Of a stretch of 35,292 nt of DNA, positions 1 to 35,292 are shown in pieces (within the stretch, counting starts at the first letter, position 1; each line of letters begins with the position of its first letter). Source of the stretch: a virus; the IMG/VR virus record IMGVR_UViG_3300034418_001092, positions 1-35,292 of that record. One strand, written 5' to 3'. The notes beneath the pieces are model-generated. The model saw only the letters and a program-made list of their open reading frames with translations. It was not told the origin of the DNA and did not search any database. The position numbers and the translations under genes are program-made.

Positions 1-142
1 ATGTACCCGCCGTCTTGGTGTTTAAATAGCCTAAATAGGCTGGCGTGTCGTCATTACTAAATCCACTATCGTAATATTCAATATGTCCGTTTGATGGAGA
101 TATAGTTTCGTCTGAAGATGGGATGTAATCATAATACCAAAC
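1..142. repeat. Terminal direct repeat, left copy (assembly overlap)
   Basis: These 142 bases are identical to 35151-35292. Exact identity at both contig ends is what a circular assembly leaves when the overlap is not trimmed. The tail gene reading through the join stays in frame, which supports real circularity (or circular permutation) rather than a chance repeat. It could also be a genuine short terminal redundancy, but its position inside a coding sequence makes that less likely. Confidence 0.9.
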
Positions 143-1378
143 AGCACCAACATTAGAATTTCCAATAACAAGGTAACCATTATTAAAGTCTACACTGGCT
201 GTTTGAGCAGATGATGTCCTTGTAATATCAACAACCGTCCCATCATCCTTAATCACACTCACGCCGCCAGCCGTCGCCACTGCAATCGTAGGCACAGGAA
301 GCCCAGTCGCAGGGTCAATCGGGGCGTTGGGTAGCACGGTCATGGCTACGTCGTTGACTGTGTCGTTAATGATAGCACCAAATGGATCAGTGCCATCCCA
401 AAGATCAATATCAGACACATTGCGACTTACGATGCCACCACTCCTGTATCCAGAAACAGTCGCTGCGGTGCTTTCACGATACATCAGTGCCGTGTCTGAG
501 GCAAAAGATATGTCGATAATTCCACGCAAAGAGTTTCCAGTGACCAAGTGACCGTTCTTCATCATCACGGAAGTTGGAGTATAAGACCCACCATTAATGT
601 GAGCCATGCGAGCAATACTGCCACCTAGGAATATCATCCACATCGGTAGCGCAGGATCATCACCATCATAAATAACAATCTGATCAGCCTCAGCCACAAT
701 CACAGCAACCGCAGGGAACTCACGGCGAGAACCACGGGTCGCAGTGTTCAAGGTCTCGTTATACCAGCTTGTAGCTTGCGTGCGCTTACGCCATGCACCA
801 CCGTCGCTGTCCTTCGAGGTGTCGTAAACGAATACGTCAACGGCAGTGTCGGCTTTGGAAGCGGCGATGGCTGCTAGATCAAAACTGTCAGTAGTTGCAG
901 CCCCATTTACAGTCAGCCCATCGCTGGTGATAGTGCCAGTGACGTCTACGCCTGTGTTGGTGGTGGCGAGTTTGGAGGAACCATCGTAATACAGATCAAC
1001 AGCGCCATCTGCTGTAGCACGAAGCATATTCTCATCGTTATGCTTTGCAATAAACACCTGACTGTCGGACGTTATACGAAGGTTTCCATCACCATTGTCT
1101 CTGACATAACTATTCGACCCATCATGGTAAATCTGTAGGTCAGCCCCATCGCCGAATGTGGCTTTGTCGTTGTCACCGAAGGACAAGTTACCAGTCATGG
1201 TATCGCCAGCCTTGGCAACAACCTCAGATGCTTTGGCCAAAGGATGCCCGCCAGCCGTAGAGCCATCGTGGACAACTACAGTATTCTTATCAGTATCAAT
1301 CGTGATCTCAGCTTCAGCGCCAGCAAAAGTAGAATGCTGAAGAGTAGTCCCACGGCGTCGTTTAATTTGAGTGGTCAT
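1..1378 (-). CDS. Tail fibre/receptor-binding protein, N-terminal half (gene cut by contig join)
   Basis: The frame starts at ATG 1378, overlapping the TGA of the upstream tail-fibre gene (ATGA), and is open to base 1. It continues in frame at 35150-33766, giving a 920-residue product; this part is residues 1-459 and the first base of codon 460. The N-terminus (MTTQIKRRRGTT, then an ITIDTDKNTVVVHDG stretch) matches the Mtd-N-like start found on many phage tail proteins, inferred to attach it to the virion. Residues about 60-110 (GDTMTGNLSFGD, LQIYHDGSNSYVRD) are a pattern common in cyanophage-like tail proteins. Residues about 270-430 contain propeller-like strands (NGHLVTGNSL, NNGYLVIGNSN). 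It is probably part of the host-recognition apparatus at the tail tip. Confidence 0.85.
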   Translation of the reverse strand, partial: MTTQIKRRRGTTLQHSTFAGAEAEITIDTDKNTVVVHDGSTAGGHPLAKASEVVAKAGDTMTGNLSFGDNDKATFGDGADLQIYHDGSNSYVRDNGDGNLRITSDSQVFIAKHNDENMLRATADGAVDLYYDGSSKLATTNTGVDVTGTITSDGLTVNGAATTDSFDLAAIAASKADTAVDVFVYDTSKDSDGGAWRKRTQATSWYNETLNTATRGSRREFPAVAVIVAEADQIVIYDGDDPALPMWMIFLGGSIARMAHINGGSYTPTSVMMKNGHLVTGNSLRGIIDISFASDTALMYRESTAATVSGYRSGGIVSRNVSDIDLWDGTDPFGAIINDTVNDVAMTVLPNAPIDPATGLPVPTIAVATAGGVSVIKDDGTVVDITRTSSAQTASVDFNNGYLVIGNSNVGAVWYYDYIPSSDETISPSNGHIEYYDSGFSNDDTPAYLGYLNTKTAGT

Positions 1379-3132
1379 GCTGCGATGCTCCCATAGTCGG
1401 CGGTTGTTCCTGCCGCGTCAGTAATCAATCCAAAATCCTGCAAGTAAGACAGGCTTTCAATCAGTGAAATAGCTTCATTAGCTGCAACACTAGCAGCAGT
1501 CGTTGCCGTTGCTGCTGAAGATGCAGCAGATGTTGCGCTAGATGCCGCATTTGTTTCTGAAGTAGCAGCCGCAGATGCAGAAGAAGAAGCCGCAGTAGCA
1601 CTAGACGCAGCAGCAGTAGCACTAGATGCAGCAGCAGCAGCATTAGACTCAGCGTCAATAATTGCAGCTATATTAGTAACTACAGAAGTTATGTCCGAAG
1701 TGATCGCAGCGACAGCGTTAATGTTTGTTGAGTTAGAGTTTACAGAATTAACATTGCTAATGTTGCTGGCCACAGATGTGATTGTAGCAGTGTTGTCAGC
1801 AACAGTTGAGATGTCAGTAAGGTTGTCAGTTGCAATAATAATGTCTTCAAGATTTGAAGAAACATTTGTAATCGCAGCCTCAAAGAAAGCAACATTAGAA
1901 ATAGGACCTATATTGCCAGCAACAATATTAATGTTTGAGATATTACTTGCAACAGTGTTTACACCAGTGATGCTTCCAGCAACCGTTGTGACATTATATG
2001 CAGCACCAGCCACAGTGTTAATGTTAGTAGCATTAGTGTTTACGGTAGCAATAGCGCCAGTGATTCCAGCAACAGTGGAAACCTGAGAAGAAATACCAGC
2101 CACAGTCGAAACATTGTTAGCAACGCCAGCAACAGTGCCAATGTCAGCCAACTCAGCAGCAACAGAAGTAACATCAGTCAAACGAACAGCAACGTCATTC
2201 ACATCGTCGATGCTATTGCCAACCAAGTTCACATTGCCAATGTTGGTGTGAACAGTGCCAACCTGAGTCAAGGATGCGTTAACAGCATTAACAGCAGAAA
2301 TACTGCCAGCAACAGAGTTTACTTGCGCAATGCTGCCAGCAACCGTGCCAACATTTGAAATGCCAAGAGCAACAGTATCAATGTTGTCTAGTTTCCCAGC
2401 AACAAGAGTAACCTCGCCAAGCGAGTCAGCTACGTCATTAACATCGGAAATCGATGCGCCAACAGCGCCAATATTGTTATCGCCGCTTAGATCAATGGCA
2501 GCAATCTCAACGTAAGCAATGTTGTTCGAAACATTGGTAATGTCCGAGCCCTTGTCGCCCAAGTTGCCAAGAGCAGTGCGAACATCGTAAAGCGCGCCAA
2601 TCTCTGTATCTAACGCAGCAAGCGTAGAAATATCGGCAGACAAAGAAGCAACAGTGCCGACTTCAGCCGCATTCAAAGTGGCTTCAACAGCCCCAGTGCT
2701 AGAGTTAAAGCCAAGGACTTTGCCCTTGCGGCTGTCTAAAGAAGGAAGAGCAATCGGCGGGTTTACTTCATAGTCGTTGACCTGAACAGCACGGCTGGTG
2801 CGATCATCCAAGTCAGCCAGCATAGTCACAATGCGGTCTAGCTGGTCGTCGATAGAAGTAGAGTTGTAAGTTGCAGTAAGATCAGTGGTGCGCTCAAGCG
2901 GAGTGTCACGAACAATAACGACTTCATCACTCAGCGTAGCGCCACTGTTTAGAGTAATGTTGCCAGTAGCGCCGCTGCCACCAGAAACACTGTAAGCACT
3001 GGTAACTGACCCGTTAATGTAAACGGTCAGATCAGTAGACGCATAGAAAACAAACGGAACAGCAAAGACTGTTTGTCCTGCTGTTGCAGTGTAAGCTATC
3101 CGTGGGTTGTTCTGCGATACATTGATTGTCAT
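1375..3132 (-). CDS. T7-type tail fibre protein with decapeptide-repeat shaft
   Basis: This 585-residue protein begins with a domain like the T7 gp17 N-terminus (residues 1-150: GQTVFAVPFVFYASTDLTVYING, TPLERTTDLT, QLDRIVTMLADL), which joins fibres to the tail. Residues 218-487 are 27 consecutive ten-residue repeats of the form [IL]xx[VI]xxVAxx with no indel. Residues 498-551 are an Ala/Ser-rich stretch like the T7 fibre shaft. The short C-terminus (to GSIAA) has no obvious receptor domain; that role probably passes to the next gene, whose ATG overlaps this stop by 4 nt. The start at 3132 has a good Shine-Dalgarno (GAGAGGTGACTT). Family assignment of the N-terminus is strong; the fold of the repeats is inferred. 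Confidence 0.88.
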   Translation of the reverse strand: MTINVSQNNPRIAYTATAGQTVFAVPFVFYASTDLTVYINGSVTSAYSVSGGSGATGNITLNSGATLSDEVVIVRDTPLERTTDLTATYNSTSIDDQLDRIVTMLADLDDRTSRAVQVNDYEVNPPIALPSLDSRKGKVLGFNSSTGAVEATLNAAEVGTVASLSADISTLAALDTEIGALYDVRTALGNLGDKGSDITNVSNNIAYVEIAAIDLSGDNNIGAVGASISDVNDVADSLGEVTLVAGKLDNIDTVALGISNVGTVAGSIAQVNSVAGSISAVNAVNASLTQVGTVHTNIGNVNLVGNSIDDVNDVAVRLTDVTSVAAELADIGTVAGVANNVSTVAGISSQVSTVAGITGAIATVNTNATNINTVAGAAYNVTTVAGSITGVNTVASNISNINIVAGNIGPISNVAFFEAAITNVSSNLEDIIIATDNLTDISTVADNTATITSVASNISNVNSVNSNSTNINAVAAITSDITSVVTNIAAIIDAESNAAAAASSATAAASSATAASSSASAAATSETNAASSATSAASSAATATTAASVAANEAISLIESLSYLQDFGLITDAAGTTADYGSIAA

Positions 3133-3139
3133 AAGTCAC

Positions 3140-3169
3140 CTCTCTGCCATGACATGACACGGCAGAGAG
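3140..3169 (-). promoter_or_regulatory. Hairpin overlapping the tail-fibre ribosome-binding region
   Basis: CTCTCTGCC at 3140-3148 pairs perfectly with GGCAGAGAG at 3161-3169 (9 bp, 12-nt loop). In the minus-strand transcript it lies 7 nt before the ATG at 3132, and the 3' arm contains part of the AGAGAGGTGA Shine-Dalgarno. It sits in the 73-nt gap after the internal virion protein gene. No U-run follows, so translational control or mRNA stability is more likely than termination. Confidence 0.6.
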
Positions 3170-3205
3170 AAAACCATCAACGCACAAAGTAACTAGGACA
3201 TAATG

Positions 3206-6200
3206 CTAGTCTAAACTTTTAGACAAATCCTTAATCATTTGTTCAGAATGATCTTTCCACCACATCGATTGAGTGAACGGCAACGTGTAGTAAAAATTAG
3301 TTAAGGCTTCGCTGTATTCTCCACGAGAAACATTGCCGCCAATGTCCAAGAAGTCTTTGATCTGGCTTGCCGGGGCTCCAAGAACAGTTGCAGCAGCCTC
3401 TGCGTAACCCGGTTTTCCATAGAATCCTAAGCGAACAAAGTCGTTGTCAGGATTGTTTAGATCAAGCTGAACAGCAGCACGCAAACCAGTCATGGCAATG
3501 TCGCCATAGATTGCGGAAATGCCGCTACGCTCAACAGCAGCCATGAAACGCTGGTCGTAGTCCATTTCTTCCCAAGCCCACTCAGGAGTGCGGGCCTTTG
3601 CCAGCAAGTATCCAAAGCCGAGCATAGTAGCAAAACCACCAAAGGCATTTTTAATCTGACCTTGGGCAGTAGATTGAATAATGTTTGTCGCCGCAGACAT
3701 CGGCCAGTTGTAGAAAACAAAAGGCAGAGTCATTACGCCACTTTCCATAACAGCGTAGCCCGGGAACTTTTTGTCTTCCTCAATATCAGGGAAAATCTTA
3801 CGAGCAGTTTTGATTGGAAAGAATATCTTGCCATCAGCATACTTAAAGCGAGTGGCAGGCGACGAAGACAAGATTGTGTTTTGGATATTGCTAGCAACAG
3901 CAGACCTAAATCTAGCAATCGTGTCAGCAGATACACCAGCTTCAGCCCATTGCTCTAAGTTGCCAATGAAAAGACCAGCCTTTGTTTTAGTTAAAGGTGC
4001 CTTTGTGGCTATCTCATCAAGCGCAGAAATAGGTAAGCCGTATCTCAAAGCCTTGTTTAACTGATATTGCGAAGCAGTGCCCTTAGATACATTCATTGCA
4101 ATTTCAGCAAACTCATGGATGGACAAAGTGCCAGTGAATGTTTTCATGCCAACAGTCATTGGGCCAAGGCCGTTCAAAACAAAACTTGTTGACTTGATCG
4201 TATTCCACTTGTTGCCAAGAGCACGGACATTGCTGTTCTCAATGGTGTCTAGCTGCGTAGTGCCAAGCGACAACTCAGCAGCTTCACCAATAACCGACTG
4301 AATTTGTCCAAACTGTTTGCGATATTCAACGCTGTCTATTGCAGACGCAGCACCACGAACAATGTTCTTAAAGCCATTCTCCATAATGATCTTTGGAACG
4401 TCGCCAATAGTAGTTACACCAGACGATTGCAGATAGTTTACGCTAGTAAACTCCTTCAAAAACTGGACAGTTTTGTTAGTAAATGTAGTTGGGTCAGAGA
4501 CAACATCGTTTGTTACTCGCTCAAACAAACTGGTTGTCTCTTTGCGAAGCTGGTTTGCTTTCTTCAAACTCATACCGTTGTCGATAAGATCATCAACCAA
4601 TTCATCCATAAGGTCTTCATAGGTTCTGTTGCCAAACATCTTCGAAAACTCAACCTTTTGAGAATTTCGAAGCATGTATCGACGCATAACGTCCGTTACG
4701 TCAGTGTTGATAAAGTCCAAGACTTTGGCGTTTGGAATGTTAAGAACACGGCTTGGCATCCGTTGGCTTCTAAACGCTGAAGAAGACTTTTGGCCGGGCT
4801 CTGAAGTTATAGATTTTATGTATGAGTCAACAAAACGATCTTGTGCCTCAAGATCGCCAGTCATGTCCTTGGGCTTCCACAAGCCGCTCTTGTTGTCATA
4901 CTCAACACCAAAAGGGTTCTCGCGAACATACTCAGTGATGATCTTTCGAAACATCTTCTGGCCTTTTTCATCTTCTGAGATTTTGTCGGCCAAAAACTCG
5001 CGAGTGTAATAAGGCTCACCATTGCCAGTTGGCTTGAATTTGCTGTTAGTTATAAACTCAAGGCTTGCTTGCAATTCATCAACCTCTTCTTCAAGGCGCT
5101 GAACCTTTGCAGTGTAATACTCTGTTGAGTCTGCATAGTTTTTTGAAATAGCGTTTTGGAGTTTTCCCCTAGCTTCCTCTAAACGCATCTCTTTTATAGC
5201 TACGCGCGAAGAAACAAAGTCACGAGAACCCAAAACACCAACAGCTTCTGCCTCTTCAGCAAAATCACCAAACACTTTGGTCATTAACTCGGCAGACTTT
5301 GTTTCTTGAGGTGTCATAGCCGCGCCAGTAATGCGCTTAATGTTTACATTCCGCAGCCATGCCTCAAAGCTATCATCAGCTTTTGTCAACTTGCGCAAAA
5401 TGTTTGAACCAAACCCAGCGTCAGTAGCCTCTTTCCAAAGTTTTGCTTGCTGTCGCTCATATCCAATAACATCTGCCACACGCGCAGATGATCTTTGATA
5501 AAGGCTAGGCTTAATTGTCATGCCAACCAAGTGACCGTTAAGCAAAAGCGCAGAGTCGTTGGCAATCTCAAGCGTTGTTCGCTTAAAGTTGTTCAACGCT
5601 TGCGCCAATTTCTTAGGCGTTTTCTTCGTAATCGGTTCACGAAGAACGGTCTTTAAGGACGTTGGCATTAACTTATCAAGCGGGTCAGCCATGCTTGATA
5701 CAACATTCCAAGGATCAATTTCCATCTGATCTACAACACCCTTGTCGAGCCTACGAAGAGTAAGTTCATCAAGGTATGACTTTTTGTCAGACTCAAAACC
5801 AGAAATCCTTGTTAGGATTGATTCTTCAGAAACACCCTCAAGTTCTGGGGCACCAGACTTTATTCTTTGAAGTGTAGCATTTAAGCCCATAATTTCTTCG
5901 TTGGCATATTGAATGCCAGTCCGAATATCTATGTCGGTAAACTCTGCATATGGCCGTGATGCAGGCGGCTCTGCTAAGAGGATTTGGTAGTTCTTCTCGA
6001 AGTGGCGCATCTCAGTAATTGTTTGAGCGTGCTCACCCAGTCTATTGCGCGCGTTAGAAAGAAGAAGAGCGCCAGCTTTAGAGCCGCCAGAAATACCTGC
6101 TGCAAACATTCCGCTAAACAATACAGCGCCACCAGTGTTTACCATTCCTTCAATCGGTTCAAATCCGGGCATGGTTGACCGAAGGAGTTCAATGCCACCA

Positions 6201-6637
6201 GTTGTTGCGCCTGCAGTGGCAGCAGTATTAGCCACCGTTGCCAACATAGTGCCGCCCTTCAAAATGCGGAACATTGGAACAATAGCTTCTGGTGTTGGCG
6301 CACCGCCAAAAAGGTTTTGGCTAAATGTTGCGTTAGCAAAAATCTTGTCGTCGATTTTTTCTTGGTCAAGAGTTTGGCTAATAAGGTCTGCCTCTTCTTG
6401 AGTGGTAGCAAAGAGATAGTCGTCAGACCTGTCAGCATGGCGCTCAGGAACGTCTTGAAGTTTGAACGATTGCTTTGGGCGATCATCTTTGGTGAAGTCT
6501 AATTTCGCTTTGTTATACAGATAACCAACGGCACTCTTAATGCGTCGGTTAGCTGCATAAGTTACATCAATAGTTTCAGGTGTTGGTTCAAAGATACCAG
6601 AGCCTTTAACCGGGACTTCGCGAAAGACATCATCCAT
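3206..6637 (-). CDS. Large internal virion protein (T7 gp16-like position)
   Basis: This 1143-residue protein is encoded directly after the other large internal protein and before the tail fibre, the place of the ejection protein gp16 in T7-like phages. Such proteins leave the head with the DNA and form a channel across the cell envelope. Seen here: a Gly/Ala-rich hydrophobic stretch near residues 125-195, long charged helical stretches (about 480-540), and a C-terminal part typical of marine podovirus internal proteins (around VFYNWPMSAATN, near residue 1000). I do not see the lytic transglycosylase domain that T7 gp16 carries at its N-terminus. Two bases separate it from the gene before. 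The role is inferred from position and size. Confidence 0.7.
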   Translation of the reverse strand: MDDVFREVPVKGSGIFEPTPETIDVTYAANRRIKSAVGYLYNKAKLDFTKDDRPKQSFKLQDVPERHADRSDDYLFATTQEEADLISQTLDQEKIDDKIFANATFSQNLFGGAPTPEAIVPMFRILKGGTMLATVANTAATAGATTGGIELLRSTMPGFEPIEGMVNTGGAVLFSGMFAAGISGGSKAGALLLSNARNRLGEHAQTITEMRHFEKNYQILLAEPPASRPYAEFTDIDIRTGIQYANEEIMGLNATLQRIKSGAPELEGVSEESILTRISGFESDKKSYLDELTLRRLDKGVVDQMEIDPWNVVSSMADPLDKLMPTSLKTVLREPITKKTPKKLAQALNNFKRTTLEIANDSALLLNGHLVGMTIKPSLYQRSSARVADVIGYERQQAKLWKEATDAGFGSNILRKLTKADDSFEAWLRNVNIKRITGAAMTPQETKSAELMTKVFGDFAEEAEAVGVLGSRDFVSSRVAIKEMRLEEARGKLQNAISKNYADSTEYYTAKVQRLEEEVDELQASLEFITNSKFKPTGNGEPYYTREFLADKISEDEKGQKMFRKIITEYVRENPFGVEYDNKSGLWKPKDMTGDLEAQDRFVDSYIKSITSEPGQKSSSAFRSQRMPSRVLNIPNAKVLDFINTDVTDVMRRYMLRNSQKVEFSKMFGNRTYEDLMDELVDDLIDNGMSLKKANQLRKETTSLFERVTNDVVSDPTTFTNKTVQFLKEFTSVNYLQSSGVTTIGDVPKIIMENGFKNIVRGAASAIDSVEYRKQFGQIQSVIGEAAELSLGTTQLDTIENSNVRALGNKWNTIKSTSFVLNGLGPMTVGMKTFTGTLSIHEFAEIAMNVSKGTASQYQLNKALRYGLPISALDEIATKAPLTKTKAGLFIGNLEQWAEAGVSADTIARFRSAVASNIQNTILSSSPATRFKYADGKIFFPIKTARKIFPDIEEDKKFPGYAVMESGVMTLPFVFYNWPMSAATNIIQSTAQGQIKNAFGGFATMLGFGYLLAKARTPEWAWEEMDYDQRFMAAVERSGISAIYGDIAMTGLRAAVQLDLNNPDNDFVRLGFYGKPGYAEAAATVLGAPASQIKDFLDIGGNVSRGEYSEALTNFYYTLPFTQSMWWKDHSEQMIKDLSKSLD

Positions 6638-6639
6638 AC

Positions 6640-9600
6640 TTAGTTATTCCCTGCTGGAGCCACAGAACCAAACGCGCCAAAATCAGACGGGTCAGTGTTC
6701 GTTGGGAGAACAAACTTTTTGGTTAGATCGGGCATTTCTATGCCTTTTGCTTTCAAAGCGTCACGCAAAGTAAAGGTAACACCAGTTGCTTCAATGAGCC
6801 CGAGTTCATTAGCCACAAGCAGTTGATACTTCGGGCTGCTTGGCGTTGAGTCAAAAGTTTCCCCATAGAGAATCCTACCCTCTCCGCCACGAGCGCGTGC
6901 AATCTGATCGCTGATTGTCATTTTGCCAGAGACTGTTCGAGCGGTATCTTCAGCAAGTTCGCCAATGTAAGATGCGCCACGATAAAAATCTTCGATAGCT
7001 ACCTTCGAAGCTGGCTCAAAGTAAACATTTTCCAAGCCATTGCTTTGGATAAGTTGAGGAATGTATGCCTCAACAATATCAATTCCGCCTTCAACATATC
7101 GATCAGGCGAGAAGCTAGACGAAGAACCCCTGCCCCAACCGCTATACATATTGTTGTTCTGGACGTATTCACTGTCCAAAACATTCTGCAAGTTTTGCTG
7201 CAGCTTTGCGTTAAGCGTTGGAATGCCAGCCATTACTACAGCTAGGTTAGCAAACTCATTGATTTGTTCTGGGCGAATGCCTTCCAAGTCTGCAGCCAAA
7301 GAAGAAGGGTCTTCATACTTTTTGTTTGTGCCAACATAGACTTGCTTGTTGACCAGTTCTTTGTCCGTCGAAACAAGCCGAATTTGGTCGATAGCAGCCT
7401 GCATTACTTGCGCTTCCATGCCTGCCGGAAGTTTCTGAACGGCCTGAACAATCATAGTAAACTTACTAGCGTCAGAGCCCAGCGATAGCTTGGCCCCAGC
7501 AGTTAGCTTTATGTTGCCGTTAGAGTCTTGGAAAAACAAAAGTCCATTTGCCCTTTGAGCAAAAGACATCATTTGGCTTTCTGGCAAACCGCCACTCATA
7601 AATGCAGACGTTGCGCTTACAATCGACTCAGGCAAGATGCCGCGATTGTTCATAATGTCGCTTAAAACTTCCACATCTTTATCAGACAGTTCGGGCTTAT
7701 ACATCAGGTCTGATATTTGAGGAACGCCATGCTTGTCTTTGAGAATGTTCTCATAAGCAATCCGCCCATCAGTCTTAGACGCGCCGACTGTATATGAGCC
7801 TTTGTCAATCAAGCCAAAATCTGACTGCTTCTTGTTATACTGCTCAGTCAAAGCACGGCTGTTGTTTAGTTTTGTGTAAACACTAGAAACCGAACTCGCC
7901 AAAGCTGCTCTGTCAACAGAGACTTCTTTGCCGTTGACGATAACGCTTCTCTGAGTCAGATCATTGAGGAACTCTTTTTGCTCGGGCGGCAATGAAATGC
8001 TAACGTCTGTCCCACTAAGATATGCGCTCCAGTTTGAAAGCTGTTTAAGAGACAGGTCGTCTTGCTTAAACGAATTCATCTCACGAGCAACGTCTTCCGA
8101 AACAGACTTATTAAGAGCCTGAAGAGCAAAACTTTCAACCGTAGCTGGGTCTTGGTCCATCTCACTAGCAAGTCGCGTCAACCTAGAAACAGACTCATTT
8201 AGGTTTTCAGAATTAACGCTGGTCACAATAGTGTTGGCTTGCGTGACAAACTCTTCATTGCGGCGCGACTTAACTAACTGATCTCGCTGTGCCTTAAGAT
8301 CACCAAGCGATTCAGGCATTGAGTCAACGCTACGAAATGACTTTTTGAAACCTGCAATGGCGTTGTCTATTTCTTCAATAGAGGCATTGGGGCTGCGTAT
8401 CAGGCTAGCAAGATCAACCTTTGCTGCGCGCATACCTTGCTTTAAGGTATTGGCCTCGTGGTTGATGCCAGTCTCAACGCCAGCAAGAATGTCAGAAACA
8501 GCGCCAGATAATGCGTCACCATTTACAGAAACAAGCTGTGTTGAAACGACATCATAAACAGACTGTCCAAGCAAGCTACGCAAAGCGGCTTTTGAAGCGG
8601 CTGTTTCTGGGTTTTTTAAGATGTCACGATAAACTTCAAGTTCTTGTTTGGTCGCGCCATTTTGAATGGATTTGTTGATCTCTCTTGAAATAGCGCCCTT
8701 AGCAAGCTGAATTAACCCTTCGTTTGTTTCCTTTTCAATCTTCAACAATTTATCGGCACTAACGAAGTTAGGGTCTAACCCATCATCCAATGCAAGCAGC
8801 CGTTTCTTTTCTTGCATTATGCTAAGTGGATCACCAGTAAAGCCTGCGCTGAAAGAACTGCCCTCATTGTTAAGTTTTGTTTGCTCAACAATCCTTGCAT
8901 CCGCATCGGCCTTGTTAGCTTCTTCCGATGCTTTCAGTGCAGCCTCATCACGTTTTTGCTGGGCCTCAATAGATGAAGAAATATAAGTCGCACTCTTTTC
9001 TGCGGCAGCAAACTCTGGCTTTAGAGTTTCTGCAATCTCTGTGTAGTCAATTCTCTCGTCTACATCGAAAGCAACTTCCAATGAAGCAATGAACTCTTTG
9101 CCCTTGGCATTAAGCAGAGAATAAAGAGCAGGGTTTTTCCCATCGTTGAGAACCTGATAAATAAGACCAGCCTGAGAAGACAATGCAGGGTCTTGCATCT
9201 TGCCAGAAACAGCGCCACGCAAATATGACTCACGTATTTCTTTGCCGCGTTTTGTCGTTACGTCAGGGGCACTTGCGCCAATAGCCTGAGCATCTGCCTC
9301 AACAGCGCGAAACTCTTGAGTTGTTTGACCAAGAGCAAAAGGCGAACCACTTAACCCAGCGTCATAGGCACTACGCTTTGCAGCATCATGTCTGCGCGCG
9401 GCTTCGGCTTTAGCTTCAGCTTGCATCCGCTTGATCTGAGCAACATGCAAACGAGTGCGACCATCGCTTAGATGTTCAGCGCCGTGGTCAACAATAACTT
9501 GCTTATAGTAACCAGAAGCATCACCGCTGAGGCCAGACAGGTATTCAGAGAAAGCCTTCTCAAATAGCTTTGGTGCGTTGGGAGATTCCCCAAGACGCGC

Positions 9601-9951
9601 CATAAGTTCTGATTTCTTAGCAGAAATGTTGTCTACGATTGCGCCTTCAAACCGACGAAGAGCAGCACGCTCAAAGGCATCACGAGAAAACCTACCCATG
9701 TCTTGAGCAAGCTGCATTGCCATGGGCACTTTGGTATCTGGATCAAGCTGCGTAATCGAAGACAGTGGCGCTTCCGCAGCAGCAATTTCACCTCGCTCAA
9801 TAGCATCGCCTTTAGCGATCTCATATTGACGAGAATAAATTTGGTCAGCTAGGCCAACCACTTCTTGAGCAATACCTTGGTTATAAGGGGCTACCCGGTT
9901 TACACCGATAGGCTGGATTCCGAACTGTCGCTGACTACGTTTAACTGCCAT
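6640..9951 (-). CDS. Large internal virion protein (T7 gp15-like position)
   Basis: This 1103-residue, mostly helical, charged and Ala/Glu/Lys-rich protein starts MAVKRSQRQFGIQPIGVNRVAP. It has long predicted helices, e.g. residues about 150-200 and 300-360 (rich in AEAKAEAARR, DEAALKASEEANKADADAR). It lies between a small gp14-like gene and the gp16-like gene, matching the T7 order 14-15-16, so it is probably an internal core/ejectosome protein. Its ATG shares one base with the stop of the gene before (TAATG), indicating coupled translation. No enzymatic motif was seen. Confidence 0.7.
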   Translation of the reverse strand: MAVKRSQRQFGIQPIGVNRVAPYNQGIAQEVVGLADQIYSRQYEIAKGDAIERGEIAAAEAPLSSITQLDPDTKVPMAMQLAQDMGRFSRDAFERAALRRFEGAIVDNISAKKSELMARLGESPNAPKLFEKAFSEYLSGLSGDASGYYKQVIVDHGAEHLSDGRTRLHVAQIKRMQAEAKAEAARRHDAAKRSAYDAGLSGSPFALGQTTQEFRAVEADAQAIGASAPDVTTKRGKEIRESYLRGAVSGKMQDPALSSQAGLIYQVLNDGKNPALYSLLNAKGKEFIASLEVAFDVDERIDYTEIAETLKPEFAAAEKSATYISSSIEAQQKRDEAALKASEEANKADADARIVEQTKLNNEGSSFSAGFTGDPLSIMQEKKRLLALDDGLDPNFVSADKLLKIEKETNEGLIQLAKGAISREINKSIQNGATKQELEVYRDILKNPETAASKAALRSLLGQSVYDVVSTQLVSVNGDALSGAVSDILAGVETGINHEANTLKQGMRAAKVDLASLIRSPNASIEEIDNAIAGFKKSFRSVDSMPESLGDLKAQRDQLVKSRRNEEFVTQANTIVTSVNSENLNESVSRLTRLASEMDQDPATVESFALQALNKSVSEDVAREMNSFKQDDLSLKQLSNWSAYLSGTDVSISLPPEQKEFLNDLTQRSVIVNGKEVSVDRAALASSVSSVYTKLNNSRALTEQYNKKQSDFGLIDKGSYTVGASKTDGRIAYENILKDKHGVPQISDLMYKPELSDKDVEVLSDIMNNRGILPESIVSATSAFMSGGLPESQMMSFAQRANGLLFFQDSNGNIKLTAGAKLSLGSDASKFTMIVQAVQKLPAGMEAQVMQAAIDQIRLVSTDKELVNKQVYVGTNKKYEDPSSLAADLEGIRPEQINEFANLAVVMAGIPTLNAKLQQNLQNVLDSEYVQNNNMYSGWGRGSSSSFSPDRYVEGGIDIVEAYIPQLIQSNGLENVYFEPASKVAIEDFYRGASYIGELAEDTARTVSGKMTISDQIARARGGEGRILYGETFDSTPSSPKYQLLVANELGLIEATGVTFTLRDALKAKGIEMPDLTKKFVLPTNTDPSDFGAFGSVAPAGNN

Positions 9952-10400
9952 TATTTCAAGTCCTGATAATCCATGCCGAATTTAAGAAGTGTTTTTGCAG
10001 AACCTAGATACGCTCTTGTCATGGCCTCTTTGCCACGAATGCGCTCGTCTATAGCTTGTTGCTTCAGCTTCAGTTGATTGAGAGTTGTCATCATAGAGAT
10101 GTCAGAAATGTCTTTGCCCAAAGTATACATTTCTTTTTTGCGATAGGCTTGAGCAGAAGGGTCGGAAACATCACGGCCAAATGCCGCAAAGGTAGCGTTT
10201 GCTGAAGCCATAGTTTCCTTAAATGACTCACGGATGCGATTGCCTTGATCAACACCTTGAGCCTTAACCAACAAAGATTCAGTTTCAATATTGTAGGCGT
10301 TTAATGCGGCTGCATCTTTTGCACCTTTGCCAGCAATTATTTGGCCACCAACGCTAAGCAGGGTGCTGCCAGCCATTAGTGCTAAGGTAATTGGGCCCAT
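9951..10400 (-). CDS. Small internal virion protein (T7 gp14-like position)
   Basis: This 149-residue protein opens with a hydrophobic, Gly-rich segment (residues 1-25, MGPITLALMAGSTLLSVGGQ) followed by helical sequence with heptad-like spacing. This layout, and the place between tail tubular protein B and the two large internal proteins, is that of T7 gp14 (internal virion protein B), thought to insert into the outer membrane during DNA ejection. Its start overlaps the upstream stop by one base (TAATG). Sequence similarity to T7 gp14 itself cannot be judged by eye, so the call rests on order, size and the hydrophobic N-terminus. Confidence 0.65.
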   Translation of the reverse strand: MGPITLALMAGSTLLSVGGQIIAGKGAKDAAALNAYNIETESLLVKAQGVDQGNRIRESFKETMASANATFAAFGRDVSDPSAQAYRKKEMYTLGKDISDISMMTTLNQLKLKQQAIDERIRGKEAMTRAYLGSAKTLLKFGMDYQDLK

Positions 10401-12598
10401 TATACGATCACCTCCGAAACAAAGCCGTTGACCTGCAACGGAAGGGGTTCATTTTGGCTGATAGTTACTTTCGGATCACGTCCGTAACCAAGAAGCCTAA
10501 TCTCTTTTTTGCCAGTAAATGCAGAGTTTAGAACAACAGCACGATTGTTTACCTTAACCGAACCCGTGTTCCGTAAGTCAGCAACGACGCCAAAGATACC
10601 ACGAATGTCGCCAGTCACCGGGCCATTGGCAGCAGAAGCGTCAACAGGATTGCTCTCAATCACAGCATTGAAGGCAATACCAGCATGGGCAATTCCGCTA
10701 AAAGGAGGAAGGTAAACGCTGGCTGTTCCGCCATTATCTACAACAGTATACTGGCCATAGTATTGCGTGCCATCTGTATTGACGACATCAACTACATCAC
10801 CAACATCATACTCTGCGCTTACATCTAAGTAATTAGCAGTAATTGTCCCGCTGACATAACGATCTAATCCAATGTCACCGTCAAACTCGCACAGCACAAG
10901 ACGACCATCTGGCGTCCAGATATTGGCGAAGACGCGCTCATGGATACCACATATAGAACAGAAGTTGCCATCAGTAGTAAATCGAGTCCAAGATGCACGA
11001 CGCTCAGCACGGTTTGAGTTGAAGACAGCAAGATCGCCGTTGCCGTTACTCATCAACGCATAGGACTCAGCGCCGCCAAATGCACCATGAGAAACAGTCA
11101 TGCACTTAGGGTCGACAATCAAATGAGAAGCTGTGGTTGAGATTGCTGTCGAGGTATAGGCATCTTCAGTGTCAGTGTAGAGATACTCTCGAACAACAGT
11201 CCCGCCATTCTGAACAAAGATAGTAGCCCCATCAATAGAAACAGGCTGTGTAAACTCACAGCCAAATGGAGTTTGGTTTCTAATCTGGGCATTCGTTGGA
11301 GTGATTGCCTGATTGAGATAAGTCGGAACATAGAGTTCAGAAGACGCGCCAAAGATTTGTAGGTCCCGGTTTGAAATCATGTAGCGGATTTCATTGACCT
11401 GACCAGTTGCAGTTACCAAAGCAATCGACTCATCATCTGCAGCAGTGCCAACATCAAAGTTAAAGAAGCTGCCAATCTTAGACAACCACACGGCGTCAGG
11501 CTGAGCAATCGTTCCGCCAAAACAAAGACGGTTTTCATGGAATATTACAGCAGCAGGATAGCCTCGAACCGCAGAGAAAGCCTGCTCGGACCAGTCAGCA
11601 GTTGGCGCATGTGTTTGTAGCTTTACATAACCGCCGCCATCTTCTGACGAAGATGCAGCGCCGCCCGCAGTAAAATACCAAGTGTTCTCATCAATGATGC
11701 CAGCAACAGTGCGTGTGCCATTAAGGTTGCCAACATTAATTCCACCAGTTGCCGCAGCATCTTCAATGATAACAGTCTCGCCGCCTCCGTAGCCATGGTT
11801 AAAGTGAGTTACCTCAACAGTTGCGCTGCCTTCAGTAGTCCTGAACGGGTTCAAGATACTCAATCGGATGCGCAAAATATCCACAACATTGCCAATGACT
11901 GTAGTTGAGGAAATATAAGTAGTGATCTCAATCTCTGAATCACCATAACGAACAACAGTTCCAACATGGTCTGTTGTCCAGTGTGGATTGCTAGTCGTTA
12001 ATGCAATGATCCCAGTTGTGCCCGAAGGATCAAGCGTAGTTCCAAACGCTTGGAATGAGGAATACGGCTGGAATACAACATGACCATCTAGCCGCTCGTC
12101 AAAGCTGAAGGGCGTGATTTCAAACGTAGTCAGGCTAGTGCGAATAATCATTCGAGGCATAAACAACGGATGGCAGACAAACATCACGTCGCCATACTGA
12201 GCAACCGTATATTGCTGCAAGTATTCCTGATCGAATGGCAGAGCGTCTGAGTTGGTATCTAGAGTAATTGTATCAACAAGCGTAACAACATTGTTGATTT
12301 GATCTAGATAAAAACAACGAACCTTCTGGTGCTCAATCGAAATCAAGTATTGCTCATCATCCGAGAAAGCAAACTTAACCAAGTAAGATTGGGCAGGGTA
12401 TGTTGGATTGAAGGTTAGCCCATAGTCATAAAGAAACTTTAGGCCATAGCGCTTCTTTACGCTGCCTTCAGCCATAACAATCATGTTCTCTAAGCTACTA
12501 GCTGACGCAGAATAAACAGGGCTATCAGTCCGCATGGATAGGGAACCGCTAACCTCACCAAACTGAAAGCTGTTTTGTGGAACCCTAATCTTCTGCAT
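10400..12598 (-). CDS. Tail tubular protein B (T7 gp12-like nozzle)
   Basis: This 732-residue protein begins MQKIRVPQNSFQFGEVSGSLSMRTD, the usual start of podovirus tail tubular protein B, in which an early 'F..GE.S..L..R.D' stretch is followed by 'N..V...GSVKKRYGLKF' (here residues about 38-54). The body is beta-rich with propeller-like repeats, as known for the T7 nozzle. The region EQAFSAVRGYPAAVIFHENRLCFGGT (about residues 340-365) is a characteristic signature of the family. It forms the tail nozzle together with the gp11-like gatekeeper encoded just before. Starts and stops are fused (TAATG) on both sides. Confidence 0.9.
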   Translation of the reverse strand: MQKIRVPQNSFQFGEVSGSLSMRTDSPVYSASASSLENMIVMAEGSVKKRYGLKFLYDYGLTFNPTYPAQSYLVKFAFSDDEQYLISIEHQKVRCFYLDQINNVVTLVDTITLDTNSDALPFDQEYLQQYTVAQYGDVMFVCHPLFMPRMIIRTSLTTFEITPFSFDERLDGHVVFQPYSSFQAFGTTLDPSGTTGIIALTTSNPHWTTDHVGTVVRYGDSEIEITTYISSTTVIGNVVDILRIRLSILNPFRTTEGSATVEVTHFNHGYGGGETVIIEDAAATGGINVGNLNGTRTVAGIIDENTWYFTAGGAASSSEDGGGYVKLQTHAPTADWSEQAFSAVRGYPAAVIFHENRLCFGGTIAQPDAVWLSKIGSFFNFDVGTAADDESIALVTATGQVNEIRYMISNRDLQIFGASSELYVPTYLNQAITPTNAQIRNQTPFGCEFTQPVSIDGATIFVQNGGTVVREYLYTDTEDAYTSTAISTTASHLIVDPKCMTVSHGAFGGAESYALMSNGNGDLAVFNSNRAERRASWTRFTTDGNFCSICGIHERVFANIWTPDGRLVLCEFDGDIGLDRYVSGTITANYLDVSAEYDVGDVVDVVNTDGTQYYGQYTVVDNGGTASVYLPPFSGIAHAGIAFNAVIESNPVDASAANGPVTGDIRGIFGVVADLRNTGSVKVNNRAVVLNSAFTGKKEIRLLGYGRDPKVTISQNEPLPLQVNGFVSEVIV

Positions 12599-13176
12599 TA
12601 GCTACGCCTTTGGGCAATAAACTTAGATGTGTTTAGCTTACGAGTGGTCTGCTGTTGCGAGTCAAGACGACGCGCCTGAGACATAAGCATAGCAGCCTTT
12701 TGCTCCATTAACTGAGCAAGCTGGCCATCTCGTGCAACAGATAGCGCCATAACCGCAGCCATCGAATACTCCACAGCTACAGTGAAGTAAGAAGGCCAGT
12801 TCACTTCTTCAGCGCGAAAGATGTAGTCAGCTACCACCACATCATTCTCAGAAGCATCGCAATAAATCATGTCGCCATAGATCGTGTAGATCAAAGGCAT
12901 CTCGTCAACAGTCACAGCATTAACCATCAAGCAATCGCTCGGAAGCTGATAGGCTGCATCGAAGCGACCAGTCGGCGGATTAACCAAGCGGTTAAGCTGA
13001 AACTGATTGGTGGCAAAGCGCCACCGGGTATTGGTCAAAGCAGAACGCGCAATGTCTTCATACATTGCCTCCGCAATGTCTGCTTCAACAGTTCCTTCAG
13101 CAAAAGATGAAATAGGATTAGCGCCGATTAAAATCGACGCCCGTGAGCAGATATGAATGGCAGTGGTTGCGCGCAT
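12598..13176 (-). CDS. Tail tubular protein A (T7 gp11-like gatekeeper)
   Basis: This 192-residue protein starts MRATTAIHICSRASILIGANPISSF and carries the family pattern AEAMYEDIARSALTNTRWRFATNQFQLNRL (residues about 35-64), both typical of podovirus gp11-like adaptor proteins that join portal and nozzle. The length matches T7 gp11 (196). No Shine-Dalgarno is free: the ATG lies only 7 nt after a very stable hairpin (13184-13203) that follows the capsid gene, so translation probably depends on readthrough and coupling. Confidence 0.88.
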   Translation of the reverse strand: MRATTAIHICSRASILIGANPISSFAEGTVEADIAEAMYEDIARSALTNTRWRFATNQFQLNRLVNPPTGRFDAAYQLPSDCLMVNAVTVDEMPLIYTIYGDMIYCDASENDVVVADYIFRAEEVNWPSYFTVAVEYSMAAVMALSVARDGQLAQLMEQKAAMLMSQARRLDSQQQTTRKLNTSKFIAQRRS

Positions 13177-13183
13177 GAAAGTT

Positions 13184-13203
13184 CGGGGGGCCGAAGCCCC
13201 CCG
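13184..13203 (-). terminator. Terminator-like cUUCGg hairpin after the capsid gene
   Basis: On the minus-strand transcript an 8-bp G/C stem (CGGGGGGC / GCCCCCCG) is closed by a UUCG tetraloop and followed by AACUUUC, a weak U-tract. It stands 6 nt after the capsid stop and 7 nt before the ATG of the gp11-like gene. T7 places its partial terminator Tphi in the same interval, between gene 10 and gene 11. Probable role: lowering transcription or translation of tail genes relative to capsid, and protecting the capsid mRNA 3' end. Confidence 0.7.
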
Positions 13204-13209
13204 CCCCTA

Positions 13210-14019
13210 TTAGTTGTTGTCGAGGACTTCGTAGATGCCGTTGCTGTCAATAGCAACTGCACCCATCGACATCATCGACGTGGCAAGGTGTGCGACCTTC
13301 TCAGGAACATAGTTCACTTCAGTCTGCACATCGGCGTTGATGCCCAAGCCAACAGCGGTGGTGTGGTAGGCAAAGTTCTTGCCGCCAGCAACAGCCGAGG
13401 TCGAGAAAATCTTGAAGCCCAAGAATTCCTTCATGGTCATGCCGCCTGCGAAAGGCAGGTTCTGAGGACCAACGTAATCGCTCGAAGCGAATTCGTTGAT
13501 GTTGAACAGATCGGCAAAACCAGCAGGCGACATAGCGATGTAACGCTGGCCATCTTCTGGAATGTCTGCCGAACCAAAGGTTTCGAACAGGGTCAGCAGG
13601 TCTGCTTTGCCCAGAGCGCCTGTTGCATCTGCGATCTGAGTTGCGTTTGCACCAGCGTCCATAGCTGCAACGATCAGAGCATCGGTCTGACGACCCAGAG
13701 CAGCAGCAGCCGAGGTGGCAACAGCCTGACGCTCGTTGATGTTGATCTTCAGTTCGTCCAGCTTGTCGATGTATTCGGCTGCATAGTAGTCGGCCATCGT
13801 TGCTTCGACGTTGGTGTGCGCCAGTTCCATGGTGCTCACGTTGCCGTTGCGAGTTTTGGTCGATGCGGTGCCAGTGCCGATCTTCTGGAAGCGTGCCTGC
13901 GAACCAGTTACGTTCGACGAACGAACAGTGTTGCGCAGTTTCGAGCCCATGCGCTGATACGCAAGGTGCACTTCGGTTTCGAATTGTTTGATAAAGGCTT
14001 GATCGATTGTGTTAGCCAT
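13210..14019 (-). CDS. Major capsid protein
   Basis: This 269-residue protein follows the scaffold and precedes the tail tubular genes, the fixed position of the major capsid gene. It starts MANTIDQAFIKQFETEVHLAYQRMGSKLRNTVR and has an alternating alpha/beta pattern with late GFKIFSTSAV and VNYVPEKVAHLATSMMSMGAV segments, typical of short phage capsid proteins with the HK97-type fold in marine podoviruses. Its codons are more G/C-ending than those of its neighbours, as is usual for the most highly expressed gene. The start at 14019 has AAGGA 8-9 nt upstream. A 77-nt leader (14020-14096) precedes it. Confidence 0.85.
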   Translation of the reverse strand: MANTIDQAFIKQFETEVHLAYQRMGSKLRNTVRSSNVTGSQARFQKIGTGTASTKTRNGNVSTMELAHTNVEATMADYYAAEYIDKLDELKININERQAVATSAAAALGRQTDALIVAAMDAGANATQIADATGALGKADLLTLFETFGSADIPEDGQRYIAMSPAGFADLFNINEFASSDYVGPQNLPFAGGMTMKEFLGFKIFSTSAVAGGKNFAYHTTAVGLGINADVQTEVNYVPEKVAHLATSMMSMGAVAIDSNGIYEVLDNN

Positions 14020-14096
14020 CTGAGTTGTCCTTGAAGAAGTTGCTGTTGAACGGGTATCCGTTACTTCACTTCAGCGAGGGTGTCCTCTCGGGCCTC
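14020..14096 (-). promoter_or_regulatory. Capsid gene leader with small hairpin
   Basis: This 77-nt gap precedes the capsid ATG. On either strand AACGG at 14049-14053 pairs with CCGTT at 14058-14062 around a 4-nt loop, and AAGGA lies just upstream of the ATG. I could not find a convincing -35/-10 pair. The gap is long for this otherwise tightly packed unit, so a capsid-specific control element is plausible but not shown. Confidence 0.35.
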
Positions 14097-14600
14097 TCAG
14101 TGCATCACGGGCCGTGATGGTCCTGAATCAACATCACCATACCAGTAATTACAACGCACAAAATGCACCGTCCGCATTCCACGGTTATCTTCTTGGATAA
14201 ACTGTGGCTCAAATCCCAGATGAACAAGCCAGTTATGAATGAAACTGTGTTCATCCCACACGATTGCATCGATCTGATCGTAGAAGTTGTGATAGAAATT
14301 AATGACTGTAGGCGACATTCTAACAAACCGACGCCAATATTTCTTAACGTCCCGAGAAAACATAACCCAGATCACGCCTTCATAAATGCCAAGGGCCGCA
14401 ACAGGGCGGCCCTCAACAGTTATTACATGGCATAGATCATCGTTTACTGCGTCAAGCAAACTTGAAAGCGGGTCTTCTTCATAGAGAACTTGAAACTCTC
14501 TAAGGTTCTGCGGGCTTAGATTGTTGCAGAACGGAATGACATGCTTCTCTTCCATCTTCCTGAATTCAAAAATGTCATACTTGAACAAAGGCTTAGCCAT
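14097..14600 (-). CDS. GNAT-like virion-associated protein (T7 gp13-like)
   Basis: This 167-residue protein is read from ATG 14600 (MAKPLFKYDIFEFRKMEEKH); a longer frame from 14675 exists but has no support. The sequence looks like the degenerate acetyltransferase fold found in phages: HVITVEGRPVAALGIYEGVIWVMFS in the middle, then WLVHLGFEPQFIQEDNRGMRTVHFVRCNY near the end. T7 gp13 and related marine podovirus proteins are of this type, but in T7 the gene follows the tail tubular genes, whereas here it sits between scaffold and capsid. The start overlaps the scaffold stop by 8 nt. Acetyltransferase activity is not implied. Confidence 0.6.
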   Translation of the reverse strand: MAKPLFKYDIFEFRKMEEKHVIPFCNNLSPQNLREFQVLYEEDPLSSLLDAVNDDLCHVITVEGRPVAALGIYEGVIWVMFSRDVKKYWRRFVRMSPTVINFYHNFYDQIDAIVWDEHSFIHNWLVHLGFEPQFIQEDNRGMRTVHFVRCNYWYGDVDSGPSRPVMH

Positions 14601-15345
14601 AGAGTTTACGGAACCCTTCTTCGACCTGCTTGATGAAGTGTGGATCACGACGCGCAGGGTTATGATAGCGATCATCCTGCATCATTTCTTGAAGGCTTGC
14701 CTCAGTAATCTGACTGCTGCTCGAAGTGTTCCCAGAGAAAGAACCATCCTTCATGTTTTCCATAATGATCTCAAGAGCCATAATACCTTCTGCGCTTTCG
14801 CACATACGCTCAATAGCTGGCATTACTTCGCTTGGGAAAAACTTGCTGGCAAACATGCTGGCAGCTTCAACGCGGGCAGAAGCGTTGTCACCAAGACGCG
14901 CAGCTTCAGCCTCCAAGTCAGGCATCTGTCCCTCAACTGCTTGAAGATACATCTCAATGCCTTGCTGAAACTCTTCTTGGCTGTAGCCATTTTCAAATGC
15001 GTGCTCTGACCACCAGCGCATTAGTTCGCTATCAACCGCAGACTCAGGGTCAACATTCTCTGGAAGCTGGTAATCTCCTGCGCTTTCAGGGCGATCTCCG
15101 TATGCTTCTTGCTGAAGTTCATCAAGGATAGACTTGCGAAGGTCTTCTTCTTTAGTGCCCAGCTTAGACTCAAGCGCCTTGTATGCTTTGGCCAGTTCTT
15201 CTGGGCTGCTGTATTTCTCCGGTAGCCACTCCGGTCGGTCTGTGGGAGGAGGAATTGAACCTTCCAAAGTGGCTTCCGTCGAATCAAGGGCGGATGCTGA
15301 AGCGCCCTGATCTTCTGTGTCTTGTGAAATCAGCGAGTCGTTCAT
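14593..15345 (-). CDS. Capsid assembly scaffolding protein (T7 gp9-like)
   Basis: This 250-residue, acidic, helical protein contains the usual scaffold start PPTDRPEWLPEKYSSPEELAKAYKALESKLG (residues about 34-65) and ends with a charged segment after HNPARRDPHFIKQVEEGFRKLYG. It lies just upstream of the GNAT-like and capsid genes and downstream of the portal, as in T7-like phages. It guides capsid assembly and is absent from mature heads. The ATG overlaps the end of the preceding gene by 4 nt. Confidence 0.88.
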   Translation of the reverse strand: MNDSLISQDTEDQGASASALDSTEATLEGSIPPPTDRPEWLPEKYSSPEELAKAYKALESKLGTKEEDLRKSILDELQQEAYGDRPESAGDYQLPENVDPESAVDSELMRWWSEHAFENGYSQEEFQQGIEMYLQAVEGQMPDLEAEAARLGDNASARVEAASMFASKFFPSEVMPAIERMCESAEGIMALEIIMENMKDGSFSGNTSSSSQITEASLQEMMQDDRYHNPARRDPHFIKQVEEGFRKLYG

Positions 15346-15599
15346 TGTTTGCTCCTGTGTGCATGTGCGATGCGCTGCTCAATAAGGCCAACGATATAAC
15401 GCTGACCCTCATGATGGCGCAACTCCTCCGAAACCACATTAGGCCCATGCACCATCTCAATGGTGATCGAACGCAGATAACGCAGAAACTCCTTTCCAGA
15501 TGGACTGGAAAAGAGTTCTGCTGCAATCATACTAATCTGTAGGTCGCGCTCTTTCGTGCGCTGTATTCCGTCGATTCCAATATTAACGCGGTTGCTCAA
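15342..15599 (-). CDS. Bbp19-like small phage protein
   Basis: This 85-residue protein has a core LFSSPSGKEFLRYLRSITIEM followed by GPNVVSEELRHHEGQRYIVGLIEQRI. This resembles the Bbp19-like family, small proteins encoded next to the portal in many podoviruses and of unknown exact function. It overlaps the portal gene by 17 nt and the scaffold by 4 nt, so it belongs to the head-assembly block. The family name is from memory of the pattern; a profile search would confirm it. Confidence 0.6.
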   Translation of the reverse strand: MSNRVNIGIDGIQRTKERDLQISMIAAELFSSPSGKEFLRYLRSITIEMVHGPNVVSEELRHHEGQRYIVGLIEQRIAHAHRSKQ

Positions 15600-17112
15600 C
15601 TGCCATACCTTGCTGTTGCTGCGCCATCTGCTGCGCTAATGCAGCTATTTGTTTACGCTGTTCTTCATCGCGAATCAAGCGTTCAGGCACACCAAATTTC
15701 TTAGCAAGGTGAACGGCGGTTTCCTCACCGTCAATAAGTAGCTGCAACATCTCAGGACCAAACACACCACCCACCAGTTCAAGGAAACGCGCTACACTTG
15801 AAATATCTTGATTAGCTTGAGCCTGCGCCAATGGCGACGTGGGCTTAATCTTTACCTCACGACCATTGACTGTTGGAACCTCAATGCGGCCCTGCTTCTT
15901 CAAGATGTAGATAACACGCTGAAGAACAGGCTGGACTAACTCAGACTGAAGACGACCAAAGGCAGCGCCCATGCGACGACTAAGATCAGCCATGCGCTCA
16001 GCAACCTCAGTTGCAGTCGCTGGCGTTTTGTCTGGGTTGCCAAGCATGTCGTTGTATAACGCCTTCTTGATATTCAGGCGCATGTCGCTAAGAACAAGCT
16101 GCGCTACATCAAAGCGCCCCGCTGCTTGGATTGGCTGCAAGCCAGACGACCCCATTGCCTTTGGAATGATAGAGCCCGGCACCAACTGAATGGTATCTGG
16201 GTTAATCACGCCATCATCTTCCATCTGGTAAATCCCAGAGATAGCCATCTGCGCATTCTCTAGGATAAGTTCGATGGTTAGGTTTGTTGTCTTGATTGCA
16301 GACAGTGCGTTAATTAGTGGACCGCGACCATAAACTTCACCCGCGCATTTGCTCCAGCGGAAACAAACAAACGGGTTAGAGCCTACACCCTTCATTTCTT
16401 TTTGGTGCAGGATTGTCTGCGTGCGCTGGCAAATAGCGTAGTGCAGATACGCTTCTTCATTGCGCTTAGAGTAATCACGGCACACTACTTCCAAAACGTC
16501 AGTGGTATTGTCCGTAGACATCATAGCCATAACCTTTGGGTCAAACTTGCCCTTGGGATACATTAGCTGAAGATGCTCAAACGGAACCTTCTTGCGCTCA
16601 CGATAAACGTGGTCGATGCGATCATCTGGCCCAGTGTCCAGAACCACATGCGGCAAAGGGATTGCAGAGAAGACAATAGGGTTTAGTGCGTCACCCTCCT
16701 CAACTGCAAGAACGCCAGTGCCAACGGCCAAGTCCAAGAAGGACTCATGCACTTCTTGGCCGAAGTTTGAGTTCTGGATAATTTCAAACACATACTCTGT
16801 GACTTCATCCAGTTCATTATCAACTTGGTCACGTTGTTCTGGCGGCACTTCGCTGCCAGAAGTCAGGTCAGCCCAGCGGGCAAAGTTAGGAACAATGCCA
16901 TACTGCAAACGGCTGGCAAATTCCTGAACGCCAACAACGGCAGTCTCGTCAAAGATTTTATCATCTCGACGCTGGCCTGCCGTTTCTGCGTAAAAGGATT
17001 CACGCTGGGGAAGCGCATACTCATAGCACTCCTCAAACAACGGCACCCAGTTTTCTCGGAAGGCTTTAGCCTTCTGATACTTCGAGAGATATTTCTTTGC
17101 GATGGAGTCCAT
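15583..17112 (-). CDS. Portal (head-tail connector) protein, T7 gp8-like
   Basis: This 509-residue protein starts MDSIAKKYLSKYQKAKAFRENW and has the segment WVPLFEECYEYALPQRESFY and later DKIFDETAVVGVQEFASRLQYGIVP (residues about 22-75), the standard N-terminal signature of the podovirus head-to-tail connector family. The middle has FVCFRWSKCAGEVYGRGPLINAL, also typical. Length is close to T7 gp8 (536). It forms the dodecameric DNA entry ring at one capsid vertex and docks the terminase. The start shares one base with the stop of the small MC-type gene upstream (TAATG). The C-terminal Gln-rich tail is usual. Confidence 0.93.
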   Translation of the reverse strand: MDSIAKKYLSKYQKAKAFRENWVPLFEECYEYALPQRESFYAETAGQRRDDKIFDETAVVGVQEFASRLQYGIVPNFARWADLTSGSEVPPEQRDQVDNELDEVTEYVFEIIQNSNFGQEVHESFLDLAVGTGVLAVEEGDALNPIVFSAIPLPHVVLDTGPDDRIDHVYRERKKVPFEHLQLMYPKGKFDPKVMAMMSTDNTTDVLEVVCRDYSKRNEEAYLHYAICQRTQTILHQKEMKGVGSNPFVCFRWSKCAGEVYGRGPLINALSAIKTTNLTIELILENAQMAISGIYQMEDDGVINPDTIQLVPGSIIPKAMGSSGLQPIQAAGRFDVAQLVLSDMRLNIKKALYNDMLGNPDKTPATATEVAERMADLSRRMGAAFGRLQSELVQPVLQRVIYILKKQGRIEVPTVNGREVKIKPTSPLAQAQANQDISSVARFLELVGGVFGPEMLQLLIDGEETAVHLAKKFGVPERLIRDEEQRKQIAALAQQMAQQQQGMAVEQPR

Positions 17113-17357
17113 TATCCAAACCTACTAAGGAAGCCCTGACCAGACTGAGCCATAATCATGCTGCGACGACCAGTGCCGCCACGACGACCTTTGCGCTCAC
17201 TGCTTGCAGTAAGCGCTTGGCTAATATCTTCGCGCTTTGCTATCGCTCGTTCTTGAATAGCTTGCTGCTTTACTTCTTCTGCTGCTACGCGCTGGGCGGC
17301 CGCTGCCTCTGCCTCCGCTGCTTTAGCATCATCGTTTGAAAACCAACGTCTGCACAT
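17112..17357 (-). CDS. Small MC-start phage protein between TerL and portal
   Basis: This 81-residue protein is read from ATG 17357, which has a strong AAGGAG 7 nt upstream; the frame is open from 17411 but that start is unsupported. It begins MCRRWFSND, has an Ala/Glu/Gln-rich helix (residues about 10-50), and ends GGTGRRSMIMAQSGQGFLSRFG. Small proteins with an MC start and an R-x-GRRS-[LM] tail are common in phage head gene blocks, with no settled function. A second, shorter protein of the same design is encoded at 20384-20566. Confidence 0.75.
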   Translation of the reverse strand: MCRRWFSNDDAKAAEAEAAAAQRVAAEEVKQQAIQERAIAKREDISQALTASSERKGRRGGTGRRSMIMAQSGQGFLSRFG

Positions 17358-17422
17358 ATCTAGTCTCCTTTTGCTTACTGCTTTGGAAGCACGAACACCT
17401 TTCCATAGCAACGCACAATTCG

Positions 17423-18946
17423 TTAGAGGCGCGCCCAGAGCCCTTGCCTGCGCTGCTTCTTTGGCCCCTTGTTAAACACATCGAAGTCGCGCTTGGCAAC
17501 CGTAGGCTTGGCTGGCTTCTGGCTATTCATAAGCGCCCTGCCTTCACCAGCGCCCAGCATTAGATATTGCAGTGCATCGTGGATGTGGCTGAACATATTC
17601 TTATCGGGCTTATCGGCGTAGCGTTCACCGCTAACCTCCATGCGCTTGTAGGCATACCCGCCCTCGAAGCCTTTGATTAGCATAGAACAGCGACGGTCTA
17701 AAATAAACGCAGGCTTGCCCTCAACCATCTTCATTAGCTGAGAGGAGACAGCTTCCAGTCGAAGATCGACCGAGTTCGAGTGCGTAGGGAATGCGCGCAG
17801 TCCAGCGCCGCGAAGTATCTGAAAAGGAGTTGATTCGTCAGTCTGTGCCCTAAAGTCACCAGCAGGGTCGCCATAGATATAGACATCAGAACAAGCAGAG
17901 AAGCGTGAGGATAGTTCATTTCTCAGCACCTCGGCAAACCTGACAATACCCATATCTACGGCCACGATCTCAGATTGGATCAACCAGCGGCCACGCACTT
18001 TCTGACCAATCGCCGCTGCTGGCGTCAAGCCAAAGTCTACGCCAACATACACAGGAAGCCCCGCAGCAATCGGGATTTCTTCCTTGGCGATATGAGCGTC
18101 TGGTGCAAACATTGGATACACTGGCTTCCCGTCCTGAACATGACCGAGCCTGTTCATTACATAAACATCGATCCATGATTTTGTCTTACCCTGAATTAGG
18201 TTTGGATAATAAGACTTCATCATGTTCCGCTGGTTCTCAGCGTCAGGATTAGGCTTATATCCTTCGATCTCACCTTCTTCGTTGCGCGTCTCGACCATGC
18301 CCGATGGCTGGGTAAAGAACTTCCAGTTATCTGGCGTCACCAGCATCTTGGCTTGTTCGCGCGGGATGTGGTCCGGGATTGGAACCTCACCAGCCATGAT
18401 GGGCCACCAATGATCTTCTTCAGGCGCATTGGTATCGGCAATAACACCAGTCCAAGAAGGACCGCCATCACGCATAGAAGGATAACGGCCAACACGCATC
18501 GTGCAGGCATCGATAATACTTTTAGGAATCTCTCGCGCTTCATTGATCCAGATGCCTGTCAATTCCAATGACAGCAGCTTCTTGACATCTTCAGGGCGGT
18601 CTAAGGCTAAGAAGATAACCTCAAGATCAATGTCGCCCTTCTTGATATGGTGGGTGTAAGGAACCGACCAAGTGAACTTGCCCCAGTCATTCTCTGGGAA
18701 CCAGTCAAGCCAAGTCTTAATCGTAGTGGTTCTTAGCTGCGGGTTGGTATTACGAATAATGGCCCAGCGGCTTTTGCGTTTGCCATCTGGGCCCTTCTCT
18801 TGCTGCAATGCGCGGCGGAACACCTCGACACAACAGCCAACCGACTTACCGCTACCAACCGGACCGCGTATTCCTCGGAAGAACGTATCGTCCTTCATAA
18901 AGTCTTTCAGGACATCGCCATCCGGTTTGTATTTGAACTCAATCAT
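17423..18946 (-). CDS. Terminase large subunit
   Basis: This 507-residue DNA-packaging motor has an ATPase domain with Walker A GPVGSGKS at residues 28-35 and Walker B IWINEA at 132-137 (Glu catalytic). The nuclease domain has the acidic residues of the RNase H-like fold: D304 in YVGVDFGLTP, D360 in YIYGDPAG and D457 in SHIHDALQYLM. The ATPase cuts in after translocation at the portal encoded two genes downstream. Its ATG overlaps the stop of the preceding gene by 4 nt (ATGA) and has no clear Shine-Dalgarno, so translation is probably coupled. Confidence 0.95.
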   Translation of the reverse strand: MIEFKYKPDGDVLKDFMKDDTFFRGIRGPVGSGKSVGCCVEVFRRALQQEKGPDGKRKSRWAIIRNTNPQLRTTTIKTWLDWFPENDWGKFTWSVPYTHHIKKGDIDLEVIFLALDRPEDVKKLLSLELTGIWINEAREIPKSIIDACTMRVGRYPSMRDGGPSWTGVIADTNAPEEDHWWPIMAGEVPIPDHIPREQAKMLVTPDNWKFFTQPSGMVETRNEEGEIEGYKPNPDAENQRNMMKSYYPNLIQGKTKSWIDVYVMNRLGHVQDGKPVYPMFAPDAHIAKEEIPIAAGLPVYVGVDFGLTPAAAIGQKVRGRWLIQSEIVAVDMGIVRFAEVLRNELSSRFSACSDVYIYGDPAGDFRAQTDESTPFQILRGAGLRAFPTHSNSVDLRLEAVSSQLMKMVEGKPAFILDRRCSMLIKGFEGGYAYKRMEVSGERYADKPDKNMFSHIHDALQYLMLGAGEGRALMNSQKPAKPTVAKRDFDVFNKGPKKQRRQGLWARL

Positions 18947-19281
18947 TTCATATCACGAACACGGCCAACCTTGGCACTAAGACGCTTAGAAAGGGCAACT
19001 GCCTTGGCTGGGCTGCCAACAACAACATAATCTTTCCGCAGTCTTGCTTGAGCAAATGCTTGTTCATCATCCAGTTTGCGCAGCTTACCACCAAGCATAC
19101 GAATAGTAGGATAGACAATTTCTTTGCCATCCAACTCGGCAGATGCAGTGCGCATAGTCTCTTGGTCTTTGGTTGTTGGAGTGCTCTTGTTTAAAGCACG
19201 GCGCAGCCAGCCGGGGACTTTGCCATCTGGCGTTTTAGGAAGCGGGCCAGCCCCCGCCATAGGCTTCTGTCCTTTAGGCAT
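18943..19281 (-). CDS. Small protein, MPKG start, possible structural accessory domain
   Basis: This 112-residue basic protein is not firmly recognised. The N-terminus is Pro/Lys-rich (MPKGQKPMAGAGPLPKTPDGK); the C-terminal half has the order KEIVYPTIRMLGGKLRKLDDEQAFAQA, DYVVVGSPAKAVALSKRLS. That resembles a small domain seen in or beside large phage structural proteins (an 'IPTI..G' strand, then an EA helix and a 'f.s..eA...S..l' helix). The first 17 nt of its coding sequence are identical to those of the gene at 19673-19918. It is translationally coupled to terL. The role is unknown. Confidence 0.65.
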   Translation of the reverse strand: MPKGQKPMAGAGPLPKTPDGKVPGWLRRALNKSTPTTKDQETMRTASAELDGKEIVYPTIRMLGGKLRKLDDEQAFAQARLRKDYVVVGSPAKAVALSKRLSAKVGRVRDMK

Positions 19282-19293
19282 GACCCAATCCTC

Positions 19294-19473
19294 TTATTTT
19301 GTATACTTAAACGCGTTCTTGCGAGCAGAATTTTTCTTCATTTCTTTCAGCTTGTCTAGCATATCCATCAACTCACGATCACGCTCTGTGCCGGGGCGAG
19401 GGTTTGAAAGAAGAAGAGAACTTGCCTTGCGGCGCTCAGCAAGAGTTAGTGGGCGTCCAGTTCCTTTGGGCAT
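19294..19473 (-). CDS. Small basic protein, MPKG start
   Basis: This 59-residue ORF starts MPKGTGRPLTLAERRKASSLL and ends KKNSARKNAFKYTK. The ATG at 19473 shares its base with the stop of the preceding gene (TAATG) and has AAGGATTAAGATA just upstream, the same upstream sequence as the gene starting at 20566. It is highly basic and helical, perhaps DNA-binding; no family was recognised. A 12-nt gap leads to the next gene, so it fills an otherwise empty slot in a packed unit, which supports it being real. Confidence 0.7.
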   Translation of the reverse strand: MPKGTGRPLTLAERRKASSLLLSNPRPGTERDRELMDMLDKLKEMKKNSARKNAFKYTK

Positions 19474-19673
19474 TATCTTAATCCTTTGTCTACACCGAAA
19501 CGAATCATGCGCTCGGCAATCTCTGGGCCAAAGCTATCAATCAGCTTGTCGCACTCTTTGTCAGTGACGAAAGCCTTGCCGTGCTTAGCTTCGACGTGCG
19601 CAAAGTGAACCTTACGCACAATACCGCGAAGCAAGTCTCTGTCTTGCCGGGAAAGCTGAGAAGAAAAAGCCAT
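19473..19673 (-). CDS. Conserved-looking small phage protein
   Basis: This 66-residue protein starts MAFSSQLSRQDRDLLRGIVRKVHFAHV and contains DKECDKLIDSFGPEIAERMIRFGVDKG, an amphipathic helical C-terminus. It is fused to both neighbours by single-base stop/start overlaps (TGATG upstream, TAATG downstream). Similar short 'GPE...ERMIRFGVDKG' proteins occur in marine phage genomes near terminase genes; the function is not known. No zinc or enzymatic motif was seen. Confidence 0.7.
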   Translation of the reverse strand: MAFSSQLSRQDRDLLRGIVRKVHFAHVEAKHGKAFVTDKECDKLIDSFGPEIAERMIRFGVDKGLR

Positions 19674-19918
19674 CAGGGAACCTGCTTGGTATCCATCTTG
19701 TTCGCATTCTTCAGCAAAGCCTGCTGTCGCATTGCGATCTTGCGGCGCATCGCCTTAACATTAGAAGGCTCGTTTTCACCAGTATAGCCAGTGGTATAAG
19801 CCTTGAAGAGGCTCTTTACCTTCTGCAACTTGCTTTGCGTCGTTGCATTCTTCAACTGAGTTTCCAACGCGCCCATCTTTGCAAGCGCGCCTTGACGCGG
19901 GTTCTGTCCTTTAGGCAT
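19673..19918 (-). CDS. Small basic protein, MPKG start
   Basis: This 81-residue protein starts MPKGQNPRQGALAKMGALETQ, then has a helical basic body (AMRRKIAMRQQALLKNANK). The first 17 nt of the coding sequence (ATGCCTAAAGGACAGAA) equal those of the gene starting at 19281, and the upstream GGATTG is shared too. No function was recognised. It is separated by 3 nt from the preceding stop and overlaps the next start by one base. Confidence 0.68.
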   Translation of the reverse strand: MPKGQNPRQGALAKMGALETQLKNATTQSKLQKVKSLFKAYTTGYTGENEPSNVKAMRRKIAMRQQALLKNANKMDTKQVP

Positions 19919-19921
19919 TGC

Positions 19922-20131
19922 TCAATCCCATGCTGTTGCGCCTTTCGGCTTTGGTTCTGGCTTCTTTCTAGGCAGCTTAGGCTTAGAAGAAGGGGTGATC
20001 GGTTTCTTCTGTTCAAACCAAACGAGAGGGCGGGACTCGGCGGTGCGGGTAGCACCAGTGTAATACCTGCCAGCTAACTCATGCGTCGGGCCATCATACA
20101 CATCATCCGTATGCTTGATCTTCCAAGCCAT
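19922..20131 (-). CDS. Small phage protein with 'TGATRTAESRPLVWFE' segment
   Basis: This 69-residue protein starts MAWKIKHTDDVYDGPTHELAGRYYTGATRTAESRPLVW. The middle segment (YTGATRTAESRPL) is a short motif that recurs in small phage proteins of unknown function. The tail is Lys/Pro-rich (PSSKPKLPRKKPEPKPKG), probably disordered. The ATG shares a base with the stop of the HNH gene (TAATG). Confidence 0.65.
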   Translation of the reverse strand: MAWKIKHTDDVYDGPTHELAGRYYTGATRTAESRPLVWFEQKKPITPSSKPKLPRKKPEPKPKGATAWD

Positions 20132-20391
20132 TATGCTTTCCCCGCATTTTTGTTGCGCTTGATAGAACGATTGGCAGCTTTGCTTAGAAGACGAAGGTTG
20201 GACTTGCTGTTGTTCTTAGGATTGCCATCCTTGTGGTCAACGTCCTTGCCATCGTTCCTCTTAGCAACGCCAGCCTTCTCAAGTGCATAACGAGCCCGCT
20301 TTCGAGCGCGGTTCTTGTCAGCACGGGCCTTGTCATACTTACCTTCGCCATTCATCGAATAGTCGCGAACGTAATTCTTACCGCTAGGCAT
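20131..20391 (-). CDS. HNH endonuclease-like protein
   Basis: This 86-residue protein is read from ATG 20391 (MPSGKNYVRDYSMNGEGKYDK), the usual start of this phage family; an in-frame ATG 15 nt earlier is possible. The HNH core is DGKDVDHKDGNPKNNSKSNLRLLSKAANRS (residues about 48-78), with the DxDH and the N..NLR elements present. Small HNH proteins beside terminase genes assist genome-end cleavage in some phages; others are free-standing nucleases. Here it lies in the small-gene block between terS and terL, which fits a packaging role. The start overlaps the preceding gene by 8 nt. Confidence 0.8.
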   Translation of the reverse strand: MPSGKNYVRDYSMNGEGKYDKARADKNRARKRARYALEKAGVAKRNDGKDVDHKDGNPKNNSKSNLRLLSKAANRSIKRNKNAGKA

Positions 20392-20566
20392 TGGAATAAT
20401 CCACATTCAACATAGTGGTCCGGCGCTCCTGTCCAGTCCGAACACGTCCATACTTAGGCTCGCGCTTCCTCTTCTCGCTCATGCTGAGAGAAGGAAGAGG
20501 CTCTGCCTTCGGCTTGATCTGCTGATACCGCTCTTCAGCAATGCTGGCTGCGCTACGTCCACACAT
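20384..20566 (-). CDS. Small MC-start protein (second copy of the design)
   Basis: This 60-residue protein starts MCGRSAASIAEERYQQIKPK and ends with GRVRTGQERRTTMLNVDYSNA. The MC start plus an 'RTG.ERR..ML' tail matches the layout of the protein at 17112-17357 (MCRR..., GTGRRSMIM...), so the two may share an origin. The start has AAGGATTAAGAT directly upstream. The function is unknown; such proteins cluster with head genes in marine phages. Confidence 0.65.
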   Translation of the reverse strand: MCGRSAASIAEERYQQIKPKAEPLPSLSMSEKRKREPKYGRVRTGQERRTTMLNVDYSNA

Positions 20567-20569
20567 ATC

Positions 20570-20863
20570 TTAATCCTTCTTTGCTTTGTTCCGCTTGCTA
20601 ATAGCCCTAGCCTTCGCTTTAGCATCAGCCTTGGAACTAGCGCCCCATGCCCTTAAGCTAAGAAGAAGACGCGTCGGCCGACCCTTCTCATCACGCTCAG
20701 GCCCATTCATATTCCCCATGCGCGCCAAGAAACTAGCACGACGAGGATTGTCACCACTCTTAACAGGAGGCTTCAATGTCCCCTGCTTATAGGAAGCGCG
20801 CCCCTTGGCGTTCAAACCACCTTCAGGGTTCTTCCCCTCCTTGCGTGTCCACGCTGGCGTCAT
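20570..20863 (-). CDS. Conserved small phage protein (DUF6321-like)
   Basis: This 97-residue protein is read from ATG 20863 with GAGGAG 8 nt upstream; a GTG 9 nt earlier is less well placed. The sequence MTPAWTRKEGKNPEGGLNAKGR, then NPRRASFLARMGNMNGPERDEKG, then RLLLSLRAWGASSKADAKAKA, is a widespread marine-phage pattern that I associate with DUF6321. The biochemical role is unknown. It is basic and may bind nucleic acid. It overlaps the preceding small gene by 41 nt in another frame. Confidence 0.75.
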   Translation of the reverse strand: MTPAWTRKEGKNPEGGLNAKGRASYKQGTLKPPVKSGDNPRRASFLARMGNMNGPERDEKGRPTRLLLSLRAWGASSKADAKAKARAISKRNKAKKD

Positions 20864-20945
20864 GACCAACACTCCTCAATGCAACCTTAGCCTTGCTAGT
20901 ATCAGACTTCTTAGCAACTTCAGGCTTCTTACTATACTTTGACAT
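20823..20945 (-). CDS. Short Lys-rich protein
   Basis: This 40-residue ORF runs from ATG 20945 (MSKYSKKPEVAKKSDTSKAK) to a stop at 20823. The start has GGAG 6 nt upstream. The longer frame from 21023 crosses a non-coding-looking stretch and is not chosen. It overlaps the DUF6321-like gene by 41 nt. No family is recognised; the good ribosome-binding site is the main support. Confidence 0.55.
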   Translation of the reverse strand: MSKYSKKPEVAKKSDTSKAKVALRSVGHDASVDTQGGEEP

Positions 20946-21078
20946 ATCTTTCTCCACACTTTTTGAGCGGACCTTTTGGGGAAAAAATACGAGACTGGGA
21001 CCACTTACAGTCAACAACCGCACGGTTTTCCCCCCACCCCCCTGCTAGGGACACCCTACTGCAAACTTTCCCGGGAAA
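20946..21078 (-). promoter_or_regulatory. Gap after terS with a possible internal promoter
   Basis: This 133-nt stretch lies between the terS stop and the short gene at 20945. On the minus strand TTGACT (21014-21009) and TATTTT (20989-20984) are 19 nt apart, the same wide spacing as the candidate promoter upstream of terS. A 5-bp hairpin (TAGGG 21046-21050 / CCCTA 21054-21058) lies just after the terS stop. Evidence is weak for each element alone. Confidence 0.3.
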
Positions 21079-21456
21079 CTAACCAAGGTCAATGCTTACC
21101 CGGATGTCGCCAGCCACCTGTATCTGGCTGCGATCTATCGGCTTGAACCCAGCGCGGTCTAGCAAATCCTGTGCCGCTTGCAGCTTGACATACTCGCTCT
21201 TGCCGTTCTTAGCCAGCCCTGCCACTGTCCCGACAGCCATAGCTGCGTGCTGACTAAATGCCTCTGCTGTCACCTGCATCAGGTATTGCTGCACGTGCGG
21301 AGTCTTCATCGCTTTCCATGCGCTAGTCCTTCCGCTGTTGCCCGGCGCGTATCCGGCTTCCTCTGCAGCTTTCGTCAGGTTTCCACCGTTGGCAACATAC
21401 GCTTCCACGAGGTTACGCTGTCTTCTCGTTATTGGTCGCATTGCTGGAACGTTCAT
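21079..21456 (-). CDS. Terminase small subunit
   Basis: This 125-residue protein is the first gene of the late unit. Residues about 9-50 (ITRRQRNLVEAYVANGGNLTKAAEEAGYAPGNSG) form the helix-turn-helix typical of small terminase subunits that recognise the packaging site, followed by the usual 'K..HV..YL' helix and KLQAAQDLLDRAGFKPIDRSQ near the end. The ATG at 21456 has GGAG 6 nt upstream. Its likely target, a pac-type site, may lie in the adjacent structured non-coding region. Confidence 0.85.
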   Translation of the reverse strand: MNVPAMRPITRRQRNLVEAYVANGGNLTKAAEEAGYAPGNSGRTSAWKAMKTPHVQQYLMQVTAEAFSQHAAMAVGTVAGLAKNGKSEYVKLQAAQDLLDRAGFKPIDRSQIQVAGDIRVSIDLG

Positions 21457-21496
21457 TAGTGTCTCCTAACTGCCCCCCTCTCCCTCTCTCCCCCCG

Positions 21497-21527
21497 TTGA
21501 TAGCACGTCTCTAAACCCCTGTGTCAA
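21497..21527 (-). promoter_or_regulatory. Candidate sigma70 late promoter upstream of terS
   Basis: On the minus strand a perfect TTGACA (21527-21522) is followed after 19 nt by TATCAA (21502-21497). A transcript would start near 21490 and give a leader of about 35 nt with the terS Shine-Dalgarno. The spacer is 2 nt longer than optimal. The outer bases form an inverted repeat (CGTTGATA / TGTCAACG, one G-T mismatch), so a repressor could bind the same bases. Confidence 0.5.
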
Positions 21528-21639
21528 CGCACAAACGTGAGGCGTAGAGCCCCCTTCTGGGTCTCTTCGCGTTTATTTGGGCAGAGAGGTGGGTGCCACG
21601 CTCATTCCTAGCGCCGTGCTAATGCTACTCCGTGCCATT

Positions 21640-21647
21640 GATACAAT
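21640..21647 (+). promoter_or_regulatory. Candidate extended -10 for the early transcript
   Basis: The plus strand reads TGATACAAT at 21639-21647: an extended -10 TGn followed by TACAAT, five of six consensus bases. No good -35 is placed upstream. If used, it would give a leader of over 400 nt that includes all the hairpins before the first early gene at 22080. Confidence 0.3.
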
Positions 21648-21661
21648 GTGCCTGCTGTTAA

Positions 21662-21767
21662 CCGGGCCTAGTCAGGCCCGGGCAGGCAGGGGGAGACACG
21701 GCCTGTCTCCCCCTTGCGCCTAGGGCGCACCCCCGCTCGACGAGAATAAATAGTGGCCTAAAGGCCA
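21662..21767. repeat. Four consecutive perfect hairpins
   Basis: Stem 1: CCGGGCCT 21662-21669 with AGGCCCGG 21674-21681, loop AGTC. Stem 2: GGGGGAGACA 21689-21698 with TGTCTCCCCC 21704-21713, loop CGGCC. Stem 3: TGCGCC 21715-21720 with GGCGCA 21724-21729, loop TAG. Stem 4: TGGCC 21754-21758 with GGCCA 21763-21767, loop TAAA. None has a U-run after it, so they are not ordinary terminators. Confidence 0.85.
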
Positions 21768-21779
21768 AGATGAAAGGTG

Positions 21780-22023
21780 ATCCTCTGGACGAAAGCCGTC
21801 CGAGGGGGGCGGGGACATTCGCGTAGACGGGGTAGAACCTGCTGGCAATGACGGATAGTGACACCCTTCTCTTCTCTGGCATTTGCTGTTCCGTGCCACT
21901 CCTGCGTCGGGCACGGGCAAATGCTGGCAGCAGGGGCCCGTCACGATCCTATGCCAGCAGAACCTACCCCGTCTTCTCGATGTCCCCATCCCGCCCCCCT
22001 CGGTCGCCTTCCGACCGGAGGAT
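21780..22023. repeat. Long imperfect inverted repeat with nested hairpins
   Basis: The left arm (21780-21862) and right arm (21940-22023) are inverted copies of one element, about 63 of ~83 positions matching. Shared blocks are ATCCTC, a small hairpin, CCGAGGGGGGCGGG, GACAT, AGACGGGGTAG, CTGCTGGCA and GGAT-GTGAC. Each arm holds its own hairpin: GGACG/CGTCC in the left and CGGTCG/CGACCG in the right, differing by a swapped A-T pair. The centre has GCATTTGC 21879-21886 with GCAAATGC 21917-21924, enclosing CCGTGCC 21891-21897 with GGCACGG 21910-21916. The function is unknown. Confidence 0.85.
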
Positions 22024-22079
22024 GCGGGATGAAAAAATCAAATGGAAATGGCTAACGCCCTAAATGGAGAACCTAGATC

Positions 22080-22562
22080 ATGGCTAAGCAAATCACAGAC
22101 ACAAAGGCAATGGAGACAATCAACAACGAGGCCCGCGCAATCGACAGCGCGCCCACCACCTCGGATGTAGTGGAATTCGCAGCCGATGCAGCCGCAAATA
22201 TCGCCGCTGTTTTCGGCACCAACGACTACCAACTAGAGCGTATCGCCCGCCAGTTCGTGCAGTCCGCCGAGTATCTGCTACGCTACAAAGCAGAGGACGT
22301 GACCGCCCAACACGCCAAAGTTATCGAGGCCGAACAGGCCGTGCTGGATAACCGGGCGATGGCAGAAACCACGCTTGCACGCAGCCAGACCTTGCTTGAG
22401 GCAAAGCAGTGCGAGGAACGCGACCTTGCCCTTTTCCGCAAGGCAATGATCAGCGCCTACGAAGGCGTCACAGGCAAAGCCTACGAAGCCTTGCCAGTGA
22501 AGAAGGCAGCGCCCCGCGCAGAAACACCGGCCGAGCGACTAGCCCGACTGAAACGCGCATAA
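22080..22562 (+). CDS. Unknown coiled-coil protein in a GC-rich island
   Basis: This 160-residue protein is the first gene of the early unit. It starts MAKQITDTKAMETINNEARA after GGAGAAC placed 7 nt upstream. Residues about 50-130 are helical with coiled-coil character (YLLRYKAEDVTAQHAKVIEAEQ, LLEAKQCEERDLALFRKAM); the C-terminus is basic (PAERLARLKRA). I do not recognise a family. It is visibly richer in G/C at third codon positions than the other early genes and is bracketed by two hairpin-rich non-coding stretches, suggesting separate origin or special regulation. Confidence 0.75.
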   Translation: MAKQITDTKAMETINNEARAIDSAPTTSDVVEFAADAAANIAAVFGTNDYQLERIARQFVQSAEYLLRYKAEDVTAQHAKVIEAEQAVLDNRAMAETTLARSQTLLEAKQCEERDLALFRKAMISAYEGVTGKAYEALPVKKAAPRAETPAERLARLKRA

Positions 22563-22909
22563 CCTAACAGGGGGCGGCACCTAGCCGCCCTCGCCGCGCG
22601 AAATAGAATCCGGCTAGTCGCCGGATGCACAGGATAAACTGCCAGAACCTAGAGGGCACACGACTCCTGACCTCACACGCTACGCGGTCAGGGGCTTTGC
22701 CCCCGACACCCCCAGCAGGGCCATGCTGCCCCTTGCATCCCTTGCCCGGTGCTCACAACCAACGTGGGTTTCACAACCGATAGGACCAGAACCGCCGGCG
22801 TCCCGCCGGGCGGGAAGCCAGGAACACGTTAGGGACTTTACTACGGTGAGATTGTGGTGTGCGGCTTGTCCGCAAATGTTTTCAACAATTCAACTCATGG
22901 AGAACCAAA
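22563..22909. other. Second hairpin-rich intergenic region
   Basis: These 347 bases hold no convincing gene. Hairpins: GGGCGGC 22572-22578 / GCCGCCC 22584-22590; ATCCGGC 22608-22614 / GCCGGAT 22620-22626 with loop TAGTC; CCTGACC 22666-22672 / GGTCAGG 22686-22692; GGGGC 22691-22695 / GCCCC 22699-22703; CCGGCG 22795-22800 / CGCCGG 22804-22809. The motif AGAACCTA occurs at 22644-22651. The right end becomes AT-richer and carries the GGAGAAC start signal of the next gene. A promoter could lie there but I could not define one. Confidence 0.75.
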
Positions 22910-23137
22910 ATGAAATACAGTTACACTGACATCAACGACGTTCAAATCAACATCACCTTTTCGCTTAACGACGTTCAGCGTTTGCGTGATTGTGTAAGGG
23001 ACTTTGAACCTGAAGAACACAAATGGATGTTCAAACAATTCAAAGAAACTCTCAAAGAATCGGAGTTAAAAGCTGCCGAGGCAATGGACCTTGAAGCAAG
23101 GCATATCAAACGGGAAAACAAAGATGAAACCAATTAA
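22910..23137 (+). CDS. Small early protein of unknown function
   Basis: This 75-residue protein is read from ATG 22910 (MKYSYTDINDVQINITFSLNDVQRL) with GGAGAAC exactly 4 nt upstream; the longer frame from 22859 has no start signal. It has a beta-type N-terminus followed by an acidic helical part (FEPEEHKWMFKQFKETLKESELKAAEAM). No family is recognised. It overlaps the next gene by 14 nt. Confidence 0.75.
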   Translation: MKYSYTDINDVQINITFSLNDVQRLRDCVRDFEPEEHKWMFKQFKETLKESELKAAEAMDLEARHIKRENKDETN

Positions 23138-23279
23138 TCTTATCCACACACCAGACAACTGGGAAGAAATCATGGAGTGGATTCATCGCCACGCCCCAGA
23201 AGATCGTGCTCACCTTGTCACTGCTGCTGGCATGGCATGGAACCTAGCACTCAAAGCAATGGAGAACGAAAATGTATGA
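23124..23279 (+). CDS. Small early protein of unknown function
   Basis: This 51-residue protein is read from ATG 23124 (MKPINLIHTPDNWEEIMEWIHRH), with CGGGA upstream. It contains HAPEDRAHLVTAAGMAWNLALKAMENENV. Its start overlaps the previous gene by 14 nt and its end overlaps the DUF932 gene by 8 nt, as expected in a packed early operon. Codons 6-8 create a perfect DnaA-box sequence (TTATCCACA at 23140-23148), which may be chance. Confidence 0.7.
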   Translation: MKPINLIHTPDNWEEIMEWIHRHAPEDRAHLVTAAGMAWNLALKAMENENV

Positions 23280-24120
23280 CTTCACACCCCAAGCATGGGA
23301 ATTTCCCGTCGAATCACAGCCTGTTTTTGACCAGCTAGGCAATCCTATTCAGGGTAGCCAAGCTGTTGTGCGCACTGACACCAATGAAGTGCTCGGTGTG
23401 CATGGCTCACGCTATCGTGTGCTTAGCCACGATGATGTGGTCAACAGCCTAATGGATGCAGTCAAAGAGTCTGACCTTAGCAGTGACTACAAACTCAAGG
23501 TCAAGGTAATCGAGGGTGGTCGTAAACTTCGAGGTGAAATCTTATTTAATAATATCACCATCGAACCTGCTGTTGGCGACATAGTTCAGTATCGCATCAG
23601 CTTCTTCAATAGCTATGATGCAAGCTGGTCTTTCTCTCAAGCAGCAGATGGCCTGCGCTTGTGGTGTCTCAACGGATGCACAACGCCAATGGGCACTGGC
23701 CGTTCTGTCTTCAAGCACACGCAGTCAATCAACGTCGAGGGCAGTGCTAAGAAGATAGCTGGTGGGCTCGACACGTTTATGAATAACCGTGAACTGTGGC
23801 AGAACTGGATGTCGGTGCATGTCACTGACCACATGGCCGAAGCATTCTTCAAAGCAACGATTGCCAAGACAGCATCACGTCAGCAGCTAGTGATGAAGAC
23901 CAACGAGAAGCAGCTTGAGAATCTGTTGGCTATCTGGACAGCAGAGAAAGCGCAACTCGGCTCCAACAAGTGGGCTTTGTATAACGCCATGACTTACTGG
24001 GCTACGCATACTCAAGACCTCAAGAACCCAGACGTTGCACGTCGCAATCGCGAAGACGCAATCGCCAAAGCAATGAAGCATGACCGCTTCGAGAACCTAG
24101 AACTAGAAGGAATCTTCTAA
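23272..24120 (+). CDS. DUF932 family phage/plasmid protein
   Basis: This 282-residue protein resembles the DUF932 family: an N-terminal GVHGSRYRVLSHDDVVNSLMDAV stretch (residues about 42-64), then GGRKLRGEILFNNITIEPAVGDIVQYRISFFNSYDASWSF, then LRLWCLNGCTTPMG with H149TQSINVEG. The function is not settled; members occur in phages and plasmids near replication or defence genes. The start has GGAGAAC 4 nt upstream. Its stop is fused to the next start (TAATG). Confidence 0.85.
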   Translation: MYDFTPQAWEFPVESQPVFDQLGNPIQGSQAVVRTDTNEVLGVHGSRYRVLSHDDVVNSLMDAVKESDLSSDYKLKVKVIEGGRKLRGEILFNNITIEPAVGDIVQYRISFFNSYDASWSFSQAADGLRLWCLNGCTTPMGTGRSVFKHTQSINVEGSAKKIAGGLDTFMNNRELWQNWMSVHVTDHMAEAFFKATIAKTASRQQLVMKTNEKQLENLLAIWTAEKAQLGSNKWALYNAMTYWATHTQDLKNPDVARRNREDAIAKAMKHDRFENLELEGIF

Positions 24121-24335
24121 TGCATACCACACCTCGCATGACTCGTGCTCATTACGAGTTTATCGCAGACACCATTGGGCCACTCGTATCGTGGCCCTCT
24201 CACCTACATGTAGTGGCTGACGAACTGGCAGCTACTAATCCTAGGTTTGACAAAGAAAAGTTTCTGCGTCGTGCAGTCAAAGCATGGGAAGATCGACATG
24301 ACATTCAAGAAATTGACGACGAAATTCCATACTGA
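24120..24335 (+). CDS. Conserved small phage protein
   Basis: This 71-residue protein starts MHTTPRMTRAHYEFIADTIG and contains LHVVADELAATNPRFDKEKFLRRAVKAWEDRHD. Short proteins of the form 'hY..IA..i... AD.L...NPrFd...F...' are very common in phages of proteobacteria; the function is unknown. It is coupled to DUF932 by a one-base overlap and overlaps the next zinc-finger gene by 38 nt. M7 (MTRAHYEF) is an alternative start. Confidence 0.75.
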   Translation: MHTTPRMTRAHYEFIADTIGPLVSWPSHLHVVADELAATNPRFDKEKFLRRAVKAWEDRHDIQEIDDEIPY

Positions 24336-24456
24336 ATCATGTCTAGCTTGCGGTGGTGATGGAGGAAGAGTCCATCCCACCCAAGGCGGCTGGGAAAAAT
24401 GCACTGTGTGCAGCGGCACTCGTAAAATTATACAGATCAAAGTGGAGAGCGAATAA
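24298..24456 (+). CDS. Small zinc-finger protein (DnaJ-type CxxCxG motifs)
   Basis: This 52-residue protein is read from ATG 24298 (MTFKKLTTKFHTES). It has two metal-binding knuckles, CLACGGDGG at residues 15-23 and CTVCSGT at 35-41, spaced as in a DnaJ-type zinc ribbon. It may bind RNA, DNA or protein. Similar tiny zinc proteins are frequent in early phage operons. It overlaps the previous gene by 38 nt in another frame; the next gene begins immediately after its stop. Confidence 0.72.
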   Translation: MTFKKLTTKFHTESCLACGGDGGRVHPTQGGWEKCTVCSGTRKIIQIKVESE

Positions 24457-24633
24457 ATGCCAAGCCATACTGATTTTAACGATGTCTTAGCCAAGATCGA
24501 CAGGCACATAGACCACACCATGAACCACATCATTTCTCTTGGCCTTAATGCAGGCGACGAGCGACACTTCATCAAAGTGCTTGAGGATTTGTATCACGAT
24601 GTCGAAGTATCTCTGGGAGTATATGATGAGTAA
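24457..24633 (+). CDS. Small early protein of unknown function
   Basis: This 58-residue ORF starts MPSHTDFNDVLAKIDRHIDH and has the segment ISLGLNAGDERHFIKVLEDLYHDVEVSLGV. It starts directly after the zinc-finger gene stop, with GGAG upstream, and overlaps the next gene by 8 nt. It is His-rich, acidic and helical. No family is recognised. Context and the ribosome-binding site support it. Confidence 0.65.
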   Translation: MPSHTDFNDVLAKIDRHIDHTMNHIISLGLNAGDERHFIKVLEDLYHDVEVSLGVYDE

Positions 24634-24796
24634 GCTACCTGAAGGCAGACAAGCCCTAAAGAACCCAACAGTCTGGCTTGTGCATGAAGATCAGCTAAAG
24701 ATTTACAACGAGGGCAAAGTGGTTGCGTCTATACCTGACCACCAATTCCTCAAGATCATTGCACGATTGTCCTCGTATCTTGACTACAGAGATTGA
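24626..24796 (+). CDS. Small early protein of unknown function
   Basis: This 56-residue protein is read from the second of two adjacent ATGs (24626, MSKLPEGRQALKNPTVWLVHEDQ), which has GGGAG 6 nt upstream; the first at 24623 would be too close. It contains the beta-like stretch KIYNEGKVVASIPDHQFLKIIARLSSYLDYRD. The function is unknown. It directly precedes the palindrome and HTH gene. Confidence 0.62.
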   Translation: MSKLPEGRQALKNPTVWLVHEDQLKIYNEGKVVASIPDHQFLKIIARLSSYLDYRD

Positions 24797-24797
24797 T

Positions 24798-24815
24798 TGC
24801 TGCATCTATGCAGCA
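24798..24815. promoter_or_regulatory. 18-bp palindrome ending on the start codon of an HTH gene
   Basis: TGCTGCAT at 24798-24805 and ATGCAGCA at 24808-24815 are perfect inverted halves around CT. The last base is the A of the ATG of the following HTH gene, and no Shine-Dalgarno is evident. A dimeric HTH protein binding here would block its own gene, and the RNA form would hide the start codon. An operator for autoregulation is the simplest reading. Confidence 0.55.
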
Positions 24816-25099
24816 TGAAATCATATCTGCAATTACTCGAAGAGAAGTCAGCGGAGTATAACATTCCGCTGCTTCAGGCATTCAAGTCGGCTGGCGTTCC
24901 GACTTCTACGTTCTATCGAACCATCAATGGTCAGACAGAACTGCGCCATGAGACAGCACGGAAGGCAATGAAGGCTCTTGAAAAACTTCACGCACTTCAA
25001 CAAGCCCGTGAGTATACCGAGCGACTACGAGATGCTGGTGAGCGCGTTGATATCCGCACGCTCAGAGCAAAGTTTAAGCCAAGAAGCACTGGCGCATAA
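24815..25099 (+). CDS. HTH DNA-binding protein, Cro/CI-like
   Basis: This 94-residue protein is read from ATG 24815 (MKSYLQLLEEKSAEYNIPLL). Residues about 18-58 (PLLQAFKSAGVPTSTFYRTINGQTELRHETARKAMKAL) form a helix-turn-helix with the 'AG.s.sTfyR..nG...' pattern of phage repressors. A TTG at 24797 could extend it by six residues. Its start codon lies at the edge of an 18-bp palindrome. Likely role: regulator of the early unit or of the early/late switch. Confidence 0.72.
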   Translation: MKSYLQLLEEKSAEYNIPLLQAFKSAGVPTSTFYRTINGQTELRHETARKAMKALEKLHALQQAREYTERLRDAGERVDIRTLRAKFKPRSTGA

Positions 25100-25232
25100 G
25101 ATCGGTTGCACGGTATCGTTGGTTCACAAGTGGGAAACGCACAAGCGTATCCCATCAGGCTTCATGTTGATCTGTTGGTTGGATGCCCTTGGCTACGAAA
25201 TCGAAGTTAAAAAAAGGGATGGCAATCTGTGA
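25032..25232 (+). CDS. HTH (XRE family) DNA-binding protein
   Basis: This 66-residue protein is read from ATG 25032 (MLVSALISARSEQSLSQEALAHKIG). Residues about 2-50 are a compact XRE-type helix-turn-helix (LSQEALAHKIGCTVSLVHKWETHKRIPSG), followed by LDALGYEIEVKKRDGNL. It overlaps the previous HTH gene by 68 nt in a different frame, so the two regulators are made from the same transcript and probably by coupled initiation. The ribosome-binding site is weak (ACGAG). Confidence 0.65.
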   Translation: MLVSALISARSEQSLSQEALAHKIGCTVSLVHKWETHKRIPSGFMLICWLDALGYEIEVKKRDGNL

Positions 25233-25503
25233 TTCGTGCAATGTGAATGCACGAAACTTTGTGGCTGTCCTCAAGAACGATCACGCAAGAACCAATGCCA
25301 AGCACTGGTTCATCTGTCTTGACTGCTACGAGGGAGACACATGGCAAATAAGAATAAGTCGAAAGGTAGCTACCACGAGCGCAAGGTCGTCGAGTGGCTC
25401 AATGCGTTCGGCATCCCAGCGAAACGCCAGCCCCTCTCAGGAGCGTTGGGAGGAGAGTATAGCGGCGACATCAAACTCGAACTCTTGGGACACGAACTGG
25501 TAG
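25219..25503 (+). CDS. Small zinc-finger protein overlapping its neighbours
   Basis: This 94-residue ORF starts at ATG 25219 (MAICDSCNVNARNFVAVLKNDHA) and has two CxxC knuckles, residues 4-7 and 33-36 (FICLDC), like a small zinc ribbon. After residue 41 it overlaps the resolvase gene by 163 nt, and its tail is Ser/Arg/Ala-rich, as shadow translations often are. The N-terminal half looks genuine; the tail may be a by-product of there being no earlier stop. Start signal: AAGGG next to the ATG, unusually close. Confidence 0.5.
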   Translation: MAICDSCNVNARNFVAVLKNDHARTNAKHWFICLDCYEGDTWQIRISRKVATTSARSSSGSMRSASQRNASPSQERWEESIAATSNSNSWDTNW

Positions 25504-25700
25504 CCGAAGTTAAGTATCGCGACACAAGTGGATTCCCTAGTCCCTTCACAGTGTTAGATAATCGGGACATGGCAATATATAAAAGACGGAGAGGAACTCC
25601 GCAAATGATCGTCATTCTAAAGGGTGACGTGTTTCAAAAATTAGTGGAGAACTACAATGAAACAAGCAGAAGAAATACTAGCCTACCTAAAGACGGGTAA
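25341..25700 (+). CDS. Holliday-junction-resolvase-like nuclease (Hjc type)
   Basis: This 119-residue protein has the PD-(D/E)xK nuclease layout of archaeal-type resolvases: GSYHERKVVEWLNAFG with E13, then RQPLSGALGGEYSGDIKL with D43, then LVAEVKYRD with E56 and K58. Such enzymes cut branched DNA before packaging and during recombination. It fits the recombination set encoded downstream (exonuclease, annealing protein). The start has GGGAG 6 nt upstream. It overlaps the next gene by 44 nt. Confidence 0.78.
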   Translation: MANKNKSKGSYHERKVVEWLNAFGIPAKRQPLSGALGGEYSGDIKLELLGHELVAEVKYRDTSGFPSPFTVLDNRDMAIYKRRRGTPQMIVILKGDVFQKLVENYNETSRRNTSLPKDG

Positions 25701-25875
25701 GACACTAACCCCACTCGAAGCACTCGATATGTTTGGCTGCTTTCGATTAGCCTCTCGCGTCTTTGATTTGAAGCAAGATGGCTGGCCAATCCAGTGCGAC
25801 AAGCGAGATATAGGTAACGGTAAGGTGGTTGGACACTATACCTTGGTCAACAGCAAAGATTTGTGGCCAGAGTAA
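25657..25875 (+). CDS. HTH domain protein (HTH_39-like)
   Basis: This 72-residue protein starts MKQAEEILAYLKTGKTLTPLEALDMFGCFRLASRVFDLKQDGWPI. The pattern 'vl.yL..G..LTplEAL..fGc.RLasRI.dLr..G' is the winged helix-turn-helix type common in phages and mobile elements. It is probably a DNA-binding accessory protein. The start has GGAGAAC 4 nt upstream, the fixed early signal. It is the last gene before a 117-nt gap with a hairpin. Confidence 0.82.
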   Translation: MKQAEEILAYLKTGKTLTPLEALDMFGCFRLASRVFDLKQDGWPIQCDKRDIGNGKVVGHYTLVNSKDLWPE

Positions 25876-25895
25876 CAGCCTAGTGCTAAGAAAAA

Positions 25896-25919
25896 GGGTG
25901 GCCTGTGGGAAGGCCACCC
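25896..25919 (+). promoter_or_regulatory. Stable hairpin in the gap before the replication genes
   Basis: GGGTGGCC at 25896-25903 pairs with GGCCACCC at 25912-25919 (8 bp, 8-nt loop). No U-run follows, so full termination is unlikely. It separates the regulator/resolvase genes from the replication-initiation gene and could mark an mRNA processing point or a partial stop. Confidence 0.55.
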
Positions 25920-25946
25920 AAGTCGACGAGGCGGAGAACCTAAGAG

Positions 25947-26051
25947 GTGAACAGGGAGTATAGTCACCACAAAACACAAAAGGAGTTATCCCTTGCACCA
26001 CGAACTTATCGTAGACATCGCACTAACACCAGTAAAAAATCCTACGGCTAA
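25947..26051 (+). CDS. Possible 34-residue leader peptide
   Basis: A GTG at 25947 is preceded by GGAGAACCTA with the same 7-nt spacing as the first early gene (22080). The frame runs 34 codons (VNREYSHHKTQKELSLAPRT...) and ends at 26051, past the TTG start of the replication gene at 25993. Translating it would expose or compete with that start, so it may be a coupling device. There is no homology support, and it may simply be a decayed start signal. Confidence 0.3.
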   Translation: MNREYSHHKTQKELSLAPRTYRRHRTNTSKKSYG

Positions 26052-26658
26052 GATTGTCCTCTTAGCTATGGCGTCTTACTGCAACGGTGCAGGTGAGTGC
26101 TTCCCTTCTCAGCAAAAGCTGGCTGAAGATACGTTTCTAACTGACAGAACTGTTCGGTCAGCAATCCGATGGCTCGTTGAGCATGGCTATCTTGAAGTCA
26201 AAGCCCGACCCAACTCTTCGAACCTGTATATTCTAACCGCAATGAAGGAGACTGACATGGACCATGAGGAAAAATTTTCCTCCGAAGTAGTAAGTAATAT
26301 AACTAGGTTAGATATAGCTAAGAGAAGTATAGCTAATACTACTATTACTTCGGCGGAAAAATTTGCACACCCTCACGACACGCCGTTCTTCTTAGCCTTC
26401 TGGCAAGCCTATCCTCGGCGCGTAGCTAAGGGCGCAGCACGCACTGCCTTCGCCAAGGCTGCAAAGTTTGCAAACCCCAATGACATTATCCAAGGGGCCA
26501 TCGCTTTTGCTGCGCACTGCGAAGAGCGTGGCGTAGAGAAACAATACATCCCGCACGCATCGACGTGGCTGAATGCCGAGCGTTGGGAAGATGATCTCGA
26601 AGCAGAGAAAACAGAATTCAAACAGGAGAACAAACATGGCTGGCTCTCTGAACTATGA
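25993..26658 (+). CDS. Replication initiation/replisome-organiser-like protein (TTG start)
   Basis: This 221-residue protein starts at TTG 25993 with AAGGAG 7 nt upstream; no ATG is available near it. Residues about 10-75 (NPTAKIVLLAMASYCNGAGECFPSQQKLAEDTFLTDRTVRSAIRWLVEHGYL) form the winged HTH typical of phage replication initiators. The C-terminal part has FFLAFWQAYPRRVAKGAARTAFAKA and later YIPHASTWLNAERWEDD, a pair seen in phage replication proteins that load host helicase. It lies between regulators and recombination genes. Role by family; origin not identified. Confidence 0.75.
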   Translation: MHHELIVDIALTPVKNPTAKIVLLAMASYCNGAGECFPSQQKLAEDTFLTDRTVRSAIRWLVEHGYLEVKARPNSSNLYILTAMKETDMDHEEKFSSEVVSNITRLDIAKRSIANTTITSAEKFAHPHDTPFFLAFWQAYPRRVAKGAARTAFAKAAKFANPNDIIQGAIAFAAHCEERGVEKQYIPHASTWLNAERWEDDLEAEKTEFKQENKHGWLSEL

Positions 26659-27115
26659 CCAGCGCATCTCATTGCTGAAGGATTGGTTTGCCAAAGACAT
26701 ACTGACTCGCTTTAACATGCCTCGTGACCTCGATCCCAAGATCGTGGCCATGGATATTATCGAAGCAGTCAACCGCAACATCCCCAATCAGGTAGACCAG
26801 CAGCGGATGCACCACATCGTCGCCTCCACAGCGAAAGAGGTGGTGCAATCCGCGACCACACGCACCGTCCCATCGGTCAAAGAGTTTACCAACGCAATCA
26901 GGAAGGTGTCTCAGAGCCACGGAGAGCGCCATACAGGCCCCTCTAAGTTTGTTCTGGACTCCTACCACCTAGCAGCCACTCGCATCCGCTCAGGCGACGC
27001 CGTATCAGACATGTTTCTCAGCGGTGTGCATAGGCAAAAACTAATCAACGACTTCGGAATAACCGATGCTGATCTTGAACCATACGATCTTGCAATGACT
27101 GCACATACGCAGTAA
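26636..27115 (+). CDS. Unknown early protein next to the replication organiser
   Basis: This 159-residue protein is read from ATG 26636 (MAGSLNYDQRISLLKDWFAKDI) with GGAGAAC 4 nt upstream; it overlaps the organiser gene by 23 nt. It is helical throughout: DLDPKIVAMDIIEAVNRNIP, VASTAKEVVQSATTRTVPSVKEFTNAIRKVSQ. Position right after an initiator suggests a replication partner, such as a helicase loader, but no Walker motif is present. No family is recognised. Confidence 0.68.
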   Translation: MAGSLNYDQRISLLKDWFAKDILTRFNMPRDLDPKIVAMDIIEAVNRNIPNQVDQQRMHHIVASTAKEVVQSATTRTVPSVKEFTNAIRKVSQSHGERHTGPSKFVLDSYHLAATRIRSGDAVSDMFLSGVHRQKLINDFGITDADLEPYDLAMTAHTQ

Positions 27116-27125
27116 TAATAAAGGT

Positions 27126-27143
27126 GTTAATTGGGCAATTAGC
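27126..27143. promoter_or_regulatory. Palindrome upstream of the recombinase gene
   Basis: TAATTG at 27128-27133 and CAATTA at 27136-27141 are inverted halves around GG, extended by a G-C pair at 27126/27143. It lies in the 54-nt gap before the YqaJ gene. It could be an operator; as RNA the loop would be very tight. Confidence 0.35.
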
Positions 27144-27169
27144 CTCAAGCAAAAAAGCGGAGAACTGAA

Positions 27170-27937
27170 ATGAAACGAACCGGATTTATCGGTGGGTCTG
27201 ACTGTGTGAAAATCATGCAGGGTAACTGGCTTGAACTCTGGCAGATCAAGACTGGCCGCACCGAGAGCGAAGACCTTAGCCGCAACATCGCCGTGCAGCT
27301 TGGCGTATGGACTGAGAACTTTAACCTGCAATGGTTTGAGCAAGAGCAAAGCGCAGTCATTATCAACCATCAATATGAATACGCAAAGCAGATCGGATCA
27401 GTGCCAGTCAAGGGCACGGTCGATGGCATGTGGAATGGCGCAATCGTTGAGGCCAAGCACACCAATGCAATGAACAGCATGGAGAATGTGGTCGAGTATT
27501 ACATGCCACAAATTCAAACCTATGCACATCTAGCCAAGGCTGATGGCGTATGGCTGTCTGTTATCTTCGGCAACAACAAGTGGGAGTCATGCTTTGTCCG
27601 CTACGACGAAGAGTATTTCAATTCAATGTGGGCAGTGGTGTCAGACTTCTGGGGTTATGTTGTCCGCGACCAAGAGCCAGTTGGAATTGATATACCTTCT
27701 CTGTCCACCGACAACATCCAGATTGATAACATGGTCAAGCGCGATGCCTCGAAAGACAATGCGTTCGTGGACGCCGCCCACACCTATATCGAACACGAAG
27801 AAGCTGCGCGTGTATTCGGGGCAGCCAAAGCAGACCTGAAAGCAATGGTCGGCAGCAATGAGCGGGAAGTCTATTGCGACCTTCTAACAGTCAAGCGTGA
27901 CAAGCGCGGCGCATTGCGCATTACCAAGAGGAAGTAA
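27170..27937 (+). CDS. YqaJ-like viral recombinase exonuclease
   Basis: This 255-residue protein has the lambda-exonuclease-like PD-(D/E)xK fold. It starts MKRTGFIGGSDCVKIMQGNWLELWQIKTGR, has LGVWTENFNLQWFE (E50), KGTVDGMWNG (D85), AIVEAKH (E94, K96) and YYMPQIQTYAHLA (Q114), the standard YqaJ motif order. It resects double-strand ends to give 3' tails for the annealing protein encoded next, 2 nt downstream. The start has GGAGAAC 4 nt upstream. The C-terminal 70 residues (AARVFGAAKADLKAMVG...) are the usual helical extension. Confidence 0.88.
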   Translation: MKRTGFIGGSDCVKIMQGNWLELWQIKTGRTESEDLSRNIAVQLGVWTENFNLQWFEQEQSAVIINHQYEYAKQIGSVPVKGTVDGMWNGAIVEAKHTNAMNSMENVVEYYMPQIQTYAHLAKADGVWLSVIFGNNKWESCFVRYDEEYFNSMWAVVSDFWGYVVRDQEPVGIDIPSLSTDNIQIDNMVKRDASKDNAFVDAAHTYIEHEEAARVFGAAKADLKAMVGSNEREVYCDLLTVKRDKRGALRITKRK

Positions 27938-27939
27938 CC

Positions 27940-28380
27940 ATGACACTGGAACTCTGGAACAAAGTCAGCAAGTCTGACCCCAAGTATCTCAAGAAAATCA
28001 GCTTCGGTCAGCGCAGCTTCACTGCCATCGACCCGCAATATCAAATCCGCTGCGTCACTGAGCAGTTTGGCCCAGTCGGTCAGGGCTGGGGCTGGACCAA
28101 CGAAACACGCTTTATCAACCTGTCCAATGGTGACACAGCAGTAATCGCTGACGTTAGCATCTGGACCATCAACAAAGAAAATATATTTGGCCCGTTCTCT
28201 GGCTGTCGGAAGTTCTTCGACGCAGCCAAAGGACGCATCGCAGAAGATGCACCCAAGATGGCAATCACTGATGGCCTGACCAAAGCTATCTCGCATCTTG
28301 GCTTCAATGCTGATGTATTCCTTGGCGAGATGGACGGAAACAAATATGCAGCAGACAGCAAGGGAGGCCCTGCATGGTAG
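27940..28380 (+). CDS. Single-strand annealing protein, Rad52-like
   Basis: This 146-residue protein starts MTLELWNKVSKSDPKYLKKISFGQRSFTAIDPQYQIRCVTEQFGPVGQGWGW, a beginning seen in Rad52/Sak-type phage annealing proteins, and ends with DAPKMAITDGLTKAISHLGFNADVFLGEMDGNKY, the conserved helix that ends 'KAITDaltKAls.lGF.ADVflG..D..KY'. It binds ssDNA and anneals complementary strands, paired with the YqaJ exonuclease two bases upstream. GAGGAAG precedes the ATG. The exact subfamily cannot be decided by eye. Confidence 0.75.
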   Translation: MTLELWNKVSKSDPKYLKKISFGQRSFTAIDPQYQIRCVTEQFGPVGQGWGWTNETRFINLSNGDTAVIADVSIWTINKENIFGPFSGCRKFFDAAKGRIAEDAPKMAITDGLTKAISHLGFNADVFLGEMDGNKYAADSKGGPAW

Positions 28381-28601
28381 ATATAGATGATCGCATCAGG
28401 CTATTAGCTGAGGAATGCCAAGACAGTTACCTTGCAATCTTTATGGACAAAGATGAACAAACACTTACTGACGTTGGCAAACTGCGCGCCATAGAAAAAA
28501 AAGGTAGCCAATACTGGCTGATCTTTGACCATGAAGAATTAGACGTAACATGTTTCTTTGACATCGTTGCAATATTCAAACGACTTCCAATTCGTAGCTA
28601 G
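28374..28601 (+). CDS. Small early protein of unknown function
   Basis: This 75-residue, acidic protein starts MVDIDDRIRLLAEECQDSYLAIF and ends FFDIVAIFKRLPIRS. The start at 28374 has GGGAGG 6 nt upstream and overlaps the annealing gene by 7 nt. No family is recognised. Its last ten bases (28591-28600) are complementary to the loop of the hairpin before the SSB-like gene. Confidence 0.68.
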   Translation: MVDIDDRIRLLAEECQDSYLAIFMDKDEQTLTDVGKLRAIEKKGSQYWLIFDHEELDVTCFFDIVAIFKRLPIRS

Positions 28602-28654
28602 GTTTGGACGCCTGAGAAGCCTGACAGGGGCGGCGGGTAGCTACGAACCGCCCC
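28591..28654 (+). promoter_or_regulatory. Possible RNA pseudoknot in the SSB-like gene leader
   Basis: GGGGCGG at 28627-28633 pairs with CCGCCCC at 28648-28654 to give a 7-bp hairpin. Its loop contains TAGCTACGAA (28638-28647), a perfect 10-nt complement of TTCGTAGCTA at 28591-28600, the end of the preceding gene. Loop-to-upstream pairing would make an H-type pseudoknot or an alternative hairpin. The SSB-like ATG follows at 28681 with AAGGAG. Translational or transcriptional control is plausible. Confidence 0.55.
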
Positions 28655-28680
28655 ACTAACTCAACCAAGGAGCCAGAAGC

Positions 28681-29058
28681 ATGGCAGATTATGACAACAC
28701 CAATCGTGGCGCAGCCTTTGCACCATTCGACACGCAGAAGCTAATCCTTCAAGGCAAGATCGACGACAACCGCATCGAGCGCAAAGTCACACTGGTGAAA
28801 GATCAGACGCGTGATGGCAAGACCATCATCGAGGTCTATGAAAAGATTGGCACGCTCTTCGAGAACGACAAGAAGGGCAACGACGCAGCGCCAGATTACA
28901 CTGGCCCATTCAATGATACCCGTCGCCTTGCAGCTTGGCGCAAGATGAAAGATGGCAAGCCATACATGACGTTCAATGTCAGCGACAAGCAGCAGCAGAG
29001 CGCAAGCCTTGAGCCAGCGCCATCCAACTTCTTAGACGACGACAAGATTCCGTTCTAG
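28681..29058 (+). CDS. Putative single-stranded DNA-binding protein with SSB-like tail
   Basis: This 125-residue protein has a beta-rich body (KLILQGKIDDNRIERKVTLVKDQT, KTIIEVYEKIGTLFEND, GKPYMTFNVSDKQ) and a disordered linker ending NFLDDDKIPF. The acidic tip closely resembles the bacterial SSB C-terminus (DDDIPF), which recruits host repair and replication proteins. Order after the annealing protein and before the DnaA-like protein fits a replication/recombination role. No clear OB-fold signature is seen, so ssDNA binding is inferred. AAGGAG lies 9 nt before the ATG; an intrinsic terminator follows. Confidence 0.62.
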   Translation: MADYDNTNRGAAFAPFDTQKLILQGKIDDNRIERKVTLVKDQTRDGKTIIEVYEKIGTLFENDKKGNDAAPDYTGPFNDTRRLAAWRKMKDGKPYMTFNVSDKQQQSASLEPAPSNFLDDDKIPF

Positions 29059-29088
29059 GACGGTTCTCCAGAGGGTCTGCCTCTAACT

Positions 29089-29114
29089 GGCGGGGCTTCG
29101 GTCCCGCCTTTTTT
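29089..29114 (+). terminator. Intrinsic terminator with cUUCGg loop
   Basis: GGCGGG at 29089-29094 pairs with CCCGCC at 29103-29108, continued by a G-U pair and C-G closing a UUCG tetraloop, followed by six T (29109-29114). This is a textbook rho-independent terminator, 30 nt after the SSB-like stop. It would reduce transcription of the last early genes, which lie just beyond. Confidence 0.92.
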
Positions 29115-29127
29115 ATACAGGTGAGCG

Positions 29128-29292
29128 ATGAACGAAACAGCACAGATCGCAATGAAGACACTGAACCGAAAGCTAGAGGTTCTCAAAGAAGATTCCGAGC
29201 GGCGCAACAGACTAAACCTAAAGCAATACATCGAAGAGTGCATCGCTCTTCTTCATATCATAGAAAGGAACACCGATGCGAAGAGTGGCTGA
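29128..29292 (+). CDS. Small helical protein upstream of the DnaA-like gene
   Basis: This 54-residue ORF starts MNETAQIAMKTLNRKLEVLKEDSERR and has LKQYIEECIALLHIIERNTDAKSG. It begins 14 nt after the terminator T-run with AGGTGA upstream and overlaps the DnaA-like gene by 17 nt, so both are made from terminator readthrough or a local promoter. It is highly helical, perhaps a coiled coil. The function is unknown. Confidence 0.65.
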   Translation: MNETAQIAMKTLNRKLEVLKEDSERRNRLNLKQYIEECIALLHIIERNTDAKSG

Positions 29293-29914
29293 CCACGAAC
29301 AGTTTATTCTGGAGATAGCAAACCAATACAACATCACGCCAGAAGAACTGGTGGGTAGATCGCGCAAGATAAACATTGCAGAAGCGCGGCAAGAACTAAT
29401 GCACAAGTGCCATGAACACGGCATGTCAATCGCAGAGATCAGCAGACTTCTAGGCAGAGACAACTCAACGGTGGCCTATGGCATCAAGGTCCATGAGAAC
29501 AAAGACACAAACCCAGAGGCGCTGTGCAGAACAGACACGCTGCGATACAAGACAATCAAACTCTTCAAAGAAGGATACACCACGCAGGAGATCGCCAAGA
29601 AGCTAGGCCGATCACGCGATGGAGTAACCCGCACCATTTACAACGCACGCCAACGTGGGCTCATTCCCAAGTTTGTGCCAAAGAGAAGCCCAACCACACC
29701 AGACACACCAACTCGGCAGCTAACCAACTACCTCAAGAAGTTTTATCTCAAGTCAGGGACGATGGCCGAGTTGTTGATTACCCACATGACACCAGAGGTG
29801 CGCGACTTCTGGGTAAAGAAAACAATGGACAACAAGTATGAGACAGTGGCCGAGTGTGTCGCTGACTACATGACCGATGTTTACTTCGAGGAGACAAATG
29901 ATGAGCAATCTTAA
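29276..29914 (+). CDS. DnaA domain IV-like DNA-binding protein (no AAA+ domain)
   Basis: Residues 1-73 of this 212-residue protein look like the DnaA C-terminal DNA-binding domain: ITPEELVGRSRKINIAEARQELMHK, then MSIAEISRLLGRDNSTVAYGI, with the signature D-[HN]-S-T-V as DNSTV at 62-66. Residues about 93-130 hold a second HTH (TTQEIAKKLGRSRDGVTRTIYNARQRG). The rest (145-212) is unassigned. The AAA+ ATPase of true DnaA is missing. It may mark or block origins for host DnaA, or regulate late genes. AAGGA lies upstream of the ATG. Confidence 0.8.
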   Translation: MRRVADHEQFILEIANQYNITPEELVGRSRKINIAEARQELMHKCHEHGMSIAEISRLLGRDNSTVAYGIKVHENKDTNPEALCRTDTLRYKTIKLFKEGYTTQEIAKKLGRSRDGVTRTIYNARQRGLIPKFVPKRSPTTPDTPTRQLTNYLKKFYLKSGTMAELLITHMTPEVRDFWVKKTMDNKYETVAECVADYMTDVYFEETNDEQS

Positions 29915-30089
29915 AGAAAGACTGGCCGATATGTCAGCCTTAGGTCAGAGCAGAACGCCAGCAGATGCGCTGAAATATATCGAAGAACTGGAGGCCAGTA
30001 ATGAATTTCTTCTATCGATGGCTGCACGGGGACTTGCATCAGAGTTAAGGCTGGCTCAAGCGATTGAAGAACTGAAAGGGAAAAAGTAA
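29901..30089 (+). CDS. Small helical protein, end of the early unit
   Basis: This 62-residue protein is read from the second of two adjacent ATGs (29901, MSNLKERLADMSALGQSRTPADALKYIEELEASNEFLLSMAARGLASEL), with GAGGAG 7 nt upstream. It overlaps the DnaA-like gene by 14 nt. Acidic helices with coiled-coil character. Small phage proteins with 'ADAL.YI.ELE..N' occur near replication genes; the function is unknown. Confidence 0.7.
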   Translation: MSNLKERLADMSALGQSRTPADALKYIEELEASNEFLLSMAARGLASELRLAQAIEELKGKK

Positions 30090-30231
30090 TCGTGCAGGGC
30101 GCGGTGAAGTATGTCGGATGTAGCGCATTCGGTAGCTTCGACCATTACCTGCACCAACCTGAGTCACCCCGTCGCATTAGAGTTTGCAAAAAGAGTAATT
30201 GGTTTAGGTAAATGCGCCCTGCCAAATCGTT
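30090..30231. other. Convergent intergenic region
   Basis: These 142 bases lie between the ends of the early (plus) and late (minus) units. GCAGGGCGC at 30094-30102 and GCGCCCTGC at 30214-30222 are perfect 9-bp inverted repeats 111 nt apart. A 40-codon GTG frame (30092-30214) fits between them but has only a distant AAGGG, so I do not call it a gene. No intrinsic terminator with a U-run is visible on either strand. GGTAAATGCGCCCT at 30207-30220 resembles plasmid nick-site cores. Confidence 0.6.
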
Positions 30232-30462
30232 TTACACATCTTCACAAGCAGCATCAATAGAGGCAATAAGTGCGGCACCAGTTTTTACTGCACGTTGTCC
30301 TGCATCTTCTAACAGGGCAGTGGTGTGAGCATCACGAAGGCGCAGCGTCCCGTCACAGATTGCGCTTTCGTTTACGCTCAAGCAAGAAGTCAGCGCCAGC
30401 GTCGGGGTCAATACCATCCATGCGCTTGCGCGTTTCCACATACTCGTTGAGTTCTCGCTCAT
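30232..30462 (-). CDS. o-spanin (Rz1-like outer-membrane lipoprotein)
   Basis: This 76-residue protein has a lipoprotein signal: residues 8-26 hydrophobic with lipobox LTSC at 24-27, giving a mature 50-residue outer-membrane lipoprotein. The mature part (CDGTLRLRDAHTTALLEDAGQRAVKTGAALIASIDAACEDV) matches the small o-spanins of alphaproteobacterial phages. Its first 110 nt overlap the i-spanin gene in another frame, the classic Rz/Rz1 arrangement. The pair fuses inner and outer membranes at the last step of lysis. It is the last gene of the late unit. Confidence 0.82.
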   Translation of the reverse strand: MSENSTSMWKRASAWMVLTPTLALTSCLSVNESAICDGTLRLRDAHTTALLEDAGQRAVKTGAALIASIDAACEDV

Positions 30463-30577
30463 GTTCTGCTCCTGCCTCGTCTGATCTTCCGCGCAAGTAG
30501 GCCGCGCCGATAGCGACCAATGCTGCCCCAGCGGCGTAGAGCCACAGCTTAAACCTTAGCGCCAACCCGAAGCCCAT
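30353..30577 (-). CDS. i-spanin (Rz-like)
   Basis: This 74-residue protein has an N-terminal membrane segment (residues about 9-28, FKLWLYAAGAALVAIGAAYL) and a charged periplasmic part (SDEAGAEHERELNEYVETRKRMDGIDPDAGADF, ending in RKRKR). This is the type II membrane topology of Rz-like i-spanins, though shorter than lambda Rz. Its start overlaps the endolysin end by 22 nt and its second half carries the overlapping o-spanin start, so the lysis genes are tightly nested. Confidence 0.8.
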   Translation of the reverse strand: MGFGLALRFKLWLYAAGAALVAIGAAYLRGRSDEAGAEHERELNEYVETRKRMDGIDPDAGADFLLERKRKRNL

Positions 30578-31224
30578 GCCTTCAATCTTTCCCTCAAGAT
30601 AAACATGCTAAGCAATGCAATGAGAATGCACCCAACCAAAGCAATAATCTGGGCCGTGCCGTCCAACGCATTGAGAGCGCCTACAGCGCCGCCTACAGCC
30701 GAGGCACCCTGCACTACCGAAGCCTGCACAGTGCGGCTCTGAGTGGGCTTAGAGCGGCCCTGAGAGGCAACTGGTTTCTCAACCACAGGAGTCAGAAACA
30801 ACTTCACCTCTGCCTCACGCCGATTCACCAGCCCTTGAACTACCTTCCCGCCAGCTTTCTTCCACATGCGCATAGCTGCTGGCACTTCCATAATCTGGCC
30901 AGCATTGAAGCGACGAAGGGCTGAAGATTTTTGGAATGCGCCAACGCCAATGTTGTAAGCCAAAGAAACAAACGCAGCGAACTGATTCTCGTTGATTGGC
31001 GCAGTAATCATTGGGCTAATCTTAGAGGCAAAGTCATCAACGACCTTCTCAAGATACCAGTCAGCTTCTTCTTGAGTAAGAACAGTGTCAGGGCCGACCT
31101 CAATAAACCCAGCACGGCTAGTCAAACCATAACCTACAGTCCAAACACCAGCAGAACACTTGTAAGCCTTCAGCTTACAGCCTTCCCAACGCTTGATTAA
31201 ATCAATGCCAGCTTGGTTAATCAT
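30556..31224 (-). CDS. Endolysin, GH24 lysozyme with C-terminal membrane segment
   Basis: Residues 1-145 of this 222-residue protein are a T4-type lysozyme domain (RRWEG-like KRWEGCKLKAYKCSAGVWTVGYGLT). The catalytic triad follows the E-8-[D/C]-5-T spacing: E14, C23, T29, the Cys form known from other phages. It cuts the glycan strands of the cell wall. Unusually, residues 191-210 (AQIIALVGCILIALLSMFIL) form a hydrophobic segment after an Ala/Gly linker; there is no N-terminal SAR or signal. GGGAAG lies upstream of the ATG. Confidence 0.88.
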   Translation of the reverse strand: MINQAGIDLIKRWEGCKLKAYKCSAGVWTVGYGLTSRAGFIEVGPDTVLTQEEADWYLEKVVDDFASKISPMITAPINENQFAAFVSLAYNIGVGAFQKSSALRRFNAGQIMEVPAAMRMWKKAGGKVVQGLVNRREAEVKLFLTPVVEKPVASQGRSKPTQSRTVQASVVQGASAVGGAVGALNALDGTAQIIALVGCILIALLSMFILRERLKAWASGWR

Positions 31225-31225
31225 G

Positions 31226-31693
31226 CTACCACTTCCCTTGAGATTTTCCGATAAAGTATATCACAAAGGCCAACCCAACAAAACCGCACAGCACAATGAC
31301 TGTGGTTACAGACCAAAAGATCAAAGCATCTTTGATTTCTTCTTTGCGATATTGGTTTCTTTGACGCTCGGCTTTGACTTTGCGTAGCGTCTCTTTGTAT
31401 TCATCCAGACCCTTCTGGCCGTAGGTGTAGCTAATTAAAGTCTCAACATCACGGCGCATCTGCTGCAACTTCTTCTGCGCAGCAAATATCTGAACGGCCT
31501 CTTCTTCTGCCGACCCAGTTAAAGTCTTCCAGATTGTTGGTGATTTAGCCTTCTCAGCAGCACGATTTACATCAGAAACAGCGCCAGCAAACTTTGCCAG
31601 CGCGCCGCCAATCTCTTGTCCATCGTTAAGTAGTTTCTTGATCTGCCCGACAGCCGCTGTCGCTACAGACAAGGCTGTGAGCGGATCAATCAT
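31226..31693 (-). CDS. Membrane protein of the lysis cassette
   Basis: This 155-residue protein starts MIDPLTALSVATAAVGQIKKLLNDGQE, has a coiled-coil centre (about 65-115, KLQQMRRDVETLISYTYG, EYKETLRKVKAERQRNQ) and one C-terminal membrane segment at about 124-148 (LIFWSVTTVIVLCGFVGLAFVIYFI). Proteins of this layout are frequent beside lysozyme genes in marine phages. It might be a holin, antiholin or other lysis regulator; no family name is certain. It overlaps the gene before by 4 nt and lies 1 nt from the endolysin gene. Confidence 0.65.
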   Translation of the reverse strand: MIDPLTALSVATAAVGQIKKLLNDGQEIGGALAKFAGAVSDVNRAAEKAKSPTIWKTLTGSAEEEAVQIFAAQKKLQQMRRDVETLISYTYGQKGLDEYKETLRKVKAERQRNQYRKEEIKDALIFWSVTTVIVLCGFVGLAFVIYFIGKSQGKW

Positions 31694-31920
31694 TGACCAA
31701 CTTTTCCAATCAACGCTTTAATATCGCGCTGAATTTCTTCTAGTATTTTGTTGGTGTTTTCCCGAGCAAGCCGAGAAGACTCAAGGTCTTCCCGACGCTG
31801 GTGCCAAAGACGCTTAATCTCTTTGGTGTTCTCAATGGAGCGAGACTCAAGACGAATCAACCAAACCAAAAAGCCAACGAATGCCACAATGACTGGCCAA
31901 AATGTTTTGAACAATTCCAT
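31690..31920 (-). CDS. Small single-span membrane protein, holin candidate
   Basis: This 76-residue protein starts MELFKTFWPVIVAFVGFLVWLIRLESRSI with one membrane segment (residues 5-23) followed by a charged helix (RREDLESSRLARENTNKILEEIQRDIKALIGK). One membrane span plus a charged helix recalls T7 gp17.5-type holins, and the gene lies in the lysis cassette. Three membrane proteins compete for the holin role here, so this is only the best size match. Confidence 0.6.
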   Translation of the reverse strand: MELFKTFWPVIVAFVGFLVWLIRLESRSIENTKEIKRLWHQRREDLESSRLARENTNKILEEIQRDIKALIGKVGQ

Positions 31921-31927
31921 CTCAATC

Positions 31928-32068
31928 TCACTTCTTCATTGCATCGTCGAGCAAGATGATCTCAAGACGCTGCACAGCCATCTTTAGTTCAAGCGTAGTG
32001 TTGGCCATCCATGACAAAATGGCCATCACAGCCGCAACCAAAGCGCCTATGATGACCCTTTGTTCCAT
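31928..32068 (-). CDS. Tiny membrane protein
   Basis: This 46-residue ORF starts MEQRVIIGALVAAVMAILSWMA and has one membrane segment (residues about 5-21), then a helix (TLELKMAVQRLEIILLDDAMKK). The ATG shares a base with the stop of the preceding gene (TAATG). It fills the space between that gene and the next membrane protein, supporting it being real. It may act with the neighbouring membrane proteins in lysis. Confidence 0.65.
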   Translation of the reverse strand: MEQRVIIGALVAAVMAILSWMANTTLELKMAVQRLEIILLDDAMKK

Positions 32069-32583
32069 TAGAAGTCCTTCACTTCCTGCGGCGTGGCATC
32101 CACCACGGCCTGTGCAGCAGCACGTTCTGCATCGTCAGCAACGATCAGGGGATTGTCCACAGTCTCGGTTGTGGCATTGCCTTCATCGTCGTAGGTGATC
32201 TGCTCAACGGTTGCCTCAAGCGGATCAATGGCTGTCTGCACAATGACTTCCGCCATCACAGCTTCCATCTCGCCAGTCTCCTCGTTGAACACCTGCTCAC
32301 CCGTGGGCTGCATTTCAGTCAGCTCGGGGCGACCATCTGCTAGACGATACTTGGCCAAGCGGGCTGTGGCTGCACGGTAGGCTGCTAGCTGTTGGTTGAA
32401 CTGCTTTTCGTCTGCCGCTGCTTGTAGTTCTGCAGGGATTTCACCGTCGAAACAGTCTGCACCTTCTGCAATGATTGCGTCTAGGACAGCTTGGTATTCA
32501 CTATTAGCAGGGTCTAGTGGAATTGATGTATTACCTACAACAATAACACTGTTTCCATCTTCAGTTAAGATTGAGTAGCCCAT
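32068..32583 (-). CDS. Tail-fibre-associated protein, possible chaperone
   Basis: This 171-residue acidic protein starts MGYSILTEDGNSVIVVGNTSIPLDP and has AAYRAATARLAKYRLADGRPELTEMQPTGEQVFNEETGEMEAVMAEVIVQT in the middle. Short acidic proteins with this 'YR.ATARLAkYrLAdGRp' segment follow receptor-binding genes in phages of marine bacteria, and tail-fibre assembly chaperones take that position. Not in a named family that I can be sure of. It starts 2 nt after the preceding stop. Confidence 0.6.
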   Translation of the reverse strand: MGYSILTEDGNSVIVVGNTSIPLDPANSEYQAVLDAIIAEGADCFDGEIPAELQAAADEKQFNQQLAAYRAATARLAKYRLADGRPELTEMQPTGEQVFNEETGEMEAVMAEVIVQTAIDPLEATVEQITYDDEGNATTETVDNPLIVADDAERAAAQAVVDATPQEVKDF

Positions 32584-32585
32584 AA

Positions 32586-33761
32586 TTATAACTCCGCATT
32601 GATGTCTATAACTTGCTCACCTGTTACATACAAAGCAGATGGACTTTGGCTTGTAACCGAGGTATAACCTCCCCCATTTATTCGGCAACTATGTTTGTTA
32701 ATATTTCCAGCAGTATTAGTGCCAACTGTAGTTGGAAATGAATTAGATGCTGTTAAGAACGCAATGCCATCAGTTTTGCTTGCGCTTGGTAAATCAATGC
32801 TAGGCGTAGCTCTTTTTTCGGTATAATTTAATACTGCAATAGCGTTACTAGCACTCGTAGCATACCCAGTAGATACTATAGAACCACTTACATATGACTG
32901 TCGTTCAAAATACCTCTGACACAACGCCAGTTCTTCCCCGTAAGACCGATGCTCGAAGGGGGTGGCGACTTTGCCTAGTTCTAGTTGGACGCCTGTGATG
33001 CGGAAGTTGTTAGAGTTGCTTGCAAAAGTGTTTATCTGGTTAGCTGTGGACAAATCATTCGCAGATACCCAGACACCTTTTGCTGCGTGATAAATACTAC
33101 CCATCGCAAGTGCAAAACCTAATCTAAACCCAGCATCCGCTGAATCAGTTGTCCATGTCCCATCAGGGCAAGGAGGGAAAGTTATAGTAGAATATTCCCA
33201 AACATCCGATGCTTTTTGATAATACTCACCTACGATTGATCTATCAGTCCCACTTGAGTATTTGTTTCTAATTGAAACGCAGTATGTTCCAGTAGCTGTG
33301 TGCTTGTGCCAAAAGCTAACAGTAATAGACTTCCCGTCTGATGCGCCAAAACCAGCGGGTGCAGCATCAGTGCCTTCAACCAAATACTGCATATAAGCGT
33401 ATCCATTGGTGGCGATAGGAGTGTCTGCTGTCTGCACATCTACCTTTAAACATTTGGTAAAGCCTACTGGCCCATCGCTATCTTGCGTAATGTCCAATAC
33501 AGCAGAGGTATTACCTGACTCGTAAGACCACCGATCTAAAGTAAAATCAGCAGGAGAAACAGGGGTAAAACTCGTCCCCCTCTGTGCCACTTGCATAGCA
33601 CCATTAATAATAATATTCCTACGCCCTGCACCGATCAGGTTAAACTGTTCCTGTGGTGTCTCAGCACGAAGCATTGCCTCACCAGCTATGCCTGTGGGCT
33701 TGTCTAGTTCTGCCAGCTTCTCACGGACGTTGATTGCTGGTTTTTCGATATACACAGTCAT
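32586..33761 (-). CDS. Receptor-binding-like tail protein
   Basis: This 391-residue protein starts MTVYIEKPAINVREKLAELDKPTGIAGEAMLRAETPQEQF, then RRNIIINGAMQVAQRGTSF at about residues 48-66, a signature of many marine phage tail proteins. Residues about 60-270 look like a carbohydrate-binding beta-sandwich ending FRITGVQLELGKVATPFEHRSYGEELALCQRYFER, a known hallmark. The C-terminal 110 residues are variable. It probably contacts host surface sugars alongside the LamG protein encoded before it. GAGGAG lies 7 nt upstream of the ATG. Confidence 0.75.
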   Translation of the reverse strand: MTVYIEKPAINVREKLAELDKPTGIAGEAMLRAETPQEQFNLIGAGRRNIIINGAMQVAQRGTSFTPVSPADFTLDRWSYESGNTSAVLDITQDSDGPVGFTKCLKVDVQTADTPIATNGYAYMQYLVEGTDAAPAGFGASDGKSITVSFWHKHTATGTYCVSIRNKYSSGTDRSIVGEYYQKASDVWEYSTITFPPCPDGTWTTDSADAGFRLGFALAMGSIYHAAKGVWVSANDLSTANQINTFASNSNNFRITGVQLELGKVATPFEHRSYGEELALCQRYFERQSYVSGSIVSTGYATSASNAIAVLNYTEKRATPSIDLPSASKTDGIAFLTASNSFPTTVGTNTAGNINKHSCRINGGGYTSVTSQSPSALYVTGEQVIDINAEL

Positions 33762-33765
33762 CAGA

Positions 33766-35292
33766 TCACTCCTCGACCACTAGGCCATTGCTGGCACTGA
33801 TTGCAGTTCCGACCGCAGTGGTCGTGTTCGATACTCGGCGCAAGCCTTGGAATACGCTGCGGCCAGCCGAGGTGCCTACGTGTAGTAACTGGCTGCTGTC
33901 GTCAAAAGCTAGGGCTGTGACGGCATCGCTAGACCCGAACAAAGTCGCTTGCGCACCCTCGGTGAACAAATGTTTCTCATCGTTATATATGCGAGAAATT
34001 TGTTCGGCTGTGGGTGCGGTGGCGGAGATGCGCCAGAGGGCTAGGGAGCCTGTCCACCCAGATGTTCCTGTGGCGTTTGCGCCCAGTCTGAAGATAGCAG
34101 ATGTGTTAGTCATATCTGTGCTATCAGATGCACTACCATCTTTTTGCCCATTAAAGTATAGGCTAACAACACCGTTTTGCCTGATAGCTGCAAAATGAAC
34201 CCAAGAATTATTGTTATATGCAGCTGTCGGAGTAACAACAATAGTGGGCACTCCACTTACAATTTTATACCATAGAGGCTTACCCGTCCCATCCATATAA
34301 ACAGTCATACCATTGCCGCTTCTAGGGGAATTGCACCGTTCAAACATCGTTATACCGGTGCCATTGGTTTTAAACCAACCCATATAACAGAAGTCACCCG
34401 TCCCAAAATCAAGGTCCGAGTTATACGGCTGCTCAAGGTAGTTGCTGGTAGAGAACCCACTGTAGGCCACCAGATCAGCGCCCGTTGCCACGGGGGTGCG
34501 GGTCACAGTGCCAAACACCTGTAAGCCATTGCCGTTCACGCTGCGATCTTCGTCTGCTAGGCGTACTGAGATGTTGTCTAATGTAGACGAATCGCCAGCG
34601 CCAGAACCTTCCCGAATAGACAGATAAACAGTTGTGTATGAACTCACGTCAATAGTAACGGCCTTGGTACCAGTGGTAGTACCAGTAAACTCTAAGTAAC
34701 CTATGTTTGGAGTAGAAGAACTAGCCCCTGATCCTGTTGCCAAGCCGACTCTTGCGGTACCTACATCTACGGCAGTACGCTGTGCAGAAATGGTAACTGT
34801 ATCTATGCCTGTGACATCTAGGCTTTGCCAAGCACCCATCCACACAGAGTTTGTGCCTTGTGTTATAACAAGTTCCCCGCTTACGATGGCAACAGTTCCA
34901 CCCGAAGAACTCCCAAGATCAGTTGTCCAAGTACCTGATAACGCAGAACTAAAATCCCCATTCGTCACCAACTCACTACCAACCAGATCGGTGTCATCGG
35001 TATCGGACAGGAAGGCACCCTTGATGTCGCCGTTCATCCAGCCTGTGTTGTAGTCGGAGGTAATCCAAGCTGTGCTGCTTTTGCTGTAGTCAGCAGGGTT
35101 AAAGTCTACGGCAGTCAGCCCTGCATCGTTAGCACCTGTCGTTCCGATGTATGTACCCGCCGTCTTGGTGTTTAAATAGCCTAAATAGGCTGGCGTGTCG
35201 TCATTACTAAATCCACTATCGTAATATTCAATATGTCCGTTTGATGGAGATATAGTTTCGTCTGAAGATGGGATGTAATCATAATACCAAAC
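33766..35292 (-). CDS. Tail fibre/receptor-binding protein, C-terminal half with LamG domain
   Basis: This is the rest of the 920-residue protein begun at 1378; after the join it runs from 35150 to the stop at 33766. An internal Met at 35037 is residue 498, not the start. Residues about 460-497 read YIGTTGANDAGLTAVDFNPADYS..DYNTGW. Residues about 518-660 look like a carbohydrate-binding sandwich (LVTNGDFSSALSGTW...DNISVRL). Residues about 690-855 look like a LamG/concanavalin domain (YMGWFKTNG, WVHFAAIRQNGVVSLYFNGQKDGS, ISRIYNDEKHLF). Both are sugar-binding folds, so it is probably the main host-recognition protein. The segment 35151-35292 duplicates 1-142. Confidence 0.85.
   Translation of the reverse strand, partial: VWYYDYIPSSDETISPSNGHIEYYDSGFSNDDTPAYLGYLNTKTAGTYIGTTGANDAGLTAVDFNPADYSKSSTAWITSDYNTGWMNGDIKGAFLSDTDDTDLVGSELVTNGDFSSALSGTWTTDLGSSSGGTVAIVSGELVITQGTNSVWMGAWQSLDVTGIDTVTISAQRTAVDVGTARVGLATGSGASSSTPNIGYLEFTGTTTGTKAVTIDVSSYTTVYLSIREGSGAGDSSTLDNISVRLADEDRSVNGNGLQVFGTVTRTPVATGADLVAYSGFSTSNYLEQPYNSDLDFGTGDFCYMGWFKTNGTGITMFERCNSPRSGNGMTVYMDGTGKPLWYKIVSGVPTIVVTPTAAYNNNSWVHFAAIRQNGVVSLYFNGQKDGSASDSTDMTNTSAIFRLGANATGTSGWTGSLALWRISATAPTAEQISRIYNDEKHLFTEGAQATLFGSSDAVTALAFDDSSQLLHVGTSAGRSVFQGLRRVSNTTTAVGTAISASNGLVVEE
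35151..35292. repeat. Terminal direct repeat, right copy (assembly overlap)
   Basis: Identical over 142 bases to 1-142. Removing one copy gives a 35,150-bp circle and restores the 920-residue tail gene. Confidence 0.9.

Follow-up and report, generated by a model that had tools for sequence, protein, structure and literature searches.

Organization of the early/late junction

The analyzed window is an entire virus record of 35,292 bp. Its late genes, which encode TerS, TerL, the adaptor, capsid and tail proteins, and the internal virion proteins, are found on the minus strand to the left of an imperfect palindrome, and its early genes are found on the plus strand to the right (Table 1). The early gene set includes a lambda-O-like/DnaD-like replication initiator (25993-26658), a RusA-like resolvase, and a RecE-like exonuclease. 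Based upon TerL, the closest named phage is Pelagibacter phage EXVC031P Hodr, with 65% amino acid identity. The product of the first early gene (gene 1) has no match in PHROG or Pfam. The structure predicted for the gene 1 product of one relative is a helical hairpin (pLDDT 89.7), and a search of the PDB with this structure returned nothing significant.

Several other features of the region were observed. The minus strand contains a 23-nt all-purine tract, GGGGGGAGAGAGGGAGAGGGGGG, directly upstream of TerS (21473-21495) and directly after the TTGACA-16-TGCTA promoter-like pattern; about 24 to 25 nt spanning this tract are identical in many relatives despite their diverged surroundings. The roughly 700 bp between gene 1 and a DUF932 gene (22563-23271) hold no convincing gene, and a small early protein encoded at 29276-29914 combines a DnaA C-terminal-type DNA-binding domain with a second helix-turn-helix. 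At fourfold sites, the plus strand is A+C rich both in the early genes (plus strand, 0.61) and in the late genes (minus strand, 0.59), an asymmetry that is independent of gene direction in the window and in its relatives.

TABLE 1 Features between the first late gene and the first early gene of the window
Feature	Position	Strand	Basis or remarks
TerS (terminase small subunit), first late gene	21079-21456	minus	PHROG 2538, E 2e-14
Putative late promoter, TTGACA-16-TGCTAT	21500-21527	minus	By-eye reading of aligned flanks; pattern common to relatives
Whole imperfect palindrome, one long rod hairpin, 244 bp	21780-22023		Self-complementarity score, fold z, uniqueness in genome
Left arm	21780-21862		~66/83 positions identical to the right arm in reverse complement
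Small hairpin in left arm, GGACG-AAAGC-CGTCC	21787-21801 (GGACG 21787-21791, CGTCC 21797-21801)		Sequence and fold of first 40 nt
Rod center, 77 bp	21863-21939		Also self-complementary (GGCATTTGC...GCAAATGC, CCGTGCC...GGCACGG)
Right arm	21940-22023
Small hairpin in right arm, GGTCG-CCTTC-CGACC	22002-22016 (GGTCG 22002-22006, CGACC 22012-22016)		Sequence and fold of last 40 nt
Ribosome-binding site of gene 1, GGAG	22066-22069
Gene 1 (first early gene), 160 aa	22080-22562	plus

A single long rod in the window

The original prediction, made from this sequence alone, was of an inverted duplicate whose arms match at about 63 positions, placed between terS on the minus strand and the first early gene on the plus strand. 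The duplicate is real and its placement is correct: by alignment the arms match at about 66 of 83 positions, and the palindrome lies 324 bp from the terS start. The feature is bigger than the two arms, however, as self-complementarity runs on through the 77-bp center. Of 129 aligned pairs, 102 are Watson-Crick, and the full 244 nt forms a single rod when either strand is folded (fold z of -8.9 and -9.4). The self-complementarity score is 92, compared with a maximum of 32 among 1,000 dinucleotide shuffles, and no other place in the genome is a comparable outlier, the next best scoring 35.

Each arm was also proposed to keep a small hairpin of its own, with pairs that differ between the arms in a compensatory way. 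Both hairpins exist, but the apparent compensation between them consists of one swapped base pair. Among relatives of the same subtype, the right-end hairpin often recurs and the left-end hairpin does not. Rfam covariance models, at the gathering score, matched nothing in the window or in 14 relatives. A DNA similarity search of phage records and of the fetched loci with the window's element returned nothing beyond the twin record (L003/L083).

Occurrence among related phages

Relatives were gathered by TerL and TerS scans, and after deduplication the set comprised 81 regions that extend 450 bp or more upstream of TerS; a score of at least 40 was taken to define a palindrome. Palindromes of 141 to 1256 bp (median, 358 bp) are present in 71 of these regions, although one of them, in L155, is far from TerS and may be unrelated. 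Self-complementarity elsewhere in the same contigs is 12 to 38. The site is nearly always the same, with the palindrome separating TerS from the first early gene. Four or five further cases came from contigs of bacterial and archaeal genomes, including the distant L177 (1.47 kb) and L178 (1.36 kb). In the cultured Pelagibacter phage EXVC031P, TerS and the first early gene flank a palindrome of 508 bp that is 90% paired. Its presence in this isolate makes an assembly fold-back artifact very unlikely, as does the fact that artifacts would be perfect, whereas these palindromes are imperfect and have covarying differences.

The region with the TerS closest to that of the window (L172, 89% identical) nevertheless lacks a palindrome. 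Upstream of TerS, its first ~182 bp are shared with the window, and beyond them lie another region and a different first gene. The element is accordingly an exchangeable module; its absence from the closest TerS relative also indicates that it is dispensable. The stretch common to both (21456-21638) ends in an abrupt divergence, as if the intergenic module and gene 1 had been swapped. Among more distant phages, no palindrome was found in MEP301 or vB_Pun_Y3. In VA-RY-3, a short purine/pyrimidine palindrome of 127 bp lies at another place, and a self-complementarity signal in BcepC6B was rejected as GC-driven noise. In several relatives (L015, L018, L019, L065, L140, L166, and others), an operator-like palindromic sequence, TGACGTNACGTCA, is found to the left of the large palindrome, along with repeated ATACTA(C/A)A motifs just outside its left end.

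The extent of the palindrome relative to gene 1 varies. In the window and its subtype it ends before gene 1, and in many relatives it extends into or beyond that gene. The right arm of the long palindromes contains the leader and the start of gene 1 or the entire gene, and the left arm is a frame-broken, noncoding mirror copy of gene 1, covering the whole gene in many relatives. The levels of mismatch between the arms are equal at the three codon positions. An inverted pair of intact genes is ruled out, as the left arm of the largest palindromes holds no intact gene 1.

Conservation by pairing

The sequences of the palindromes differ among relatives, and their pairing is maintained. Covariation was counted in 52 pairs of close relatives (80 to 99% identical), with partners slid by 1 to 5 nt as the control. 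Changes from one Watson-Crick pair to another numbered 182, compared with 6 to 20 with slid partners; the genome pairs overlap in membership, so these counts are not independent, and covariation is seen in several separate subfamilies. The distant pair L177/L178 has 37 compensatory changes, compared with 0 to 7 in the slid controls. The element is thus conserved across the clade by pairing and not by sequence. The proposal that the inverted duplicate contains covarying pairs under selection, for which a covariation check on related genomes had been suggested, is strongly supported across the relatives, but the unit concerned is the long arm-to-arm stem and not the local hairpins.

Within the main clade, the compensatory changes are not clustered in tracts (10 neighbors versus 7.2 expected; P = 0.16) and are enriched for double transitions (47:18, versus 266:221 for one-sided changes), as would be expected if pairs change singly through tolerated intermediates. 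In L177/L178, the share of transitions is about equal among compensatory and one-sided changes (16/37 versus 24/66), and some of the compensatory changes are adjacent.

Strand bias of the mismatches

An A-C mismatch on the plus strand corresponds to a G-U wobble on the minus strand. The strand test counted isolated mismatches flanked by pairs inside stems, with all palindromes pooled. Outward from the gene 1 start codon, the ratio of minus-wobble to plus-wobble mismatches is 326:26, and inward it is 143:67; in the main clade, the excess of minus-strand wobbles among isolated mismatches reaches 12:1. The ratio climbs from 19:31 at the tip, where it is reversed, to 71:5 past nucleotide 250 of gene 1, and among all mismatches past the gene 1 stop codon it is 25:1. 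The persistence of the bias past the stop codon rules out an effect of translation or coding as its cause. Base composition is likewise ruled out as the sole cause, since a plus-strand A+C content of ~0.5 to 0.6 at fourfold sites predicts only ~1.2 to 2.6:1. The minus-strand fold is the more stable one in 57 of 62 elements, compared with 42 of 56 flanks taken as the control. The window's own element has no bias (4:4), nor do the distant L177 and L178 (14:21 and 15:25, all mismatches).

In the main clade, the bias favors a single-stranded minus-strand molecule, which would most simply be a long hairpin RNA, with single-stranded DNA as the alternative. A strand-specific mutation pattern or single-stranded DNA could also contribute part of it. 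The original prediction offered a replication origin, a pac site, and a paired regulatory RNA as possible roles, and it is the last of these that the main-clade minus-strand bias supports best.

Hairpin RNA and alternative explanations

Our preferred reading, which we hold tentatively, is that the window's palindrome is one instance of a control element shared family-wide by a group of marine podoviruses, at their early/late divergence, and that it forms a long hairpin RNA from the minus strand. In the main clade, the element would most likely act as a rod-like RNA copied from the minus (late, TerS-ward) strand, in which one arm would contain gene 1 antisense and the other the gene-1-like copy. 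Such a two-arm arrangement would hold the antisense stretch in double strand, and the RNA may function in cis, as either a leader or a switch, tuning gene 1 and the early-to-late change. The minus-strand transcript and its promoter are putative, as is its effect on gene 1. Against this, no convincing minus-strand promoter was found to the right of the palindromes, the bias is missing in L177/L178 and in the window's element and is reversed at the tip, and the nearest TerS relative has no palindrome. In addition, 1.4 kb of pairing is much to be maintained by base-by-base selection, and copying from arm to arm may contribute.

A function at the DNA level is fairly unlikely. A DNA hairpin, a cruciform, or a hairpin of the single-stranded minus strand might serve in replication initiation, priming, or genome-end processing near TerS, for example as an origin or a self-priming fold-back. 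The intergenic position at the early/late divergence, adjoining TerS, is consistent with this, as are the O-like initiator, RecE-like exonuclease, and RusA-like resolvase genes, the lack of iterons in the initiator gene, and the lack of strand bias in the L177/L178 branch; single-stranded DNA also tolerates G-T pairs. However, no AT-rich unwinding region or iteron cluster adjoins the palindrome, which is itself missing from L172, and a double-stranded cruciform would not be expected to yield the strong bias toward the minus strand seen in the main clade. Template switching is known to homogenize the arms of inverted repeats (PMC8604942, PMC7202029), and a self-renewing quasi-palindrome, in which the polymerase copies arm onto arm and extends the repeat outward, could produce both the covariation and the mirror gene 1 without any specific function. 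The left arm does resemble a copied, noncoding gene 1, and the transition shares and adjacent changes in L177/L178 fit such copying. As a full explanation it is distinctly unlikely, because the main-clade changes are scattered and transition enriched, copying does not explain the wobble bias, and palindromes of up to 1.2 kb should vanish from 35-kb genomes if they had no function, yet 71 of the 81 regions retain one. Self-renewal by template switching possibly operates together with selection.

The two remaining explanations are very improbable. Sites for pac are often in or near terS, and the distance of 324 bp to the terS start would suit a site bound by TerS; however, the palindrome sequence is not conserved whereas TerS is, L172 has no palindrome despite its 89% identical TerS, and it is the 23-nt polypurine tract immediately upstream of TerS that is conserved instead. 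Divergent promoters or terminators, paired and symmetric by chance, would fit the divergent genes on either side and the promoter-like sites in the arms of EXVC031P. They have no need for 250 to 1500 bp of covarying complementarity, and it is this length and covariation that already disfavor them; nor was a promoter-like site found near the window's element.

Relation to known systems

The put element of phage HK022 is ~70 nt long and conserved in sequence, and its RNAs are leaders that modify RNA polymerase. The putative RNA described here would similarly be structured and stand at the start of a phage transcription unit, but the element is 0.14 to 1.5 kb long and is conserved by pairing only. 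Hepatitis delta virus and the Obelisks are rod-like RNA replicons with a gene in one arm. As in this element, a coding arm and a noncoding arm pair into one long rod, whereas here the rod belongs to a tailed DNA phage and the strand favored for pairing is the antisense of the gene. Phages and plasmids also have replication origins made of intergenic hairpin DNA, but those hairpins are tens to ~100 nt long, and neither iterons nor an AT-rich region was found at the element described here. Palindromes of great length are, as a rule, unstable and costly. Quasi-palindromes at template-switch hotspots (PMC7202029, PMC8604942) resemble this element as imperfect inverted repeats whose arms can be homogenized; here, in contrast, the repeat is up to 1.5 kb long and has a fixed genomic position in many diverged phages.

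A literature search on such palindromes, on hairpins, and on the named pelagiphages, with subscription journals mostly outside its range, found no description of the element. It is a genuine clade-wide paired element, apparently undescribed in the searchable literature. It is possible, though we regard it as somewhat doubtful, that it represents a phage element of a new class, namely a rod-like hairpin RNA, 0.25 to 1.5 kb long, with a noncoding mirror copy of an early gene, conserved clade-wide purely by base pairing, that controls the early-to-late switch. Its novelty would lie in its anatomy, as read from sequence and judged against a partial literature. Ordinary sequence comparison misses the element, as no relative was found by DNA similarity with the window's copy, and it could be tested in EXVC031P, a Pelagibacter phage in culture. 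Overall, a clade of abundant marine phages retains a long palindrome at one place, as complementarity alone, despite the usual instability of such sequences. Whether it acts as RNA or as DNA, this points to a control or replication device that is undescribed in the searchable papers.
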